The notes beneath the pieces are model-generated. The model was not told the origin of the DNA. It did not search any database and saw only the letters and a program-made list of their open reading frames with translations. Position numbers and translations under genes: made by a program. A stretch of 64,000 nt of DNA from Inquilinus sp. Marseille-Q2685 (GTDB taxonomy: Bacteria > Pseudomonadota > Alphaproteobacteria > DSM-16000 > Inquilinaceae): contig NZ_CAKAKL010000001.1 in NCBI RefSeq assembly GCF_916619195.1, positions 1,612,001 to 1,676,000 on the forward strand, written 5' to 3'. Positions 1 to 64,000 of this stretch are shown here, one piece after another. The first letter of the stretch is position 1. Every line of letters starts with the position of its first letter.

Positions 1-2
1 GC

Positions 3-92
3 CTCTATGCGGCCATGGCCCTGCTGTCGTTCCTCTTCGTCAGCCGCGCGGTCCGCGAGACCCGCGGGCGCGAGCTGGAGGAGATGGGGTGA
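3..92 (+). CDS. MFS sugar-porter family transporter, C-terminal fragment
   Basis: The window opens inside a gene; the last 29 codons are readable and end at TGA. They encode the end of a hydrophobic helix (LYAAMALLSFLFVSRAV) followed by RETRGRELEEMG. A final helix followed by an xETRGRxLEEM motif is the usual cytoplasmic C-terminus of sugar-porter members of the major facilitator superfamily, where the ETKGR signature follows helix 12. The substrate cannot be inferred from this fragment. Everything upstream lies outside the window. Confidence 0.6.
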   Translation, partial: LYAAMALLSFLFVSRAVRETRGRELEEMG

Positions 93-173
93 TCCGGTCC
101 CACGACGACACGTGACGGCCGGAATCGCTGGCCAAGTTTCGGAGCGCTGCCGGTGGGTTTGCGTCCGGGAGGG

Positions 174-194
174 ATCCGGATCATATATCCGGAT
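174..194. promoter_or_regulatory. paired ATCCGGAT palindromes upstream of the antitoxin gene
   Basis: Two copies of the self-complementary octamer ATCCGGAT (174-181 and 187-194) are separated by CATAT, so the whole 21 bp is a palindrome. It ends 20 bp before the antitoxin start. Type II antitoxins usually repress their own operon through such palindromes, so an autoregulatory operator is the natural reading, but this is inference. Confidence 0.4.
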
Positions 195-214
195 AGACAG
201 CGCGAGGATCGGCG

Positions 215-517
215 ATGGGCAGTGCCGCTCAGAAGAAGGCGATCAGGAACCACCGCGCACGTCTTGAGCGGCGCGGCCTTGCACGCTTCGAGATCATGGC
301 GCCGGATGCGGATCGCGAGCTGATCCGGGCGCTGGCGCGCCGGCTGGCCGAGGCAGGCCCGGAGGCGGAACGAGTGCGAGCGACCGTGCAAAGGGCCGTG
401 GCCAGCGAGCCGCCGAAGACCGGTGGCATTCTTGCAGCGTTGCGGCGCTCGCCGCTGGTCGGTGCCGATCTCGACGTCGGCCGCCCCCGTGAGGAGGGGC
501 GCGGGATCGACTTGTGA
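215..517 (+). CDS. Type II toxin-antitoxin system antitoxin (VapB-like partner of a PIN toxin)
   Basis: This 100-residue, Arg/Glu-rich, charged protein has no signal peptide or membrane segment. Residues 20-70 (RRGLARFEIMAPDADRELIRALARRLAE) begin as a short beta strand followed by a helix, as in small antitoxin DNA-binding domains, and the C-terminal half (PPKTGGILAALRRSPLVGADLD) looks like an extended toxin-wrapping tail. A GAGGA Shine-Dalgarno lies 6 nt before the ATG. Its stop overlaps the GTG start of a PIN-domain toxin remnant (GTGA), the usual antitoxin-toxin coupling. The toxin is deleted, so the protein appears to be an orphan antitoxin. The family assignment rests on architecture and partner rather than on a diagnostic motif. 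Confidence 0.6.
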   Translation: MGSAAQKKAIRNHRARLERRGLARFEIMAPDADRELIRALARRLAEAGPEAERVRATVQRAVASEPPKTGGILAALRRSPLVGADLDVGRPREEGRGIDL

Positions 518-593
518 CGCGCTACCTCCTCGACACGAACATCAGGACTTCGCCGGCCTGCCGATCGTCAACCCTCTCCGGGGAGAAGGTTGA
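514..593 (+). pseudogene. vapC PIN-domain toxin remnant with internal deletion
   Basis: The frame from GTG 514 reads VTRYLLDTNI, the invariant N-terminus of VapC/PIN-domain ribonucleases with the first catalytic Asp (LLDTN). Directly after it the sequence switches to another frame reading DFAGLPIVNPLRGEG then TGA at 591-593. That matches the usual C-terminus of VapC, in which a (R/T)xDFxGLxxxNP motif is the last strand. About 110 codons between the ends are missing, including the other acidic active-site residues, and the join at about 543-546 is out of frame. No functional toxin can be made. In the first frame an open reading continues into the neighbouring typA region, but it is not VapC-like. 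Confidence 0.75.
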
Positions 594-607
594 CGCGGTT
601 GTGGACC

Positions 608-629
608 AAAAGAGGCCTCAAGCCTCTTT
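608..629 (-). terminator. Rho-independent terminator overlapping the typA stop codon
   Basis: On the minus strand AAAGAGGC and GCCTCTTT form an 8 bp stem around a 5-nt loop that contains the typA stop codon, followed by a short T run ending at TTTTGG. Position and form fit an intrinsic terminator that starts inside the last codons of typA. Confidence 0.55.
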
Positions 630-2438
630 CTTCTGCCGCTCGATCTTCTTCCGCTCGTTCGGGTCCAGCACCTGCTTGCGCAGGCGGATGGTCTTCGGCG
701 TGACCTCGACCAGCTCGTCGTCGTTGATGTAGGTCAGCGCCCGCTCCAGCGTCATCTGGATCGGCGGGGTCAGGCGAACCGCCTCGTCCTTGCTGGTGGT
801 GCGGATGTTGGTCAGCTGCTTGCCCTTCAGGACATTGACCTCGAGGTCGTTGCCGCGGGTGTGCTCGCCGATGATCATGCCCTGATAGACCTTGGCCTGC
901 GGCTCGATCAGCATCGGGCCGCGATCCTCCAGGTTCCACAGCGCGTAGGCCACGGCCTCGCCCTGGGCGTTCGAGATCAGCACGCCGGTGTGGCGCGAGG
1001 CGATCGCGCCCTTGTGCGGGGCGTAGCCGTGGAAGATCCGGTTCAGGACGCCGGTGCCGCGGGTGTCGGTCAGGAACTCGCCCTGATAGCCGATCAGGCC
1101 GCGGGTCGGCACCAGCATCACCAGGCGCTGCTTGCCGCCGCCGGACGGCCGCATCTCCAGCAGCTCGCCCTTGCGCTCGGACAGCTTCTGCACGACGACG
1201 CCGGAATGCTCCTCGTCGACGTCGATCGTCACTTCCTCGATCGGCTCCAGCACCTGGCCGGACTCGTCCTTCTGGAACACCACGCGCGGCCGGCTGATCG
1301 ACAGCTCGAAGCCCTCGCGGCGCATGGTCTCGATCAGGATGCCGAGCTGCAGCTCGCCGCGGCCGGCGACCTCGAAGGCGTCCTTCTCGGCGGTCTCGGT
1401 GATCTTCAGCGCGACATTGCCCTCGGCCTCGCGCAGCAGCCGGGCGCGGATGACGCGGCTGGTGACCTTGTCGCCCTCGGTGCCGGCCAGCGGGCTGTCA
1501 TTGACCGAGAAGGTCATGGCGATGGTCGGCGGGTCGATCGGCTGGGCCGACAACGCCCCGGTCACCGCCGGGTCGCAGATGGTGTCGGCGACGGTCGCGG
1601 TCTCCAGCCCGGCGATGGCGACGATGTCGCCGGCCTCGCCGATGTCGATCGGCTGGCGCTCGATGCCGCGGAAAGCCAGCACCCGGCTGATGCGGCCGGT
1701 CTCGATGGTCTCGCCGGTGCGCGACAGCGCCTTGACCGTCTGGTTCGGCTTGACCGAGCCGGACAGGATGCGCCCGGTCAGCACCCGGCCGAGATAGGGG
1801 TTGGCCTCAACCGTGGTGGCCAGCATGCGGAACGGCTGGTCGGCCTCGACCTTCGGCGCCGGCACATGCTTCACTACCAGGTCGAACAGCGGCGCCATGT
1901 CGGTCCGCTCCGCCTCCAGGCTCTCCGCCGCCCAGCCCTGCTTGGCCGAGGAGAACAGGGTCGGGAAGTCGAGCTGCTCGTCATTGGCGTCGAGCGCCGC
2001 GAACAGGTCGAACACCTCGTCATGCACCTGGTGCGGGCGGGCGTCCGGCCGGTCGCATTTGTTGACCAGCACGATCGGCCGCAGGCCCAGCTTCAGCGCC
2101 TTGCCGGTGACGAACTTGGTCTGCGGCAGCGGCCCCTCGGCCGCGTCCACCAGCACCACCACGCCGTCGACCATGTTCAAGATGCGCTCGACCTCGCCGC
2201 CGAAATCGGCGTGGCCCGGCGTGTCGACGATGTTGATGCGGACATCCTTCCACACCAGCGAGGTGCATTTCGCCAGGATGGTGATGCCGCGCTCGCGCTC
2301 CAGGTCGTTCGAGTCCATGACCCGCTCGGCGACCTGCTGGTTCTCGCGGAAGGCTCCCGACTGGCGCAGCAGCACGTCGATCAGGGTGGTCTTGCCATGA
2401 TCGACATGGGCGATGATGGCGATGTTCCGGATATCCAT
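618..2438 (-). CDS. typA: Translational GTPase TypA/BipA
   Basis: This 606-residue protein is the usual length for TypA/BipA, a ribosome-binding GTPase of the EF-G family that assists 50S assembly and stress adaptation. G1 is AHVDHGKTT (residues 10-18), G2 lies in RERGIT (about 49-54), G3 is DTPGHADF (about 73-80) and G4 is NKCD (about 127-130). Domain 2, EF-G-like domains III and V, and the TypA-specific C-terminal domain follow, ending in a Lys/Arg-rich tail ([11 protein letters not shown]). The gene is monocistronic, divergent from tamA across about 190 bp, and closes with its own terminator. Confidence 0.97.
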
Positions 2439-2625
2439 GGTCCGTCCAGGGGGCGGGAGGGCGGGAAGCGTGCAGGCAAAACAAAGGACGGCGGACGGGT
2501 CGCCTTACGCAACGCCCCAGCCGCCGTTGCGGCGCAATATAGGCGGATCGGCGCCAAGTGCAAGCGGAGCGCAGCAAATCGTTGAAAAGTCGAGAGAGAA
2601 TTTAAGGCAACGAAACGCGCATGGT

Positions 2626-4614
2626 ATGTGTTCCCATCACGGCACAACCGAAGCGCGAGCGGCGGGCAGCACCACGAACGCGCGGCGAAGGGGGATCGCG
2701 GGATTGCGGGCAAGACTGGGCAAGTTCGGGTGGCTCGGCCTCCTCGCGGCACTGGTTCCGTCGGCGGCCCTGCTGGCCCAAGACGAGGCGCCGGCCACCG
2801 AAGGCGAGGCGGCGACCGAGGCGGCGCCGCTGCCCGACGAGCTGCCCTATGCGGCGACGCTGGAGCCGATCCCGGACGAGAACGCGACCGCGGCGCTGAC
2901 CGGCGCCTCGAACCTCTTGAAGCTGCAGACCAGCCCGCCCTCGGGCCCGGTCGGGCTGGTCCGCCGCGCGCTGGCCGACCGCGACCGGCTGTACGGCGCG
3001 CTGGGGGCGCTGTCGTATTACGGCGGCGAGGTCCACATCACCATCGACGGCGCAGACCTGGACGACCCCGGGCTGATCGACCGGCTGACGGCGCGGCGGG
3101 GCAAGGATCCGGTCAAGGTCTCGATCAAGATCGATCTCGGTCCATCTTATAAGTTCAAGACCGTGCGGCTGACCGACACCCAGGGGTCGGACCAGCTGCC
3201 GCTGGTGATCGACCGGGCGCCGCTCGGCCTCGATCCCGGCAAGCCGGCGCTGTCGGCGACGATCCTGAGCGCCGAGGGCGCCATGGTGGCGCAGATGAAC
3301 GACCAGGGCTATCCGCTGGCCAAGGTGCCGTCGCGCGACGCGGTGGTCGACCATGCCGACCGGACCATGGACCTGACCGAGTTTCTCGATCCCGGACCCA
3401 AGGCCGGCTTCGGCCCGGTCACGGTGGAGGGCGAGGAGACGGTCCGGGAGAGCTTCATCCGCAGCCGCGTGCCCTTCGTCACCGGCCAGATCTATTCGCC
3501 GCAGCAGGTCCAGGACCTGCGCAAGGACCTGGCCGATCTGGGCGTGTTCAGCAGCGTCCGCGTCACCACCGCGGACCAGGTGGACGCCCAGGGCAATGTC
3601 CCGGTGACGATCGCGGTGCAGGAACGGCCGCTGCGCTTCATCGGCTTCGGCGCCAAGTACGAGACCAATTACGGCGCCGGGGTGAACGCCTATTGGGGCC
3701 ACCGCAACCTATGGGGCGGGGCCGAGCAGCTGCGGATCGACGGCGAGGTCAGCGGCCTCGGCTACAACAATGCGACCGAGCCGAACTTCAAGTTCGGCGT
3801 GTCCCTGAAGGTGCCGGGCTTCCTCGACCGCAACACCACGCTCGACAGCAAGGCCGAGGCGGTGCGCGAGGTGCTGGACGCCTACACCAGCACCCGCGGC
3901 CTGGTGCAGAGCATCGCCACCTACCACTACACCAAGCAGATCGATCTTCTGGCGGGCCTCAGCTTCGAAACCGGCCATGTCGAGAACGAGGAGGGCGAGT
4001 GGGACTACACCTTCGTCGGCATCCCGCTCGGCGCCAAGATCGACACCACCGACAACCTCTTGAACCCGACCAAGGGCTACCGGGCGCAGCTGTCGCTGAC
4101 CCCCTACCCGACCTTCCTCGGCTCCTCGGTCGACATGATCGTGGCCAAGGCGCTGGGGTCGGCCTATCTCGACCTGTCGGGCGGCGATGGTGACATCGTC
4201 CTGGCCGGGCAGCTGGGCATCAGCAGCATCGCCGGGCCGGACATCGCCGACGTGCCGCCCGACAAGCGGCTCTATGCCGGCGGCGGCGGCACCGTCCGCG
4301 GCTACAAGTACCAGAGCATCGGTCCGCTGGATAAGAACGACAACCCGACCGGAGGCTTGAGCTCGATCATCGGCAGCCTGGAGCTGCGCTACAAGATCAC
4401 CGACACGATCGGCATCGTGCCGTTCTTCGACGCCGGCGGCGTCTACGAGAAGAGCGTCCCCGACTTCGGCACCGACTTCCAGTACGCGGCCGGGCTGGGC
4501 GCCCGCTACTACACCGGCATCGGACCGATCCGCGCCGACATCGCCATTCCGCTGAACAAGCGCAAGAGCGACGACAGCTTCCAGCTCTACATCAGCATCG
4601 GGCAGGCCTTCTGA
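2626..4614 (+). CDS. tamA: TamA, Omp85-family translocation and assembly module outer-membrane component
   Basis: TamA is an Omp85 beta-barrel of the outer membrane that works with TamB in inserting outer-membrane proteins and moving phospholipid between membranes. The 662-residue reading from ATG 2626 has an Arg-rich n-region, a hydrophobic signal core (WLGLLAALVPSAALLAQ) and an acidic linker. POTRA-like repeats follow (about residues 80-340, including GFGPVTVEGEETVRESFIRSRVPF), then a C-terminal 16-strand-type barrel with RLYAGGGGTVRGYKYQSIGP, the conserved VRGY/F loop-6 motif. The protein ends in Phe, as expected of BAM substrates. The open frame extends further upstream, but that part overlaps the typA start and lacks a signal sequence. 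The stop overlaps the tamB start by one base. Confidence 0.9.
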   Translation: MCSHHGTTEARAAGSTTNARRRGIAGLRARLGKFGWLGLLAALVPSAALLAQDEAPATEGEAATEAAPLPDELPYAATLEPIPDENATAALTGASNLLKLQTSPPSGPVGLVRRALADRDRLYGALGALSYYGGEVHITIDGADLDDPGLIDRLTARRGKDPVKVSIKIDLGPSYKFKTVRLTDTQGSDQLPLVIDRAPLGLDPGKPALSATILSAEGAMVAQMNDQGYPLAKVPSRDAVVDHADRTMDLTEFLDPGPKAGFGPVTVEGEETVRESFIRSRVPFVTGQIYSPQQVQDLRKDLADLGVFSSVRVTTADQVDAQGNVPVTIAVQERPLRFIGFGAKYETNYGAGVNAYWGHRNLWGGAEQLRIDGEVSGLGYNNATEPNFKFGVSLKVPGFLDRNTTLDSKAEAVREVLDAYTSTRGLVQSIATYHYTKQIDLLAGLSFETGHVENEEGEWDYTFVGIPLGAKIDTTDNLLNPTKGYRAQLSLTPYPTFLGSSVDMIVAKALGSAYLDLSGGDGDIVLAGQLGISSIAGPDIADVPPDKRLYAGGGGTVRGYKYQSIGPLDKNDNPTGGLSSIIGSLELRYKITDTIGIVPFFDAGGVYEKSVPDFGTDFQYAAGLGARYYTGIGPIRADIAIPLNKRKSDDSFQLYISIGQAF

Positions 4615-7600
4615 TGCGCGCGCTGCGAATCCTCCTCATCCTCCTCGCGGTCGTGATCGGCCTGCCGGTCGCGCTGCTGCTGATCGTCTTCGCGGCGGCG
4701 CAGACCGGGCCCGGCAAGCGGCTGATCGCCGACCAGGCGGGCAGCCTGGCGAGCTCGCCCGAGATGCAGGTCTCGGTCGGTTCGATCGAAGGCTTCGTGC
4801 CCTTCGACATGACCGTGCGCGACGTCGCGGTGTCCGACCCGGCCGGCAAGATGGTGACGGTGGACTGGGCCCGCCTCGCCTGGAGCCCGACGGCGCTGCT
4901 GCGCCGCACCTTGCGGGTCGACGCGGTCGAGGCCGGCACGGTTACGGTCGACCGCCTGCCCGCCGGCGGCGCCGAGCCGGAGCCGGAGCCGAGCCCCGGC
5001 GGCTTCTCGCTGCCGCGGCTGCCGGTCGACATCCGGCTCGACCGACTGAATGTGGAGCGGATCGCGATCGGCCCGGCCGTCGCCGGAATGGCGGCGACGC
5101 TGAGCGTAGCCGGCGATGCCCAGCTGGGCGACCCGTCGCAGGGCTTGGCGACCAACCTCGCCGTCCGCCGGCTGGACGGCGCGGCCGGCGACATCACCGC
5201 CCGGCTGGCCTTCATCCCGTCGACCGAGCAGCTCGACGTCGCCGTGTCGGTGCAGGAGCCGCCGGGCGGGCTAATCGCCAGCATGGCCCAGTTCCCTGGG
5301 CAGCCGCCGGTCGACCTCAAGCTGAACGGCACTGGCACTCTGCGCGACTGGCGCGCCACCCTGTCCGGCAAGGTCGGCGACCTGGGCGGCGTCGAGGGCC
5401 AGGCTCGGATCGAGCCGGGCGAGGGCCGCCGCCGTCTAACCGTCGATCTGAATGCCGATGCCGCCCGGCTGGTCCCGGCCGCGCTCGCCGCCACCGCAAC
5501 CCCGTTGCTGCAGGGCCGAACGACGCTGCAGGCCGAGGCCGAGATCACCGATGCCGGTCCGATCACCATCCGGCAACTCGACGCCACGGCCGCGGCCGGC
5601 AGCGTGTCGGTGACCGGCAGCGTGAACCCGACCGGCAACCAGGTGGATCTCGCCTACAAGCTGCAGGCCGGAGCCGCCGCCGGCTTCGCCACCCTGCTGC
5701 CGCCCGGCACCGGCTGGGACTCGCTGGCGGTCGACGGCACCGCCAGGGGCGCGCTGGACGCGCCGGTCGTCGCCGCCACGATCCGCGGCTCCGGGCTGCG
5801 CCAGGCGCCGTACGGCGCCGGCACACTGGCGGTCGATCTGACGGCGACGCCACAGGGCCCGTTCTCCGACCCCGAGGCCCCGATCGGACTGCGCGTCACC
5901 GCCTCCGCCGACGGCCTGGCGCTCGGCGACCCAGTGCTCGAGACGGCGACGGGCCACACCCTGCAGTTCAGCTTCGACGGCAGCGTCACCCAGTCGGGCA
6001 AGGCGGTGATCGACCGGCTGGAGACCCGGCTGGACGGTGCGGTGCTGACCGCCAGCGGCCAGGGCGACGCGATGGCGCCGTCCGGCGCCGGCACGCTGCA
6101 CCTGACCTATGCCGATCTCGGCCGCTTCTCCGGCCTGGTCGGCCAGCCGATCTCGGGCGCCCTCGACCTGACGGTGAAGCCGGCGCTGGCCGCCGACGGC
6201 GCCGCCACCCTGGACTGGAACGGCACCATCGCCGAACCGAAGGCCGAGGCGACGCCGACCGCCGCCGTGCTCGGCCGCGAGGCGACGCTGACCGGCCGGA
6301 TCGAGCGCGACGCCGGCGGCAAGATCACCGTCTCCGGCATCAGCGTGAAGGGCGAGAAGGCGTCGCTCGACGCCGCCGGAACGCTGGACGGCGAGGCGAT
6401 CCAGGGCACGATCAAGGCGGCGCTCGGCTCGCTCGCCGCCGTCGCCCCCGGGGTCGAGGGCGCGGTGTCGGTCGATACCACCCTGTCCGGCACTATCGGC
6501 GCCCTCGGCGTCAAGGGCCAAGTCGTGGCCGAAGGGGTGAAGACCGCCGGCCATGCGGTCGAGCACCTGACCGTCGATATCGACGCCGCCGGGCTGCCGT
6601 CCGCCCCCGCCGGCACGGTCAAGCTGGCCGGCACGGTCGACGGCAAGCCGGCCACCGGCAACATCGCGCTGGCCCAGGGTCCGAACGGCGGCTTCGACCT
6701 CAATCCGCTGGTGCTGGACGTCGCCGGCATCAAGGCCGACGGCAATGCCGCGGTGGCCGCGGACGGCAAGCCGGTCGGCGGCACCGTCCGCCTCGCCGTC
6801 GCCGATCTCGGCGTGGTCGGCGCCTTCATCGGCCAGGCGCTGCGCGGCCAGCTCGACGCCACCCTGTCGCTCGATCCCACGGCTGGAGCCAAGATCGACC
6901 TGACCGCCCGGCGCGTCGCCTATGCCGACACCGCCCAGCTCGGCGAGATCCGGCTGACCGGAACCGTGCTCGACCCGATGGCGGACGGAAGGCGCATCCA
7001 GGACGGCCGGCTGCTGATCACCAACGCTACCGCCAGCGGCACCCCGATCAGCCGGGCCGAGCTGACCGTCGCCGGCACGATGCAGCAGCTGGCGCTGAAG
7101 CTGCAGGCCGCGACCGGCTACGGCACCGCCGACATGGCGGCCGATATCGGCCTGAACGGGGGCGAGACCGTGGTCGGCCTGAAGAGCCTGGCGATCCGCC
7201 AGTCCGGCCAGTCGGTCACCCTGTCGAAGCCGGCCACCATCCGCGCCGGCGCCGCCGGCGTCGACCTCGGCACCATCGACCTCGCGGTCAGCGGCGGCGG
7301 CACCGTCAGCCTGTCGGGCCGGGCCGGAGACGCGCTGGACCTGCGCGCCCGCATCGCCCGGCTGCCGCTCGGCCTGGCGTCGATCGCCAGCCCCGGCCTC
7401 GAGCTGCAGGGCCGGCTGGACGGCGACGCCACCATCACCGGCAGCGCCGCCGATCCGGGCGGCAAGTTCTCGCTGAAGGTGTCCGGCGCCAAGATGGGCG
7501 GGCTGAACACCGCCGGCCTGCCCACGGTCGACGCCACCGCCGACGGCACGCTGGGCGGCCGGCGCGTCGCCGTCACCAGCCGGGTCACCGCCGGGCGCGC

Positions 7601-8990
7601 CCGGCTCGACCTGCAGGGCGCGGTGCCGCTGGGCGGCGGGCCGCTTTCGGCCTCGGCCAAGGGCCAGGTCGAGCTGGCGATGTTCAACGACTTCCTGGCC
7701 GCCGGCGCCGACCGCATCGGCGGCCCGCTATCGCTCGACATCAGGATCGAAGGCACGCCCGACAGGCCGCAGGCCTCGGGCACCGTCACGCTGCGCAACG
7801 GCAGCTACCAGAACTCCGAATACGGCGTCCGGCTGCAGAACATCGACGCCACGGTGACCGGCGCCGGCGACAGCTTCCGGCTGAGCAGCCTGTCGGCGAA
7901 GACGCCGGGGGGCGGCACCATCAGCGGCAGCGGCAGCGTCACCCTGGGCGCGGGCGGCAGCATGCCGATCGACGTCCGGATCCAGACCAGCAACGCGCTG
8001 CTGGTGTCCAGCGACCTCGCCACCGTCCATGCCGACAGCGACCTGACGATGTCCGGCGACCTGTCGGCCGATTCCCTGCTCAAGGGCTCGGTCAAGCTGC
8101 GCCAGGCGGTGATCCAGATCCCGGACAGCTTCCCGGTCTCGGTCACGCCGATCCCGGTGCGCCAGATCAATGCGCCGCCGGAGATCGCGGCCCGGCTGAA
8201 GGACCAGCAGCCGCCGCCCGCCGCCCGCCAGGCATCGGCCCGGGCGCCGCGCCGGGCGGAGCCGCAGAAGCCGCCGTCGCAGATCGGCCTCGACATCACC
8301 GTCGAGGCGCCGAACCAGCTCTATGTCCGCGGCCAGGGCATCGATGCCGAGATGCAGGGCCAGATCCACGTCGTCGGCACCACCTCGACCCCCGACATCC
8401 AGGGCGGCTTCGAGATGCGGCGCGGCGCGATCTCGAAATTCGGCCAGCGGCTGGATTTCGAGCGCGGCCGCATCACCTTCGACGGCGGCGTGATGACGGA
8501 TCCGCGCCTCGACTTCCTGGCCTCGTCCCGGGCCGGCGACGTCGTCGCCCATATCCTGGTCGGCGGCTACGCCTCCAAGCCGGAGCTCACGCTCAGCTCC
8601 ACGCCCGAGCTGCCGCAGGACGAGGTGCTGTCGCGCCTGCTGTTCGGCCAGGCCACCGGCCAGCTCAGCCCCAGCCAGGCGATCCAGCTGGCCCAGGCGG
8701 CGGCCGAGCTGGCGGGAGTCGGCGGCGGCGGCACCGGCCTGCTCGGCGGCATCCAGAAGTCGCTCGGCCTCGACCAGCTCGACTTCAACACCGATGCCTC
8801 CGGCGGCTCCGCGATCGGCCTCGGCCGCTATCTCACCAAGGGTGTCCGCGTCGGGGTCGAACAGGGAATCGATGCCGGCAGCACCCGGGCCACGGTCACC
8901 ATCGACGTGACCGACAACATCAAGGGCAAGGCCGAGGCCGGCGGCGACAGCGGCGGTGCCGTCGGGGGGACGGTGGAGTGGGACTACTGA
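4614..8990 (+). CDS. tamB: TamB, translocation/assembly module inner-membrane component
   Basis: TamB is a very long AsmA/VPS13-like protein that spans the periplasm from the inner membrane to TamA. This 1458-residue protein begins with a single uncleaved membrane anchor (ILLILLAVVIGLPVALLLIVFAAAQ, residues 6-30). Over a thousand residues of repetitive beta-rich sequence low in Cys follow, with motifs such as VDVRIQTSNALLV. The C-terminal DUF490/TamB domain includes PDIQGGFEMRRGAISKFG, a DEVLSRLLFG motif and LGRYLTKGVRVGVEQG, and ends GGTVEWDY. A Pro/Ala/Arg-rich spacer lies at about 1195-1225. The TGATG overlap with tamA implies translational coupling and equal dosage of the two subunits. 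Confidence 0.95.
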   Translation: MRALRILLILLAVVIGLPVALLLIVFAAAQTGPGKRLIADQAGSLASSPEMQVSVGSIEGFVPFDMTVRDVAVSDPAGKMVTVDWARLAWSPTALLRRTLRVDAVEAGTVTVDRLPAGGAEPEPEPSPGGFSLPRLPVDIRLDRLNVERIAIGPAVAGMAATLSVAGDAQLGDPSQGLATNLAVRRLDGAAGDITARLAFIPSTEQLDVAVSVQEPPGGLIASMAQFPGQPPVDLKLNGTGTLRDWRATLSGKVGDLGGVEGQARIEPGEGRRRLTVDLNADAARLVPAALAATATPLLQGRTTLQAEAEITDAGPITIRQLDATAAAGSVSVTGSVNPTGNQVDLAYKLQAGAAAGFATLLPPGTGWDSLAVDGTARGALDAPVVAATIRGSGLRQAPYGAGTLAVDLTATPQGPFSDPEAPIGLRVTASADGLALGDPVLETATGHTLQFSFDGSVTQSGKAVIDRLETRLDGAVLTASGQGDAMAPSGAGTLHLTYADLGRFSGLVGQPISGALDLTVKPALAADGAATLDWNGTIAEPKAEATPTAAVLGREATLTGRIERDAGGKITVSGISVKGEKASLDAAGTLDGEAIQGTIKAALGSLAAVAPGVEGAVSVDTTLSGTIGALGVKGQVVAEGVKTAGHAVEHLTVDIDAAGLPSAPAGTVKLAGTVDGKPATGNIALAQGPNGGFDLNPLVLDVAGIKADGNAAVAADGKPVGGTVRLAVADLGVVGAFIGQALRGQLDATLSLDPTAGAKIDLTARRVAYADTAQLGEIRLTGTVLDPMADGRRIQDGRLLITNATASGTPISRAELTVAGTMQQLALKLQAATGYGTADMAADIGLNGGETVVGLKSLAIRQSGQSVTLSKPATIRAGAAGVDLGTIDLAVSGGGTVSLSGRAGDALDLRARIARLPLGLASIASPGLELQGRLDGDATITGSAADPGGKFSLKVSGAKMGGLNTAGLPTVDATADGTLGGRRVAVTSRVTAGRARLDLQGAVPLGGGPLSASAKGQVELAMFNDFLAAGADRIGGPLSLDIRIEGTPDRPQASGTVTLRNGSYQNSEYGVRLQNIDATVTGAGDSFRLSSLSAKTPGGGTISGSGSVTLGAGGSMPIDVRIQTSNALLVSSDLATVHADSDLTMSGDLSADSLLKGSVKLRQAVIQIPDSFPVSVTPIPVRQINAPPEIAARLKDQQPPPAARQASARAPRRAEPQKPPSQIGLDITVEAPNQLYVRGQGIDAEMQGQIHVVGTTSTPDIQGGFEMRRGAISKFGQRLDFERGRITFDGGVMTDPRLDFLASSRAGDVVAHILVGGYASKPELTLSSTPELPQDEVLSRLLFGQATGQLSPSQAIQLAQAAAELAGVGGGGTGLLGGIQKSLGLDQLDFNTDASGGSAIGLGRYLTKGVRVGVEQGIDAGSTRATVTIDVTDNIKGKAEAGGDSGGAVGGTVEWDY

Positions 8991-9255
8991 GAAGATAGGC
9001 CGCGACTCTCTGTTGCAACCTTGAATTGCAGGTTCAGCGACTCGGGGCGCCTTCTCTTCGACATGGACGGGGAAATTGCCGTGTCGCCCGTCCATCGCCG
9101 TCATCCGCCGGATGGCATGCGTCAAAAGTTGCATAAAATACGAAAGTTTTTTTAACTAACTCGGATGTTATATTCCTCCCGCTTGTCTGGAACATCTTTC
9201 TTGGCAGGCATCATTTTTGATCCCCAGAAGGGCCCAAGCGGAAGGGACGACGCAG

Positions 9256-9846
9256 ATGGCGCTTGAGAAAGCCCCGATGCCGAGGGGTGTCGACCAGCCG
9301 TTCGACGACAATCCTTGCGAGACGATCTACGCCGAAGACGCCGGCCAGATCATGGAGCAGCGCTGGTACAAGCGGTTCAGAGACGGCGCGGCCGGCTGTC
9401 TCCTGCATCGCGACGGAGCGCCGGCGCGCGTCGAGTATCACCGGAACGGCGCGGTGCGCCGCGAGGACTGGTTCCAGGCCGGGCGCTATCACCAGACCGC
9501 GAAGCCGGCAGTGACCGTCTACCACCCCGACGGCACGCCGAAATTCGAGTGGTGGTTCGTGGCCGACGAGGCCCATCGCGAGGACGGTCCGGCCTACATC
9601 CACTACGGCCGCGACGGCAGCCGGCTGGAGCGCTGGTACCGGTACAACCAGCGCCACCGGACCGACGGGCCGGCGGTGGTCGAGCGCGACGCGCACGGCG
9701 CAATCCGCAAGGCCGAGTGGTGGCTCGGCGGCAAGGAGGTCACCGCCGCGGCGGAGGCGTTCCTGGCCGAGACCGGGGCACAATGGCCGTTCGACGCCCG
9801 GACCGAGACCGGCTTCCTGGAGCGGGTGCTGCCCCGCGCCGCATAA
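9256..9846 (+). CDS. Repeat protein with four HRxDGPA-type (MORN-variant) repeats, function unknown
   Basis: The protein has 196 residues, no signal peptide and no membrane segment. Four tandem units of about 27-28 residues begin at 51 (HRDGAPA), 79 (HQTAKPA), 107 (HREDGPA) and 134 (HRTDGPA). Each continues as a variable V-x-Y-x-x-DG turn followed by a W/E-rich strand (EDWFQAG, FEWWFVA, ERWYRYN, AEWWLGG). Such repeats occur in phage and giant-virus proteins and in bacterial MORN/YwqK-like proteins; their role is not established. The ATG at 9256 is preceded by GAAGGGA at 9 nt; an upstream TTG is possible but lacks a good site. The preceding intergenic stretch 9110-9190 is unusually AT-rich and may hold the promoter. 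The gene is convergent with oxyR across 9 bp. Confidence 0.65.
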   Translation: MALEKAPMPRGVDQPFDDNPCETIYAEDAGQIMEQRWYKRFRDGAAGCLLHRDGAPARVEYHRNGAVRREDWFQAGRYHQTAKPAVTVYHPDGTPKFEWWFVADEAHREDGPAYIHYGRDGSRLERWYRYNQRHRTDGPAVVERDAHGAIRKAEWWLGGKEVTAAAEAFLAETGAQWPFDARTETGFLERVLPRAA

Positions 9847-9855
9847 CGCGGCACG

Positions 9856-10824
9856 TCAGCCGGCAGTCTTCCGCTTCGGCTCCGCACCCGCGGACAGTTC
9901 GTCCCGCGGGATCGCCACCGCCCCTTCCGGCAGGTGCTGGCGCAGGAACTCGGCCAGCATCTCGATCTCGCCGCGCCGCGCCGCCCCGCGGCGCCACACC
10001 AGCCCGATCCGCCGCGACGGCGGCGGCGCATCGAAGGGCCTGAGCGCGATGTCGCTGTCGGCCGTGGTCGGCGCGGTGCAGGCCAGCGCCGGCAGCAGCG
10101 TGATGCCGATCCGCCCGGCCACCATCTCGCGCAGCGTCGACAGGCTGGTGGCGCCGAAGGCGTCCTCCTGCGTCCGTGCCGCGCTGCGACACACCTCCAG
10201 CGCCTGGTCGCGCAGGCAGTGCCCGTCCTCCAGCAGCAGCAGATGCTCGTCCGACAGGTCGGCGGGCGTCACCCGGTTGACGCGGGCCAGCCGGTGCCCG
10301 GTCGGCACGGCCAGCAGGAACGGCTCGTCGAACACCGGCAGCGAGTCCAGCTTCGGATCCTCCACCGGCAGGGCCAGCAGCGCCGCCTCCAGCTCGCCGC
10401 GGCGCAGCCGTTCGACCAGCCGGTCGGTCAGGTCTTCCCGCAGATAGAGGCGCAGCTCCGGATAGGTGCGGCGCAGCGTCCGCATCAGCCGCGGCAGCAG
10501 ATAGGGGCCGAGCGTCGGGATCACCCCGAGCCGGAAGTCGCCGGCCAGCGGCGCCGCCTGGTCCCGGGCGGCGAGCAGCAGGTCCTGGGTCTCCGCGAGA
10601 ATCCGCCGTGCCCGGGCGACCACCGCCTCGCCCAGCGGGGTCAGGATGATCCGCCGCTTCGACCGCTCGAACAGCGGCCCGCCCAGCATCTCCTCCAGCG
10701 CCTGCACCTGGGCGCTGAGCGAGGGCTGGCTGACATGGCAGGCGGCGGCGGCCCGGCCGAAATGCCGCGTGTCGGCAACGGCGACGACGTAGCGGAGCTG
10801 CCGCAGGGTGATCGGTTGGTTCAT
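9856..10824 (-). CDS. oxyR: LysR-type hydrogen-peroxide sensor OxyR
   Basis: This 322-residue LysR regulator has an N-terminal winged helix-turn-helix (LRQLRYVVAVADTRHFGRAAAACHVSQPSLSAQVQALEE begins at residue 7). Its sensor loop LEDGHCLRDQALEVC holds Cys203 and Cys212, nine residues apart exactly as Cys199/Cys208 in E. coli OxyR, where peroxide oxidises them to a disulfide and turns on transcription. It is divergent from ahpC, its expected target, and an OxyR-type box overlaps its own start codon, which suggests negative autoregulation. The conserved cysteine pair makes OxyR much more likely than a generic LysR protein. Confidence 0.93.
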   Translation of the reverse strand: MNQPITLRQLRYVVAVADTRHFGRAAAACHVSQPSLSAQVQALEEMLGGPLFERSKRRIILTPLGEAVVARARRILAETQDLLLAARDQAAPLAGDFRLGVIPTLGPYLLPRLMRTLRRTYPELRLYLREDLTDRLVERLRRGELEAALLALPVEDPKLDSLPVFDEPFLLAVPTGHRLARVNRVTPADLSDEHLLLLEDGHCLRDQALEVCRSAARTQEDAFGATSLSTLREMVAGRIGITLLPALACTAPTTADSDIALRPFDAPPPSRRIGLVWRRGAARRGEIEMLAEFLRQHLPEGAVAIPRDELSAGAEPKRKTAG

Positions 10825-10837
10825 AGGATCAACCTAT
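10823..10837. promoter_or_regulatory. OxyR-type operator ATAG-N7-CTAT in the oxyR-ahpC intergenic region
   Basis: ATAGGATCAACCTAT is a perfect half of the OxyR consensus (ATAG-N7-CTAT repeated with N7 spacing) and contains a LysR T-N11-A box. The second half, expected at 10845-10859, is degenerate (CTCG..CGAT). The site overlaps the first codon of oxyR and lies about 127 bp upstream of the ahpC start. Confidence 0.6.
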
Positions 10838-10963
10838 CATAATCCTCGGAACAATCGATTGGATTGTGGGAATCCGCTTTGCTATCTGCTTGCTGCAGCG
10901 CGAAATCATTTCCGCTGCACCGCAAACACGAAGCCTACGACAGAACCCACGGAGCCTCTCCAG

Positions 10964-11509
10964 ATGCCCATGCTGACCATCGGCGACACCTTCCCGGATT
11001 TCTCGCTCCAGGCCGTCGTCTCGACCGACCCGAAGAACGCCTTCACCCAGATCGACCGTGCCGCCAGCAAGGGCAAGTGGAAGGTCGTGTTCTTCTGGCC
11101 GAAGGACTTCACCTTCGTCTGCCCGACCGAGATCGCGGCGTTCGGCAAGCTGGCCGGCGACTTCGCCGACCGTGACGCGCTGGTCTACGGCGTCTCGACC
11201 GACAGCGAGTTCGTGCACCTGGCCTGGCGCCAGAACCACGCCGACCTGAAGGAGCTGCCGATCCCGATGCTGGCCGACATCCGCAAGGATCTCAGCCGCT
11301 CGCTCGGCATCCTCGAGAAGAGCGAGGAAGTCTGCCTGCGCGCCACGTTCATCGTCGACCCGGACAACATCATCCGCTTCGTCTCGGTCAACGACATGTC
11401 GGTCGGCCGCAACCCGCAGGAGGTCCTGCGCGTGCTCGACGCGCTGCAGACCGACGAGCTCTGCCCCTGCAACTGGCAGAAGGGCGAGGAGACCCTGAAG
11501 GCCGCCTGA
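10964..11509 (+). CDS. ahpC: Alkyl hydroperoxide reductase AhpC (2-Cys peroxiredoxin)
   Basis: The 181-residue peroxiredoxin reduces hydrogen peroxide, organic peroxides and peroxynitrite. The peroxidatic cysteine is Cys53 in FTFVCPTE; the C-terminal CPC (Cys167, Cys169) supplies the resolving cysteines, a CxC arrangement like that of mycobacterial AhpC, which is recycled by AhpD rather than AhpF. ahpD follows 83 bp downstream and no ahpF is present. The open frame reaches further upstream through the promoter region, but ATG 10964 starts the conserved MPMLTIGDTFPDF. It is probably activated by the divergent OxyR. Confidence 0.95.
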   Translation: MPMLTIGDTFPDFSLQAVVSTDPKNAFTQIDRAASKGKWKVVFFWPKDFTFVCPTEIAAFGKLAGDFADRDALVYGVSTDSEFVHLAWRQNHADLKELPIPMLADIRKDLSRSLGILEKSEEVCLRATFIVDPDNIIRFVSVNDMSVGRNPQEVLRVLDALQTDELCPCNWQKGEETLKAA

Positions 11510-11529
11510 TCCCCGGCCCTTCCTTCGCG

Positions 11530-11555
11530 CGGCCGGTCCTCCCGCGGACCGGCCG
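11530..11555 (+). other. intercistronic hairpin between ahpC and ahpD
   Basis: CGGCCGGTCC and GGACCGGCCG form a perfect 10 bp stem with a 6-nt loop, 21 nt after the ahpC stop. No T run follows, so it is not a classic terminator. It could stabilise the upstream ahpC message or lower ahpD expression relative to ahpC. Confidence 0.45.
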
Positions 11556-11592
11556 TCGCCTTGTCTGACACCCGATACCCGCCGGAGCCCCC

Positions 11593-12126
11593 ATGTCGAT
11601 CGATACGCTGAAGGCCGCCCTTCCCGACTACGCCAAGGATCTGAAGCTCAACCTGTCCTCGGTCCTGACCCCGCCCGGCGTGACCGCCCAGCAGATCTGG
11701 GGCTCGGCCCTGGCCAGCGCCTATGCCTCGCGCAACGCCACCGTGATCAAGGCGATCGCGGCCGAGGCGGCGCAGCACCTGTCGCCCGAGGCGCAGGGCG
11801 CCGCCAAGACCGCGGCGGCGATCATGGGCATGAACAACATCTATTACCGCTTCACCCACCTCGTGTCCGAGAAGGACTACGCGACCATGCCGGCGCGGCT
11901 GCGCATGAACGCGATCGCCAATCCGGGCATCGACCAGGTGGATTTCGAGCTGTATTCGCTGGCGGTGTCGGCGATCAACGGCTGCGGCATGTGCATGGAC
12001 AGCCATGAGCAGGTGGTCGCCAAGAAGGGCGTCGGCAAGGACGTGGTCCAGGCCGTGATCCGCATCGCCGCCGTGATCCACGCCGTGGCCGCCACCCTGG
12101 ATGCCGAGGAGAAGCTGGCCGCCTGA
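11593..12126 (+). CDS. ahpD: Alkyl hydroperoxidase AhpD
   Basis: This 177-residue AhpD is an alpha-helical thiol reductant of AhpC with weak peroxidase activity of its own. The catalytic motif [12 protein letters not shown] gives Cys131, Cys134 and His138, with Glu119 before it. This is the same spacing as in the mycobacterial enzyme (Glu118, Cys130, Cys133, His137), where a proton relay activates the cysteines. Together with the CPC-type AhpC upstream it forms a complete two-protein peroxide system needing a lipoamide-type electron donor. A strong terminator follows. Confidence 0.95.
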
Positions 12127-12149
12127 CGGCCCGCGCTCCGGCACGACGC

Positions 12150-12176
12150 AAGGCCCGCCCCGGTGGCGGGCCTTTT
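12150..12176 (+). terminator. Rho-independent terminator after ahpCD
   Basis: AAGGCCCGCC and GGCGGGCCTT form a 10 bp GC-rich stem with a 5-nt loop ending in TTTT. It lies between the convergent ahpD and the iron ABC transporter operon and may serve both strands. Confidence 0.8.
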
Positions 12177-12177
12177 G

Positions 12178-12999
12178 CTATTCGGCCGCCAGCCGGTCGA
12201 GCGGGATGCGGCGCTGCCGAGTGGAACGGTCGGCCAGCACCATCGGCATGCCGTCGGAGCAGGTCTCGACCCGCGCCTCGACGCCGTAGACCCGGCGCAG
12301 CATCTCCGCCGTGACCACCGCGCGCGGCTCGCCGCAGGCTGCGACGCGGCCCTCCTGCAGCACCAGCACCCGGTCGGTGAAGCGCACCGCCTGGTTCAGG
12401 TCGTGCAGCGCGATCAGCACGCACAGCCCGCGGCTGCGCGCCAGGTCGCGGATCAGGGTCAGCACCTCGACCTGGCGCTGCAGGTCGAGCGCGCTGGTCG
12501 GCTCGTCCATCAGCAGGATGCGCGGGTCGCGCACCAGCGCCTGGGCGATCGACACCAGCTGCTTCTGGCCGCCGCTGAGCTCGCCCAGGTTGCGCATGGC
12601 GAGGTCGTCGATCTCGAGCAGCCCTAAAGTGCGGGTGACGGCGTCGAGATCGGAATCGTCGACCCGCCAGCCGGCGCTGCTCTTGCGCGCCAGCAGCACG
12701 GATTCGAGCACGGTGAGCACGGCGTTCACCGCCGTCTCCTGCGGCAGGTGGCAGGGCCGGCTGGGATCGCCCTGGGCCCAGCTGCTGGCCGGCCGGCCGT
12801 CGATCAGCACCTCGCCCGGGCCGCCGATCAGCCCGGCGATGCGGCGGAACAGGCTGGACTTGCCGACCGCGTTCGGCCCGATCACGGCGGTCACCTCGCC
12901 GCCCGCCATCACCGGGGTGGTAATGCCGTGCAGCACCGCCCGGCGGCCATAGGCGACCGAGACGTCGCGCAGTTCGAGAGTGACGGGGTTCATTGCCAT
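12178..12999 (-). CDS. Iron/siderophore ABC transporter, ATP-binding protein (FecE/FhuC type)
   Basis: The 273-residue ATPase belongs to the FepC/FecE/FhuC group. Walker A is GPNAVGKSS, the signature is LSGGQKQLVSIAQAL and Walker B is ILLMDEPTSAL, followed by the switch His in LIALHDLNQAVRF. Walker A carries Ala-Val where Gly-Ala/Cys-Gly is usual; the critical GKS is intact. It is the last gene of a permease-binding-protein operon. An alternative ATG at 12993 overlaps the permease stop as ATGA and may be the real start. Confidence 0.92.
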   Translation of the reverse strand: MAMNPVTLELRDVSVAYGRRAVLHGITTPVMAGGEVTAVIGPNAVGKSSLFRRIAGLIGGPGEVLIDGRPASSWAQGDPSRPCHLPQETAVNAVLTVLESVLLARKSSAGWRVDDSDLDAVTRTLGLLEIDDLAMRNLGELSGGQKQLVSIAQALVRDPRILLMDEPTSALDLQRQVEVLTLIRDLARSRGLCVLIALHDLNQAVRFTDRVLVLQEGRVAACGEPRAVVTAEMLRRVYGVEARVETCSDGMPMVLADRSTRQRRIPLDRLAAE

Positions 13000-14072
13000 G
13001 CGCGGCGCCGGCTGGTCAGGATCAGGCTGAAGAAGAAGGGCACGCCGACCAGGGCGGTGATCACGCCGATCGGGAAGATCACGCCGGGCACGATCGACTT
13101 CGACACGATCGAGGTGGCGGACAGCATCAGCGCGCCGGCCAGGGCCGAGGCCGGCAGGAAGAAGCGCTGGTCCTCGCCGATCAGCATGCGGGCGATGTGC
13201 GGCCCGACCAGGCCGACGAAGCCGATGGTGCCGACGAAGGCCACCGGCACCGCGGCCAGCAGGCTGACCGCCAGGATCGTCTCGAGCCGCAGGCGGCGGA
13301 CGTCGATGCCGAAGCTGCGGGCCTTGTCCTCGCCCAGGCGCAGCGCCGTCAGCTGCCAGGCCCGGCGCGCCATCAGCGGCAGCAGCACCACGAGCACCGC
13401 GGCCGTGACCGCGAGCTTGCCCCAGCTGGCCTTGCCCAGGCTGCCCATGGTCCAGAACACCACGGCGGCCAGCGCCTGCTCCGACGCCACATATTGCAGC
13501 AGCGACAGGAGGGCGTTGAAGGTGAAGACGATGGCGATGCCCAGCAGCACCACCGTCTCCATGGTCACGCCGCGGCGCTGGCTCAGCGCGTGCAGCCCCA
13601 GCGACGCCACCAGGGCCATCAGGAAGGCGTTGACCGGCACCATGATGTCGGTCAGGGCGGGGATCAGCGCCACGCCGAGCACGATGGCCAGCGCCGCGCC
13701 GAAGCTGGCGGCGGCGGAGATGCCGAGGGTGAAGGGGTCGGCCAGCGGGTTGTTCAGCACCGTCTGCATCTGGGCGCCCGCCACCGCCAGGGCGGCGCCG
13801 ACCACGACGGCCATCAGCGCCACCGGCAGGCGGATGTCCCAGATCACCACCCGCAGCGTCGCCGGCACGTCGGAAGGCGAGAGCAGGGCCGACACCACCT
13901 CGCCGACGCCGTAGCGCGCCGGGCCGATACCGATGTCGAGCACCAGGCTGACCAAGAGCGCGGCGGCCAGGGCGGCCAGCAGCAGCAGCTTGCGCCGGGC
14001 CAGGCCGCGATAGGCGGCGCGGCCGGCGCGCAGATGGGTGTCGATCGGGGTCGGGACGGCGTGGTCCACCAT
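12990..14072 (-). CDS. Iron/siderophore ABC transporter, FecCD-family permease
   Basis: This 360-residue inner-membrane permease of the BtuC/FecCD family has about ten hydrophobic segments. Conserved pieces include GAALAVAGAQMQTVLNNPLADPFTLGIS and the cytoplasmic coupling loop FVGLVGPHIARMLIGEDQRFFLPASALAGA, which contacts the ATPase. A single permease gene implies a homodimer. It overlaps the ATPase gene and sits 10 bp after the binding-protein gene, so the three form one operon. Confidence 0.94.
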   Translation of the reverse strand: MVDHAVPTPIDTHLRAGRAAYRGLARRKLLLLAALAAALLVSLVLDIGIGPARYGVGEVVSALLSPSDVPATLRVVIWDIRLPVALMAVVVGAALAVAGAQMQTVLNNPLADPFTLGISAAASFGAALAIVLGVALIPALTDIMVPVNAFLMALVASLGLHALSQRRGVTMETVVLLGIAIVFTFNALLSLLQYVASEQALAAVVFWTMGSLGKASWGKLAVTAAVLVVLLPLMARRAWQLTALRLGEDKARSFGIDVRRLRLETILAVSLLAAVPVAFVGTIGFVGLVGPHIARMLIGEDQRFFLPASALAGALMLSATSIVSKSIVPGVIFPIGVITALVGVPFFFSLILTSRRRAWQ

Positions 14073-14082
14073 GCTCAGCCTT

Positions 14083-15222
14083 TCAGCCCGCCGGGGTCAG
14101 CGAGACCCAGTAGCCGGGCCGGTACGGGATCGGCAGGAAGCGCTCGTGCAGGGTGCGGAACGTCGCCTCCGGGTCGAGGTCGGCGAACAGCTCCGGATGC
14201 AGCCACTTGGCGATCTGCTGCACCCCGACGAACTGGTACGGGCTGTCGTAGAACTGGTGCCAGATGGCGTGGACGCGGCCGTCGGCCACCGCCTTGACGC
14301 CGGTATAGGCCGGGCGCCGCACCAGCGCCGCCAGCCGCTCCTTCGCCCTGGCCTGGTCGGCGTCGGGACCGAGCCCGACCCAGCCGCCGTCCGGCACGAA
14401 CTGGGTCCAGTTGGCCCCCGTGACGAGGACGACGTCCGGGTTGGCGACCGTCACCTGCTCCGGGTTCAGCACGCCGAAGGCGCCGGGGATCAGGCCGGCG
14501 GCGATGTTGATGCCGCCGGCCATCCGCACCATGCGGCCGAAATTCTCGTCACCGAAGGAGGCGCAGCATTCCGCGCCCCAGCCGGTGCCGGCGGCGCGCT
14601 CGATCATCACCTTCGGCTTCGGCGCGTCGGACTTGGCCAGGCGGTCCTGCACCAGATCCAGCTGCTGCCGGAAGAAGGCGATGAACTCCTCGGCCCGATC
14701 CTGCCGGCCGAGGACCTGGCCGAACAATCGCACGCTGGGTTCGGTGTTGGTGAAGGGCTCATCCCGGAAGTCGATGAAGACGGTGGCGATGCCGGCGCCC
14801 TCCAGCGTCTTGATCAGACCGGATTCCTCGGCCGCCGGCTTCTGGCCCAGCAGCAGGAACAGCACATCGGGCTTCAGCGCGATCGCCTGCTCGGTGTTGA
14901 AGGTCCCCTCTTCAGGGTCGCCGATATCCGGGATGGCATCGATGCCGGGGAACTTCGCCTGGTAGAGCCTGTAGGTATCGAGGTCGGAGCGCTCGAACTC
15001 GTCCTTCCAGCCGGCGATGCGGCCGATCGGGTTCTCGCGGTCCAGCGCCGCGACGATGTAGATCTGCCGCCCTTCGCCGAGCAGGATGCGCTCGACATTC
15101 TTCGGCACCTCGACCGTCCGGCCGGCCAGATCGGTGACCGAGATCTTGTCCTCCGCCGCCAGCGCCGCGCCGGCGCAGAGGCTGAGCGCCGCCGCTGCCA
15201 GGAACCGGATCATCGAGCCCAT
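14083..15222 (-). CDS. Iron/siderophore ABC transporter, periplasmic substrate-binding protein
   Basis: The roughly 379-residue protein starts with a cleavable signal peptide (MGSMIRFLAAAALSLCAGAALA) and lacks a lipobox Cys. The TroA/FepB-like fold is indicated by DLAGRTVEVPKNVERILLGEGR near the N-terminus and by LKPDVLFLLLGQKP. The ligand is unknown; iron(III)-siderophore or haem-type chelates are typical for this operon form. A GTG two codons upstream (15228) is an alternative start. Being first in the operon, its upstream region probably carries the iron control site. Confidence 0.88.
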   Translation of the reverse strand: MGSMIRFLAAAALSLCAGAALAAEDKISVTDLAGRTVEVPKNVERILLGEGRQIYIVAALDRENPIGRIAGWKDEFERSDLDTYRLYQAKFPGIDAIPDIGDPEEGTFNTEQAIALKPDVLFLLLGQKPAAEESGLIKTLEGAGIATVFIDFRDEPFTNTEPSVRLFGQVLGRQDRAEEFIAFFRQQLDLVQDRLAKSDAPKPKVMIERAAGTGWGAECCASFGDENFGRMVRMAGGINIAAGLIPGAFGVLNPEQVTVANPDVVLVTGANWTQFVPDGGWVGLGPDADQARAKERLAALVRRPAYTGVKAVADGRVHAIWHQFYDSPYQFVGVQQIAKWLHPELFADLDPEATFRTLHERFLPIPYRPGYWVSLTPAG

Positions 15223-15264
15223 GCGCACCCCCGTCTTGATCGGGGGTTGGGTACCATGCGGATA

Positions 15265-15276
15265 TTGCGATTGCGA
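15265..15276. promoter_or_regulatory. TTGCGA direct repeat upstream of the iron transporter operon
   Basis: Two adjacent TTGCGA hexamers lie about 40 bp upstream of the binding-protein start, in the gap shared with the divergent FUSC gene. Similar TGCGA-rich tracts are found in alphaproteobacterial Fur sites. The match is partial and no palindromic Fur box is clear, so this is only a candidate. Confidence 0.2.
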
Positions 15277-15355
15277 GTGCTTTTCAGTCTCGCCCGACGA
15301 GGCTGCAGCGGGGCGCGGCTCTCTGGCATGCTGTCGCCGCAGCCCCGGAGTCGCG

Positions 15356-16432
15356 ATGATTCAGCTGTCCCGTATCCGCCTCGATCCGATCCATGTCCGC
15401 CAGGCGGTGCGGGGCGCGGTCGCGGCCGTCGCCGCCTATGCCCTGGCCGAGGCCTTCGGCCTGCCCAAGGGCTACTGGTCGGTGCTGACCGCCGTGATCG
15501 TGATGCAGGCGACGCTCGGCGCCACGCTGAGCGCGACCATCGACCGGCTGCTCGGCACCATGCTCGGCGCCGCCTTCGGGGTGGTGGGCGCGGTGCTGTC
15601 CGGCCCTTCGGCGCTGCGCACCGGCGCGGTGCTGCTGCTGGTGATGCTGGCCACGGTCTATATCGCCGCCCGCCGGCCCAGCCTGCGGCTCGGCTCGGTC
15701 ACCGCGGCGATCGTCATGCTGTCCGACCCGAGCCATGCCGATCCGCCGGGCGCCGCCTTCCAGCGGGTGGCGGAGATCGGCCTGGGCACCGTGGTCGGGG
15801 TGCTGGCCGCCCTGCTGATCCTGCCGGCCCGGGCCGGCGACCATCTGCGCGACACCGCCGCCGAGTTGCTCGGCCAATGCGCCGCCCTGCTGGCCCTGAT
15901 CGCGGGCCGGCTGGCCGGGTCGGGGGAAGACCCGACGGCGCTGAACCAGCGCATCCGCACGCTGCTGCGCAAGGGCGACGGCCAGATCGACGAGGCGCGG
16001 CGGGAGCGGCGCGGCGCCATCCCAGACCATCTCGACCCGGCGCCGATCATCCGCACCATCCGCCGCCTGTGGCACAGCGAGATCATCCTGGTCCGCGCCG
16101 CCCAGGCCCCGCTGTCGCCGCCGCTGCAGACGGCGCTGGGGGCGACGCTGGACCAGGCGGTGATGGCGGCGAGGAAGCGGATGACCGCTCTGGCCGCGGC
16201 GCTGGAGGCGAAGGCGGCGCCGGGCGACGGCAGCGCCCTCGACCAGGCCGTGGCGGCGCTGCAGAGCAGCGTCGATGCGCTGCGGGGCGCTGGCGGGGAC
16301 GGCCTCGACGGCCGCGAATTCGGCCAGGCCTTCGCCATCGCCTTCACCTTCGCCCAGCTCCGCGACAACCTCGCCGACCTGGCCGAGCGGCTGCGCGAGC
16401 AGGCCGGTGCAAGCGATGTGCCGCAGGACTGA
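15356..16432 (+). CDS. FUSC-family membrane protein (aromatic-acid exporter / fusaric-acid-resistance type)
   Basis: The 358-residue protein has an N-terminal block of about five to six membrane helices (roughly residues 15-155, including GYWSVLTAVIVMQATLGATLSATIDRLLGTMLGA, the FUSC signature). A soluble helical C-terminal half follows. FUSC proteins form efflux systems for aromatic acids or related compounds, often with partner subunits, but none is encoded next door. The start at 15356 gives a short MIQLSRIRLDPIHVRQAVRGA leader typical of the family. It is divergent from the iron transporter and convergent with the DUF2333 gene (3 bp gap). Confidence 0.85.
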   Translation: MIQLSRIRLDPIHVRQAVRGAVAAVAAYALAEAFGLPKGYWSVLTAVIVMQATLGATLSATIDRLLGTMLGAAFGVVGAVLSGPSALRTGAVLLLVMLATVYIAARRPSLRLGSVTAAIVMLSDPSHADPPGAAFQRVAEIGLGTVVGVLAALLILPARAGDHLRDTAAELLGQCAALLALIAGRLAGSGEDPTALNQRIRTLLRKGDGQIDEARRERRGAIPDHLDPAPIIRTIRRLWHSEIILVRAAQAPLSPPLQTALGATLDQAVMAARKRMTALAAALEAKAAPGDGSALDQAVAALQSSVDALRGAGGDGLDGREFGQAFAIAFTFAQLRDNLADLAERLREQAGASDVPQD

Positions 16433-16435
16433 CCG

Positions 16436-17503
16436 TCAGTTCCGCAGCACGTTCGACAGCTCGCGCATCTGGGTGCGGGCGCGCAGCAGGAAGAAGCCCT
16501 GCACCGCCAGGTGGTTGGGCTGGAACATGGCGTCGGCGCGGCCGTTCATCACCACCAGCGGCCGCAGCTCCGCCGCCTCGCGCAGGTTGTCGACCATCTC
16601 GTCCCAGATCTTGGTCGCGCCGGACTGGGCGATCACCCCTTCGAAGTCGCGGCCGAGCGCCCGCAGCACCAGGAAATAGGCGTAGAGCCGGCCCTTGGTG
16701 GCATAGAAGATGTCGTCGGCCCGGGTGTCGATCAGCCAGCCGCGGCTGGCCTCGATGTGGTCGGCGATCACCGAGGATTGCGAGCCGAGATCGGCGGCGA
16801 AGCGGTCGATCGTCTGCAGCAGGTTGTCGGCCCGCCGCTCGAACGGCGCGGTGCCGGCGGCGACCCGGTCGTTGTAGCTGCGCAGCGCCCGGGCAGCGGC
16901 GCGGTACTGCGATTCCGACGACGCCGTCGGCGCCCAGGAGGTGCTGAGGTCGAACAGCCAGATCGTGCCGGGATAGCGCAGCAGGCCGGTGGCGCGGTCG
17001 AGATCCGGGTCCATCTGCGACGAGCCGCGCGAGCGGCCGATCTGGTCGCCCATCTCGGCGGTGAAGCGCGACAGGGCGTAGACGATGCCCTGCTGGTAGT
17101 TCGGCATGTTGTCCAAGAGCCAGCCGGGCAGGAAGAACGGGTCGTTCGCGGTCCAGCGATGGGCGCCGCCAGTCTCGCGCTCGATCAGCGCGGCGGCGAT
17201 CTCGACCGCCTGGCTGCCATTGGCCACCGGCGCGGCCACGGTGAAGTCCGGGTCGTCGTCGATCGCGTGCACGACGAAGGCGCCGACCGCCATGTAGAGC
17301 ACGAACAGCACGATGAGCCCGCCAATGCCCCAGCCGAGCGCCCGGGACCAGCGCCGGCCGCCGGACGGCGGCGGTGCGGCCGGCGGGACGCCATCGCCGG
17401 TCGCCCTGCGCCGGAACAGCCCGCCCAGCCGCGCGCGCCAGCCGCGACGGGCGGGCGCCGGATCGAGGTCCTCCTGGAAGATGTCGTCCGGCCGTTCGCT
17501 CAC
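16436..17503 (-). CDS. DUF2333 family protein
   Basis: This 355-residue protein has a Pro/Arg-rich cytoplasmic start, one membrane helix (about residues 56-78, ALGWGIGGLIVLFVLYMAVGAFV) and a large periplasmic part. The latter contains DDDPDFTVAAPVANGSQAVEIAAALIERE and NDPFFLPGWLLDNMPNYQQGIVYALSRF, the conserved core of DUF2333. The function is unknown. The start is GTG 17503 with a GAGGGGC ribosome site. It follows the hemolysin-III gene by about 70 bp on the same strand. Confidence 0.85.
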   Translation of the reverse strand: MSERPDDIFQEDLDPAPARRGWRARLGGLFRRRATGDGVPPAAPPPSGGRRWSRALGWGIGGLIVLFVLYMAVGAFVVHAIDDDPDFTVAAPVANGSQAVEIAAALIERETGGAHRWTANDPFFLPGWLLDNMPNYQQGIVYALSRFTAEMGDQIGRSRGSSQMDPDLDRATGLLRYPGTIWLFDLSTSWAPTASSESQYRAAARALRSYNDRVAAGTAPFERRADNLLQTIDRFAADLGSQSSVIADHIEASRGWLIDTRADDIFYATKGRLYAYFLVLRALGRDFEGVIAQSGATKIWDEMVDNLREAAELRPLVVMNGRADAMFQPNHLAVQGFFLLRARTQMRELSNVLRN

Positions 17504-17572
17504 CTGCCCCTCGCCCGCTGGTGGTCCCGGCGACAGAATGGCGATGGCGGCAACTTCGTGCCAGTCCCCGCG

Positions 17573-18229
17573 TCAGCCGTGCGGCACGACGGTGATCATG
17601 ATGCCGGCGAAATGCAGGGCGCTGCCGGCCAGGACGAACAGGTGCCAGATCATATGGTTGAAGGGCAGCCGCTCCCACACATAGAACGCCACGCCGACGG
17701 TGTAGGCGACGCCGCCGGCCACGATCCAGCCGACCGCGGCGCCGCCGAGCGACGACCAGACGGGGCCGATGGCGACCAGGATCAGCCAGCCCATCCCGAG
17801 ATAGAGCGGCAGCGCGACATGCCGGCCGTAACGGCGCCAGGTCAGGCGCAGCGCCACGCCAGTGACGGCCAGGGCCCAGATCACCGCGAACAGCGTCCAG
17901 CCCCAGGCGCCGCGCAGGCCGAGCAGCAGGAACGGCGTATAGGTGCCGGCGATCAGCAGATAGATCGAGGCATGGTCGAGAAGGTTGCAGATATGCTTGA
18001 ATCGCGCCGTGCGCGCCGCATGCAGCAGGGTGGACGACACATAGGTCAGGACCAGCGTCACCCCGTAGATCGCCAGGCTGGCGATCTCGAGCACGCCGCC
18101 GTAGAGGCTGGCCAGAATCACCAGGACCACCAAGCCCGCCACGGCGAGGGCGGCGCCGATGCCGTGGGTGACGGCGTTGGCGATCTCTTCGGCCAGGGTC
18201 TCGGTGTGGTCGACGATCCCTTCGGTCAT
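17573..18229 (-). CDS. Hemolysin III family (PAQR/YqfA-like) membrane protein
   Basis: The 218-residue protein has seven membrane helices. Conserved HlyIII/PAQR residues are visible: AVTHGIGAALA near the N-terminus, STLLHA in helix 2, FKHICNLLDHASIYLLIAGTYTP with its conserved Asp, and a C-terminal HMIWHLFVLAGSALHF. The two or three His and one Asp are the predicted metal site of the PAQR superfamily. In bacteria these proteins affect membrane lipid homeostasis; the hemolysin name is historical. Confidence 0.93.
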   Translation of the reverse strand: MTEGIVDHTETLAEEIANAVTHGIGAALAVAGLVVLVILASLYGGVLEIASLAIYGVTLVLTYVSSTLLHAARTARFKHICNLLDHASIYLLIAGTYTPFLLLGLRGAWGWTLFAVIWALAVTGVALRLTWRRYGRHVALPLYLGMGWLILVAIGPVWSSLGGAAVGWIVAGGVAYTVGVAFYVWERLPFNHMIWHLFVLAGSALHFAGIMITVVPHG

Positions 18230-18470
18230 GGCGTCAGTCTAGCATCGGATCCGGTGGCGGCCATGCGGCACGATCATCCGGCGCACCGGCCCCCTGGTGG
18301 CCGGAACAGCCACAACGATAGAGAGCAAAAGAATCGAATTTTGAGCAATATTGAATAGATCGTCGGCTATACTTTTTGATCTTCCAAATCCGCTTGTCAG
18401 ATTTCGTTTCGTTTGCAATGGTGAAAACAGATTCGAATCTAGGGACCGGCGCATTGCCGCCCGATCCATA

Positions 18471-18490
18471 GATTTCGATTTTTCGAAATC
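18471..18490. repeat. inverted repeat GATTTCGA-N4-TCGAAATC
   Basis: This is a perfect 8-bp inverted repeat with a TTTT spacer in the AT-rich patch. It shares the TTCGAA core with the palindrome at 18429-18440, 31 bp upstream. It may be a paired regulator site or a small hairpin. Confidence 0.4.
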
Positions 18491-18645
18491 GAATAATCCG
18501 CGGAGGCGAACTTGCATCCAACGCCTGCAGCCGATCGTGCGGTATGCCCTTCGTGAGTTCGCGCGCATCCCGTTGAGAACGCTGGAGCATCCCGGTCACG
18601 GGACGTGGTCGATCCGGCCCTGAGGGCAGCTTTTCGCCCCTCCCC

Positions 18646-18747
18646 ATCATGGCGAGGAGGCGAAGCCGACGTGGCCATCCAGGGACCCCGGCCTCGAGAA
18701 TTGCGCCGCTGGATGGCCACGGCCCTGCGGGGCTCGCCATGACGGAT
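18646..18747. repeat. Dispersed double-hairpin repeat, GGC-stem variant
   Basis: Outer ends TCATGGCGAG and CTCGCCATGA and inner ends GCCATCCAG and CTGGATGGC make the element palindromic. Within each arm ATGGC pairs with GCCAT, where the other copies have ATTGC with GCAAT. It shows the same outer TCAT..ATGA and inner ATCCAG..CTGGAT skeleton as the copies at 20785, 37677, 45336 and 57871. Confidence 0.7.
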
Positions 18748-18810
18748 CGATGATCTCGGCATCGAACATTTCGACGTGTCGACACCCAACCCAATCAAAA
18801 GGAATCGATC

Positions 18811-20772
18811 GTGGGGGAATCCGAAACGACAGGATTATCGGGGCGCATACGGCAAACGGCCCTTCGCTATTCAAGGCAGATCGCCCTGGCGCTGTCCGTC
18901 GCGATAGCGGGCGCGTCCCCGGCCCATGCGCAGGACCTGGCGGCCCGGGCCGACCAGACCGCCTTTGGCGGCCGGATCGGCGTGCCCCTCCAGCAGGGCG
19001 ACTTCGTCTATCTTCCGGCCGGATCCACCATAACGGCATGGGACTACCGGACTCCAGAAGCGCCCCGGCTGGCCGGCGACACGCGCCGGCAGCCGCTCGC
19101 CGGCGTCATCACCGGGATCGCGTCCCGCGGCCGGTATCTTTACGCGAGCTGGCAGCGACAGGACGGCAGCTCCGGCTTGGCCATCTATTCCCTCCTCGAT
19201 CCGGGCCGTCCGAGGCTGATCGACGGCGGCCTCCTCCGGAAAAGTGCGTCGCCCGAGGCCATCACGGCGATCTCGATCGACGGCGATTATCTGTATGCGT
19301 TCGACAGTCAAAGAGGCCTGGTCGTCCACTCCCTGGCGGATCCGCTCTACCCCAGAGCCGTCCGGGTGGTCGAGGCCGGTCCCGCCGATGTGGTCGGCAT
19401 GGCCGGCAGCCGCATCTTCACGGCCGGCCGGACCTTGTTGGGCGACACCCTGCTGCAGGTCTTCGACAACAGCCGGAAGAATCTTCCCAAGACAGTGACC
19501 AGCGAGAATCTGGACGGCTTCGACAATTTCCGCCTGCAGTTCTCCTGGCCGCTGGCGGTGGGATTCGGGCTGGGCGTCAACCTGTACTACCTGCCGCCCT
19601 GGGGCGGCCCGCCGCTGCTGTGGGGGAGTGCGGCGCCGGGCGAGGCTCTGTTCAACGGCTTCATCGCCGGCGACAAGGCCTATGGCTTCGGGGCCTCCGG
19701 CGTCAGCATCTGGAGTCTCCGCCTGCCGGTCCGCCGGGTCGGCCATGTCGATTTCGGCAATGCCTTCGCCGCGGAGACGACCGCGGTGCAGGGCCGGTGG
19801 GGATGGGTCGCCACCAGCACCGACCAGCTGGCCCTCTTCGACACGGGCAAGACGGCCCGCCTGGCCAGCGTGGTCGACACCATCGGCGGCGCCGATGTCC
19901 GGGACGCGGCCATCATCGACCGCACCCTGGTCCTGCTGCAGAACACCTACGGGCTGAGCGCGGCCAGCGACGGCGACCTGACGCCGGCGGGACGGTTCGA
20001 TGCCGACCTGCCGAAGGCCAAGCAGGCCCGCGCCTTCGAGGACATGTCGGTCGATGGCCGGCGGGCCTATCTGGCGGCCTGGGGCTATGGGCTGATCGTC
20101 GTCGATCTCAGCAATCCGTTATCGCCGCGCGAGCTGGGGCGCCTGCCCGCCGAATTCTCCTCCGCGATCGCGGGGAAGGGCCGGCATGTCTATCTCGGCA
20201 CGGCCACCAACGGGGGCTCGATGACGTCCGTCGACGTGTCGAACCCTGCCCGTCCGGTCGTGCGGGCCGCAGTTCCGGTGGACACCCGCGTCGAGCGGCT
20301 GCAGTTGGCCGGAAGCCTGCTCTTCGCGGCCACCGCGCCGGACGCCGCGGGCGGTCCTCCGGGTGGCCTGCGCATCTTCGATGTCAGCAACCCCGCGCAG
20401 ATCAGCGAGATCGGCCGCTACACCGATGATTGCGAATTCGCCAGCGATCTGGCCCTCAGCGACGATGCCAGGACCGTCCATCTGCGCTGCTCGACCGGCC
20501 TTCACATCGTCGATGTCAGCCTGCCGGGCCGGCCGGCCCGCCTCGGCCTCTACCCGGCCAGCCAGGGTGGCCGGGCGGTCGCCCTCGGCTCCGGCACGGT
20601 GTTCATCGCGGCGGACGGCGATGTCGAGGAGGTCGATGTGCGCAATCCGCGCCAGCCGACCCTGCTGAACCGGTATCGCCTGCCGGCGGAGGCACAGCGG
20701 CTGCGGGTGATGCCCGGCCGGCGCCTGTTCGCGTTCACCGGGCCGGGCGGCCTGCAGATCATCAAGCTCTGA
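18811..20772 (+). CDS. Exported LVIVD-repeat beta-propeller-like protein, function unknown
   Basis: The 653-residue protein begins at GTG 18811 (AAAAGGA site 7 nt before). A long twin-Arg-free signal peptide ends at SPAHA, about residue 40. The body is a chain of LVIVD repeats, units of about 40 residues with a V-D-(V/L)-S/R-N-P-x-x-P core. Visible units include LIVVDLSNPLSPRELG, SVDVSNPARP, LRIFDVSNPAQ, LHIVDVSLPGRP and VEEVDVRNPRQP. Such repeats fold as blades of surface or periplasmic beta-propellers; no enzyme motif was seen. The gene stands alone. Confidence 0.75.
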   Translation: MGESETTGLSGRIRQTALRYSRQIALALSVAIAGASPAHAQDLAARADQTAFGGRIGVPLQQGDFVYLPAGSTITAWDYRTPEAPRLAGDTRRQPLAGVITGIASRGRYLYASWQRQDGSSGLAIYSLLDPGRPRLIDGGLLRKSASPEAITAISIDGDYLYAFDSQRGLVVHSLADPLYPRAVRVVEAGPADVVGMAGSRIFTAGRTLLGDTLLQVFDNSRKNLPKTVTSENLDGFDNFRLQFSWPLAVGFGLGVNLYYLPPWGGPPLLWGSAAPGEALFNGFIAGDKAYGFGASGVSIWSLRLPVRRVGHVDFGNAFAAETTAVQGRWGWVATSTDQLALFDTGKTARLASVVDTIGGADVRDAAIIDRTLVLLQNTYGLSAASDGDLTPAGRFDADLPKAKQARAFEDMSVDGRRAYLAAWGYGLIVVDLSNPLSPRELGRLPAEFSSAIAGKGRHVYLGTATNGGSMTSVDVSNPARPVVRAAVPVDTRVERLQLAGSLLFAATAPDAAGGPPGGLRIFDVSNPAQISEIGRYTDDCEFASDLALSDDARTVHLRCSTGLHIVDVSLPGRPARLGLYPASQGGRAVALGSGTVFIAADGDVEEVDVRNPRQPTLLNRYRLPAEAQRLRVMPGRRLFAFTGPGGLQIIKL

Positions 20773-20784
20773 CGAGCCGTTTCA

Positions 20785-20878
20785 CACCGTTATTGCGAGG
20801 AAGCGCAGCCGACGAAGCAATCCAGGGGCTGGTTCGCATCGGCTCCTGGATTGCTTCGCTGCGCTCGCAATGACGGTG
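20785..20878. repeat. Dispersed double-hairpin repeat, TTGC-stem variant
   Basis: A left arm CACCGTTATTGCGAG..GAAGCAATCCAGG is mirrored by CCTGGATTGCTTC..CTCGCAATGACGGTG. The ATTGC/GCAAT stem is also present within each arm. It lies between the LVIVD gene and the 3' end of the DUF1127 gene and may help terminate both. Confidence 0.75.
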
Positions 20879-20920
20879 TTGGGAATTGCCAAAGGGCTTT
20901 CCCAGCGGCCTGTCTCGCGC

Positions 20921-21133
20921 TCAGGCGCGCCAGAACGGCTTGCGGACCTCTTCCTCGACATCGCTGTGGCTCAGGCCGACATCGGCCAGGACGTGGTCGT
21001 CGAGGCTGGACAGGTGGCGGCGCTGACGCTCGCGGTCCTGCCAGTCCAGAAGCCGGTCGACCAGGCGCAGGACCAGGCCCCGGGAGGCGATGGCGTCGCG
21101 AGAGGTGGTGAGCTGGATTCCGGTGGCGGACAT
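20921..21133 (-). CDS. DUF1127 domain small protein
   Basis: The 70-residue protein ends with the DUF1127 core LDWQDRERQRRHLSSLDDHVLADVGLSHSDVEEEVRKPFWRA. DUF1127 proteins are small Arg-rich factors, some of which bind RNA and act in phosphate, carbon or stress physiology. ATG 21133 has a GGAG site. The gene is divergent from a GcvA-like LysR regulator, an arrangement common in alphaproteobacteria, so that regulator probably controls it. Confidence 0.88.
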   Translation of the reverse strand: MSATGIQLTTSRDAIASRGLVLRLVDRLLDWQDRERQRRHLSSLDDHVLADVGLSHSDVEEEVRKPFWRA

Positions 21134-21280
21134 CACGGTTCTCCTTCCTTTCGAGGTCGGCTGGTCCCGCAGGGGAAGCATCCGCCTCGCCGTGATAGTT
21201 GCGCCTTCGTTCTCGTTTCGACAAACGAGGCTTTCTCGTGCTATGGCTTAGAAAAACTATCGCTCGAACGGCTCGGTCCG

Positions 21281-22183
21281 ATGGCGCGCCGCTTGCCCCC
21301 GCTCAACGCCCTGCGCGCCTTCGAGGCCGCCGCCCGCCATCTCAGCTTCGTCGACGCGGCCGACGAGCTCGCGGTCACCCCCGCCGCGGTCAGCCATCAG
21401 GTCAAGGCGCTGGAGGCGCATCTCGGCCTGCCCCTGTTCCAGCGCCTGGCGCGCGGGCTGGAGCTGACCGAGCAGGGCCGGACCCTGGCGCCGCAGCTGA
21501 CCCGCGGCTTCGACCGCCTGGCCGAGGCGGTGGCGCGGGTGCGGACCGACGAGGCCCAGACCGTGCTGTCGGTCACCGTGCTGCCCTCCTTCGCCGTGCG
21601 CTGGCTGCTGCCGCGGCTGGGCGAGTTCCGGCGTGCCAATCCGGGCATCGAGATCGAGGTCCGGGCCCAGCACCAGGCGGTGGATTTCCGGCGCGAGCGG
21701 GTCGACATCGCCCTGCGCTACGGCCGCGGCGGCTGGCCCGGACTGCATGTTGAGCGCTTCCTCGGCGACGAGGTGTTCCCGGTGTGCAGCCCGAAGCTGC
21801 TCGACTGGCCGCACCCGCTGCTGCGGCCCGAGGATCTGCGCCACCACACCCTGATCCACGACGTGCTGACCGGGGACGACGAGCCCTGGGTCACCTGGCA
21901 GCACTGGCTGCTGCATTTCGGGCTCGACGACATCGACCACCGCCGCGGGCCGCGCTACAGCGACAGCCACATGATGCTGGAGGCGGCGGCGGCCGGCGAG
22001 GGCGTGGCCCTCGGCCGCAGCTCGATCATGGCCGACGACCTGGTGCGCGGCCGGCTGATCCGCCCGTTCCCGGACAGCCAGGTGGCCGACTACGCCTATC
22101 ATTTCCTGTGCCGAACCGACGCCATCGACCGCCCGGCGGTCCGCGCCTTCCGCGATTGGCTGATTGCCGCGGCAGCGGAATGA
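21281..22183 (+). CDS. LysR-family regulator, GcvA-like
   Basis: This 300-residue LysR protein has the GcvA-type N-terminus MARRLPPLNALRAFEAAARHLSFVDAADELAVTPAAVSHQVKALEAHLG (winged HTH). The effector domain includes VDIALRYGRGGWPGL and a C-terminal SDSHMMLEAAAAGEGVALGRSS motif shared with glycine-cleavage activator GcvA paralogs. ATG 21281 is chosen because the conserved domain begins there; the frame is open much further upstream. It is divergent from the DUF1127 gene and has no gcv genes nearby, so its effector is unknown. Confidence 0.88.
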   Translation: MARRLPPLNALRAFEAAARHLSFVDAADELAVTPAAVSHQVKALEAHLGLPLFQRLARGLELTEQGRTLAPQLTRGFDRLAEAVARVRTDEAQTVLSVTVLPSFAVRWLLPRLGEFRRANPGIEIEVRAQHQAVDFRRERVDIALRYGRGGWPGLHVERFLGDEVFPVCSPKLLDWPHPLLRPEDLRHHTLIHDVLTGDDEPWVTWQHWLLHFGLDDIDHRRGPRYSDSHMMLEAAAAGEGVALGRSSIMADDLVRGRLIRPFPDSQVADYAYHFLCRTDAIDRPAVRAFRDWLIAAAAE

Positions 22184-22333
22184 GGGCTCTGCATAGCAGA
22201 TTATATATAAAATTTTATCAAAATTGATTGAACCTCTCGAGAGGTGCTGGTAGAGGCGTCCGCTGCTGCATCGACGCTCTGGACCGGAGCCTGCCCGCAT
22301 CGGCGGCGGCCCGGTCTCCTCCGAGGGGGTGCT

Positions 22334-24781
22334 TTGTCCAAGCGGCCGTTTTCCCCACACATCGCGGTTCCCCTGATCTTCGCGGCGATGCTGGCCGGCC
22401 AGGCCGGCTCCGCCAGGGCGGAGGACTATGATTCCCTGATCCGGGCGGCACGCGCCGGCCAGTATGAGCCGGCATTGGCGATGCTGCGCACCCTGACCCA
22501 CGACTCGCCGGGCAATCTGCGCGCCGCCTATGACCGCATCGCCATCACCGGCTGGGCAGGCCGCGACGCCGAGGTGACCGAGGCCTATGAGGCGCTGCCG
22601 CGCGGGGCGGCGCTGCCCCTGGACCTGCAGGAGGTGGTGGCGAAGGCCTATCGCAACCGGCAGCGCTGGGACCGCGCCCTGGCGCTGTATCGCGACGGCC
22701 GGCGGCGGGCGCCCGGCCAGGCGGCCTTCCGCCTCGGCGAAGTCCTGGTCCTGGCCGATGCCGGCCGGGCCGAGGAGGCGATCCGTCTGGGCCAGGCGCT
22801 GGTCAGCGGCCAGCCGCGCGATGCCGATGCGCGGCTGGCGCTGGGTTACGCCTATGCCCGGGCCGGGCACTCCTTCGATTCGCTGGCCGAGACCGACCGG
22901 GCCGTGGCCCTGGCGCCGCGGCGCGAGGATCTGGCGCGCGAGCGCATCTTCGCCCTGGAGCGCGCCGGCCTGCCGCAGGCCGCGCTGCGCGACGCCGACC
23001 GCCGGCCCGGCCTGCTGGCGGCGGAGGACAGACGCCGGCTGGAGGGCGACGCCGCGGCCGAGCTGGTGCGCCTGGCGCCGTTGCCGTCGCGTCGGGAGGC
23101 GGAGCGCTTCGCCGTGGCCGACCGGGCCATCGCCATGCTGGACGACCAGATCGCGCGCTGGCGCGCCGAGGGCGACGCGGCGGCGAAGGATGTCATCCGA
23201 GCCCGCCTCGACCGCATCGGCGCCCTGCAGGCACGGGCGCGGATGCAGGATGTCGTCGACGAGTACGAGGCGCTGCGGGCGGAGGGCGTCGACGTGCCGC
23301 CCTACGTGCTGAGCGACGTGGCCTCGGCCTATCTCTATCTGCGCCGGCCGGAGATCGCGCGCGACCTGTACCGGCAGGTGCTGGCCGCGGGCACCGCCGA
23401 GGCGACGCCGGAGGATGAGCTCGGGCTGTTCTACGCCCTGGTCGAGAGCGAGCGGATCGAGGAGGCGCAGGTCTGGATCGACGCGGTCAATGCCCGCCGC
23501 CCGGTCTGGCTGCAGCCCAGGGGCCAGGCCGACAAGACGCCGAACGACCGGCGCCTCGACAGCGAGGTCGCCGCCGCCAACGCCCGCTATTTCGCCGACG
23601 ACCTGCCGGAGGCGGAGCGCCGCTTCCGCGCCATGACCGACGCCGCGCCGAACAATGTCCAGCTGCGCGCGGGCCTGGCCGAGATCTACGGCGCCCGCGG
23701 CTGGCCGCGCCGGGCCGAACAGGAGCTGGCGATCGCCCAGACCGAGGCGCCGCGGGCCCTGTCGGTCGAGGTCGCGCAGGGCGAGACCGCCCTGCTGCTG
23801 CGCGAATGGCGCCAGGTCGAGGTCCTTGTGCAGGACTTGGTCGCCCGCTTCCCGGAAAATCCGGACGTCCGCCGCCTGGCCCGGGAGTGGGAGGTCCACA
23901 CCATGGCGGAGTTGCAGATCAAGGGCGACCGCGGCGTCGCCGGCAGCACCCCCGTCTCCGGCGGCGACGACCTGTCCGTCGAGGCCGTGCTGTACTCGCC
24001 GCCGATCGCATACAACTGGCGCGGCTTCGCCGGCCTCGGCCGGGCGGCCGGCGCCTTCGACGACGGACATGCGGAATTCACCTGGGGCCGCGCCGGACTC
24101 GAATGGCGCAGCCGGGACCTAATCGTCGAGGGAGAGGTCTCGGGAAACCGCTATGGCCACGGCACCAGGGTCGGCGCCCGCCTCGCCGCGACCGTCGACA
24201 TCGACGACGAATGGCAGGTCGGCGCGACGGGCGAGATCCTCTCGCGCGACACGCCGCTGCGGGCGCTGGAGGAGGGCATCGGCTCCGACCGCGTCTCGGG
24301 CTTCATCCGCTGGCGCCAGGACGAGCGCCGCGAGATCGGCCTCACCGTCGGCAACGCCTGGTTCGGCGACGGCAACAACCGGACCACGGTGGCGCTGGAC
24401 GGCCAGCAGCGGATCTATACCGCGCCGCACTTCAAAGCGGATCTCAAGCTCGACCTCGCGGCCTCGTTCAACAGCGAGGGCGGCGACACCGACTACTTCA
24501 ATCCCAAGGCCGATCTCGCGGCGCTGCCGCAGCTCGAGCTGCAGCACATCCTCTACCGCCGCTACGACACGGTCTGGCGGCACTCGCTGACCTTCGGCGC
24601 CGGCCCCTACTGGCAGCAGGATTTCGGCACGGGCGTGATCGCGACGGTCGGCTATCGCCAGGAATTCGAGACCGACAACGTGTTCCAGATCGGTGCCGGC
24701 ATCTCCGGCAGCTATCGGCCCTATGACGGCGACTACGAGACCGAGCTGCGCGTCAATTTCGACCTGACCTACCGGTTCTGA
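22334..24781 (+). CDS. pgaA: PgaA, poly-beta-1,6-N-acetylglucosamine export porin
   Basis: This large outer-membrane protein (about 815 residues) has a signal peptide ending SARA^EDYDS. A periplasmic superhelix of TPR repeats covers roughly residues 30-500 (for example GNLRAAYDRIAITGWAGRDAEVTEAYEAL and the VQLRAGLAEIYGARGWPRRAEQELAIAQ unit). A C-terminal beta-barrel ends VNFDLTYRF, with the terminal Phe needed for BAM insertion. PgaA exports the partly deacetylated polymer. The start is uncertain: TTG 22334 has GAGGGGG close upstream and gives a clean signal peptide, while GTG 22244 would add 30 residues. It is first in pgaABCD. Confidence 0.88.
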   Translation: MSKRPFSPHIAVPLIFAAMLAGQAGSARAEDYDSLIRAARAGQYEPALAMLRTLTHDSPGNLRAAYDRIAITGWAGRDAEVTEAYEALPRGAALPLDLQEVVAKAYRNRQRWDRALALYRDGRRRAPGQAAFRLGEVLVLADAGRAEEAIRLGQALVSGQPRDADARLALGYAYARAGHSFDSLAETDRAVALAPRREDLARERIFALERAGLPQAALRDADRRPGLLAAEDRRRLEGDAAAELVRLAPLPSRREAERFAVADRAIAMLDDQIARWRAEGDAAAKDVIRARLDRIGALQARARMQDVVDEYEALRAEGVDVPPYVLSDVASAYLYLRRPEIARDLYRQVLAAGTAEATPEDELGLFYALVESERIEEAQVWIDAVNARRPVWLQPRGQADKTPNDRRLDSEVAAANARYFADDLPEAERRFRAMTDAAPNNVQLRAGLAEIYGARGWPRRAEQELAIAQTEAPRALSVEVAQGETALLLREWRQVEVLVQDLVARFPENPDVRRLAREWEVHTMAELQIKGDRGVAGSTPVSGGDDLSVEAVLYSPPIAYNWRGFAGLGRAAGAFDDGHAEFTWGRAGLEWRSRDLIVEGEVSGNRYGHGTRVGARLAATVDIDDEWQVGATGEILSRDTPLRALEEGIGSDRVSGFIRWRQDERREIGLTVGNAWFGDGNNRTTVALDGQQRIYTAPHFKADLKLDLAASFNSEGGDTDYFNPKADLAALPQLELQHILYRRYDTVWRHSLTFGAGPYWQQDFGTGVIATVGYRQEFETDNVFQIGAGISGSYRPYDGDYETELRVNFDLTYRF

Positions 24782-24792
24782 GGGCAGCCCTG

Positions 24793-26805
24793 ATGCCTCG
24801 CTTTCCCCGCCTCGCCGCCGCCCTCGGCCTGATCCTGGCGCTGGCCGCCTGCAGCCGCGACATCCCGCGCTTCGTCCCGCCGGCGGAGCGCCAGGCGCCG
24901 GCGGCCGAAGCGCCATGGACGCCGGGCGCGGTCCTGGCCATCGCCTATCACGATGTCGAGGATTCCGATCCGGACCAGACCTATCTCAGCGTCCGCACCG
25001 ACCACCTGGTGCAGCAGCTGGCCTGGCTGCGCGAGAACGGCTACCGCGCCGTCTCGGTCGACGACCTGCTGGCCGCCAAGGCCGGCCGCAAGCCGCTGCC
25101 GGAGCGGGCGGTGCTGCTCAGCTTCGACGACGGCTACGCCAGCTTCTACGACCGGGTCTTCCCGATCCTGAAGGCCTATGGCTGGCCCGCGGTGTATGCG
25201 CCGGTCGGGTCCTGGATCGACACGCCGGCCGGAAAGCCGGTCGATTTCGGCGGCACGGCGACGCCGCGCGGCCGCTTCGCCAGCTGGGCGCAGATCCGCG
25301 AGATGTCGCAGTCCGGACTGGTCGAGATCGCGGCACACAGCCAGGACCTGCACCGCGGCATCCCCGCCAATCCGCAGGGCAACACCCAGCCCGCAGCCTC
25401 GACCCGCCGCTTCGACGCCGCGACCGGACGCTACGAGAGCGACCCGGCCTATGAGGCGCGGATCGCCGGCGATGTCGAGCGGGTCGGCGCCCGGATCCGG
25501 CAGGCGACTGGCAGGGCGCCGCGGGTCTGGGTATGGCCGTACGGCGCTGCCGGCGGCACGGCGCTGCGCATCCTCGGCGACCATGGCTACGAGGCCGCTC
25601 TCACCCTTGACGACGGCGTCGGCACGGTCGACGGCCTGATGAACTCGCCCCGGCTGCTGGTGGCGGGCGATCCCCGGCTCGTCGGCTTCGCCAACAGCGT
25701 GGTCGGGCGCGAGAGCCGCCCGGGGATGCGGGTGATGCATGTCGACCTCGACTATGTCTACGACCCGGACCCGGCCCAGACCGACCGCAATCTCGGCGAA
25801 CTGGTGCAGCGGGTCGCCGACATGAAGATCACCACGGTCTTCCTGCAGGCCTTCTCCGACCCGGAGGCCGACGGGCTGGTCCGCTCGGTCTATTTCCCCA
25901 ACCGCGTGCTGCCGGTCCGGGCCGACCTGTTCAACCGCGTCGCCTGGCAGCTGCGCAACCGGGCCAAGGTGCAGGTCTATGCCTGGATGCCGGTGCTGAG
26001 CTTCGACCTCGACCCCGCCCTGCCGCGGGTCGAGCGCTGGGATCCGGCGACCGGCCGCGCCGCCGTCGACCCGGCGCAGTACCGCCGGCTGTCGCCCTTC
26101 GACGCCGAGGCGCGGCGGCGGATCGGCATGATCTACGAGGACCTGGCGCGACAGGCGGGGTTCGACGGCATCCTGTTCCACGACGACGCCGTCCTGTCCG
26201 ATTTCGAGGATGCCGGGCCGGCGGCGCTGGCCGCGTACCGCGCCGCCGGCCTGCCGGACACGGTCGCGGCGCTGCGCGCCGACCCGGAGACCCTGCGGCG
26301 CTGGACCCGGTTCAAGAGCCAGGCGTTGACCGACTTCACCCTGGAGCTGGCGGCGCGGGTCCGCGCGATCCGCGGTCCGAGCGTCAAGACCGCCCGCAAC
26401 ATCTTCGCCGGCCCGGTGCTGGAGCCGGAGAGCGAGGCCTGGTTCGCCCAGAACCTGGACGATTTCCTGGCCAGCTACGACTGGACGGCACCGATGGCGA
26501 TGCCGCTGATGGAGAAGGTCCCACCCGGCGAGGCGGGGGCCTGGCTGGACAGGCTGGTCGACGCGGTGGCGGCCCGGCCCGGCGCCCTGGACCGGACCGT
26601 GTTCGAGCTGCAGGCCGTCGACTGGCGCGCCAGCCGGGACGAGCGGCGCTTCGTCGATGCTGCGGTACTGGCGGACTGGATGCGGCGCCTGCAGCGCCGG
26701 GGCGCCCGCAGCTTCGGCTACTACCCGGACGACTTCGCCGCCGGCAAGCCGAACCTGCCGACGATCCGGCCGGCCTTCTCCAGCGAATGGTTCCCATTCA
26801 GATGA
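24793..26805 (+). CDS. pgaB: PgaB, poly-beta-1,6-N-acetylglucosamine N-deacetylase lipoprotein
   Basis: The 670-residue lipoprotein has a LAAC lipobox at Cys20. The N-terminal polysaccharide-deacetylase domain has FDDGY (111-115) with the catalytic and metal aspartates, and AHSQDLH giving His182 and His187. These match Asp114/Asp115/His184/His189 of E. coli PgaB. The C-terminal half is the PgaB glycoside-hydrolase-like domain ([27 protein letters not shown] through to the end), which binds and can cleave the polymer. Partial deacetylation is needed for export through PgaA. Its stop overlaps the pgaC start. Confidence 0.95.
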
Positions 26806-28130
26806 TCGACCGCCTGCTCGCGCTCTTCGTGCTGGCGGTGGTGGTCGGCGGGCCGCTCGGCTTCGCCCTGGTCACCGCCGGCGACGTGCTGCTGAACTTC
26901 GTCTTCTTCTACCCCCTGTTCATGTCGGGGATCTGGATGACCGGCGGCCTGTACTTCTGGTGGCATTGGGAGCGGCACTGGCCGAGCCACGAGATCGCGC
27001 CGGAGCTGCCGGGCACGCCGCTGATCTCGATCATCGTGCCCTGCTTCAACGAGGGCGCGAATGCGGAGGAGACGATCCTGGCCGCGCTCGGACAGGCCTA
27101 TCCGGCGATCGAGGTGATCGCCGTCAACGACGGCTCGTCGGACGACACGGGCGCCGTCCTCGATGCGCTGGCGGCGCGGCACGACCGGCTGCGCGTGATC
27201 CATCTCGCCCACAACCAGGGCAAGGCGATGGCGCTGCGCATGGGGGCGCTGGCGGCGCGCAGCGACTATCTCGTCTGCATCGACGGCGACGCGCTGCTGC
27301 ACCCGAACGCCGCCGCCTATCTGGTGGCGCCGATGCTGACCCTGCCGCGGGTCGGCGCGGTCACCGGCAATCCGCGGATCCGCACCCGGTCGACCCTGCT
27401 GGGTCGGGTCCAGGTCGGCGAGTTCTCCTCGATCATCGGGCTGATCAAGCGGTCGCAGCGCGTCTACGGGCGGATCTTCACCGTCTCGGGCGTGGTCGCC
27501 GCCTTCCGGCGCAGCGCCCTGCACCGCGTCGGCTACTGGAGCCTCGACATGGTCACCGAGGACATCGACATCAGCTGGAAGCTGCAGCGCGACCACTGGG
27601 CCGTTTTCTACGAGCCGCGAGCGCTGTGCTGGATCCTGATGCCGGAGACCCTGGCCGGGCTGTGGAAGCAGCGGCTGCGCTGGGCCAAGGGCGGGGCCGA
27701 GGTGTTCCTGAAGAACCTGCCGACGATCTGGGGCTGGCGCCAGCGCCGGATGTGGCCGCTGGTGGTCGAGTTCTGCCTCTCCTCCGGCTGGGCCTTCGCC
27801 TATGGCCTGTCGATCCTGTTCTGGGCGGCCGGCCTGTTCGTCACCCTGCCACCGGGCATCCATGTCGAGACGCTGGTGCCGCCGGAATTCACCGGCATGG
27901 TCCTGGCCCTCACCTGCATTGTCCAGTTCACCCTCGCGATCCTGATCGAGCGCCGCTACGAGACGGGGCTGCTCCGCGCGCTGGGCTGGATCGTCTGGTA
28001 TCCGCTGGCCTACTGGATGCTCAGCCTCTTCACCACCCTGGTCGCCCTGCCCAAGGTCGCGATCGGCCGCCGCCGCCGCGCCCGCTGGACCAGTCCGGAC
28101 CGCGGCCTCCGCCCCCTGCCCCCGCCATGA
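26802..28130 (+). CDS. pgaC: PgaC, poly-beta-1,6-N-acetylglucosamine synthase (family 2 glycosyltransferase)
   Basis: The inner-membrane GT2 synthase has two N-terminal helices, then the catalytic domain: [25 protein letters not shown] (UDP-binding), [11 protein letters not shown] (DxD-type metal site), [12 protein letters not shown] (catalytic TED) and [10 protein letters not shown] (Q/RxxRW acceptor motif). Three C-terminal helices follow. It polymerises UDP-GlcNAc with PgaD. ATG 26802 overlaps the pgaB stop as ATGA; an ATG five codons upstream (26787) is possible. Confidence 0.96.
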
Positions 28131-28594
28131 TCATCGACGTCCGCCACCAGCGGTCCCTGCCCGCCCGGCTGCTCGACCTGCTGCTCACCGCCCTCGCCTG
28201 GGCCGCCTTCATCACCATCTTCCTGCGCGGCGCCGACGCGCTGTTCGACGGCTCGCACCAGGGGCCGCGGCCCTGGCTGCCGGAGGCGCTGCGCACCCTC
28301 GGCACCCTGACGGTCTATCTGATCATCGCCGCGGTCAACGCCGCCATCCTGCTCGGCTGGGCCTTCTACAACCAGTGGCGGTTCCGCGGCCGCGACCGCC
28401 GGCGCGCCGCCCCGTCCCTGAGCGACGCGCAGATGGCCCCGCCCTTCGCCGTGCCCGCCGGTCTTCTGGGCCGGATGCGGGCGGGCCGCCGGCTGGTGAT
28501 CCACCACGACGCCGCAGGCACGATCACCGCGGTCGACGACCGTCCGGCCCTCAAGGTCGTGCCGCTGGAGCGGGAAACCACCTCGTTTCAGTGA
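28127..28594 (+). CDS. pgaD: PgaD, poly-beta-1,6-N-acetylglucosamine biosynthesis accessory protein
   Basis: This small membrane protein (155 residues) has two helices (about 18-37 and 62-84, with [17 protein letters not shown] and [21 protein letters not shown]) and a soluble basic tail. PgaD stabilises PgaC and, in E. coli, helps bind cyclic di-GMP to activate synthesis. Sequence conservation in PgaD is low; the call depends on size, topology and its place as last gene, overlapping pgaC by ATGA. Confidence 0.88.
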
Positions 28595-28603
28595 AGAATT
28601 GCT

Positions 28604-28619
28604 TTGACCGTTTGGTCAG
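28604..28619. promoter_or_regulatory. RutR-like operator upstream of the nucleoside transport operon
   Basis: TTGACCGTTTGGTCAG differs from the RutR consensus TTGACCAnnTGGTCAA at two of the fourteen fixed positions and keeps the 5-bp dyad TGACC/GGTCA. RutR and related TetR regulators respond to uracil, thymine or purine-catabolite ligands. The site is about 115 bp before the BMP gene, the first gene of a nucleoside import operon, which supports the call. Confidence 0.55.
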
Positions 28620-28733
28620 CTTTTCCACATTCTCCGTTCATGGCCTCGGCGCCCTGGCCCTCGCGGCGCTGGCGCCCCATGCGCATGGCAGATATGTTCT
28701 GACACTCGGTTCGACAGGGAGCGTCTTCCAACA

Positions 28734-29729
28734 ATGAAAAAGCTTCTCTCCGCCCTCGCCCTCTCCACGGCGCTCGTGGCCGGGGCTGCCTTCGCCGACG
28801 AGGTGAAGCCGGCAGTGGTCTTCGACATGGGCGGCAAGTTCGACCGCTCCTTCAACGAAGGCATCTACAACGGTTCGAAGAAGTGGTCCGACGAGACCGG
28901 CATCAAGATCGCCGAGTTCGAGGTCACCAACGAATCCCAGCGCGAGCAGGCGCTGCGCCGCATGGCCGAGAACGGCGCCAACGTCGTCATCGCCGTCGGC
29001 TTCGCCCAGGCCCCGGCGCTGGAGATCGTGGCCGACGAGTTCCCGGACACCAAGTTCGCGATCATCGACGCGGTGGTCGAGAAGCCGAACGTGCAGTCGA
29101 TCGTGTTCAAGGAGCAGGAAGGCTCCTTCCTGGTCGGCGTGCTGGCGGCCCTGGCCTCGAAGACCGGCACGGTCGGCTTCGTCGGCGGCATGGACATCCC
29201 GCTGATCCGCGCCTTCGGCTGCGGCTACGTCCAGGGCGTGCGCTATGCCAATTCCAGCGCCAAGGTGCTGGAGAACATGACCGGCACCACCCCGGCCGCC
29301 TGGAACGACCCGACCAAGGGCGGCGAGCTGGCGCGCAGTCAGTTCGACCGCGGCGCCGATGTGGTCTATGCCGCGGCGGGCGCCACCGGCCTCGGCGTGC
29401 TGCAGGCCGCGGCCGACGCCAAGAAGCTGTCGATCGGCGTCGACAGCAACCAGAACCACCTTCATCCCGGCTCGGTCCTGACCTCGATGCTGAAGCGCGT
29501 CGACGTCGCCGCCTACGACGTGTTCAAGAGCGCGCAGGACGGCAGCTGGAAGCCGGGCGTCAAGGTGCTCGGCCTCAAGGAGGACGGCGTGGGCTGGGCG
29601 CTGGACGACAACAACGCCAAGCTGATCACGCCGGAGATGAAGACCAAGGTCGACGCGGCGGCCAAGGGCATCATCGACGGTTCGATCCAGGTGGTGGACT
29701 ACCGCACCAACAACTCCTGCCCACAGTGA
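28734..29729 (+). CDS. BMP-family nucleoside-binding periplasmic protein
   Basis: The 331-residue protein has a signal peptide ending AFA^DEV and no lipobox, so it is a soluble periplasmic binding protein. The BMP/PnrA fold is shown by VVFDMGGKFDRSFNEGIYNGSKKW (residues 28-51, with the conserved DxSFN purine-contact motif), a GFAQAPAL segment, EGSFLVGVLAAL, VGFVGGMDIPLIRAFGCGYVQG and IGVDSNQN. BMP proteins of this group bind nucleosides. It is the first gene of the transport and salvage operon and sits below the RutR-like site. Confidence 0.93.
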   Translation: MKKLLSALALSTALVAGAAFADEVKPAVVFDMGGKFDRSFNEGIYNGSKKWSDETGIKIAEFEVTNESQREQALRRMAENGANVVIAVGFAQAPALEIVADEFPDTKFAIIDAVVEKPNVQSIVFKEQEGSFLVGVLAALASKTGTVGFVGGMDIPLIRAFGCGYVQGVRYANSSAKVLENMTGTTPAAWNDPTKGGELARSQFDRGADVVYAAAGATGLGVLQAAADAKKLSIGVDSNQNHLHPGSVLTSMLKRVDVAAYDVFKSAQDGSWKPGVKVLGLKEDGVGWALDDNNAKLITPEMKTKVDAAAKGIIDGSIQVVDYRTNNSCPQ

Positions 29730-29748
29730 CGGCGGCGTCCGATCCGCA

Positions 29749-31332
29749 ATGGACAATGATGGCGTGACCCGCGCCGCGACGGTCGGCGGCGCCCCCACGG
29801 GGGCGCCGTCGGCCATCGAGCTGCGCGGCATCAACAAGAGCTTCGGCCCGGTCAAGGCCAACCAGGACGTGTCGCTGACGATCGCCCCCGGCACGATCCA
29901 TGGCATCATCGGCGAGAACGGCGCCGGCAAGTCGACCCTGATGTCGATCCTGTACGGCTTCTACGAGGCCGACAGCGGCGAGATCCTGGTCGACGGCCAG
30001 CCGCGGCGCATCACCTCCTCCAGCGACGCGATCGCCGCCGGCATCGGCATGGTGCACCAGCACTTCATGCTGGTGGAGCCGTTCACGGTGCTGGAGAACG
30101 TGATCCTCGGCGCCGAGGGCGGCGCGCTGCTGGCCGGCGGCAAGGCCCGGGCGCGGGCCGAGCTGCAGCGGCTGGAACGCGAATACAGCCTGGAGGTGCC
30201 GGTCGACGCCGTGGTCGGCGACCTGCCGGTCGGGCTGCAGCAGCGGGTCGAGATCCTGAAGGCGCTGTACCGCGGCGCCGACATCCTGATCCTGGACGAG
30301 CCGACCGGCGTGCTGACGCCGCAGGAGGCCGACCACCTGTTCCGCATCCTCGCGGCGCTGCGGGCCCAGGGCAAGACGGTGATCCTGATCACCCACAAGC
30401 TGCGCGAGATCATGGCGATCACCGATGCGGTGACGGTGATGCGGCAGGGCCGCGTCGTCGCCAATGTCGCGACCCGGGAGACCAGCCGCGAGCAGCTGGC
30501 CGAGCTGATGGTCGGCCGCAAGGTGCTGCTGCGCGTCGACAAGACCCCGGCCAGGCCGGGCGAGACCCTGATGGAGGTGCGCGGCCTCGACGTCGTCGAC
30601 GGCCAGGGCGTGCGCCGGGTCAAGGACGTGTCCTTCGCGCTCCGGGCCGGCGAGATCGTCGGCATCGCCGGCGTGTCCGGCAACGGCCAGTCGGAGCTGC
30701 TGGCCGCCCTCGCCGGCATGGTCCGACCGGCCAAGGGCGACATCGCGGTCGGCGGCACCGCCCTGTCGTCGCTGCCCCATGTCGATGCCGGGACGCTGCG
30801 CCGGCTGGGCGTCGGCCATGTGCCGGAGGACCGCCACCGCGAGGGGCTGGTCACCGCCTTCAGCGCCGCCGAATGCTCGATCCTCGGCCACCATGCCGAC
30901 CCCGCCTATAACGGCGCGGTGATGACCGACGGCCGCAAGGTGGTGGCGCATTGCGAGCGGCTGATGCAGGACTACGACGTCCGGCCGCCGAACCCGCATC
31001 TCAAGGCCGCCAACTTCTCCGGCGGCAACCAGCAGAAGATCATCGTCGGCCGCGAGGTCGAGCGCGACCCCAAGGTGCTGCTGGTCGGCCAGCCGACCCG
31101 CGGCGTCGACATCGGCGCGATCGAGGCGATCCATCGCCGCCTGGTGGCGCTGCGCGACAGCGGCAAGGCGATCCTGCTGGTGTCGGTCGAGCTGGACGAG
31201 ATCCGCTCCCTGGCCGACCGCATCCTCGTCATGTTCGACGGCATGATCGTCGGCGAGGTCGCGGCCGACGGCGCCACCGAGCAGTCGCTGGGCCTGATGA
31301 TGGCCGGCGTCCAGCAGGAGGCGGCGGAATGA
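29749..31332 (+). CDS. Nucleoside ABC transporter, fused double ATP-binding protein
   Basis: The 527-residue protein carries two ABC cassettes as in sugar/nucleoside CUT2-type importers. Cassette 1 has Walker A GENGAGKST, Walker B ILILDEPTGVLTPQ and switch ITHK; its signature is LPVGLQQRVEILKAL. Cassette 2 has GVSGNGQSE in place of a full Walker A, signature FSGGNQQKIIVGREV and LLVGQPTRGVD in place of Walker B. The second site is therefore degenerate, as usual in this family. Its stop overlaps the first permease start. Confidence 0.95.
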   Translation: MDNDGVTRAATVGGAPTGAPSAIELRGINKSFGPVKANQDVSLTIAPGTIHGIIGENGAGKSTLMSILYGFYEADSGEILVDGQPRRITSSSDAIAAGIGMVHQHFMLVEPFTVLENVILGAEGGALLAGGKARARAELQRLEREYSLEVPVDAVVGDLPVGLQQRVEILKALYRGADILILDEPTGVLTPQEADHLFRILAALRAQGKTVILITHKLREIMAITDAVTVMRQGRVVANVATRETSREQLAELMVGRKVLLRVDKTPARPGETLMEVRGLDVVDGQGVRRVKDVSFALRAGEIVGIAGVSGNGQSELLAALAGMVRPAKGDIAVGGTALSSLPHVDAGTLRRLGVGHVPEDRHREGLVTAFSAAECSILGHHADPAYNGAVMTDGRKVVAHCERLMQDYDVRPPNPHLKAANFSGGNQQKIIVGREVERDPKVLLVGQPTRGVDIGAIEAIHRRLVALRDSGKAILLVSVELDEIRSLADRILVMFDGMIVGEVAADGATEQSLGLMMAGVQQEAAE

Positions 31333-32507
31333 GCGCGTTCGGCCGTCCGGCCGACGTGCCGCGCTGGGTGTCGATCGGGCTGATCCCGGCGGTCAACCTG
31401 GTCCTGGCCTTCATCGCCGCCGGGCTGGTGGTGCTGGTGATCTATTGGGGCCAGTACGCAGATGGCACGCTGCCGGGGGCAGAGTATTTCTACACCCCGG
31501 TGCGCGCGGCGGGCCTTCTGCTGAAGGGCGCCTTCGGCAGCTTCCCGAACTGGAGCTACACGCTCTACTACACCACCAACTTCATCTTCGCCGGCCTGGC
31601 GGTGGCGGTCGCCTTCCATGCCGGCCTGTTCAACATCGGCGCCGAGGGCCAGGCCTATGTCGCCGGGCTGGGCGTCGGCCTCGTCTGCCTCTATCTCGAC
31701 TTCCTGCCCTTCATCCTGGTGCTGCCGCTGGCGATCGTCGCTGCGGCGCTGTTCGGCGCCGCCTGGGCCTTCATCCCGGCCTATCTGCAGGCGAAGCGGG
31801 GCAGCCACATCGTCATCACGACGATCATGTTCAACTTCATCGCCTCGTCGCTGATGGTCTATCTGATGGTCCATGTGCTGATCGCGCCGGGCCAGCAGTC
31901 GCCGGAAAGCCGGGCCTTCGCCGCCGGCACCGTGCTGCCGACCATCAGCGAGGTCCTGGCCTGGTTCGGCATCCGGATGCGGCGGCTGCCGCTGAACCTG
32001 TCCTTCCTGTGGGCGCTGGCCTGCTGTGTCTTCGTCTGGATCTTCGTGTGGCGCACCCGCTGGGGCTATGCGCTGCGGACGGTCGGGTTGAACCCGCGCG
32101 CGGCGGTCTATGGCGGCATCTCGGTCGCGGGCATCATCATCCTGGCGATGTGCATCTCCGGCGCCCTGTCCGGCTTCATCGCGCTGAACGAGATCATGGG
32201 CGTGCAGCGCCGTATCCTGCTGAACTTCGTCGCCGGGGCCGGCTTCGTCGGCATCGCCGTGTCGCTGATGGGCCGCAATCATCCCTTCGGCATCATCTTC
32301 GCGGCGCTGCTGTTCGGCGCCCTCTACCAGGGCGGGACGGAGCTGAACTTCGACATGCCGGAGATCACGCGCGAGATGGTGGTGGTGATCCAGGGGCTGG
32401 TGATCCTGTTCGCCGGCGCGCTGGAGAACCTGTTCCGGCCGCGGATCGAGGCCCTGTTCCGGCGCCGCGGGCCGGCGCTGCAGGCGGCGAAGGGGACGAC
32501 GTCATGA
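31329..32507 (+). CDS. Nucleoside ABC transporter permease 1
   Basis: The 392-residue inner-membrane permease of the BPD_transp_2 family has about nine to ten helices. VAFHAGLFNIGAEGQAYVAGLG is the conserved entry motif, and QRRILLNFVAGAGFVGIAVSLMGRNHPFGIIFAALLFGALYQGG is the C-terminal core. ATG 31329 overlaps the ATPase stop (ATGA), and the gene overlaps the second permease in the same way, so the complex is made in a coupled fashion. Confidence 0.94.
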   Translation: MSAFGRPADVPRWVSIGLIPAVNLVLAFIAAGLVVLVIYWGQYADGTLPGAEYFYTPVRAAGLLLKGAFGSFPNWSYTLYYTTNFIFAGLAVAVAFHAGLFNIGAEGQAYVAGLGVGLVCLYLDFLPFILVLPLAIVAAALFGAAWAFIPAYLQAKRGSHIVITTIMFNFIASSLMVYLMVHVLIAPGQQSPESRAFAAGTVLPTISEVLAWFGIRMRRLPLNLSFLWALACCVFVWIFVWRTRWGYALRTVGLNPRAAVYGGISVAGIIILAMCISGALSGFIALNEIMGVQRRILLNFVAGAGFVGIAVSLMGRNHPFGIIFAALLFGALYQGGTELNFDMPEITREMVVVIQGLVILFAGALENLFRPRIEALFRRRGPALQAAKGTTS

Positions 32508-33472
32508 CCCTGCTCGACGTCATCGCCCTGCTCGACGCCACCATCCGCACCTCGACGCCGCTGGTGCTGGCGGCGCTGGCCGGCCTGTTCGCCGAGCGCG
32601 CCGGGCTGGTCGATATCGGGCTCGAGGGCAAGATGCTGGCCGCGGCCTTCGCCTCCGCCGCCACCGCTGCCGCCACCGGCTCGGCCTGGGCCGGGCTGGG
32701 CATGGGCGTGGTGGTGTCGGTCGTGCTGGCGCTGCTGCACGGCTACGCCTCGATCACCCACCGCGGCAACCAGGTGGTCTCCGGCCTCGCCATCAACATC
32801 CTGGCCTCGGGCCTGACGGTCACGCTCGGCATCGCCTGGTACCAGCGCGGCGGCCAGACCCCGCCGCTGGAGGGCGACGCCCGGTTCCAGCAGATCGCGC
32901 TGCCGCTGGCCGACACGCTGCGCGAGGTGCCGGTGATCGGGCCGATCTGGTCCGAGCTGGTCTCCGGCCATTCGGTGCTGGTCTACGCCGCCTTCCTGGC
33001 GGTGCCGCTGGTGGCCTGGATCGTCTACCGCACCCGCTTCGGCCTGCGGCTGCGCGCGGTGGGCGAGAACCCCGCGGCGGTCGACACCGCCGGCATCTCG
33101 GTGACGGCGCTGCGCTACCAGGCGATGGTGCTGACCGGCATCCTCTGCGGCCTCGCCGGCACCTATCTGTCGGTGGCGCAGAACGCCTCCTTCGGCCGCG
33201 ACATGACCGCCGGCAAGGGCTATCTCGCCCTCGCCGCGCTGATCTTCGCCAAATGGAAGCCCTGGCCGGTGATGCTGACCTGCCTGCTGTTCGGCCTGCT
33301 CGACGCGCTGGAGGCGCGGCTGCAGGGCACCGTCATCCCGGGCTTCGGCGAGGTGCCGGTCCAGCTCATCCAGGCGCTGCCCTATATCCTGACGGTGGTC
33401 CTGCTGGCCGGCTTCATCGGCCGGGCGACGGCGCCCAAGGCCAGCGGCGTGCCCTATGTCGAGGAACGGTAA
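32504..33472 (+). CDS. Nucleoside ABC transporter permease 2
   Basis: The 322-residue partner permease of the same family is shorter, with LAGLFAERAGLVDIGLEGKMLAAAFASAA near the N-terminus and NASFGRDMTAGKGYLALAALIFAKWKPWPVMLTCLLFGLLDALEARLQG near the C-terminus. These are hallmarks of the smaller BMP-transporter permease. ATG 32504 overlaps the previous stop. cdd begins 4 bp after its stop. Confidence 0.94.
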   Translation: MTLLDVIALLDATIRTSTPLVLAALAGLFAERAGLVDIGLEGKMLAAAFASAATAAATGSAWAGLGMGVVVSVVLALLHGYASITHRGNQVVSGLAINILASGLTVTLGIAWYQRGGQTPPLEGDARFQQIALPLADTLREVPVIGPIWSELVSGHSVLVYAAFLAVPLVAWIVYRTRFGLRLRAVGENPAAVDTAGISVTALRYQAMVLTGILCGLAGTYLSVAQNASFGRDMTAGKGYLALAALIFAKWKPWPVMLTCLLFGLLDALEARLQGTVIPGFGEVPVQLIQALPYILTVVLLAGFIGRATAPKASGVPYVEER

Positions 33473-33475
33473 GTC

Positions 33476-33892
33476 ATGACCGATCCCGGCTTCGAGGCGC
33501 TGTTCCGGGCCGCGAACGCGGCCCGTGCGCATGCCCATGTGCCCTATTCGCATTTCCCGGTCGGCGCCGCGATCCGCACGCCGGACGGCCGCATCCATGC
33601 CGGCTGCAACGTCGAGAACGCCGCCTATCCGCAGAGCCAATGCGCCGAGGCGACGGCGATCGGCGTCATGGTCGCGGCCGGCGACACGGCGATTGAGGAG
33701 ATCGTGGTGATCGGCGGCGAGGCCGGCGACACCCTCTTGTGCACGCCCTGCGGCGGCTGCCGGCAGCGCATCCGGGAGTTCGCCCGGGGGCACACGAAGA
33801 TCCATGTCTGCGGGCCGGAGGGGCTGCGCATGACCACGACGCTCGACGCCCTGCTGCCGCATTCCTTCGGGCCGGAGAACCTGCAGGACTGA
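33476..33892 (+). CDS. cdd: Cytidine deaminase
   Basis: The 138-residue homotetrameric-type cytidine deaminase converts (deoxy)cytidine to (deoxy)uridine. The zinc site is Cys56 (QCAEATA, with catalytic Glu58) and Cys92/Cys95 (PCGGC). The substrate-binding NVENAAYP is at 45-52. It acts on nucleosides delivered by the adjacent transporter and feeds thymidine/uridine-type phosphorolysis. Confidence 0.97.
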   Translation: MTDPGFEALFRAANAARAHAHVPYSHFPVGAAIRTPDGRIHAGCNVENAAYPQSQCAEATAIGVMVAAGDTAIEEIVVIGGEAGDTLLCTPCGGCRQRIREFARGHTKIHVCGPEGLRMTTTLDALLPHSFGPENLQD

Positions 33893-34016
33893 GGCCTCAG
33901 AACGGCGCTGGCGTCCGTCCGCTTCCCGTCCTAGTAAGAACCAACCGTGTCCAAACGGATTCGCCCGAGGGTCGCCATGTCCGAGTTCGTCGTCGCGCCG
34001 GCCGGCAGAGGCTGAC

Positions 34017-35342
34017 ATGGCGCTGCTGCCGCAGGAGATCATCCGCCGCAAGCGCGACGGGGCCGTGCTCGGCGACGCCGAGATCGAGGCGATGGTGCGC
34101 GGCGCCGTGGACGCCAGCGTCACCGACGCCCAGATCGCCGCCTTCGCTATGGCGGTCTTCTTCCGCGGCATGACGATGCCGGAACGGGTGGCCTTCACCC
34201 GCGCCATGGCCCGGTCCGGCCGGGTGCTGGACTGGTCGGCCGCCAATCTTCCGGGCCCGGTACTGGACAAGCATTCGACCGGCGGCATCGGCGACAAGAC
34301 CAGCCTGATCCTGGCCCCGATCGTCGCCGCCTGCGGCGGCTTCGTGCCGATGATCTCCGGCCGCGGCCTGGGCCACACCGGCGGCACGCTGGACAAGATG
34401 GATTCGATCCCGGGCTATGTCAGCCAGCCGGAGACCGAGGTGCTGGACCGGGTGGTGCGCTCGGCCGGCTGCGCCGTGGTCGGCGCCACCCGCGACATCG
34501 CCCCGGCGGACCGCCGAATCTACGCCATCCGCGACACCACCGGCACGGTGGAGTCGATCGACCTGATCACCGCCTCGATCCTGTCGAAGAAGATGGCCGC
34601 CGGGCTGGGCGGGCTGGTGATGGACGTCAAGTTCGGCACCGGCGCCTTCATGAGCGACATCGGCGATGCCCGCGCCCTGGCCCGGTCGATCGTCGACGTC
34701 GCCAATGGCGGCGGCCTGCCGACCGTCGCCCTGCTGACCGACATGAACCAGCCGCTGGGCCGCGCCGCCGGCAATGCCGTCGAGGTGCGCGAGGCGATCG
34801 ACCTGCTGACCGGCGGCCCGAAGGACGCCCGGCTGTGGGAGGTGACGGCGCGGCTGACCGCGGAGCTGCTGGTGATCGGCGGCCTGGCCGCCGATGCCGA
34901 AGCGGCCCGGGCCAAGGTCGAGCATGCGCTCGCCAGCGGCGCCGCGGCGGAGCGCTTCGGCCGCATGGTCCGGGATCTGGGCGGCCCGACCGACATCCTG
35001 GAAAAGGCCGACGACCACCTGCCGGCGGCGCCGGTGGTTCGCCCGATCGCGGCGGAGCACGACGGCGTCGTCGCCGCGGTCGACGCCCGCGCGATCGGCG
35101 TCGCCATCGTCGCGCTGGGCGGCGGACGCACCCGGCCGGAGGACGGCGTCGACCACGCCGTCGGCCTGACCGAGATCGCCGCGATCGGCGAGGCCGTCGG
35201 GCCGAATGGCCGGCCTCTCGCGCTGCTGCACGCCCGCGACGAGGCCTCGGCCGCCGCGGCCGAGGCGGCGATCCGCGCCGCCGTGACCGTGGCCGATACC
35301 GCCCCGGCCCAGCCGGCGCTGGTGGCCGAGCGGATCGCCTGA
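34017..35342 (+). CDS. deoA: Thymidine phosphorylase
   Basis: The 441-residue enzyme of the pyrimidine-nucleoside phosphorylase family cleaves thymidine and deoxyuridine to base and deoxyribose-1-phosphate. Motifs include MTMPERVAFTRAM, DKHSTGGIGDKTSLILAPIVAACG (the phosphate-binding signature), SGRGLGHTGGTLDKMDSIPG and KKMAAGLGGLVMDVKFGTGAFM. The N-terminal helical, central alpha/beta and C-terminal domains are all present. It follows cdd after 124 bp in the same salvage operon. Confidence 0.97.
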   Translation: MALLPQEIIRRKRDGAVLGDAEIEAMVRGAVDASVTDAQIAAFAMAVFFRGMTMPERVAFTRAMARSGRVLDWSAANLPGPVLDKHSTGGIGDKTSLILAPIVAACGGFVPMISGRGLGHTGGTLDKMDSIPGYVSQPETEVLDRVVRSAGCAVVGATRDIAPADRRIYAIRDTTGTVESIDLITASILSKKMAAGLGGLVMDVKFGTGAFMSDIGDARALARSIVDVANGGGLPTVALLTDMNQPLGRAAGNAVEVREAIDLLTGGPKDARLWEVTARLTAELLVIGGLAADAEAARAKVEHALASGAAAERFGRMVRDLGGPTDILEKADDHLPAAPVVRPIAAEHDGVVAAVDARAIGVAIVALGGGRTRPEDGVDHAVGLTEIAAIGEAVGPNGRPLALLHARDEASAAAAEAAIRAAVTVADTAPAQPALVAERIA

Positions 35343-35344
35343 GC

Positions 35345-36295
35345 ATGGGCGCGCAGGCAGTCGCCGCGCCGCCGCAGGCGAAACAGTCGGCGGCACAGGG
35401 CATCGCCCTCTATGCCGGCGGCGTCTTCGTCCTGTGCGTCATGGACGCCATGATCAAATGGCTGTCGGCCGGCTATCCGATCGCCCAGATCGTGTTCTTC
35501 CGCGCCACCATCGGGCTGATCCCGACGCTGGTGATGCTGTACCGGCCGCCGGGGCTGCAGGCGCTGCGGACCCGGCGGGTCGGGGCGCATCTGCTGCGCG
35601 GTCTGGTCGGCGTCGTCGGCACCTTCGGCTTCTTCTGGGCCTTCGCGGTGATGCCGCTGGCCGACGCCTACGCCATCGGCTTCGCCGCGCCGATGTTCAT
35701 CACCGCGATGTCGGTGCCGATCCTGGGCGAGAAGGTGGGGATGCGGCGCTGGCTGGCCGTGCTGGTCGGCTTCGCCGGGGTGCTGATCATGATCCGGCCG
35801 GGCGGCGAGGGCAGCAGCTTCGGCGGCGGCGCCGCCGTCGCCCTCCTGGCCACCGCCGCCTACGCCCTGTCGATGGTGCTGATGCGCCTGTACAGCCGCA
35901 CCGAGACCAACGCCTCGATGATCTTCTATGCCACCATCGTCATCGTCGTCGTGGCCGGGGTGCAGATGCCGTTCGTCTGGGTGACGCCCACCTGGGAGGA
36001 CGCCGGCCTGCTCGCCGTGCTCGGCCTGCTCGGCGGCATCGGCGCGATCATGATGGCCCAGGCCTATCGCGTGGCCACGCCGTCGATCGTGGTGCCGTTC
36101 GAATATACCGGCATGATCTGGGGTGTGGGCCTGGGCTTCATGCTGTGGGGCGACGTGCCCGATCTGTGGATCTGGGTCGGCTCGGCGGTCGTCATCGCCA
36201 GCGGCCTCTACATCCTGCACCGCGAGACACGCGCCAAGTCGCCGCCCGCGGGGGCGATCGACCCGGCCGGCGAAAGCGGGGTTCCGGCATCATGA
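35345..36295 (+). CDS. EamA/DMT-family transporter
   Basis: The 316-residue protein has ten predicted membrane helices in two EamA halves. The first half includes FVLCVMDAMIKWLSAGYPIAQIVFFRATIGLIP and the end-of-repeat motif MPLADAYAIGFAAPMFITAMSVPILGEKVGMRRWLAVLVGFAGVLIMIRPG; the second repeats this form. It starts 2 bp after the deoA stop and ends 13 bp before add, so it belongs to the salvage operon. Export or import of a base, nucleoside or pentose product is a reasonable guess, but the substrate is unknown. Confidence 0.9.
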   Translation: MGAQAVAAPPQAKQSAAQGIALYAGGVFVLCVMDAMIKWLSAGYPIAQIVFFRATIGLIPTLVMLYRPPGLQALRTRRVGAHLLRGLVGVVGTFGFFWAFAVMPLADAYAIGFAAPMFITAMSVPILGEKVGMRRWLAVLVGFAGVLIMIRPGGEGSSFGGGAAVALLATAAYALSMVLMRLYSRTETNASMIFYATIVIVVVAGVQMPFVWVTPTWEDAGLLAVLGLLGGIGAIMMAQAYRVATPSIVVPFEYTGMIWGVGLGFMLWGDVPDLWIWVGSAVVIASGLYILHRETRAKSPPAGAIDPAGESGVPAS

Positions 36296-36308
36296 TAGAG
36301 GTTCGCTG

Positions 36309-37280
36309 ATGCTGCCGAAGGCGGAGCTTCACCTGCATCTGGAGGGCGCGGCCGGCCCGGACCTGGTCCGCCGCCTGGCCGACCGGCACGGCATGGCCTT
36401 GCCGGCGGAGCTGTTCAACGCCAAGGGCGAGTTCGCCTGGACCACCTTCCTGCACTTCCTCAAGGTCTACGACCTCGCCAGCACGGTGATCAGAACCGAG
36501 CAGGATTATCGCGACGTTACCTACGAATACCTCAAGGCTTGCGCGGCCGAGGGTGCGATTTATGTCGAGCTGATGTCCTCGCCCGACCATGCCGCCGCGG
36601 CCGGCCTGTCCTATCAGGGCCATCTCGACGGCATCGTCCAGGGCATCGAGGATGCGCGGGCCGAGACCGGCATCGAATCCCGCATCATCGTCACCTGCGT
36701 CCGCCACCTGGGGGCGGAGCGCGGGGTCGAGGTCGCGAAGCTGGCGGCGAAGCACCCGCATCCGCTGGTCACCGGCTTCGGCATGGGCGGCGACGAGGCC
36801 GGCTTCCCGCCGCGGCTGTTCGCCCAGGCCTTCCGCATCGCCCATGACGAGGCCGGCCTGGCCTGCAACGTCCATGCCGGCGAGGCGGCGGGGCCGGAGA
36901 GCGTGTGGGCCGCGCTGCGCCTGCCGGTGACCCGCATCGGCCACGGCGTGCGCTCGATCGAGGACCCCACCCTGGTGCGCGAGCTGGCCGACCGCGGCAC
37001 GGTGCTGGAGGTGTGCCCGACCAGCAACATCGCCACCAAGGTCTATCCGGACTATCGCGCCCATCCGCTGCGCAGGCTGATGGAAGCCGGGGTGAAGGTG
37101 ACGCTGAACAGTGACGACCCGCCCTATTTCGCCACCACCATCGGCCATGAATACGCTGTGGCGGAGCGGCATTTCGGTCTCGACGAGGCCGCCCTGCGGC
37201 AGGTCACCCGCACCGCGCTGCAGGCCGCCTTCGTCGACGAACCCACCCGGGCCAGGCTTCTCGCCAGGCTCGAGTCCTGA
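36309..37280 (+). CDS. add: Adenosine deaminase
   Basis: The 323-residue TIM-barrel metalloenzyme deaminates adenosine to inosine. Zinc and catalytic motifs are PKAELHLHLEGA (residues 3-14, two metal His), NVHAGEAAGPESVWAAL (metal His and catalytic Glu), IGHGVRSIED (catalytic His) and LNSDDPPYF (metal Asp). The purine branch thus complements cdd and deoA in the same operon. The ATG at 36309 directly starts the conserved MLPKAELHLHLEG. Confidence 0.95.
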   Translation: MLPKAELHLHLEGAAGPDLVRRLADRHGMALPAELFNAKGEFAWTTFLHFLKVYDLASTVIRTEQDYRDVTYEYLKACAAEGAIYVELMSSPDHAAAAGLSYQGHLDGIVQGIEDARAETGIESRIIVTCVRHLGAERGVEVAKLAAKHPHPLVTGFGMGGDEAGFPPRLFAQAFRIAHDEAGLACNVHAGEAAGPESVWAALRLPVTRIGHGVRSIEDPTLVRELADRGTVLEVCPTSNIATKVYPDYRAHPLRRLMEAGVKVTLNSDDPPYFATTIGHEYAVAERHFGLDEAALRQVTRTALQAAFVDEPTRARLLARLES

Positions 37281-37309
37281 TCCCAACCCGAAGGAAGAAA
37301 GAGGATTCC

Positions 37310-37657
37310 ATGACCATCAAGCGCATCGGCGTCGGCCCACGCATGAGCCAGGCGGTGATCCACGGCGACCGCGTGTTCCTGGCCGGCCAGGTCGCCGAGA
37401 ACCCGATCCCGGACGTGACCGAGCAGACCCGCCAGATCCTGGCGACGATCGACGGCCTGCTGGCCGAGGCCGGCACCGACAAGACCAAGCTGCTGACCGC
37501 CAACATCTGGCTGGCCGACATCGCCGATTTCGCGGCGATGAACGCGGCCTGGGACAAGTGGGTCTCGCCCGGCAACACCCCGGCCCGCGCCACGGTCGAA
37601 AGCAAGCTGGCCGGCCCCGAATACCGGGTCGAGATCCAGGTCACCGCGGCGATCTGA
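37310..37657 (+). CDS. RidA/YjgF family protein
   Basis: The 115-residue protein of the Rid superfamily includes MSQAVIHGDRVFLAGQVAENP, QILATIDGLLAEAGTDKTKLLTANIWLADIADFAAMNAAWDKWV and a C-terminal ARATVESKLAGPEYRVEIQVTAA carrying the Arg that binds carboxylates in imine-hydrolysing RidA. Some Rid subgroups act in pyrimidine catabolism, so its place at the end of a nucleoside operon is suggestive. The native substrate is not shown by the sequence. Confidence 0.9.
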   Translation: MTIKRIGVGPRMSQAVIHGDRVFLAGQVAENPIPDVTEQTRQILATIDGLLAEAGTDKTKLLTANIWLADIADFAAMNAAWDKWVSPGNTPARATVESKLAGPEYRVEIQVTAAI

Positions 37658-37676
37658 TCGCAACGGCCTTCAAAGG

Positions 37677-37736
37677 ACCGTCATTGCGAGCGCAGCGAAG
37701 CAATCCAGGGCCATTTGGTGTGGCCCCTGGATTGCT
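37677..37736. repeat. Dispersed double-hairpin repeat, left part, interrupted by an insertion sequence
   Basis: This part has ACCGTCATTGCGAG..GAAGCAATCCAGGG, a central spacer, and CCCTGGATTGCT up to the insertion point. Joined to 39393-39422 it restores a complete copy of the repeat seen at 20785-20878. Confidence 0.8.
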
Positions 37737-37739
37737 CAC

Positions 37740-37754
37740 ATGAGGAGTGTATGG
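37740..37754 (+). repeat. IS subterminal inverted repeat, transposase-distal end
   Basis: ATGAGGAGTGTATGG begins 3 nt inside the element end. Allowing one gap, 12 positions match ATGAGGGTGGATAG at the other end read in the opposite direction. Confidence 0.6.
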
Positions 37755-37980
37755 GTCAAGGGGGGGCGAGAGGTCTTTCGTTGTTGCTGGCGGCGATGGC
37801 GTGACCGATGGCGCGCGCAGATCAAGTCAAGGCCGGCCCGCAGGGGCGCCGCGAAGCGGCTTGGTCTTGACGTGATCGAGCGCGCCATCAAGCTGGTGCG
37901 GTCGGCAGCACCGGAGCGGAGGGCCGTGGCGATCCCTGGGTCGAGCCGGTGCGACGATCTGGGTTGCCGGCCAGATCAAA

Positions 37981-38088
37981 CTCACATTCGGTCGTCGCGC
38001 GAGGCGACAGCACCACGCTTCCGCTTGCGGCGGGCAGGCTCGAGAGGACGAGACCAGTCTTCGTTGCGGCGATGAGCCATGCAATCCA
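37981..38088 (-). ncRNA. Candidate seekRNA/bridge RNA of the IS1111-like element (guide-containing segment)
   Basis: The non-coding part of the element downstream of the transposase contains, on the transposase strand in 5'-3' order, three matches. TGGATTGC (complement of 38081-38088) equals the target left of the core (37728-37735). ACGAAG (complement of 38059-38064) is the reverse complement of CTTCGT at 39391-39396 across the right junction. ATGTGAG (complement of 37981-37987) is the reverse complement of the junction CTCACAT at 37735-37741. Bridge/seekRNAs pair one guide with each DNA strand of the target and of the donor, and this order and polarity fit. The fourth guide is only weakly visible (GCTTCCG at 38017-38023 against GATTCCA). 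The RNA ends are unknown. Confidence 0.45.
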
Positions 38089-38157
38089 TCGGTTCGTCCA
38101 CCCGGATCGGCCGAGGCTGATCGGGCCTCGGCGGAACGGCTGGGCGGCGGCCTGTGG

Positions 38158-39315
38158 TCAGGCCGTCTTGATCACCGCGCCCTCGATGACGACGCCGGCT
38201 GTGACGTACTTCCACAAGGCCACCAGAAGCTTGCGCGCCAGGGCGACGATGGCGCGCTTGCGGTCGCGCTGGCCACGGGCCTGGAACCAGCGTGCCAGGG
38301 CCGACTGCGGCTGGTGCCGCAGCCACAGCCAGGCGAGCTGGATCATCACGGTGCGCAGCCGCGGATTGCCGGCCTTCGACACACCCTGCTCATGCATGAT
38401 GCTGCCGCTGCGCCACGGCGTCGCCGCCAGCCCCGCATAGGCGGCCACCTGGCGGCGATTGGCGAAGGATCGATAGAAGCCCTCCGACCAGAGAACCGCC
38501 GCAAAGGTGGCGCCGATCCCCCGCACTGCCGACAGCATCGCCACCGGCTCCGAGGCGGCCGTCTCACCGGCGCCGGTCTCGGCCAGCACGGCCTCCTGCT
38601 CGGCCTCGACCCTCTTGATCTGGTCGACCAGCAGCTCGAGCCGGTCCAACTCGCGGCTGATCTGCGCCGTCAAGTGCGGCGGCAGCGCCCGCCCGTCGGC
38701 CGTGTGCAAGGCCGCAAGCCGCTCCCGCCGGTCGCGCCGCTGCGGCGCGTAGTCGGTGATACCCTGCGCGAACAGAAGCCCCTTGATCCGGTTCACATGC
38801 GTGGTCCGCTCACAGATCAGCGTCTGGCGTTCGCGGCACAGCCGGCGCCGATCCTCCTCTTCCGGAGAGGGCGCCACCACCATGGCGCAGACCCGCGGCT
38901 CGCCGCGCTTGTAGGCCAGAAGCGCCCGCAGCAGCGCCTCGCCGTCGAGCCGGTCCGTCTTGGCCCGCCGGCGCCGACGCGGCGCCGCAATCGACGCCGG
39001 ATCCACCACGTGGCTCTCGATCCCCTCCCGACACAGAACCCGGTGCAGCCAGAACCCGTCCAGCCCAGTCTCCTGAACGGTGATGATCGGATAGCTCCGG
39101 CCCGTCCGCATCGCCGCCTTGCGCCTGAACTCTGCAAACAGCGCCAGCAGCCCCGCGACATCGCCCGCCCCGACGCTGTGCTTGGACATCTTCTCCCCGC
39201 CGCCGGGCGACAGTGAGGTGATCAGCCAACTCGAACGGCTCAGTTCCAATGACACAAAAATTGCGCCAATCTGTGTCCGGATAGCGGCCTGTCCCTCGCA
39301 AGGTTGATCGAGCAT
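38158..39315 (-). CDS. IS110 family transposase
   Basis: The roughly 385-residue transposase has an N-terminal RuvC-like DEDD domain and a C-terminal Transposase_20 domain. In the RuvC part the first acidic residue appears as Glu24 in FVSLELSRSSW, the second lies in TVQETGLDGFWLHR and the last two in KTDRLDGEALLR. The C-terminal domain has VRGIGATFAAVLWSEG, RQVAAYAGLAATPWRSGS and GVSKAGNPRLR, whose Ser is the likely nucleophile. IS110 enzymes are RNA-guided recombinases. ATG 39315 has a GGAGA site; a TTG ten codons upstream is possible. The frame is intact, so the element could be active. Confidence 0.93.
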   Translation of the reverse strand: MLDQPCEGQAAIRTQIGAIFVSLELSRSSWLITSLSPGGGEKMSKHSVGAGDVAGLLALFAEFRRKAAMRTGRSYPIITVQETGLDGFWLHRVLCREGIESHVVDPASIAAPRRRRRAKTDRLDGEALLRALLAYKRGEPRVCAMVVAPSPEEEDRRRLCRERQTLICERTTHVNRIKGLLFAQGITDYAPQRRDRRERLAALHTADGRALPPHLTAQISRELDRLELLVDQIKRVEAEQEAVLAETGAGETAASEPVAMLSAVRGIGATFAAVLWSEGFYRSFANRRQVAAYAGLAATPWRSGSIMHEQGVSKAGNPRLRTVMIQLAWLWLRHQPQSALARWFQARGQRDRKRAIVALARKLLVALWKYVTAGVVIEGAVIKTA

Positions 39316-39371
39316 CGGTCGTCTCCAGGGTGAGTGGGATAGCAACCTCAGCCTGGGCCGACTCCTGGCCG

Positions 39372-39385
39372 CTATCCACCCTCAT
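39372..39385 (-). repeat. IS subterminal inverted repeat, transposase-proximal end
   Basis: Read on the minus strand, ATGAGGGTGGATAG begins 7 nt from the junction if the AG core is counted. It pairs with the repeat at 37740-37754. Confidence 0.6.
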
Positions 39386-39392
39386 GGAATCT

Positions 39393-39422
39393 TCGTCGGC
39401 TTCGCCTCCTCGCAATGACGGT
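39393..39422. repeat. Dispersed double-hairpin repeat, right part after the insertion sequence
   Basis: TCGTCGGCTTCG..CTCGCAATGACGGT completes the right arm of the repeat that begins at 37677. The insertion fell just inside the ATTGC/GCAAT stem of that arm, in its loop. Confidence 0.8.
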
Positions 39423-39437
39423 TCTTTTGCAGCGCCC

Positions 39438-40208
39438 TCACTCGATCGCGGACAGAAACCGGTCCAGCCGCAGGCCGGCAGGCCAGGTCCAGACCGGCTG
39501 CGAGGCGCGGCCGAGGTCCCAGGACGCGACCACGACCTCGGCCTTGCCGACCAGGTCACCGACGGGCAGCAGGCCGACGCCACCCGCGCTGACCGGCAGA
39601 CGGCTGTCGGCCGAGTTGTCGCGGTTGTCGCCCATGACGAAGAGATGGCCGGGCGGCACCGTCACCTCCGCCATCTCGTCCAGAGGACCGCGCGCATAGA
39701 GCTTGAAGATCGGGTGGCTGACGCCGCCCGGCAGGGTCTCGACCGCGCGGATGGCGATGGCGGTCGTGCCGTTGCCGCGCTCCACCCTGCCCTCGCCGTC
39801 CGGCCGCAGCCCCGCCGGCTCGCCGTTGATCCAGAGCCGCCCGTCGCGCATCGCGATGCGGTCGCCCGGCAGCCCGATCACCCGCTTGACCCAGGTCTGC
39901 GACGGGTCGCCGGGCCAGCGGAAGACGACGACGTCGCCGCGCGCCGGCAGCCGGCCCAGAACCCGGCCGCTCTCCGGCACGGTCAGGCCGAAGGGCAGCG
40001 ACGCGGCGCTGTAGCCGTAGCTGAACTTCGCCGCCACCAGCTCGTCGCCGATCTGCAGCGTCGGCTCCATCGAGCCGGAGGGCACATAGAAGGGCTCGGC
40101 GATGGCGGTCTTGCCGGCGGCGATCACCAGCAGCAGCGCCGCCAGCTCGCCGGCGCCGCGCAGCCAGCGCCGGGCGCCTCCGTTCCTCGATGCCGTGTCG
40201 GCCGCCAT
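39438..40208 (-). CDS. lepB: Signal peptidase I
   Basis: The 256-residue inner-membrane serine protease removes signal peptides from exported proteins. After one N-terminal helix (about 20-36) come box B PSGSMEPTL with nucleophile Ser46, RGDVVVFRWPGDPSQTWVKRVIGLPGD with general base Lys108, and the MGDNRDNSADSR box. It starts with a short cytoplasmic tail. The repeat split by the insertion sequence ends 15 bp past its stop. It may not be the only lepB in the genome. Confidence 0.94.
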   Translation of the reverse strand: MAADTASRNGGARRWLRGAGELAALLLVIAAGKTAIAEPFYVPSGSMEPTLQIGDELVAAKFSYGYSAASLPFGLTVPESGRVLGRLPARGDVVVFRWPGDPSQTWVKRVIGLPGDRIAMRDGRLWINGEPAGLRPDGEGRVERGNGTTAIAIRAVETLPGGVSHPIFKLYARGPLDEMAEVTVPPGHLFVMGDNRDNSADSRLPVSAGGVGLLPVGDLVGKAEVVVASWDLGRASQPVWTWPAGLRLDRFLSAIE

Positions 40209-40275
40209 GGCACACCTCCGATGCCGCGACCTTCGCGCCGCGTCCGGCTTCCGACAAGTTACGAATGGGACATGA

Positions 40276-41100
40276 TCAGCCCGGCTCGAGGCCGGTGAGC
40301 TGCGCGCTCAGGCGGCGCAGCTTTTCCCGGGCCACCGGGTCCTCGGCCTGCGCCAGCGGCCGGGCCGGGCGCTGGCCGCTGTAGTAGACGCCGTTCTCGC
40401 CCTCGCGCTCGGGCGAGACCGCCAGCGCCAGGATCGCCTCGCCGCCCTCCTCGACCGTGCTGATCGGGTGCGTGCCGCTCTGCCGCACCATGGTGGTATC
40501 CATATAGGTCGCCGGATGCAGGCAGGTGGCGGTGACGCCGCTGCCGCGCAGCTCCTCCGCCAAGTCGAAGGTGAACAGGATCTGCGCCAGCTTGCTCTGG
40601 CAATAGGCGCGGATGCCGCTGTAGCCGCGGGTCAGCATGACGTCGTCGAAATCGATCGCCTGCTGCCCGGCCGAGGCGACATTGACGATCCGGGCCGGCG
40701 CGCTGCGCCGCAACGCCGGCAGCAGCAGCCGGGTCAGCAGGAAGCCGGCGAGGTAGTTCACGGCGAAGCGCAGCTCGTGCCCGTCGGCGCTGGTCTCGCG
40801 CCGGTCCGGATCCGGGCCGGTGCCGATGCCGGCATTGTTGATCAGCACGTCGAGACGGTCGTGCCGCGCCAGCACGGCCTCGGCCAGCCGCCGCACCTCG
40901 GCCAGCGAGGACAGGTCGGCCGGCAGGAACTCGGCACTTCCACCCTCGGCCTGGATCGCCTCCAGCACCGCCCGGCCGCGCTCCTCGCTGCGGCCGTGCA
41001 GCAGCACATGGGCGCCGTCGGCGGCCAGCCGCCGGGCGACCCAGCGGCCGACGCCATCGGTCGAGCCGGTGATCAGGATGGTCTTGCCGTGCAGGTCCAT
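40276..41100 (-). CDS. Short-chain dehydrogenase/reductase (retinol-dehydrogenase-like)
   Basis: The 274-residue NAD(P)-dependent SDR has the cofactor motif TGSTDGVG (11-18), the NNAGIG strand, the catalytic Ser in IVNVASAGQ and YCQSK (Tyr and Lys of the YxxxK motif). Similarity in form is to the retinol-dehydrogenase/WWOX type. HGRSEERG after beta-strand 2 suggests NADP preference. The substrate is unknown. It lies downstream of the phytanoyl-CoA dioxygenase-like gene on the same strand, and its Shine-Dalgarno is inside a long hairpin. Confidence 0.9.
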   Translation of the reverse strand: MDLHGKTILITGSTDGVGRWVARRLAADGAHVLLHGRSEERGRAVLEAIQAEGGSAEFLPADLSSLAEVRRLAEAVLARHDRLDVLINNAGIGTGPDPDRRETSADGHELRFAVNYLAGFLLTRLLLPALRRSAPARIVNVASAGQQAIDFDDVMLTRGYSGIRAYCQSKLAQILFTFDLAEELRGSGVTATCLHPATYMDTTMVRQSGTHPISTVEEGGEAILALAVSPEREGENGVYYSGQRPARPLAQAEDPVAREKLRRLSAQLTGLEPG

Positions 41101-41108
41101 GGTGCGGG

Positions 41109-41151
41109 CTCCTTCCTCTCGCCCCCAGGAGATGGGGGCGAGAGGAAGGAG
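41109..41151 (-). promoter_or_regulatory. 19-bp perfect hairpin sequestering the SDR Shine-Dalgarno
   Basis: CTCCTTCCTCTCGCCCCCA (41109-41127) and its exact complement (41133-41151) flank a 5-nt loop. On the minus strand the second arm ends in GAGGAAGGAG, the only ribosome site for the SDR gene, 8 nt before its ATG. Folded, the RNA would hide that site. It lies between the dioxygenase-like and SDR genes, with no T run, so translational control is likelier than termination. Confidence 0.65.
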
Positions 41152-41173
41152 CGAACAGGACCGCAGATGCCCG

Positions 41174-42127
41174 CTATTCGTCCCAGGAGGCGAGGCCGAG
41201 CAGCTTCTCGCCGAGCGGGGTCAGGCGGGCACGCTCGTAGCGGGTTTTCTCCCATTCCCGCGGATCACCGGGGAAGGCATAGCCCTTCGGCGGCTCGCGG
41301 TCGCGCCAGGACTGGATGCGCCACTCGCGCAGCTCGGCGTTGCCCTCGTCCGCCGGGGTCATCGAGATGTACTGCGCCATCCGCACCCGGTCCTGCGACC
41401 GGTTCGGCCGGATGCCGTGGGCCAGCAGACTGTTGAAGATCAGGAGGTCGCCGGCCTTCATGGTGATGTTCTTGATCTCGAAGCCGGTGGTGTCCGGCGC
41501 CCAGGGGTTGCGGTCGGCCGGCTGGGTCTCGCGCCAGACCTCCAGTGTCCGGAACAGCTCCGGCACGCATTGGAAGCCGCCCATCTCCGGATCGGTGTCG
41601 ACCAGCGACAGCACGCCCTGGCAGTTCACCGGCAGCGGCGTCAGCGAGGTGTCGGCGTCCCAGTGGATGAAGCCGTTGAAGCCGCGCGCCTGCCGGTTCG
41701 GCGGGTTCAGGTTGGCGCGGTCGATCGTGACCCACAGGCGCTCGGTGTCCCAGATGTCGACGAAGGCGTCGTAGACCCGCTGGTGCTGGCGGTTGTCCCA
41801 CAGGAATTGATGGTTGTAGATCTCGACCATGCCGCTGTTGTTCAGCTCCTTCATCGCATGGTCGCGCAGCTGGGGCTTGGTCCAGCTCTCCGGATCCGCC
41901 GGGTCCATCTCCTGGAACTCCCACAGCAGGTCGCAGGTGCGGCGGATGTTCTCGGCCGGGACGGCGTTCGGGACGACGACATAGCCCCAGGTGATCCAGT
42001 GCTGCCAGTCCTCGGCGGACAGGACGCGCAGCGGCAGCGTCTTCTCGATATCCTTGAGCTGGGTGTCGAAGGCGTAGGAGACCGAGGCGTTGCCCGGCCG
42101 GTTATCCCCGTACTGATAGCGGTCCAT
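41174..42127 (-). CDS. Phytanoyl-CoA dioxygenase (PhyH) family oxygenase
   Basis: The 317-residue Fe(II)/2-oxoglutarate oxygenase-type protein has the metal motif HWD in FNGFIHWDADTSLTP and the distal His and 2-oxoglutarate Arg in LLAHGIRPNRSQDRVRMAQYIS. The N-terminal part (SYAFDTQLKDIEKTLPLRVLSAEDWQHWITWGYVVVPNAV) is also typical of the family. The family hydroxylates many substrates (fatty-acyl groups, mitomycin-type and amino-acid compounds), so none can be named. ATG 42127 is preferred over an upstream extension. It is divergent from an AraC regulator that likely controls it. Confidence 0.88.
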   Translation of the reverse strand: MDRYQYGDNRPGNASVSYAFDTQLKDIEKTLPLRVLSAEDWQHWITWGYVVVPNAVPAENIRRTCDLLWEFQEMDPADPESWTKPQLRDHAMKELNNSGMVEIYNHQFLWDNRQHQRVYDAFVDIWDTERLWVTIDRANLNPPNRQARGFNGFIHWDADTSLTPLPVNCQGVLSLVDTDPEMGGFQCVPELFRTLEVWRETQPADRNPWAPDTTGFEIKNITMKAGDLLIFNSLLAHGIRPNRSQDRVRMAQYISMTPADEGNAELREWRIQSWRDREPPKGYAFPGDPREWEKTRYERARLTPLGEKLLGLASWDE

Positions 42128-42223
42128 CGTGGCGTTTCCCCTGAGCAGTGCGGCGGCGGTCCGCCGTCCATGTCCGGGACTGTAGCGCCGTTCGGTTGCG
42201 CCATGTTGGCGCCGCATGCCAAA

Positions 42224-42277
42224 AACTGATACTGGAGTCGCGTCCGGCCAAGTGCGGGCCGTCATTGCGTATCAGTT
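42224..42277. promoter_or_regulatory. Inverted AACTGATAC sites between the dioxygenase-like and AraC genes
   Basis: The 9-mer AACTGATAC occurs at 42224-42232 and, in inverted orientation, at 42269-42277, 36 bp apart. One copy ends 7 bp before the AraC start. Sites of this size and placement between divergent genes are typical AraC-family operators. Confidence 0.45.
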
Positions 42278-42283
42278 CTGGCC

Positions 42284-43147
42284 ATGCAGCCGATCTTCGA
42301 GAAGGTGACGGTGCCGGGGGATGCGTCCTGGACGCTGCTGAACCGGCGGCTGGACGACGCCATCCCGTTCGAATGGCACTACCACCCGGAATTCGAGCTG
42401 ACGCTGACCCTGAACAGCCGCGGCCAGCGCCATGTCGGCGACCATCTCGGGCAATACGACGACGGCGACCTGGTGCTGGTCGGCCCCAACCTGCCGCACA
42501 CCTGGTGCTCGCGCGAGCGGATCGACCCGGCCCGGCCGCACATCGCCCTGGTGATGTGGTTCTCGCCGGACTGGGCGGCACGGCTGGTGGGCTCGCTGGC
42601 CGAACTGCGGCCGGTCGGGCGCATCCTCGACGAGGCCGGACGCGGCCTCGCCTTCTCCGCCCTTGCCTCCGCATCGGTGCGGCCGGCGATCGAGGCGATG
42701 CCGGAGCTCGACCCCGCCGGTCGGCTGCTGCGGCTGATCGAGGTGCTGACCGTCCTGGCGCGGGACGAGGGCCGGGCGCCGCTGGCCGCCCCGGCGCCGC
42801 TGCCGGCCGCCGTGGCGGCGCCGGAGCAGGCGCGGATCGACCGGGTGCTGAACCACATCCATGCGCATTATCGCGACGAGATCCCGATCGCGGCGCTGAC
42901 CGGCCTGGCCTGCCTCAGCCCCTCGGCCTTCCACCGCTTCTTCCGCCGCCACACCCGTCTGACCGTGTCGCGCTACGTCGCCCAGCTGCGCATCGGCCAG
43001 GCCTGCTCGCTCCTGATCAACAGCGACCGGCCGATCGCCCATGTCGCGGACGAGGTCGGCTATCAAAACATCGCCAATTTCAACCGCCAGTTCCGGGCGC
43101 TGAAGGCGATGACCCCGCGCGAGTTCCGTCGGAGCTTTCGGGGGTGA
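42284..43147 (+). CDS. AraC-family transcriptional regulator
   Basis: The 287-residue regulator has an N-terminal cupin-like sensor (WHYHPEFELTLTLNSRGQRHVGDHLGQYDDGDLVLVGPNLPHTW). A C-terminal double HTH includes YRDEIPIAALTGLACLSPSAFHRFFRRHTRLTVSRYVAQLRIGQACSLL and IAHVADEVGYQNIANFNRQFRALKAMTPREFR. It is divergent from the PhyH-family gene and probably regulates it and the SDR. The ligand is unknown. Confidence 0.93.
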   Translation: MQPIFEKVTVPGDASWTLLNRRLDDAIPFEWHYHPEFELTLTLNSRGQRHVGDHLGQYDDGDLVLVGPNLPHTWCSRERIDPARPHIALVMWFSPDWAARLVGSLAELRPVGRILDEAGRGLAFSALASASVRPAIEAMPELDPAGRLLRLIEVLTVLARDEGRAPLAAPAPLPAAVAAPEQARIDRVLNHIHAHYRDEIPIAALTGLACLSPSAFHRFFRRHTRLTVSRYVAQLRIGQACSLLINSDRPIAHVADEVGYQNIANFNRQFRALKAMTPREFRRSFRG

Positions 43148-43575
43148 GGCGGCCTGTCCGTGATGCGGCTGTCGCCAAAGGGCGGAAAACGGTACTTTTT
43201 AGTCGCGGCCACTTCTCTTTCGAATCTGCACGGCAATAGCTGCAGAAACTCCCAGTGCCATACCGATTAAGCCCAGGTCGGATGCGATCGGATACTGATC
43301 CCCCAACACCGATCCGCTGAGTCCGATTGCAAGCCCTCATCATGACGAGGCGAAGCGGGTCTCGCCAGAATAGTTTCCGCGGCGGCGGTAAAATTTTTTG
43401 TGGGTTCGTACCGCCCATAATGGCTTCTCGTAATGCTGCCTGTTTGTCGCGAGCTTAGCATGAGAATTGGACCAAAAGACCGCTCCCATCGGCTCTGCAT
43501 GCGCTCGCTCCGTCAATCGGCAAAGCCGTGGTGACGCTTGGGGTCGAAAGCGGCCCAAGTCGGCACAGCTGCCCC
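43148..43575. other. 430-bp intergenic region, no confirmed gene
   Basis: Base composition is less GC-rich than around it, with an A/T run near 43390. The only protein-like signal is a short minus-strand membrane fragment listed separately. No repeat of the dispersed family and no RNA gene were recognised. Confidence 0.5.
43199..43309 (-). pseudogene. Possible membrane-protein fragment
   Basis: This minus-strand reading of 36 codons from GTG 43309 (MLGDQYPIASDLGLIGMALG then VSAAIAVQIRKRSGRD) looks like a membrane helix with a basic tail. Upstream, the same frame continues for eight hydrophobic codons (GLAIGLSG) and is then closed by two adjacent stops. This suggests the end of a decayed gene rather than a functional small protein. 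The family was not recognised. Confidence 0.25.
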
Positions 43576-44085
43576 TCACCCAATCGCCTTCGTCATCTCC
43601 AACCAGGTCGGCCGGTCGTAGCCGGGATGGGCGTGCAGCGCGCCCTCGGCGAAGCCGAGCGAGGCGAAGAACCGGCGGTTGCCGTCCAGCGCCAGGCGGA
43701 CGCCGAGCGTCAGCCGCCCCCCGCCCAGCCGCCGCGCCTCCGCCTCGGCCGCCGCCATCAGCGCCCGGCCGACGCCGCCGCGGCGATGCGCGCGGGCCAC
43801 CGCGACCCGGCCGATATAGATGTCGCCGCCGTCGCGCCGCTGCAGGAACAGGCAGCCGACCGCCGCGCCGCCCACCTCGGCCACCAGCCCGTGCTCGCGG
43901 TCCAGCAGCGCCGCCACGCTCTCCGCCGTCTCGCGCACCGCGCTGGGCGGCGGGTCGAGCCGGTCGATGTAATCCGCGAAGGCGCCGCGGATCAGCGCCA
44001 CCACCGCCGCGATCTCCACCGCGTCGCCGCGCATCGGCCGCACCGTCACGGCCACCCCGCCGCCGCCCTGCCCCGTCTTCGCCAT
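43576..44085 (-). CDS. GNAT-family N-acetyltransferase
   Basis: The 169-residue protein has the GNAT fold. Motif A is IYIGRVAVARAHRRGGVGRALMAAAEAEARRLG with the R-x-x-G-x-G/A acetyl-CoA loop (RRGGVGRA), and motif B is LALDGNRRFFASLGFAE. The acceptor substrate is unknown. ATG 44085 is chosen; the longer open frame overlaps the divergent exported-protein gene and would lack family similarity. Confidence 0.88.
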   Translation of the reverse strand: MAKTGQGGGGVAVTVRPMRGDAVEIAAVVALIRGAFADYIDRLDPPPSAVRETAESVAALLDREHGLVAEVGGAAVGCLFLQRRDGGDIYIGRVAVARAHRRGGVGRALMAAAEAEARRLGGGRLTLGVRLALDGNRRFFASLGFAEGALHAHPGYDRPTWLEMTKAIG

Positions 44086-44177
44086 CGAAAAGCCCCGAGT
44101 CGCCTGCCCCAATATGCAGTGCCAGACTGCGGCCGGCGGAGACAGCCCCGCCCAAGGCAGATTCGAAGGGGGAGACC

Positions 44178-45317
44178 ATGACTCATCGCGTGACAGCGGG
44201 CGTCGCGACCTTGGCCGCACTGCTTGCGGCGGCGCCGGCCTGGGCCCAGAGCGGCAACCGCGGCCTGCAGACCGTGACCGACGGCGCCAAGGTCACCGGC
44301 CACATGACCATCGACTTCAACTCGCGCAGCGTCCGCAACAGCAACGGCCTCGACGTCTACAGCATCGAGAATCTCACGGTCGCGGACCTGATGGCCTATT
44401 CCGGCTCGGCCCAGCGCAAGCCGGAGGACACCATCACCTACAGCCTCAAGATCGACGTCAACAACCCGCAGAACCCGAGCCAGGTGGCCAAGGAAGTGGC
44501 GATCCTGCGCGGCGAGACGCCGATCGACGAGGGCGGGCGCTACCAGCCCGAATCCGGCAATCTGCGGCTCGACATCGTCAAGGGCCAGCAATCCAGCGGG
44601 AAGTTCGGCGGCGTCATCCAGGGCCGCGAGGTGACCCGCTGGTGGGAGCTGGGCGAGCAGATCAGCCGCGCCTCCAAGGCCGCCGACAAGCTGTATTCCC
44701 GCACCGTCAACGGCAAGGTGGTGACGATCCAGGTGAAGAACCCGGACCCGCTGTCCTTCCAGGGGCTGGTGCTGGCGCCGGGCCCGTTCTCCTTCCTGCC
44801 GCAGACGCGGGTGTCGGGCAATCTCGACTACGATTACGAGCTCGGCAACTGGCTGACCGACAACAACGGCATCACCTTTCAATACGCCGTCGGCAACCAG
44901 GCCTACACCGACAAGGTCACCGGCTCGATCCGCTATGTCGAGGAAGAGGGCAACTTCACCGACGCCAAGGGGCAGAGCCGCAACTACACCGGCTATTACG
45001 ACTACAACCTGCGCTTCAACGAGCCGGTGGTGAAGCCGGAGGAAGCCTTCTTCGGCGGCGAGAACAAGGATGCCGATGTCGAGGCGTTCTTCGGCACGGT
45101 GGAGCAGGACCAGGCCGGGCTCTACGGCCGCGTCTACTACCTCGACAGCGAGGATGGCTGCCGCCGCGAGAAGAACGAATCCGGTCAGATGGAATGCATC
45201 GGCCCGACCCGGTCGGAGGTGTATTGGGACCTGAAGCCGGTGAAGCTGACCTACAGCCAGCTCGGCAACTGGTTCAAGCTCGAGCCGCTGATGATCGGGC
45301 CGTTCAACGACGAGTGA
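44178..45317 (+). CDS. Conserved exported protein of unknown function
   Basis: The 379-residue protein has a clear signal peptide (MTHRVTAGVATLAALLAAAP then AWA^QSG). The mature part is acidic, rich in Asn, Tyr and Asp and probably mostly beta, with sequences such as KVTGHMTIDFNSRSVRNSNGLDVY, WWELGEQISRASKAADKLYSR and GYYDYNLRFNEPVVKPEEAFFGGE. It has only two Cys, near the C-terminus (EDGCRREKNESGQMECIG), suitable for one disulfide. No known domain was recognised. A periplasmic or surface role is inferred only from the signal peptide. Confidence 0.75.
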   Translation: MTHRVTAGVATLAALLAAAPAWAQSGNRGLQTVTDGAKVTGHMTIDFNSRSVRNSNGLDVYSIENLTVADLMAYSGSAQRKPEDTITYSLKIDVNNPQNPSQVAKEVAILRGETPIDEGGRYQPESGNLRLDIVKGQQSSGKFGGVIQGREVTRWWELGEQISRASKAADKLYSRTVNGKVVTIQVKNPDPLSFQGLVLAPGPFSFLPQTRVSGNLDYDYELGNWLTDNNGITFQYAVGNQAYTDKVTGSIRYVEEEGNFTDAKGQSRNYTGYYDYNLRFNEPVVKPEEAFFGGENKDADVEAFFGTVEQDQAGLYGRVYYLDSEDGCRREKNESGQMECIGPTRSEVYWDLKPVKLTYSQLGNWFKLEPLMIGPFNDE

Positions 45318-45335
45318 GCCTCGCTTCTTCCTTCC

Positions 45336-45415
45336 CTGTCATTGCCGGGCTTGACCCGGCAATCCAGAAGATGTCGACAGTCTCTGGATGCCCGGATCAA
45401 GCCCGGGCATGACAG
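45336..45415. repeat. Dispersed double-hairpin repeat, 80-bp CCGGG-stem variant
   Basis: The left arm folds on itself (ATTGCCGGG-CTTGA-CCCGGCAAT, 45341-45363). So does the right arm, with another stem sequence (ATGCCCGG-N7-CCGGGCAT, 45388-45410). The whole is bounded by CTGTCAT and ATGACAG. The copy at 57871 has the two arm types in swapped order. Confidence 0.8.
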
Positions 45416-45433
45416 CTTTAGGGGCGCGAAAGG

Positions 45434-45988
45434 CTACCCCGGCAGCGCCCCGCCGCCATGGCCATGGTCGCCGCCATGCGTCTCGTCGCCGGCCGAGGAC
45501 ACCTCGACCTCGCGGAAGCGCACCCGGTTCTGCCGCGCCACGGTGGCCCGGCGCAGCTCATCCAGCCGGGTCTCCGGCATGGCGATCGGGCCGATCAGTA
45601 TGTTCGGGGCCGACTGGTCGCGCGTGGTCAGTCCGACCGTGCCCAGCCCCAGCACCAGCCAGTGCAGCGGCCGCGACAGCGAGAAGTCGCGCACCCGGAA
45701 CAGCTCCACCTCCTCGCGCTTCCGCACCAGGAAGCCTGAGCGGATGATCAGCCGCTCGCTGGTGAGCTCGTAGCTGGTCAGCCAGCGCCAGGCGGTCCAG
45801 ACCAGGGCCAGAACGATCGGCACCGCGGCCAGCGGTCCGCCGACGAGGCCGAGCAGCACCGCCAGCACGATGGCCGGCACCCAGATGTAAAAGGTCGCGC
45901 GCAACGCGGTGCGGATCTTCCAGATCACGGTCTCGCCGGCGGCCCCGGTCGGAGTATCCTGGGCGGCGTCCCGGGTGGTCTCGGCCAT
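45434..45988 (-). CDS. PH domain-containing membrane protein (bPH2/DUF304 type)
   Basis: The 184-residue protein has two adjacent membrane helices (about 32-72, [37 protein letters not shown]). A bacterial PH-like domain follows ([48 protein letters not shown]). The C-terminal tail is Gly/His-rich ([14 protein letters not shown]) and could bind metal. The start at 45988 gives better ribosome-site spacing than the adjacent ATG at 45991. The function of this family is not known in detail. Confidence 0.85.
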
Positions 45989-46074
45989 CATTGCTCCCCT
46001 TGGCTGATGCCGGAGCGAAGGGTACGGTCGAACGGCACGGCCGTCCATCCGCGTCCGCCGGCACAGGAGAGACG

Positions 46075-46989
46075 ATGAGCTGGCAACCGACCCGCGATCC
46101 CGCCGTCGGCGAGACGCCCTGCCCCTTCATCGAGACCGTGGTGATCCCGCGCACCGCCGACATCGGCGGCTTCGAGGTGCGGCGCGCCGTGCCGTCGATG
46201 CAGAAGCGCTCGGTCGGCCCCTTCGTCTTCGTCGATGAGATGGGCCCGACCCTGTTCGGCGCCGGCGAAGGCATCGACGTGCCGCCGCACCCGCATATCG
46301 GCCTGGCCACCGTGACCTATCTGTTCGCCGGGGAGCAGACGCATCGCGACAGCCTGGGCACCCGCCAGCTGATCCGCCCCGGCGACGTCAACTGGATGAC
46401 CGCCGGCAGCGGCATCGCCCATTCCGAGCGCACGCCGCCGGCCCTGCGCGCCAGCGGATCGACCCTGTTCGGGGTGCAGACCTGGGTGGCCCTGCCCGCC
46501 CCCTATGAGGAGGTGGCCCCTAGCTTCGCCCATCACGGCGTCGACGACCTGCCGGTGATCGAGGATGCCGGCAAGTCCGTGCGGCTGATCGTCGGTTCGG
46601 CCTATGGCGCGCGCTCGCCGGTCGCCACCTTCTCCGAGACGCTCTATCTCGACGCGGCGCTGCAGGCCGGGGCGGTGCTGCCGCTGCCGGCCGAGCATGA
46701 GGAGCGGGCGGTCTATGTCGTCTCCGGCAGTGTCCGGATCGGCGGCGACGACTTCCCGCCGCAGCGCCTGCTGGTGCTGCGCCCCGGCGACATGGTCGAG
46801 GTCCAGGCGCTGGAGGAGACGCGCCTCCTGGTGTTCGGCGGCGAGCCGCTCGACGGCCCGCGCAAGCTGTGGTGGAACTTCGTCGCCCGCAGCCGCGAGC
46901 GCATCGAGCAGGCCAAGGAAGACTGGCGCGAGGGCCGCTTCGGCACCATCCCGGACGAGACCGAGCGGCTGCCGCTGCCGGAGCGGTGA
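46075..46989 (+). CDS. Pirin family protein
   Basis: The 304-residue bicupin has a metal site given by [43 protein letters not shown] (HPHIG-x-TVTYL is diagnostic) and [16 protein letters not shown]. Pirins bind iron; some are quercetinases and some influence transcription or metabolism, and the sequence does not decide between these. Two cupin halves of normal length are present. It is divergent from the PH-domain gene and monocistronic. Confidence 0.92.
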
Positions 46990-47016
46990 CGGTGCTGATA
47001 AACGATGATCCGACCC

Positions 47017-47517
47017 TTACTGGGTCAGGGTCAGTTCCGCGGCTTGGCCCGGCCGGACATCGACCTCGCCCCAAATGGCGTCGCCCACGGCCGGGTATCC
47101 CACCGGGAAGATCACGGCGATCACAGCAATCCAGCGACCGGGCTTAAGATTCTCTATGGTGAAGCGGCCGTCCAGATCGCATACGGCCGATCGCCCGATG
47201 CCGTGGTCTCGCAAGCGGGTGATCTCGGAGCTGTCCGTATCCCAACCGCGTCTGAGGGACATCGCCCACTCGCGGGTGTATGCCGTCGCGGGCGTGATGA
47301 TGACCAGCTGACGCGCACAGGGGACGATGCGGCGACCGCGGTCACGCAGGAATCCCTGACCCAGGATCGCGCCGTCGCCCGGCCCTGCATATGCCGAATA
47401 CTCCGCTGGATCAAAGCGTTGCGTCATCTTGTGGTTGCAACCGACCAGCACGACGGCCAGCAGCGACAGGATCGCGAACCCGGCGAAATTGAGTCTCGTC
47501 AGCAAGATGCCCCCCAT
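47017..47517 (-). CDS. Putative lipoprotein of unknown function
   Basis: The 166-residue protein has a lipoprotein signal peptide (TRLNFAGFAILSLLAVVLVGC, lipobox LVGC near residue 27). The mature part contains two further Cys and ends with DGRFTIENLKPGRWIAVIAVIF, a strand pattern like carboxypeptidase-regulatory or transthyretin-type beta sandwiches. No catalytic motif was seen. Base use is less GC-biased than that of its neighbours. It is convergent with the pirin gene. Confidence 0.65.
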   Translation of the reverse strand: MGGILLTRLNFAGFAILSLLAVVLVGCNHKMTQRFDPAEYSAYAGPGDGAILGQGFLRDRGRRIVPCARQLVIITPATAYTREWAMSLRRGWDTDSSEITRLRDHGIGRSAVCDLDGRFTIENLKPGRWIAVIAVIFPVGYPAVGDAIWGEVDVRPGQAAELTLTQ

Positions 47518-47536
47518 GCAGCGCGCCAACTCGCGA

Positions 47537-48445
47537 TTATTGGCCTGCCGTAGCGTCCTGCGCCAGATGCTCCACCAGCCGCCTGGCATGAACCGGCAGG
47601 GCGTCGAGGCGGCGGACGCAGATCGACAGGCGGCGCAGCGCCCAAGGATCGGACAGCGGCACTGCCCGGACCGCCATGCTGCGGCGGCAGCGCCGCGCCG
47701 CCGTCTCCGGCACCACCGCCAGGCCGACGCCCTGCTCCACCATCCTGCATACGGCGTCGAAGCCGCCGAGCCGGACCCGCAGCTTGAGCGGACGGCCGGC
47801 CCGGGCGGCGTGGCGGGCGAGATGGTCCTGCAGCGCGCTGCCGGGGCTCAGGCCCACGAAATCCTCGCCCAGCGCCTCGGCGAAGGCGATGCGGCGGCGG
47901 GCGGCCAGCGGGTGGCCGCGCGGCACCGCCAGCACCAGCCGGTCGATCCGGAACGGGATGCGCTCCAGCCCTTCGACCCCGCCGCCCTCGGCCATGTCCG
48001 CGACGATGCCGAGATCGGCCAGCCCGGCGGCCACCGCCTCGACGATGGCGTGGCTCGGCCGCTCCTCCAGGTCGATGTCGATGCGGGGATGGGCGGCCAG
48101 CCATGCGGCCAGGGGCTCGGGCAGGAACTCGGTCACCGCCGCGGTGTTGCCGAGGATGCGGACATGGCCCTTGAGGCCGCGGGCATAGTCGCCGAGCTCG
48201 CCGCGCAGCCGCTCCATCTGCTGCAGCACCAGCCGGGCGTGGTGCAGCACCGCCTCGCCGGCCGGGGTCGGGGCCACGCCGCGCCGGCCGCGCCGCAGCA
48301 GCGCCGTGCCGGCCGCCGCCTCCATGCCGCGGATGCGGGCGCTGGCCGAGGCGAGAGCCAGGCTCGCCCGCTCGGCGCCGGCGGTGATGCTGCCGGCCTC
48401 GGCGACATGCAGGAACAGGCGCAGATCGGTCAGGTCGAAGCGCAT
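47537..48445 (-). CDS. LysR-family transcriptional regulator
   Basis: This LysR protein (about 302 residues) has the N-terminal HTH FDLTDLRLFLHVAEAGSITAGAERASLALASASARIRGMEAAAG. The effector domain includes LPEPLAAWLAAHPRIDIDLEERPSHAIVEAVAAGLADLGIVAD and CRMVEQGVGLAVVPE. It is divergent from a TSUP permease, probably its target, and its ribosome site directly follows a 17-bp perfect hairpin. ATG 48445 fits the GGAGGAGG site better than GTG 48451. Confidence 0.92.
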   Translation of the reverse strand: MRFDLTDLRLFLHVAEAGSITAGAERASLALASASARIRGMEAAAGTALLRRGRRGVAPTPAGEAVLHHARLVLQQMERLRGELGDYARGLKGHVRILGNTAAVTEFLPEPLAAWLAAHPRIDIDLEERPSHAIVEAVAAGLADLGIVADMAEGGGVEGLERIPFRIDRLVLAVPRGHPLAARRRIAFAEALGEDFVGLSPGSALQDHLARHAARAGRPLKLRVRLGGFDAVCRMVEQGVGLAVVPETAARRCRRSMAVRAVPLSDPWALRRLSICVRRLDALPVHARRLVEHLAQDATAGQ

Positions 48446-48458
48446 CGGCACCTCCTCC

Positions 48459-48499
48459 GACGGAGCCAGCCTTCGCCCTGGCCGAAGGCTGGCTCCGTC
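48459..48499. promoter_or_regulatory. 17-bp perfect inverted repeat in the LysR-TSUP intergenic region
   Basis: GACGGAGCCAGCCTTCG (48459-48475) and its exact complement (48483-48499) flank a 7-nt spacer. It lies between two divergent starts, so it is not a terminator. In the LysR mRNA the hairpin abuts the GGAGGAGG ribosome site. It could be an operator, a leader structure, or both. Confidence 0.6.
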
Positions 48500-48543
48500 C
48501 TTCCCACATTGTCGCCGGCGGCGGCTCCGAGCAAGCTCCGGCC

Positions 48544-49284
48544 ATGACCGACCCGCTGCTGCTCCTCGTCGCCCTCACCTTCCTGCTCGCCGGCTTCGTC
48601 AAGGGCGTGGTCGGGCTCGGCCTGCCGACGGTGGCGATGGGGCTGCTCGGCCTGGCCATGGCGCCGGCCCAGGCCGCGGCACTGCTGGTGGTGCCGTCGC
48701 TGGTGACCAATCTCTGGCAGCTCTTCGCCGGGCCGCGCTTCGGCGGGCTGCTGCGCCGGCTGTGGCCGATGATGGCCGGGATCTGCCTTGGCACCTGGGC
48801 CGGGGCCGGCCTCTTGACCGGCACTGGCGCCGGGCGCGCCACCACCGCGCTCGGCGCGGCGCTGGTCGTCTACGCCGCGATCGGCCTGGCGGGTCCGCGC
48901 TTCTCGGTGCCGCCCCGGGCGGAGCGCTGGTGGTCGGCCCCGGTCGGCGCCGCCACCGGCCTGGTCACCGCCGCCACCGGGGTCTTCGTCATCCCGGCAG
49001 TGCCGTTCCTGCAGGCGCTGGGGCTGGAGAAGGAGGACCTGGTGCAGGCGCTGGGCCTGTCCTTCACCGTCTCGACCCTGGCGCTGGCCGCCGGCCTGGC
49101 GCGGGACGGCGCCTTCCCGCTGGCGGCCGCCGGCACCTCGCTGCTGGCGCTGGCGCCGGCGCTGCTCGGCATGGCCGCCGGGCAATGGCTGCGCCTCAGG
49201 GTACGGCCGGAGGTGTTCCGGCGCTGGTTCTTCCTCGGGCTGCTGCTGCTCGGCCTCGACCTGGCGCTGCGGCCGCTGCTGTGA
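48544..49284 (+). CDS. TSUP (TauE/SafE) family sulfite/organosulfonate permease
   Basis: The 246-residue protein has about eight membrane helices in two repeats: LTFLLAGFVKGVVGLGLPTVAMGLLGL and APVGAATGLVTAATGVFVIPAVPFLQALGLEKEDLVQALGLSFTVSTLALA. Both are typical TauE/SafE motifs. Substrates of this family include sulfite, sulfoacetate and other small anions; none is indicated here. The divergent LysR gene is the likely regulator. Confidence 0.92.
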   Translation: MTDPLLLLVALTFLLAGFVKGVVGLGLPTVAMGLLGLAMAPAQAAALLVVPSLVTNLWQLFAGPRFGGLLRRLWPMMAGICLGTWAGAGLLTGTGAGRATTALGAALVVYAAIGLAGPRFSVPPRAERWWSAPVGAATGLVTAATGVFVIPAVPFLQALGLEKEDLVQALGLSFTVSTLALAAGLARDGAFPLAAAGTSLLALAPALLGMAAGQWLRLRVRPEVFRRWFFLGLLLLGLDLALRPLL

Positions 49285-49293
49285 CGCCGCCTG

Positions 49294-50826
<1,533 letters not shown>

Positions 50827-50959
50827 TCTCCCCCCGCGGATGTCCGCAAAGCGTCATCCGCCTGCAATAGCACGCGGCGGGAGGATGGGCGAGATCGGGG
50901 CTTGCCAGCCGCTAGGCCTTGGGTCCTGATATCGTCTGACATTCCCGCGAGGACCAGCC

Positions 50960-52126
50960 ATGAAGATCGACCCGATGATCGCCGGCTTCGCCGACGAGCT
51001 GACCGAATGGCGCCGGGACATCCACGCCCATCCCGAGCTGGGCTTCGAGGAGCACCGCACCAGCGCCCTGGTGGCGGAGCGGCTGCGCGCCTTCGGCTGC
51101 GAGGTGGCGACCGGGATCGGCAGGACCGGCGTGGTCGGCACGCTGAGGGTCGGCAACAATCCGCGGGCGATCGCGCTGCGCGCCGACATGGACGCGCTGC
51201 CGATGCAGGAGGCGAACGGCTTCGGCCACCGGTCGCGGACCGCCGGCACCATGCATGCCTGCGGCCATGACGGCCACACCACCATGCTGCTGGGCGCGGC
51301 CCGCTATCTGGCGGCGACACGCAACTTCGACGGCACGGTGCACTTCATCTTCCAGCCGGCCGAGGAGGGCCGCGGCGGCGCCCAGGCGATGATCGCCGAC
51401 GGGCTGTTCGACCAGTTCCCCTGCGAGGCCGTGTTCGGCATGCACAACTTCCACACGCTGGAGGCCGGCCGGGTCATGGTCCGCCCGGGCGCGACCATGT
51501 CCGGCGGCGGCATCTTCGACATCGAGATCGCCGGCCGCGGCGCCCATGGCGCGCTGCCGGAGACGGGGGTCGACCCGGTGCTGATCGCCGCGCATGTGGT
51601 GACGGCGCTGCAGAGCGTGGTGGCCCGCAACGTCGCCGCCCTCGATTCCGCCGTGGTCAGCGTCACCCAGATCCATGCCGGCGACGCCTACAACGTGATC
51701 CCCGACACCGCCGTGCTGCGCGGCACCTTCCGCGCGCTGCGGATGGAGGTGCTGGAGGCGCTGAAGGCGCGGATCGAGACGATCGCCCGCGACGTCGCCG
51801 CCGCCTTCGGCGGCCGGGCCGAGCCCAAGGTGCAGATCAAGGTCATTCCCGTGATCAACGACGACGCGGAGACGGCCTGGGTCGCCGAGGCCGCGGTGGA
51901 GGCGTTGGGCGCCGATGCGGTCGACGGCGACGGCGCCATCGTCATGGCGTCGGAGGATTTCGCCTACATGCTGGCGGAGAAGCCGGGCGCCTTCCTGTTC
52001 ATCGGCAACGGCAAGGGCAGCGTTCCGGTGCACAACCCGCATTACGACTTCAACGACGAGATCCTGCCGGTCGGCGCCACGCTGTGGTCGCGGCTGGTGG
52101 AGACCCGGCTGAAGAAGACGGGGTGA
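50960..52126 (+). CDS. M20-family amidohydrolase (HipO-like)
   Basis: The 388-residue zinc-dependent peptidase-fold enzyme has ALRADMDALPMQEANG and GTMHACGHDGHTTMLLGAARYL, which carry the HACGHDGH metal ligands. FIFQPAEEGRGGAQAMIADG has the catalytic Glu pair and metal Glu, then GMHNFHTLEAGRV follows. The dimerisation domain lies between about 180 and 300 (RGAHGALPETGVDPV). Enzymes of this group hydrolyse N-acyl amino acids, hippurate or IAA conjugates; the substrate is not defined. Confidence 0.93.
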   Translation: MKIDPMIAGFADELTEWRRDIHAHPELGFEEHRTSALVAERLRAFGCEVATGIGRTGVVGTLRVGNNPRAIALRADMDALPMQEANGFGHRSRTAGTMHACGHDGHTTMLLGAARYLAATRNFDGTVHFIFQPAEEGRGGAQAMIADGLFDQFPCEAVFGMHNFHTLEAGRVMVRPGATMSGGGIFDIEIAGRGAHGALPETGVDPVLIAAHVVTALQSVVARNVAALDSAVVSVTQIHAGDAYNVIPDTAVLRGTFRALRMEVLEALKARIETIARDVAAAFGGRAEPKVQIKVIPVINDDAETAWVAEAAVEALGADAVDGDGAIVMASEDFAYMLAEKPGAFLFIGNGKGSVPVHNPHYDFNDEILPVGATLWSRLVETRLKKTG

Positions 52127-52129
52127 GCG

Positions 52130-52477
52130 TCACCGGCCGTCGCCGCCGGTGTCGCCGTGCGAGGCGCGGATCTCCAGGATCTGCACCTCGGTCGGCAGCT
52201 CGATCAGGAACTCCGCGTCCCGGTCCAGATGGTGGATCCGGGTCGGATCGCTGCCGGTGAACCGCGCCATCGCCTCGACGCTCTCCCAATAGGAGATCGT
52301 CATGAACTCGGAGTGGGTGTCGCGGTCCTCGCGGAAGGTCTGCACCCCCAGCGCCTTCTCGATCAGGGGTTTGATCCCGACCTCGTAATTGTAGGCCTCG
52401 TACTCGTCGGCCCGCTCGGGCCGGGTGCGGCCGCGCCAGATCCGGGCGATTGCGGGTCGCTTGGCATTGTCGCTCAT
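52130..52477 (-). CDS. Antibiotic biosynthesis monooxygenase (ABM) domain protein
   Basis: The 115-residue protein has a dimeric ferredoxin-like ABM fold. RIWRGRTRPERADEYEAYNYEVGIKPLIE is strand 1 and helix 1, and FMTISYWESVEAMARFTGSD carries the conserved W-x-S/D motif. Such proteins act as small monooxygenases or ligand-binding proteins. It is in the same orientation as, and 10 bp downstream of, the alpha/beta hydrolase gene, so the two may act together. Confidence 0.85.
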   Translation of the reverse strand: MSDNAKRPAIARIWRGRTRPERADEYEAYNYEVGIKPLIEKALGVQTFREDRDTHSEFMTISYWESVEAMARFTGSDPTRIHHLDRDAEFLIELPTEVQILEIRASHGDTGGDGR

Positions 52478-52487
52478 CGTCTCCTCC

Positions 52488-53375
52488 TCAAGCGCCGTGC
52501 ACGCGGCCGAGAAAGTCCCGCGCGAGGTGCACGATCTCGTCGAGATTGGTCTCCAGCGCCCAATGACCGCCGTCGAGCAGGTGGAACTCCGCTCCCGGCA
52601 GATCGCGCAGATACGCCTTCGCCGACGCCTCGGGCATGTAGCCGTCCTGCGGGCCCCAGGCGATCAGCGTCGGCGGGCGGTGCTCGCGCAGATAGGCCTG
52701 GTAGCGGGGGAACCAGCCCAGATTCTCCTTCAACCCTTCCATCAGCCCGACCGCGATCTCGCGGCGCTTGGGCGTGTCCATCAGCGGCCAGTGCAGCGTC
52801 CACAGATCCGGCGGGATGCGCTCGGCGAGATCGTCGCGGACGTCGTTCAGGAACTCGTCGCGGAAGCCTTCCTCGCTGCCCGCCGCGACGAGCCTGGCGC
52901 GCGCCTCGGCCGTCGGGTGGGCGAAGTAGTCCGTCAGGAAGGCGTATTTCGGGCCGAGCGCGTCCTCGTAGATGTCGCCGTTCTGGACGATCAGCGCCGC
53001 GATGCGGTCCGGCCGCCGGATCGCCAGGCGCAGGCCGATCTGCGAGCCGTAGTCGTGCAGGTAGAGGGCGAAGCGCTCGAGCCCCAGCACCTCGACCAAT
53101 CGCTCCAGGAATCCGGCATAGCCGTCGAAGTCGTAGGCGAAGCCTTCGGGCGTGTCGCTGTGGCCGAAGCCGGGGAAGTCCGGCGCGACCAGGCGCCAGC
53201 GATCGGCCAGCGCCGGCATCAGATTGCGGAACTGGTAGGAGGAGCAGGGATAGCCGTGCGGCAGCAGGACGGCGGGCGCATCCTCGCGCCCGGCTTCGCG
53301 GGTGAAGATCCGGATCCCGTCGATCGTGACAAAGCGGTGCCGGACGCTCCGGTCGGCATTGGCGGGTAGGATCAT
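52488..53375 (-). CDS. Alpha/beta hydrolase, epoxide-hydrolase-like
   Basis: The 295-residue hydrolase has the oxyanion HGYP at 40-43, DFPGFGHSD, and nucleophile Asp108 in LYLHDYGSQIGL. An Asp rather than Ser nucleophile indicates the epoxide hydrolase/haloalkane dehalogenase branch. The acid lies near the C-terminus and the catalytic His in LLDGGHWALE. A cap domain lies between about 135 and 220. An AraC regulator is encoded upstream on the same strand and probably controls this gene and the ABM gene. Confidence 0.88.
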   Translation of the reverse strand: MILPANADRSVRHRFVTIDGIRIFTREAGREDAPAVLLPHGYPCSSYQFRNLMPALADRWRLVAPDFPGFGHSDTPEGFAYDFDGYAGFLERLVEVLGLERFALYLHDYGSQIGLRLAIRRPDRIAALIVQNGDIYEDALGPKYAFLTDYFAHPTAEARARLVAAGSEEGFRDEFLNDVRDDLAERIPPDLWTLHWPLMDTPKRREIAVGLMEGLKENLGWFPRYQAYLREHRPPTLIAWGPQDGYMPEASAKAYLRDLPGAEFHLLDGGHWALETNLDEIVHLARDFLGRVHGA

Positions 53376-53441
53376 GGCTCCGTCTCCGTGATGAGGGGGA
53401 CGAGGCGCGGCCGTCGGGACGGCGGCGCCGATGGCCAAGAG

Positions 53442-54308
53442 CTAGGCAGCCGCCGCGGCGCGCGCTTGCAAAAACGTGCTCAGTTGGGTCAGTCCGGCGG
53501 ATCGCAGCGTCCGGCGCAGTGCGCTCGGCGTCTTCCCGAACACCTTGCGGAAGGATCCGGTCATATGGCTGTGATCGGCAAAGCCGGTCCGAACGGCCAG
53601 GGCGCTGAGATCCGCGGCACCCCCGGCCAGCTCCTCCAGCGCGACCGCCAGGCGCAGCCGCAGCCGGTACTGGCGGATCGTCATCCCGGTCTCGCGCCGG
53701 ACCAGCCGGGCCAGGTGGAAGGGCGAGCACGCGGCGGCGGCCGCCACGGCGTCGATGCCGCGATCGGCCGCCGGCGCCGCGGCGATGAAGGCCCGCGCCC
53801 GGTCGACGCGCCGCCGTGCCGGCGCCCTTCGATCGTCCCGCGCCAGGCCGAAGTCTCCAGCCACCGCCCGCACCAGGCCGAGCGCCGCCTCCTCGGCCGC
53901 CAGCCGGTCCCCGGCCTCGGCCGCGACCGCGGCCATGACCTGCAGGGTGAGGGTCTGGGTGCCGGGGCGGAGATGCGTGCCGAGATCGCGCGCCAGGGGC
54001 CGCGGGCCGAAGGCCTCCTCCAGCAGGGCCGGGCCGAACTCGATGCAGGTCGACCGGTCCGGCACCTCCCGGTCGTAGGGATGGCTGAGACAGTAGCTCT
54101 CGCCGCCGCGGTAGAGCAGCGCCAGGCCCGGCTCGGCCAGCGCCGTGGTCCCGCGCGCGTGGTAGGCGTGGACGCCGCGCCGGACGATGGTGATCGACGA
54201 ATGCCGGCCGCAGCGCTCGCAGCCGCGTCCGGATCTCGGCGCGTGGCACGCCACATCCGCGATCTCGATCAGCGGCGAGGAGAACAGCACACGCGAGGTC
54301 GCAGCCAT
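53442..54308 (-). CDS. AraC-family transcriptional regulator
   Basis: The 288-residue regulator has a C-terminal HTH pair: GIDAVAAAAACSPFHLARLVRRETGMTIRQYRLRLRLAVALEEL and LSALAVRTGFADHSHMTGSFRKVFGKTPSALRR. The N-terminal part has an unusual Cys cluster (C..C..C in CHAPRSGRGCERCGRH) before a sensor-like domain, possibly a metal or redox site. GTG 54332 is an alternative start. It precedes the hydrolase and ABM genes on the same strand. Confidence 0.9.
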   Translation of the reverse strand: MAATSRVLFSSPLIEIADVACHAPRSGRGCERCGRHSSITIVRRGVHAYHARGTTALAEPGLALLYRGGESYCLSHPYDREVPDRSTCIEFGPALLEEAFGPRPLARDLGTHLRPGTQTLTLQVMAAVAAEAGDRLAAEEAALGLVRAVAGDFGLARDDRRAPARRRVDRARAFIAAAPAADRGIDAVAAAAACSPFHLARLVRRETGMTIRQYRLRLRLAVALEELAGGAADLSALAVRTGFADHSHMTGSFRKVFGKTPSALRRTLRSAGLTQLSTFLQARAAAAA

Positions 54309-54398
54309 GACGCGTCCGGGCCTGTTGAGCACGAGAGGACAGCCACTGGCGGGCCGGTCCTCTGCCCTTCAGATAGGTCGCGCCGCCGGACGCTCCAG

Positions 54399-55094
54399 TC
54401 AGCGCATTGCCAGTTCGACCAGCCGCGCCGCCGCCTGCAGTTCGGCCCTGAGCGCCGCGCGCCGGGCCGCCGCCTCGGCATCCTCGCCCCAGCGCTCGAT
54501 CTGGAAGCTGGCGTCGAGCTCGGCCAGCTCGAAGGCCTCGTCGGCGTCGATCCGCCCGGCCAGGAGGGCGAGGCCCAGCACCAGCGAGCCGGTCAGCGCC
54601 GTCGCCTGGTGCAGCGCCGTCAGCCGCCAGTCATCCTGCGCCGCCACCGCCGCGCGCAGCGCCGCCAGGCTCGATTCCGGCTGAGCCTGGTGGACGATGC
54701 CGGAGGTCGCGGTCAGCGGCGCGTCATGCGCGGTCATCGCCCAGTCGAGCAGCGGCTGCCAGGCAGTGGCCTGTCGCTGGGCCAGCGCCGCCGGCGCCTC
54801 GGCCCGGTAGCACAGCAGGTCGGTGCCGCCATAGGGAGCGATCGTGTCGATGATCAGCTGCCGGTTCGGCGCGACCTTGTCGATCGCCGTCGCGGCCAGC
54901 TGCATCAGCGGCATGGTGGACGGCACCACCTCCTCGGTCTGCGCCTCCCACTCCGCCGCCACCGCCTCGGCCAGGGCCCGGCTGGGCAGGACGAACTCGG
55001 CCTTGGCCGGGCTCTTGATCGGCTTGCCGTCGAGGGCGATGCCGAACCCGCCGCCCGCCGGCACCACACCCACCGTCTTGTAGAAGCGCTTCAT
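54399..55094 (-). CDS. ATP12 family F1-ATPase assembly chaperone
   Basis: The 231-residue protein of the ATP12 family helps assemble the alpha subunit into F1-ATPase in mitochondria and alphaproteobacteria. The start MKRFYKTVGVVPAGGGFGIALDGKPIKSPAKAEFVLPSRALAEAVAAEWEAQ and the conserved PLMQLAATAIDKV and GGTDLLCYRAE are diagnostic. Only the last 231 codons of a much longer open frame are similar to the family. Its presence is one of the best taxonomic markers in the window. Confidence 0.95.
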   Translation of the reverse strand: MKRFYKTVGVVPAGGGFGIALDGKPIKSPAKAEFVLPSRALAEAVAAEWEAQTEEVVPSTMPLMQLAATAIDKVAPNRQLIIDTIAPYGGTDLLCYRAEAPAALAQRQATAWQPLLDWAMTAHDAPLTATSGIVHQAQPESSLAALRAAVAAQDDWRLTALHQATALTGSLVLGLALLAGRIDADEAFELAELDASFQIERWGEDAEAAARRAALRAELQAAARLVELAMR

Positions 55095-55199
55095 CGTCCG
55101 GCCCCGTTGCTCTCCGCCCGCGCCGATATCGGCAATCGCGGCCGACGATGCAACCCGGACCTTCCGTCGAGGCCGCGGGAATGCTACCGCGGAGCCGCG

Positions 55200-55418
55200 A
55201 TGCAGCTCGACCTGGTCAACACCTCCATCATCCTCGCCGTCGCCCTGGCGGTGGTCGCCGCCATGGCGGTGATGGACCGGCGCCGCCCGCCGCCGGGCGA
55301 GGTGCGGCTGTTCCCGGTGATCCCGGTGATGATGGCGGCGGCGCTGGTGGTGATCCTGATGCTGGCGCATCTGGTCTCGCTGCTGACCGGGCAGCCCTTT
55401 CAGGGGCGCGGGTTCTAG
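55200..55418 (+). CDS. Small two-helix membrane protein, unknown function
   Basis: The 72-residue protein has two hydrophobic segments, TSIILAVALAVVAAMAVM (8-25) and FPVIPVMMAAALVVILMLAHLVSLL (38-62), joined by a basic loop RRRPPPGE and ending in GQPFQGRGF. It is too short for family recognition. It is divergent from the ATP12 gene, and a GGAG site precedes the ATG. Confidence 0.6.
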   Translation: MQLDLVNTSIILAVALAVVAAMAVMDRRRPPPGEVRLFPVIPVMMAAALVVILMLAHLVSLLTGQPFQGRGF

Positions 55419-55481
55419 CACCGGATGTCCCGTCGCGCCGCGCCGTGTTAGGAGTGCGGAGCGCGACGAAGGGGAGGACCG

Positions 55482-56102
55482 ATGTACACGCTCTACGCCA
55501 CGCCCGGCACCGGCTCGACACTCAGCGAGATCATGCTGACCCTCGCCGGCGTACCCTTCGCCATCAAGTCGGTCGACGTCTTCGACAGCCCGGCCGACCG
55601 CGAGATGCTGCAGCGCCTGAACCCGCTGACCCAGGTGCCGGTTCTGGTCCTGCCCGACGGCACGGTGATGACCGAGAGCGGCGCGATCACCCTGCACCTC
55701 GCCGATGTCGCGCCCGACGCCGGGCTGGCCCCGCCGGCCGGCCATCCGGACCGCCCCGCCTTCCTGCGCCGCCTGGTGTTCATCGTCGCCGCCCTGTATC
55801 CGACCTGGGCCTATGGCGACGACCCCGGCCGCTGGGTCACCGGCGACCAGGCGAAGGCCGAGCTGCGCGCCTCGACCGACGAGCACCGCAAGGTGCTGTG
55901 GCGGCAGATGGAGGCGGCGGCGGGCGCCCCCTGGTTCCTCGGCGGCACCCGAACCGCCATCGACATCTACGTCGCGGTGATGAATCGCTGGCGGCCGCGC
56001 AGCGAATGGTTCGCCGCCGAATGCCCGAAGCTGTCCGCGATCGCCGGCCGGCTGCGCGCCGACCCGGCCCTGGCCGAGGTCTGGCAACGAAACGAAGGCT
56101 GA
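55482..56102 (+). CDS. Glutathione S-transferase family protein
   Basis: The 206-residue GST has the thioredoxin-like N-domain MYTLYATPGTGSTLSEIMLTLAGVPF, with NPLTQVPVLVLPDG (cis-Pro) and TESGAITLHLAD (glutathione-binding ES motif). The helical C-domain includes GGTRTAIDIYVAVMNRW. It has Thr/Ser rather than Cys at the N-terminal active position. The substrate is unknown. Confidence 0.92.
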   Translation: MYTLYATPGTGSTLSEIMLTLAGVPFAIKSVDVFDSPADREMLQRLNPLTQVPVLVLPDGTVMTESGAITLHLADVAPDAGLAPPAGHPDRPAFLRRLVFIVAALYPTWAYGDDPGRWVTGDQAKAELRASTDEHRKVLWRQMEAAAGAPWFLGGTRTAIDIYVAVMNRWRPRSEWFAAECPKLSAIAGRLRADPALAEVWQRNEG

Positions 56103-56147
56103 ACCGTTCCTCCCCCGATCCCCGACCTGACCACCGAGGGCCGTGAC

Positions 56148-57842
56148 GTGAAGAAGCTGATCAACAATCCGCGCCATGTCCTGCGCGAGATGCTGGAAGG
56201 ATTCGTCGACCTGCATGCCGGCCTGGCGCTCCTGGAGGAGGAGGCGGTGGTGGTCCGCGCCGACCTGCCGGTGCCGGCCTCACGCCCGGTCGCGCTGCTG
56301 TCCGGCGGCGGCAGCGGGCACGAGCCGGCCCATGCCGGCTATGTCGGCCCCGGCCTGCTGACCGGCGCCGTCGCCGGCGACGTCTTCACCTCCCCCAGCG
56401 TCGACGCCGTGCTGGCCGGCATCCGCGCCGCCGCCGGCCCCTTGGGCGCGGTGCTGGTGGTCAAGAACTACACCGGCGACCGGCTGAACTTCGGCCTGGC
56501 CGCCGAGCTGGCGCAGGAGGAAGGCATCCCGGTCGAGATCGTGGTGGTGGCCGACGACGTGGCGCTGCGCGACACGGTCGAAAAGGATCGCCGCCGCGGC
56601 ATCGCCGGCACCGTGCTGATCCACAAGCTGGCCGGTGCCGCGATCGCCGCCGGCAAGCCCCTGGCCGAGGTCGCCGCCCTGGCCCGCGCCGCGGCAGCCG
56701 ATCTCGGCACCATGGGCGTGGCGCTGGGCGCCTGCACCGTGCCGACCGCGGGCAAGCCCGGCTTCACCCTGGGCGAGACCGAGATCGAGCTGGGCCTCGG
56801 CATCCACGGCGAGGCCGGGGTGCGGCGCGGGCCGCTGCAGCCGGCCGACGAGCTGGTGGCCGAGATGCTGGAGGCGATCGTGTCCGACCGCGGCCTCGGC
56901 CGCGGCGACCGGGCGGCCCTGCTGGTCAACGGCCTGGGCGCCACGCCGCCGATGGAGCTGTCGATCGTCGCCCGCGCCGCCCTGGCCGACCTGGCCGGGC
57001 GCGGCATCGCGGTGGAGCGGGCCTGGGCCGGCAACTTCCTGACCGCGCTGGACATGCCGGGCTGCTCGCTGAGCCTGCTGAAGCTGGACGACGAGCGGGT
57101 CGCCCTCCTGGACGCACCAGCACAGGCCCCGGCCTGGCCCGGCGGCGGCCGGATCGGACCGAAGCGGCGGATCCGCGCGCCGGAGCCGGCGCCGGCGGCC
57201 CAGGCCGACGCCGCGCCCTCGCCGCTGGCCCCGGCGCTGAAGGAGGCGGGGCTCGCCGTGGCCGACGCGCTGGTCAAGGCCGAGCCGCACCTCACCGATC
57301 TCGATTCCCGCGCCGGCGACGGCGATCTCGGCGCCAGCATGGTACGGGCGGCGGAGGCGATCCGCGCCCTGCCCGACGCCGCCTGGGCCGACCCGTCGCG
57401 GGCGCTGGCCGCGATCGGCGACGCGCTGCGCCGGGCGATCGGCGGCAGCTCCGGCCCGTTCTATGCCACCGCCCTGCTGCGCGCCTCGCGGCGGCTGTCG
57501 GGTGAGCCGGTGCCCGCCCCGGCGGCCTGGGCCGAGGCCTTCGCGGTCGCGGTGCAGGCGATCGCCGAGCTGGGCGGCGCCAAGCCGGGCGACCGGACCA
57601 TGCTGGACGCGCTGCACCCGGCGACGGAAGCCTTCTCGGCCGCGGTGGCCAGCGGCAAGTCGCCGGCCGAGGCCTGGGGCGTCTGCGTCGCCGCGGCCGC
57701 CGCCGGCACCGATGCCACCGCACGGATGCTGCCGCGGCTGGGCCGGGCCAGCTATCTCGGCGAGCGCGCCATCGGCGTCCCCGACGCCGGCGCCGCCGCC
57801 GTCCTGGTCTGGCTGCAGGCGCTCAAGGCGGGCGTGCGGTAG
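56148..57842 (+). CDS. dhaK: Single-chain ATP-dependent dihydroxyacetone kinase (DhaK-DhaL fusion)
   Basis: The 564-residue protein joins DhaK (1-330) and DhaL (about 365-560). DhaK has LLSGGGSGHEPAHAGYVG (His58) and ELGLGIHGEAG with the His that binds dihydroxyacetone covalently. DhaL has DSRAGDGDLGASMVRA with the Mg-binding Asp residues and GGSSGPFYATAL. An Ala/Pro linker separates the domains. Such enzymes phosphorylate dihydroxyacetone (some glyceraldehyde) using ATP, unlike the PTS-dependent two-gene form. The start is GTG 56148. Confidence 0.94.
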   Translation: MKKLINNPRHVLREMLEGFVDLHAGLALLEEEAVVVRADLPVPASRPVALLSGGGSGHEPAHAGYVGPGLLTGAVAGDVFTSPSVDAVLAGIRAAAGPLGAVLVVKNYTGDRLNFGLAAELAQEEGIPVEIVVVADDVALRDTVEKDRRRGIAGTVLIHKLAGAAIAAGKPLAEVAALARAAAADLGTMGVALGACTVPTAGKPGFTLGETEIELGLGIHGEAGVRRGPLQPADELVAEMLEAIVSDRGLGRGDRAALLVNGLGATPPMELSIVARAALADLAGRGIAVERAWAGNFLTALDMPGCSLSLLKLDDERVALLDAPAQAPAWPGGGRIGPKRRIRAPEPAPAAQADAAPSPLAPALKEAGLAVADALVKAEPHLTDLDSRAGDGDLGASMVRAAEAIRALPDAAWADPSRALAAIGDALRRAIGGSSGPFYATALLRASRRLSGEPVPAPAAWAEAFAVAVQAIAELGGAKPGDRTMLDALHPATEAFSAAVASGKSPAEAWGVCVAAAAAGTDATARMLPRLGRASYLGERAIGVPDAGAAAVLVWLQALKAGVR

Positions 57843-57870
57843 GAATATTCAAGAAACGACGAATCCAAAA

Positions 57871-57950
57871 CTGTCATGCCCAGGCTTGACCCGGGCATCC
57901 AGAAGATGGCGACGTTCTCTGGATTGCCGGGTCAAGCCCGGCAATGACAG
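57871..57950. repeat. Dispersed double-hairpin repeat, 80-bp variant with arms swapped
   Basis: It has the same length and skeleton as 45336-45415 but arm order ATGCCC-type then ATTGCCGGG-type, while the central spacer keeps its orientation. It lies between the convergent dhaK and ureG genes and could act as a two-way terminator or RNA end. Confidence 0.8.
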
Positions 57951-57992
57951 CATAGAGAAATCGTCTTTATTGAAACATAAATTCCCTGATCT

Positions 57993-58610
57993 TCACCGTG
58001 GAACCAGCCCCCCCGCCCTCTCGATGAACGCTGCGATCTCGGCCACGCCGTCGCCGCCACGCACCCGGGCGAAGACGAAGGGGCGGTCGCCGCGCATCTT
58101 GCGGGCATCGCGGTCCATCACCTCGAGCGAGGCGCCGACCAGCGACGCCAGGTCGGTCTTGTTGATCACCAGCAGGTCCGACCGGGTGATGCCCGGACCG
58201 CCCTTGCGCGGGATCTTGTCGCCGGCCGAGACGTCGATGACGTAGATGGTGATGTCCGCCAGCTCCGGGCTGAAGGTGGCGGCCAGGTTGTCGCCGCCGG
58301 ATTCGATCAGCACCAGGTCGAGGCCCGGGAAGCGGCGCCGCATCTCCGCCACCGCCGCCAGGTTGATCGAGGCGTCCTCGCGGATCGCGGTGTGCGGGCA
58401 GCCGCCCGTCTCCACCCCCAGGATGCGGTCGGAGGACAGCGACCCGGCGCGGTTCAGGAACTCCGCATCCTCCTTGGTGTAGATGTCGTTGGTGATGGCC
58501 GCGATGTCGTAGCGGTCGCGGAACGCGCGGCAGAGTGCGTCCATCAGCGCCGTCTTGCCGGAGCCGACCGGGCCGCCGATGCCGACGCGCAAAGGTCCGT
58601 TCTGGGTCAT
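57993..58610 (-). CDS. ureG: Urease accessory GTPase UreG
   Basis: The 205-residue SIMIBI GTPase delivers nickel to urease. The P-loop is [13 protein letters not shown] (10-22), the metal motif is CPH in [19 protein letters not shown], and NKTDLA is the guanine-specificity motif. Its start overlaps the ureF stop by 4 nt. It is the last gene of the operon. Confidence 0.97.
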
Positions 58611-59299
58611 GTGCGGAACAACCTCGTGTACTGGGTCTCGTGCTGCATCGATGCGATGTCGGCGGCGACGGCCAGGCCGCCGCATTGGCTGAAGGGGTCG
58701 CCGTCCGGCAAGGCCGCGGCGCGCGCCGCCGTCTCCTCCACCGCTGGCATCAGTGCGGCGATGGCACGCTGGCCGTCGGTCTGGCCCAGCGGCACCAGGC
58801 GCTGCGCCGCCGAGACCAGATTGGCGGCGACGGCGTGCAGGAAGGCAGTCAGCGCCGGGGCCAGGGCGACGCCGTGGCCGGCGGCACAGGCGGCGACCGC
58901 GACGGGGTAGGCGACGGTCTCGCCCACACGCGCGGCCAGCCGCTCCAGCCCCGGCACCGACCAGGCGGCGCGCGAGATGGTCAGGAAGGCCGTCCCCTGG
59001 GCCAGGGTCTCGACCTGGCGCTCGCGCGAGGCGGCCAGCGCCGCGGCGAGGTCGGCGACCTCCGCCAGTCGGTCGTCATCGCCGGACGCGGCGGCGCGGT
59101 GGGCATGGACGAACAGCACGGCGTCGTTCCAGCCGGCGCCGTTCGCCAGCGCATCCTCGATCCAGGCGACCAGGCCCGGCCGGTCGGTGACCCAGCCGGC
59201 CTCGTTCGCCCATTCCAGGCCGCTGGAATGGCTGAAGGCGCCGACCGGGTAGGATGGCGACAGCCAGGCCATCAGCCGGTAGAGCGCCGCGTCAACCAT
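58607..59299 (-). CDS. ureF: Urease accessory protein UreF
   Basis: This all-helical protein (230 residues) acts with UreG and UreD in urease activation. The N-terminus [29 protein letters not shown] is the UreF hallmark, and the C-terminus ends [12 protein letters not shown] with the conserved H-E-x-x-x-x-R-L-F-R. The start is probably ATG 59299, overlapping ureE by 8 nt; ATG 59311 is possible. Confidence 0.95.
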
Positions 59300-59753
59300 G
59301 TGAATGCCCATGCACCGCGCCGTGGCCATAGGCGCCGCCCTCCGGATCGAAGGGCGCCTCGACGGCGGCGACCGTGCCGCCGAGGCCGCGCACCATCTCC
59401 TCGATCACATGGTCGGCGCGGATGCGCAGCGCGTCGGGCAGCAGCTGGGTCGGCAGGTGCCGGTTGCCGAGATGCCAGGCGATGCGGATCAGCTCCGCCT
59501 GGCTGCCGGCGCGGATCTCGACCAGCCGCTCCGGCGCCGCCCGGACCAGGACGAGGCTGCCGTCCTCACCTTGGAGCGCGTCGCCATCGCGCAGATGCGC
59601 CGCCTCGGACAGGTCGAGCAGCACCACGGTCCCGGCCTCGCCATAGAGCACGATGCGGCGGCGGTGGCGGGAATCGTAGTCCAGCACGACCCTGTCGGAG
59701 ACGACAGCCGGATCGAAGCCCCCGGCCGGGACGACGGCGGTGAAGCGCTTCAT
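59292..59753 (-). CDS. ureE: Urease nickel metallochaperone UreE
   Basis: The 153-residue protein has the UreE N-domain ([41 protein letters not shown]) and a metal-binding C-domain ([14 protein letters not shown], with conserved HLGNRH). The tail [12 protein letters not shown] is His-rich and adds nickel sites. It is separated from ureC by about 190 bp containing a long repeat, an unusual gap inside the operon. Confidence 0.95.
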
Positions 59754-59775
59754 AGCCTGCCCCGGTTGGTCGACA

Positions 59776-59923
59776 CCGAGCCCGCCCCCTCACCCTCCCA
59801 CGCGCTCCGCGCGCGGGCCCCTCCCTCTCCCCGAGGAGAGGGATAAAGGGCCGCGGCCCAGTACCTCTCCTTGGGGAGAGGTCGAAACCGCGCAGCGGTT
59901 TCGGGTGAGGGGGCGGGCTCGGT
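59776..59923. repeat. Palindromic element with 21-bp perfect terminal arms between ureC and ureE
   Basis: The arm at 59776-59796 and its exact complement at 59903-59923 bound 148 bp. Inside are further short palindromes and CTCTCC/GGAGAG tracts. It resembles the CCCTCACCC-type intergenic repeats common in alphaproteobacteria. In the urease mRNA it would form a long hairpin, which could lower expression of the downstream accessory genes. Confidence 0.75.
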
Positions 59924-59945
59924 TTCGATCGGGGTCACAGCCATC

Positions 59946-61655
<1,710 letters not shown>

Positions 61656-61665
61656 GTCGGCCTCC

Positions 61666-61986
61666 TCAGCCCTGGACCGGGTCGAGCGGCCCCATGACCG
61701 CCTGGCGGAAGCCGGTCGCGACGCGCGCGCCGGACAGGGCGACCAGCCGCACCTCGCGGCTCTGCCCCGGCTCGAACCTGACGGCGGTGCCGGCGGGGAT
61801 GTCGAGGCGACGGCCCCGCGCCGCTGCCCGGTCGAAGGACAGGGCCGGGTTGGTCTCGAAGAAGTGGTAGTGGCTGCCGACCTGGACCGGCCGGTCGCCG
61901 GTGTTGGCCACGGTCAGGACGATGCTGTCGCGCCCCGCATTCAGCTCGATCTCGCCCTGCGCTGGAATGAGTTCGCCCGGGATCAT
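61666..61986 (-). CDS. ureB: Urease beta subunit
   Basis: The 106-residue structural subunit begins [19 protein letters not shown] and includes [48 protein letters not shown], the most conserved part of the family. It lies 11 bp after ureA and 10 bp before ureC. ATG 61986 is chosen over an upstream start because MIPGE is the conserved N-terminus. Confidence 0.97.
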
Positions 61987-61997
61987 GCTGCGGCTCC

Positions 61998-62300
61998 TCA
62001 CCGGATCGGCTGGTGGACGGTCACCAGCTTGGTGCCGTCGGGGAAGGTGGCTTCGACCTGGACGTCGTGGATCATCTCGGCCACGCCCTCCATCACCTGG
62101 TCGCGGGTCAGCACCGTGGCGCCGGCCGCCATCAGCTCGGCGACCGTGCGGCCATCACGCGCGCCTTCGGTGACGAAATCGGAGATCAGCGCCACCGCCT
62201 CCGGATGGTTCAGCTTCACGCCGCGCTCCAGCCGCCGGCGCGCCACCATCGCGGCCATGGCGATCAGGAGCTTGTCCTTCTCCCGCGGGGTCAGGTTCAC
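61998..62300 (-). CDS. ureA: Urease gamma subunit
   Basis: The 100-residue structural subunit begins [42 protein letters not shown], includes [11 protein letters not shown] and ends [18 protein letters not shown]. All are invariant UreA features. It follows ureD by 21 bp. Confidence 0.97.
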
Positions 62301-62321
62301 GGAGAGTCCTCCCGGTCTTCG

Positions 62322-63197
62322 TCAACATTGCCAGACGCGCGGCAGCGGGCGCCCCGCCCGCAGCACGCCGAGCGCCGAGATCAGGTCGCGCCGCAGCACC
62401 TTGCCGTCGGGCGCGGCGAAGCGGGCGACCAGGATGCCGTTCCAGGCGCTGGCGCCGGCCAGCCCTTCGGCCCCGGCCAGCGCCGCGCGCAACGGGTCGA
62501 TCAGGTCCTGCGCCTCGGGCGCCGCGAACAGCAGGGTCGCCACCGCCCGGGCGCCGCGGCCGAGGCCCGGCCGGTCCAAAGCCGCCGCCGGGTCGCCGTC
62601 GACCGCCAGCGCATCGGCATAGACCAGGCGCCCGTCCCGCCGGATTCGCCAGGCATCGCGCAGGCTGCCCTGCCGCACCGTCTCGCCCATCGCCGCCCGG
62701 CCGAACACGACCGCCTCGACCCCGAGGAAGCGGGCGTCGCCGCGCAGCTCGATCTGCAGGTCGCGGTCCAGCCGGGCACGGTCGAACAGGATGGTCTCCT
62801 GCGGCAGCCATTCCGCCGTGGCGCTGGGCTCGACTGCCAGCCGGGTCTCGATCCGCGCCGCGTCGCCCAGCGAACGGTAGATCCGCTCCGCCGCCTGCCC
62901 CGCCACGGTCGCCGCCGTCCCCTCGCCCCAGCGCACCGACTGGCTCAGCCGGTCACCGCCGGTCAGCCCGCCGGCGGTGTTCAGCAGCACGGCGCCGGCG
63001 AAGGCCCCGGCCTCGCGCCGCGGGAGCCGCGCCTTGGCGCAGCCCTCCTGGAACAGGGCGTCGAGCACGGTCTCGGCCCCGCGCCGCTTGAAGCCGAGGT
63101 CGAGCCGGCCGCGGGCGCGCGCCAGCGGCACGGGCAGGACCGACGGCTCGGGGGCCGGCGGCTCAGACCGTAAGGTGACGACGGACGCTGTCTTCAT
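62322..63197 (-). CDS. ureD: Urease accessory protein UreD
   Basis: This scaffold protein (291 residues) is for nickel insertion with UreF-UreG. Motifs are LNTAGGLTGGDRLSQSVRWGEG, AERIYRS, WLPQETILFDRARLDRDLQIEL and FGRAAMGE. ATG 63197 places its start 35 nt inside the 3' end of urtE, so urea uptake and urease activation genes are translationally close. Confidence 0.95.
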   Translation of the reverse strand: MKTASVVTLRSEPPAPEPSVLPVPLARARGRLDLGFKRRGAETVLDALFQEGCAKARLPRREAGAFAGAVLLNTAGGLTGGDRLSQSVRWGEGTAATVAGQAAERIYRSLGDAARIETRLAVEPSATAEWLPQETILFDRARLDRDLQIELRGDARFLGVEAVVFGRAAMGETVRQGSLRDAWRIRRDGRLVYADALAVDGDPAAALDRPGLGRGARAVATLLFAAPEAQDLIDPLRAALAGAEGLAGASAWNGILVARFAAPDGKVLRRDLISALGVLRAGRPLPRVWQC

Positions 63198-63858
63198 CGA
63201 GCGCGGTCTTGTCCCCGTCCACCACCACCTCGCCGCGATCCAGCACGACGAGGCGCTGGCCCAGCGCATGGGCGAAATCGAAATACTGCTCGACCAGCAG
63301 GATCGCCATGGTGCCGCGGTCGCGCAACATCGCGATGACGCGGCCGATGTCCTTGATGATCGAGGGCTGGATGCCCTCGGTCGGCTCGTCCAGGATCAGC
63401 AGGCGGGGCTTGGTAACGAGCGCCCGGCCGATCGCCAGCTGCTGCTGCTGCCCGCCCGACAGGTCGCCGCCGCGCCGGCCGAGCATCGACTTTAAGACCG
63501 GGAACAGCTCGAAGATCTCCTCCGGGATCCGCCGCTCGCGCCGCGGCAGCACGGCGAAGCCGGTCTCGAGGTTCTCCTTCACCGTCAGCAGCGGGAAGAT
63601 CTCGCGCCCTTGCGGCACGAAGGCGATGCCGCGCCGCGCCCGCTCCGCCGTCGGCAGGCGGGTGATGTCCTCGCCCTCCCACAGGATCTTACCGGCGGCG
63701 ACCGGCTGCTGGCCGACGATGGCGCGCAGCGTGCTGGTCTTGCCGACGCCGTTGCGGCCGAGCAGGCAGGTCACCTGCCCCGGCCCGACGCCGAGCGACA
63801 CCCGCCGCAGCGCCTGGGCCGCGCCATAGAACAGATCGATGCCTTCGACCGACAGCAT
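63163..63858 (-). CDS. urtE: Urea ABC transporter ATP-binding protein UrtE
   Basis: The 231-residue LivF-type ATPase has Walker A GRNGVGKTS, signature LSGGQQQQLAIGRAL, Walker B LLILDEPTEGIQPSI and the switch His replaced by Gln (LLVEQYFDFA), as usual in the LivF/UrtE group. Its place upstream of ureD, with a UrtD end before it, identifies it as the urea transporter rather than a branched-chain amino acid system. Confidence 0.94.
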   Translation of the reverse strand: MLSVEGIDLFYGAAQALRRVSLGVGPGQVTCLLGRNGVGKTSTLRAIVGQQPVAAGKILWEGEDITRLPTAERARRGIAFVPQGREIFPLLTVKENLETGFAVLPRRERRIPEEIFELFPVLKSMLGRRGGDLSGGQQQQLAIGRALVTKPRLLILDEPTEGIQPSIIKDIGRVIAMLRDRGTMAILLVEQYFDFAHALGQRLVVLDRGEVVVDGDKTALDEDSVRRHLTV

Positions 63859-63861
63859 CGC

Positions 63862-64000
63862 TCAGCGCCCCAGATAGACGTCGATGACGCGCGGATCGGC
63901 GCTGACGGCGTCGAGCGGCCCTTCGGCCAGCACCGAGCCCTCATGCAGCACCGTCACCTTGACGTCCAGGGCGCGGACGAAATGCATGTCGTGCTCCACC
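63862..64000 (-). CDS. urtD: Urea ABC transporter ATP-binding protein UrtD, C-terminal fragment
   Basis: The last 45 codons are readable before the window edge: VEHDMHFVRALDVKVTVLHE and GSVLAEGPLDAVSADPRVID followed by VYLGR and stop. VEHDM is the switch-His motif, and the VYLGR end is typical of UrtD/LivG-type ATPases. It is 3 bp upstream of urtE. The rest, and presumably urtABC, lie outside the window. Confidence 0.9.
   Translation of the reverse strand, partial: VEHDMHFVRALDVKVTVLHEGSVLAEGPLDAVSADPRVIDVYLGR

Follow-up and report, generated by a model that had tools for sequence, protein, structure and literature searches.

An IS110-superfamily insertion element with a putative downstream bridge RNA and a glutamate at the first DEDD position

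What brings an insertion element to one position of a palindromic repeat, and in one orientation? The question is raised by a locus of Inquilinus sp. Marseille-Q2685 (assembly GCF_916619195.1, contig NZ_CAKAKL010000001.1, positions 1,612,001-1,676,000, forward strand), which we analyzed as one stretch of 64,000 nt, hereafter the window. Coordinates are window positions, and call-outs such as L006 are the locus labels of our analysis. As judged from sequence comparison, we propose that the insertion of this IS110-superfamily element is almost certainly guided by RNA, a putative bridge RNA (seekRNA) lying downstream of its recombinase gene.

An element in a palindromic repeat

The features of the element are collected in Table 1. 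It is flanked by a small frame (37310-37657) and by another one (39438-40208), neither of which is split by the insertion; we take them to resemble a RidA-type protein and a signal peptidase, respectively. Reading the sequence at the left junction, the half-site TGGATTG (37728-37734) is followed by CT (37735-37736), and the element starts at 37737. At the right junction, the end GGAAT (39386-39390) precedes CT (39391-39392) and the half-site TCGTCGG, which begins at 39393. An earlier inspection of the letters, referred to below as the sequence-only reading, had placed CT at both junctions and subterminal inverted repeats 3 nt and 7 nt from the ends. Both claims are confirmed, the second distance counting the CT and being 5 nt without it. 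The inverted repeat is exact over ATGAGG and matches at 7 of its 12 first positions when left ungapped; of 70 loci examined, the 11 shown in full have 7-10 of 12 positions matching. Outside the repeat lie terminal extensions of 7 nt (AGATTCC) and 3 nt (GTG).

Table 1. Positions of the features of the element and of its target in the window
Feature	Position	Strand	Remark
Recombinase frame, 395 aa, TTG start (start uncertain)	38158..39345	-	PF01548, PF02371, NF033542
IS110-family insertion element	37737..39392	-	one core CT included; 37735-39392 with both
Left target half TGGATTG + core CT	37728..37736	+	read from sequence; common to 4/4 genome copies
Core CT + right target half TCGTCGG	39391..39399	+	read from sequence; after T, CGTCGG in 3/4 copies and CGCTGC in 1/4
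Subterminal inverted repeat arm ATGAGG	37740..37745	+	3 nt (37737-37739) inside left end
Subterminal inverted repeat arm CCTCAT	39380..39385	+	5 nt from core CT, 7 counting CT
TTGACC, possible -35 box	37754..37759	-	TTGA within last 36 nt of element in 64/70 loci
Putative bridge RNA (seekRNA) region, ~185 nt	37960..38144	-	conserved in 83 loci, 69 distinct; putative ends
Left target guide TGGATTGC (seekRNA T-match)	38081..38088	-	guide-flank comparison
Right target guide AACGAAG (seekRNA B-match)	38059..38065	-	6/7 match site
Left donor guide GGAAGC	38017..38022	-	GGAA matches element end ATTCC
Right donor guide ATGTGAG	37981..37987	-	equals element end in 70/71 loci
5' arm, stem closing target loop	38090..38099	-	helix 2 of consensus; 6/11 pairs with double changes
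3' arm, stem closing target loop	38047..38056	-	helix 2 of consensus

Four full copies of the element are present in its own genome, in different places and with different flanks beyond the repeat, and all four sit at the identical position of a palindromic repeat. It had been claimed that intact siblings of the split repeat occur nearby. This stands for one intact repeat about 17 kb away (20788-20875) and for the other arm of the split repeat (37696-37707). The half-site TGGATTGCTTCG has 102 exact matches genome-wide against 0 for the reversed-pattern control, and among the 100 places listed these matches form mostly inverted pairs 31-34 bases apart. The repeat, made up in the window of 37679-37736 with 39391-39420 and found again at 20788-20875, has arms CGTCATTGCGAG and TGGATTGCTTCG with many occurrences in the genome. 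Bradyrhizobium relatives are inserted in a similar repeat. A published account of a palindromic repeat with the word TCATTGCGAG was not found among the literature matches listed.

The RNA region and its guides

The recombinase gene leaves about 420 nt of non-coding DNA downstream and 47 nt upstream of its TTG start. In the 412-nt stretch 37746-38157, TGGATTGC (38081-38088), ACGAAG (38059-38064) and ATGTGAG (37981-37987) occur once each on the minus strand; they span 108 nt and follow one another in that order on the gene strand, exactly as the sequence-only reading had stated. Among 20,000 dinucleotide shuffles of this stretch, TGGATTGC appeared in 107, ACGAAG in 1,732, ATGTGAG in 262 and any two of the words in 36, the ordered triple in 0. 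The order T-match before B-match, with TGGATTGC 5' of ACGAAG, is also that of the aligned relatives. The three words named at first hold good, but a fourth, the left donor guide GGAAG (38018-38022), had been overlooked.

Relatives were the best 80 of 219 from a protein search of the genome collection, to which L087 and L088 were added by whole-genome searches. A one-strand profile search with the window region found the RNA region at E below 1e-8 in 83 loci, which are L003, L004, L087 and every one of the 80 from the protein search, and 69 of the 83 are distinct (L001 and L002, which are the same element stored in reverse orientation and missed by the one-strand search, were set aside). The region starts between 83 nt before and 56 nt after the gene end in the 81 of 83 loci where this end was found. 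Its alignment consists of a conserved scaffold and two short hypervariable stretches, located exactly at both target words. The RNA model R1 recovers the region in full 4 times in the own genome. The target-loop part of the RNA model has in addition two weak partial matches, G000:C2:164141-164213 (18.8 bits) and G000:C7:324288-324363 (16.6 bits), which would be chance matches or decayed copies. No family matched in an Rfam search of 37000-40000 with E up to 1.

The element ends were located by patterns in gene orientation, AGAT..(C/T)ATG for one end and CAT(A/G)(T/C)(A/G)AG for the other, and the guides were not used; the right-end pattern allows only eight forms, which limits the variation of right ends that can be seen. 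Usable flanks were thus obtained among the 83 loci for 78 left and 69 right sides. The pattern is absent on the left in L083 and on the right in 12 of the 83 loci, so that ends of other forms, or broken copies, lie outside the counts. Five of these 12 loci (L018, L032, L033, L037, L039) are near a contig end, and seven (L010, L017, L019, L023, L081, L082, L085) are away from one, with more than 800 nt of DNA remaining. L060 contains N, L036 was scored with the last and not the first right-end candidate, and the right ends of the contig-end loci L035, L036 and L038 are doubtful.

Across these loci, the target guides follow the insertion site of their element. For the right target guide, an average of 4.5 of the 5 variable positions agree with the own flank (44 distinct guides), against 1.36 for permuted pairs: 28 of the 44 guides match all 5 positions, 10 match 4 and 6 match 3. 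Counted by locus, the match is 7/7 in 45 of 78, at least 6/7 in 64 and below 6/7 in 14. For the left target guide, the score is 6.86 of 8 (36 distinct guides) against 3.42 for permuted pairs given the same register choice; in the best of four registers, 25 of the 36 match 7 or 8 of 8 positions and 11 score below 7. Among 42 distinct combinations of guide and next base, the register of the left guide is 0 in 29, -1 in 12 and -2 in 1, as picked by a match score that favours C but not U opposite the core. Of the 29 register-0 guides, 20 have a C and 9 a U facing the core C, and both bases can pair with the opposite G. The 12 guides of register -1 are followed by A in 5 cases, by C in 4 and by T in 3, and core pairing is therefore not universal there. 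Right guides end in an invariant AG, and the left donor base facing the core varies. Since many of the elements are related, mutually dissimilar guides were also tested alone: the own flank was the best or joint best in 13/13 right and 9/9 left cases. The sequence-only reading had staked its guide on 38059-38088 differing between relatives with different targets, and this segment does change with the target across relatives.

Insertion sequences that choose their target by protein only exist, and a single element could match its site by luck. One could thus assume that protein contacts alone read the repeat, the guide matches being due to chance or relics of earlier insertions. This we reject as extremely improbable: guides follow flanks over 44 and 36 distinct guides, the mutually dissimilar ones included, while the recombinases are 60-80% identical; the matches share one loop, and their strands are those expected; and no shuffle out of 20,000 gave the three window matches in order.

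In a later test, a covariance model built from the 69 sequences was applied to 385 genomes from the same class and to 23 other IS110-family loci. It matched 8 of the 385 genomes at E up to 1e-5, the own genome included, and among the 23 loci L106, L092 and L088/L127, the latter being one element fetched twice. Eight elements were examined with guides read by eye, the partial match L140 being left out. The left end was absent by pattern in L143, L144 and L146; in the five elements that have one, among them a Roseomonas element with a 43% identical recombinase, the right target guide matches 7, 7, 6, 6 and 6 of 7 positions, and in the control on L149, 2 of 50 foreign flanks score as well as its own. 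The pattern supplied right ends for L144 and L145, for L146, where no flank remains, and doubtfully for L148. The left guide, again by eye, matches 8/8 in both L144 and L145, and does not match in L148 with its patterned end 529 nt away. For L148 (a nearer end, which does match) and L149, right ends were found via the guide itself and are uncounted, and for L147 and L092 no right end was found even using the guide.

The RNAalifold consensus of the 69 sequences is a stem of 8 plus 3 outer pairs around one internal loop, in which the left target guide on the 5' side faces the right target guide on the 3' side; the right donor guide is unpaired. In this structure 94.2% of cells pair, a percentage biased towards the structure because the latter came from the same alignment, and 12 of 23 pairs show double changes, which are the stronger part. 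Shuffles reached 12 double-change pairs in 4 of 500 cases, and the double-change cells and the covariation score in 0 of 500. When the partners are slid by one to three columns, pairing falls to 29-49%. The donor region is weakly resolved in the consensus, where its own three outer pairs show no variation. Folds of single sequences do not exceed shuffles in stability (z of -0.23 for the 53-nt target loop, -0.20 for the whole region and +1.33 for the donor region) and are thus unhelpful, so that the structure rests on the alignment. The question whether the guide matches fall in stems had been put in advance, and the answer is mostly negative: the consensus has the target guides in a loop and the right donor guide unpaired, but in the single-sequence fold of the 53-nt target loop TTGC of the left guide pairs with GCAA beside the right guide.

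The donor guides were compared with the element ends. The right donor guide is identical to the final seven bases of its element in 70 of the 71 loci whose end was located by the pattern; this count is conditional on the eight-form pattern, which has no match in 12 of 83 loci. Its states are ATGTGAG (56), ATATAAG (13) and ATACAAG (1), and the exception has ATACAAG with ATATAAG. The left donor guide GGAA accompanies the end ATTCC in 16/16 loci, and GGGA accompanies ATCCC, ATCCT, ATGCC or ATACC in the other 66. The window guide itself matches at 4 of 5 positions (GGAAG against GGAAT), and Bradyrhizobium relatives have GGAAT. Donor covariation is present but weaker than that of the target guides: with two or three states, shared descent can explain part of the signal.

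On this basis, one would wonder whether the target guides alone are real, the donor matches being conserved ends that have some different function, for example in protein binding or as a promoter, and are inherited with the RNA. The few states (ATGTGAG, ATATAAG and ATACAAG on the right, GGAA and GGGA on the left) offer few independent changes, TTGA recurs near the same end, and the available excerpts of Siddiquee et al. (PMC11187229) describe matches to the target within the seekRNA and no donor guides. However, the right matches extend over 7 nt including the core in all but one of 71 loci, and the rarer left state never departs from its end. We consider this alternative unlikely.

We favour instead a bridge RNA with four guides. 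Transcription of the non-coding segment downstream of the gene would yield a bridge RNA (seekRNA). An internal loop of this RNA would pair with both target strands through TGGATTGC and ACGAAG, and a second region would pair, through GGAA(G) and ATGTGAG, with the two strands of the element ends once these are joined. The recombinase would hold both DNAs, cut beside the shared CT core and exchange strands. Such guided cutting and exchange would bring the element into the palindromic repeat always at the same position and in a single orientation. The conservation of the RNA region, the covariation of four guides, the compensated stem of the target loop and the one site of four copies support this scheme here; the RNA would be transcribed and bound, circles formed, and strands cut and exchanged as in known systems. 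The sequence-only reading, which took this segment for the seekRNA and its target guide for the reason of insertion in the repeat, is supported, the guides tracking the sites and the target guides lying in the consensus loop.

A glutamate at the first catalytic position

The recombinase scores above the curated cut-offs of PF01548 (RuvC-like, 40.8 bits) and PF02371 (Tnp, 54.6 bits), and reaches 216.6 bits, for a cut-off of 140, with NF033542, the NCBI model of IS110 RNA-guided transposases. It departs from the DEDD signature in that a Glu, Glu34 in the window protein, replaces the first Asp. All 68 rows that are aligned at this position have Glu, the remaining 3 of the 71 rows being gapped; L040 and L043 yielded no protein. 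The remaining catalytic residues E92, D131 and D134 are present in the window protein, and the SG motif of the Tnp domain (S313 G314) is kept in 71/71 rows. Outside the clade, Asp occupies the first catalytic position in 12 properly framed IS110-family sequences (L094, L095, L097, L098, L099, L101, L103, L109, L112, L113, L114, L123), a count that left out L100, L102, L104, L105, L106 and L107 (wrong frames), L096 (gap) and L117 (unaligned there). Asp was also seen in L102, L104 and L120 in a separate alignment of IS110-family members. In a profile alignment with 11 D-type members (the 12 minus L114), the Glu of the clade falls on their Asp. L103 is a second, D-type, IS110-family element in the own genome (G000:C1:20940-21923).

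The AlphaFold model of the protein (mean pLDDT 82.4, pTM 0.61) has pLDDT below 50 at residues 1-23, 123-130 and 312-322, the last range holding the SG loop. In structure comparison, its match to IS621 covers 294 residues, and alignment begins at residue 27 of the model and 4 of IS621 for 8wt9_A, and at 28 and 5 for 8wt6_D. Glu34 would then fall on IS621 D11 provided that the first strand aligns ungapped, the comparison printing ranges and not residue pairs.

According to excerpts of the IS621 study, mutation of D11 abolished recombination (PMC11208158). The whole clade could thus be decaying, with an enzyme inactivated by its first-position Glu and copies moved by the enzyme of another element. 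This is very unlikely in our opinion: Glu is fixed while the guides match very diverse sites, near-identical multi-copy families exist, and a long-dead enzyme is hardly expected to hold guides and sites in step. We think it likely, rather, that the elements form a clade of RNA-guided recombinases that carry Glu for the first metal-binding Asp of DEDD and are still active. This clade would combine the IS1111 layout (downstream RNA, 7/3 extensions) with longer recombinases and very short inverted repeats, one RNA scaffold having been naturally re-addressed to dozens of sites with a left target guide in two registers relative to the core.

Relation to known systems

In excerpts of PMC11187229, which describes the seekRNA elements ISEc11, ISPa11 and ISKpn4, the IS1111 group shares with our element a recombinase gene followed by a long non-coding region, asymmetric 7- and 3-nt extensions outside the subterminal inverted repeat, a seekRNA with the T-match before the B-match, and a repeated palindromic target, like that of ISPa11 in REP. 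Compared with the same excerpts, the recombinase has 395 aa here against 330-350, the inverted repeat is exact over 6 nt (7/12 ungapped) against 11-13 bp near-perfect, the first DEDD position is Glu against Asp, and donor guides are recognised here. The designation IS1111-like first given to the element therefore suits its layout, but not its recombinase length, inverted-repeat length or first DEDD residue.

IS621, of the IS110 group, also has two guide regions reading target and donor strands, and a CT core, as far as the excerpts of PMC11208160 and PMC11208158 go. Both proteins have RuvC-like and Tnp domains with the conserved SG, and the predicted fold matches as described above. On the other hand, the RNA lies downstream of the gene here and upstream in IS621, in the same excerpts, with a reversed guide order relative to the gene; identity is about 20-22%, and sequence searches are significant solely in the C-terminal half. 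TIGR-Tas nucleases (NF052498) score below IS621 and ISCro4 in both structure comparisons and differ in that the gene here is part of an insertion element that has ends of its own.

The literature already describes bridge RNAs lying downstream in IS1111 elements, matches to target and donor, and re-addressing in nature, as can be read in excerpts of PMC11187229 and PMC11208160, and the principle is thus not new. To our knowledge, the Glu of the clade, the full set of four guides and the catalogue of natural targets are new. No publication on this clade was found among the literature matches listed (subscription papers and ISfinder were outside the search), and the word EEDD was absent from the matches of its own search. 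Bridge RNAs are interesting as programmable DNA insertion tools. The excerpted seekRNA paper describes few natural cases of re-addressing (PMC11187229). Our clade provides natural pairs of guide and target that can be read within a single scaffold, with all four guides for a downstream-RNA element, and it offers Glu at the residue whose mutation abolished recombination in IS621. Requirements of guide length, register and metal ligand thereby become directly testable.

Some observations concern the copies themselves. Bradyrhizobium erythrophlei GAS478 contains at least 7 near-identical copies (L006-L012), and in L007 another right end lies 24 bases beyond the first, as would result from a nested or tandem event. 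The RNA and the end of the element are separated by 219 nt in the window and 248-274 nt in Bradyrhizobium kin, most relatives having about 90-115 nt; L027, L044, L046 and L068 are also long. The extra DNA of the window element (37790-37935) carries a G+C-rich palindrome. We considered it as a mobile palindrome; its occurrences in the genome lie only inside the four element copies. TTGACC possibly represents the -35 box of a promoter formed by the joined ends, with an indistinct -10 part. TTGAC recurs in relatives about 20-25 bases inside that end, as expected if joined ends form a promoter.
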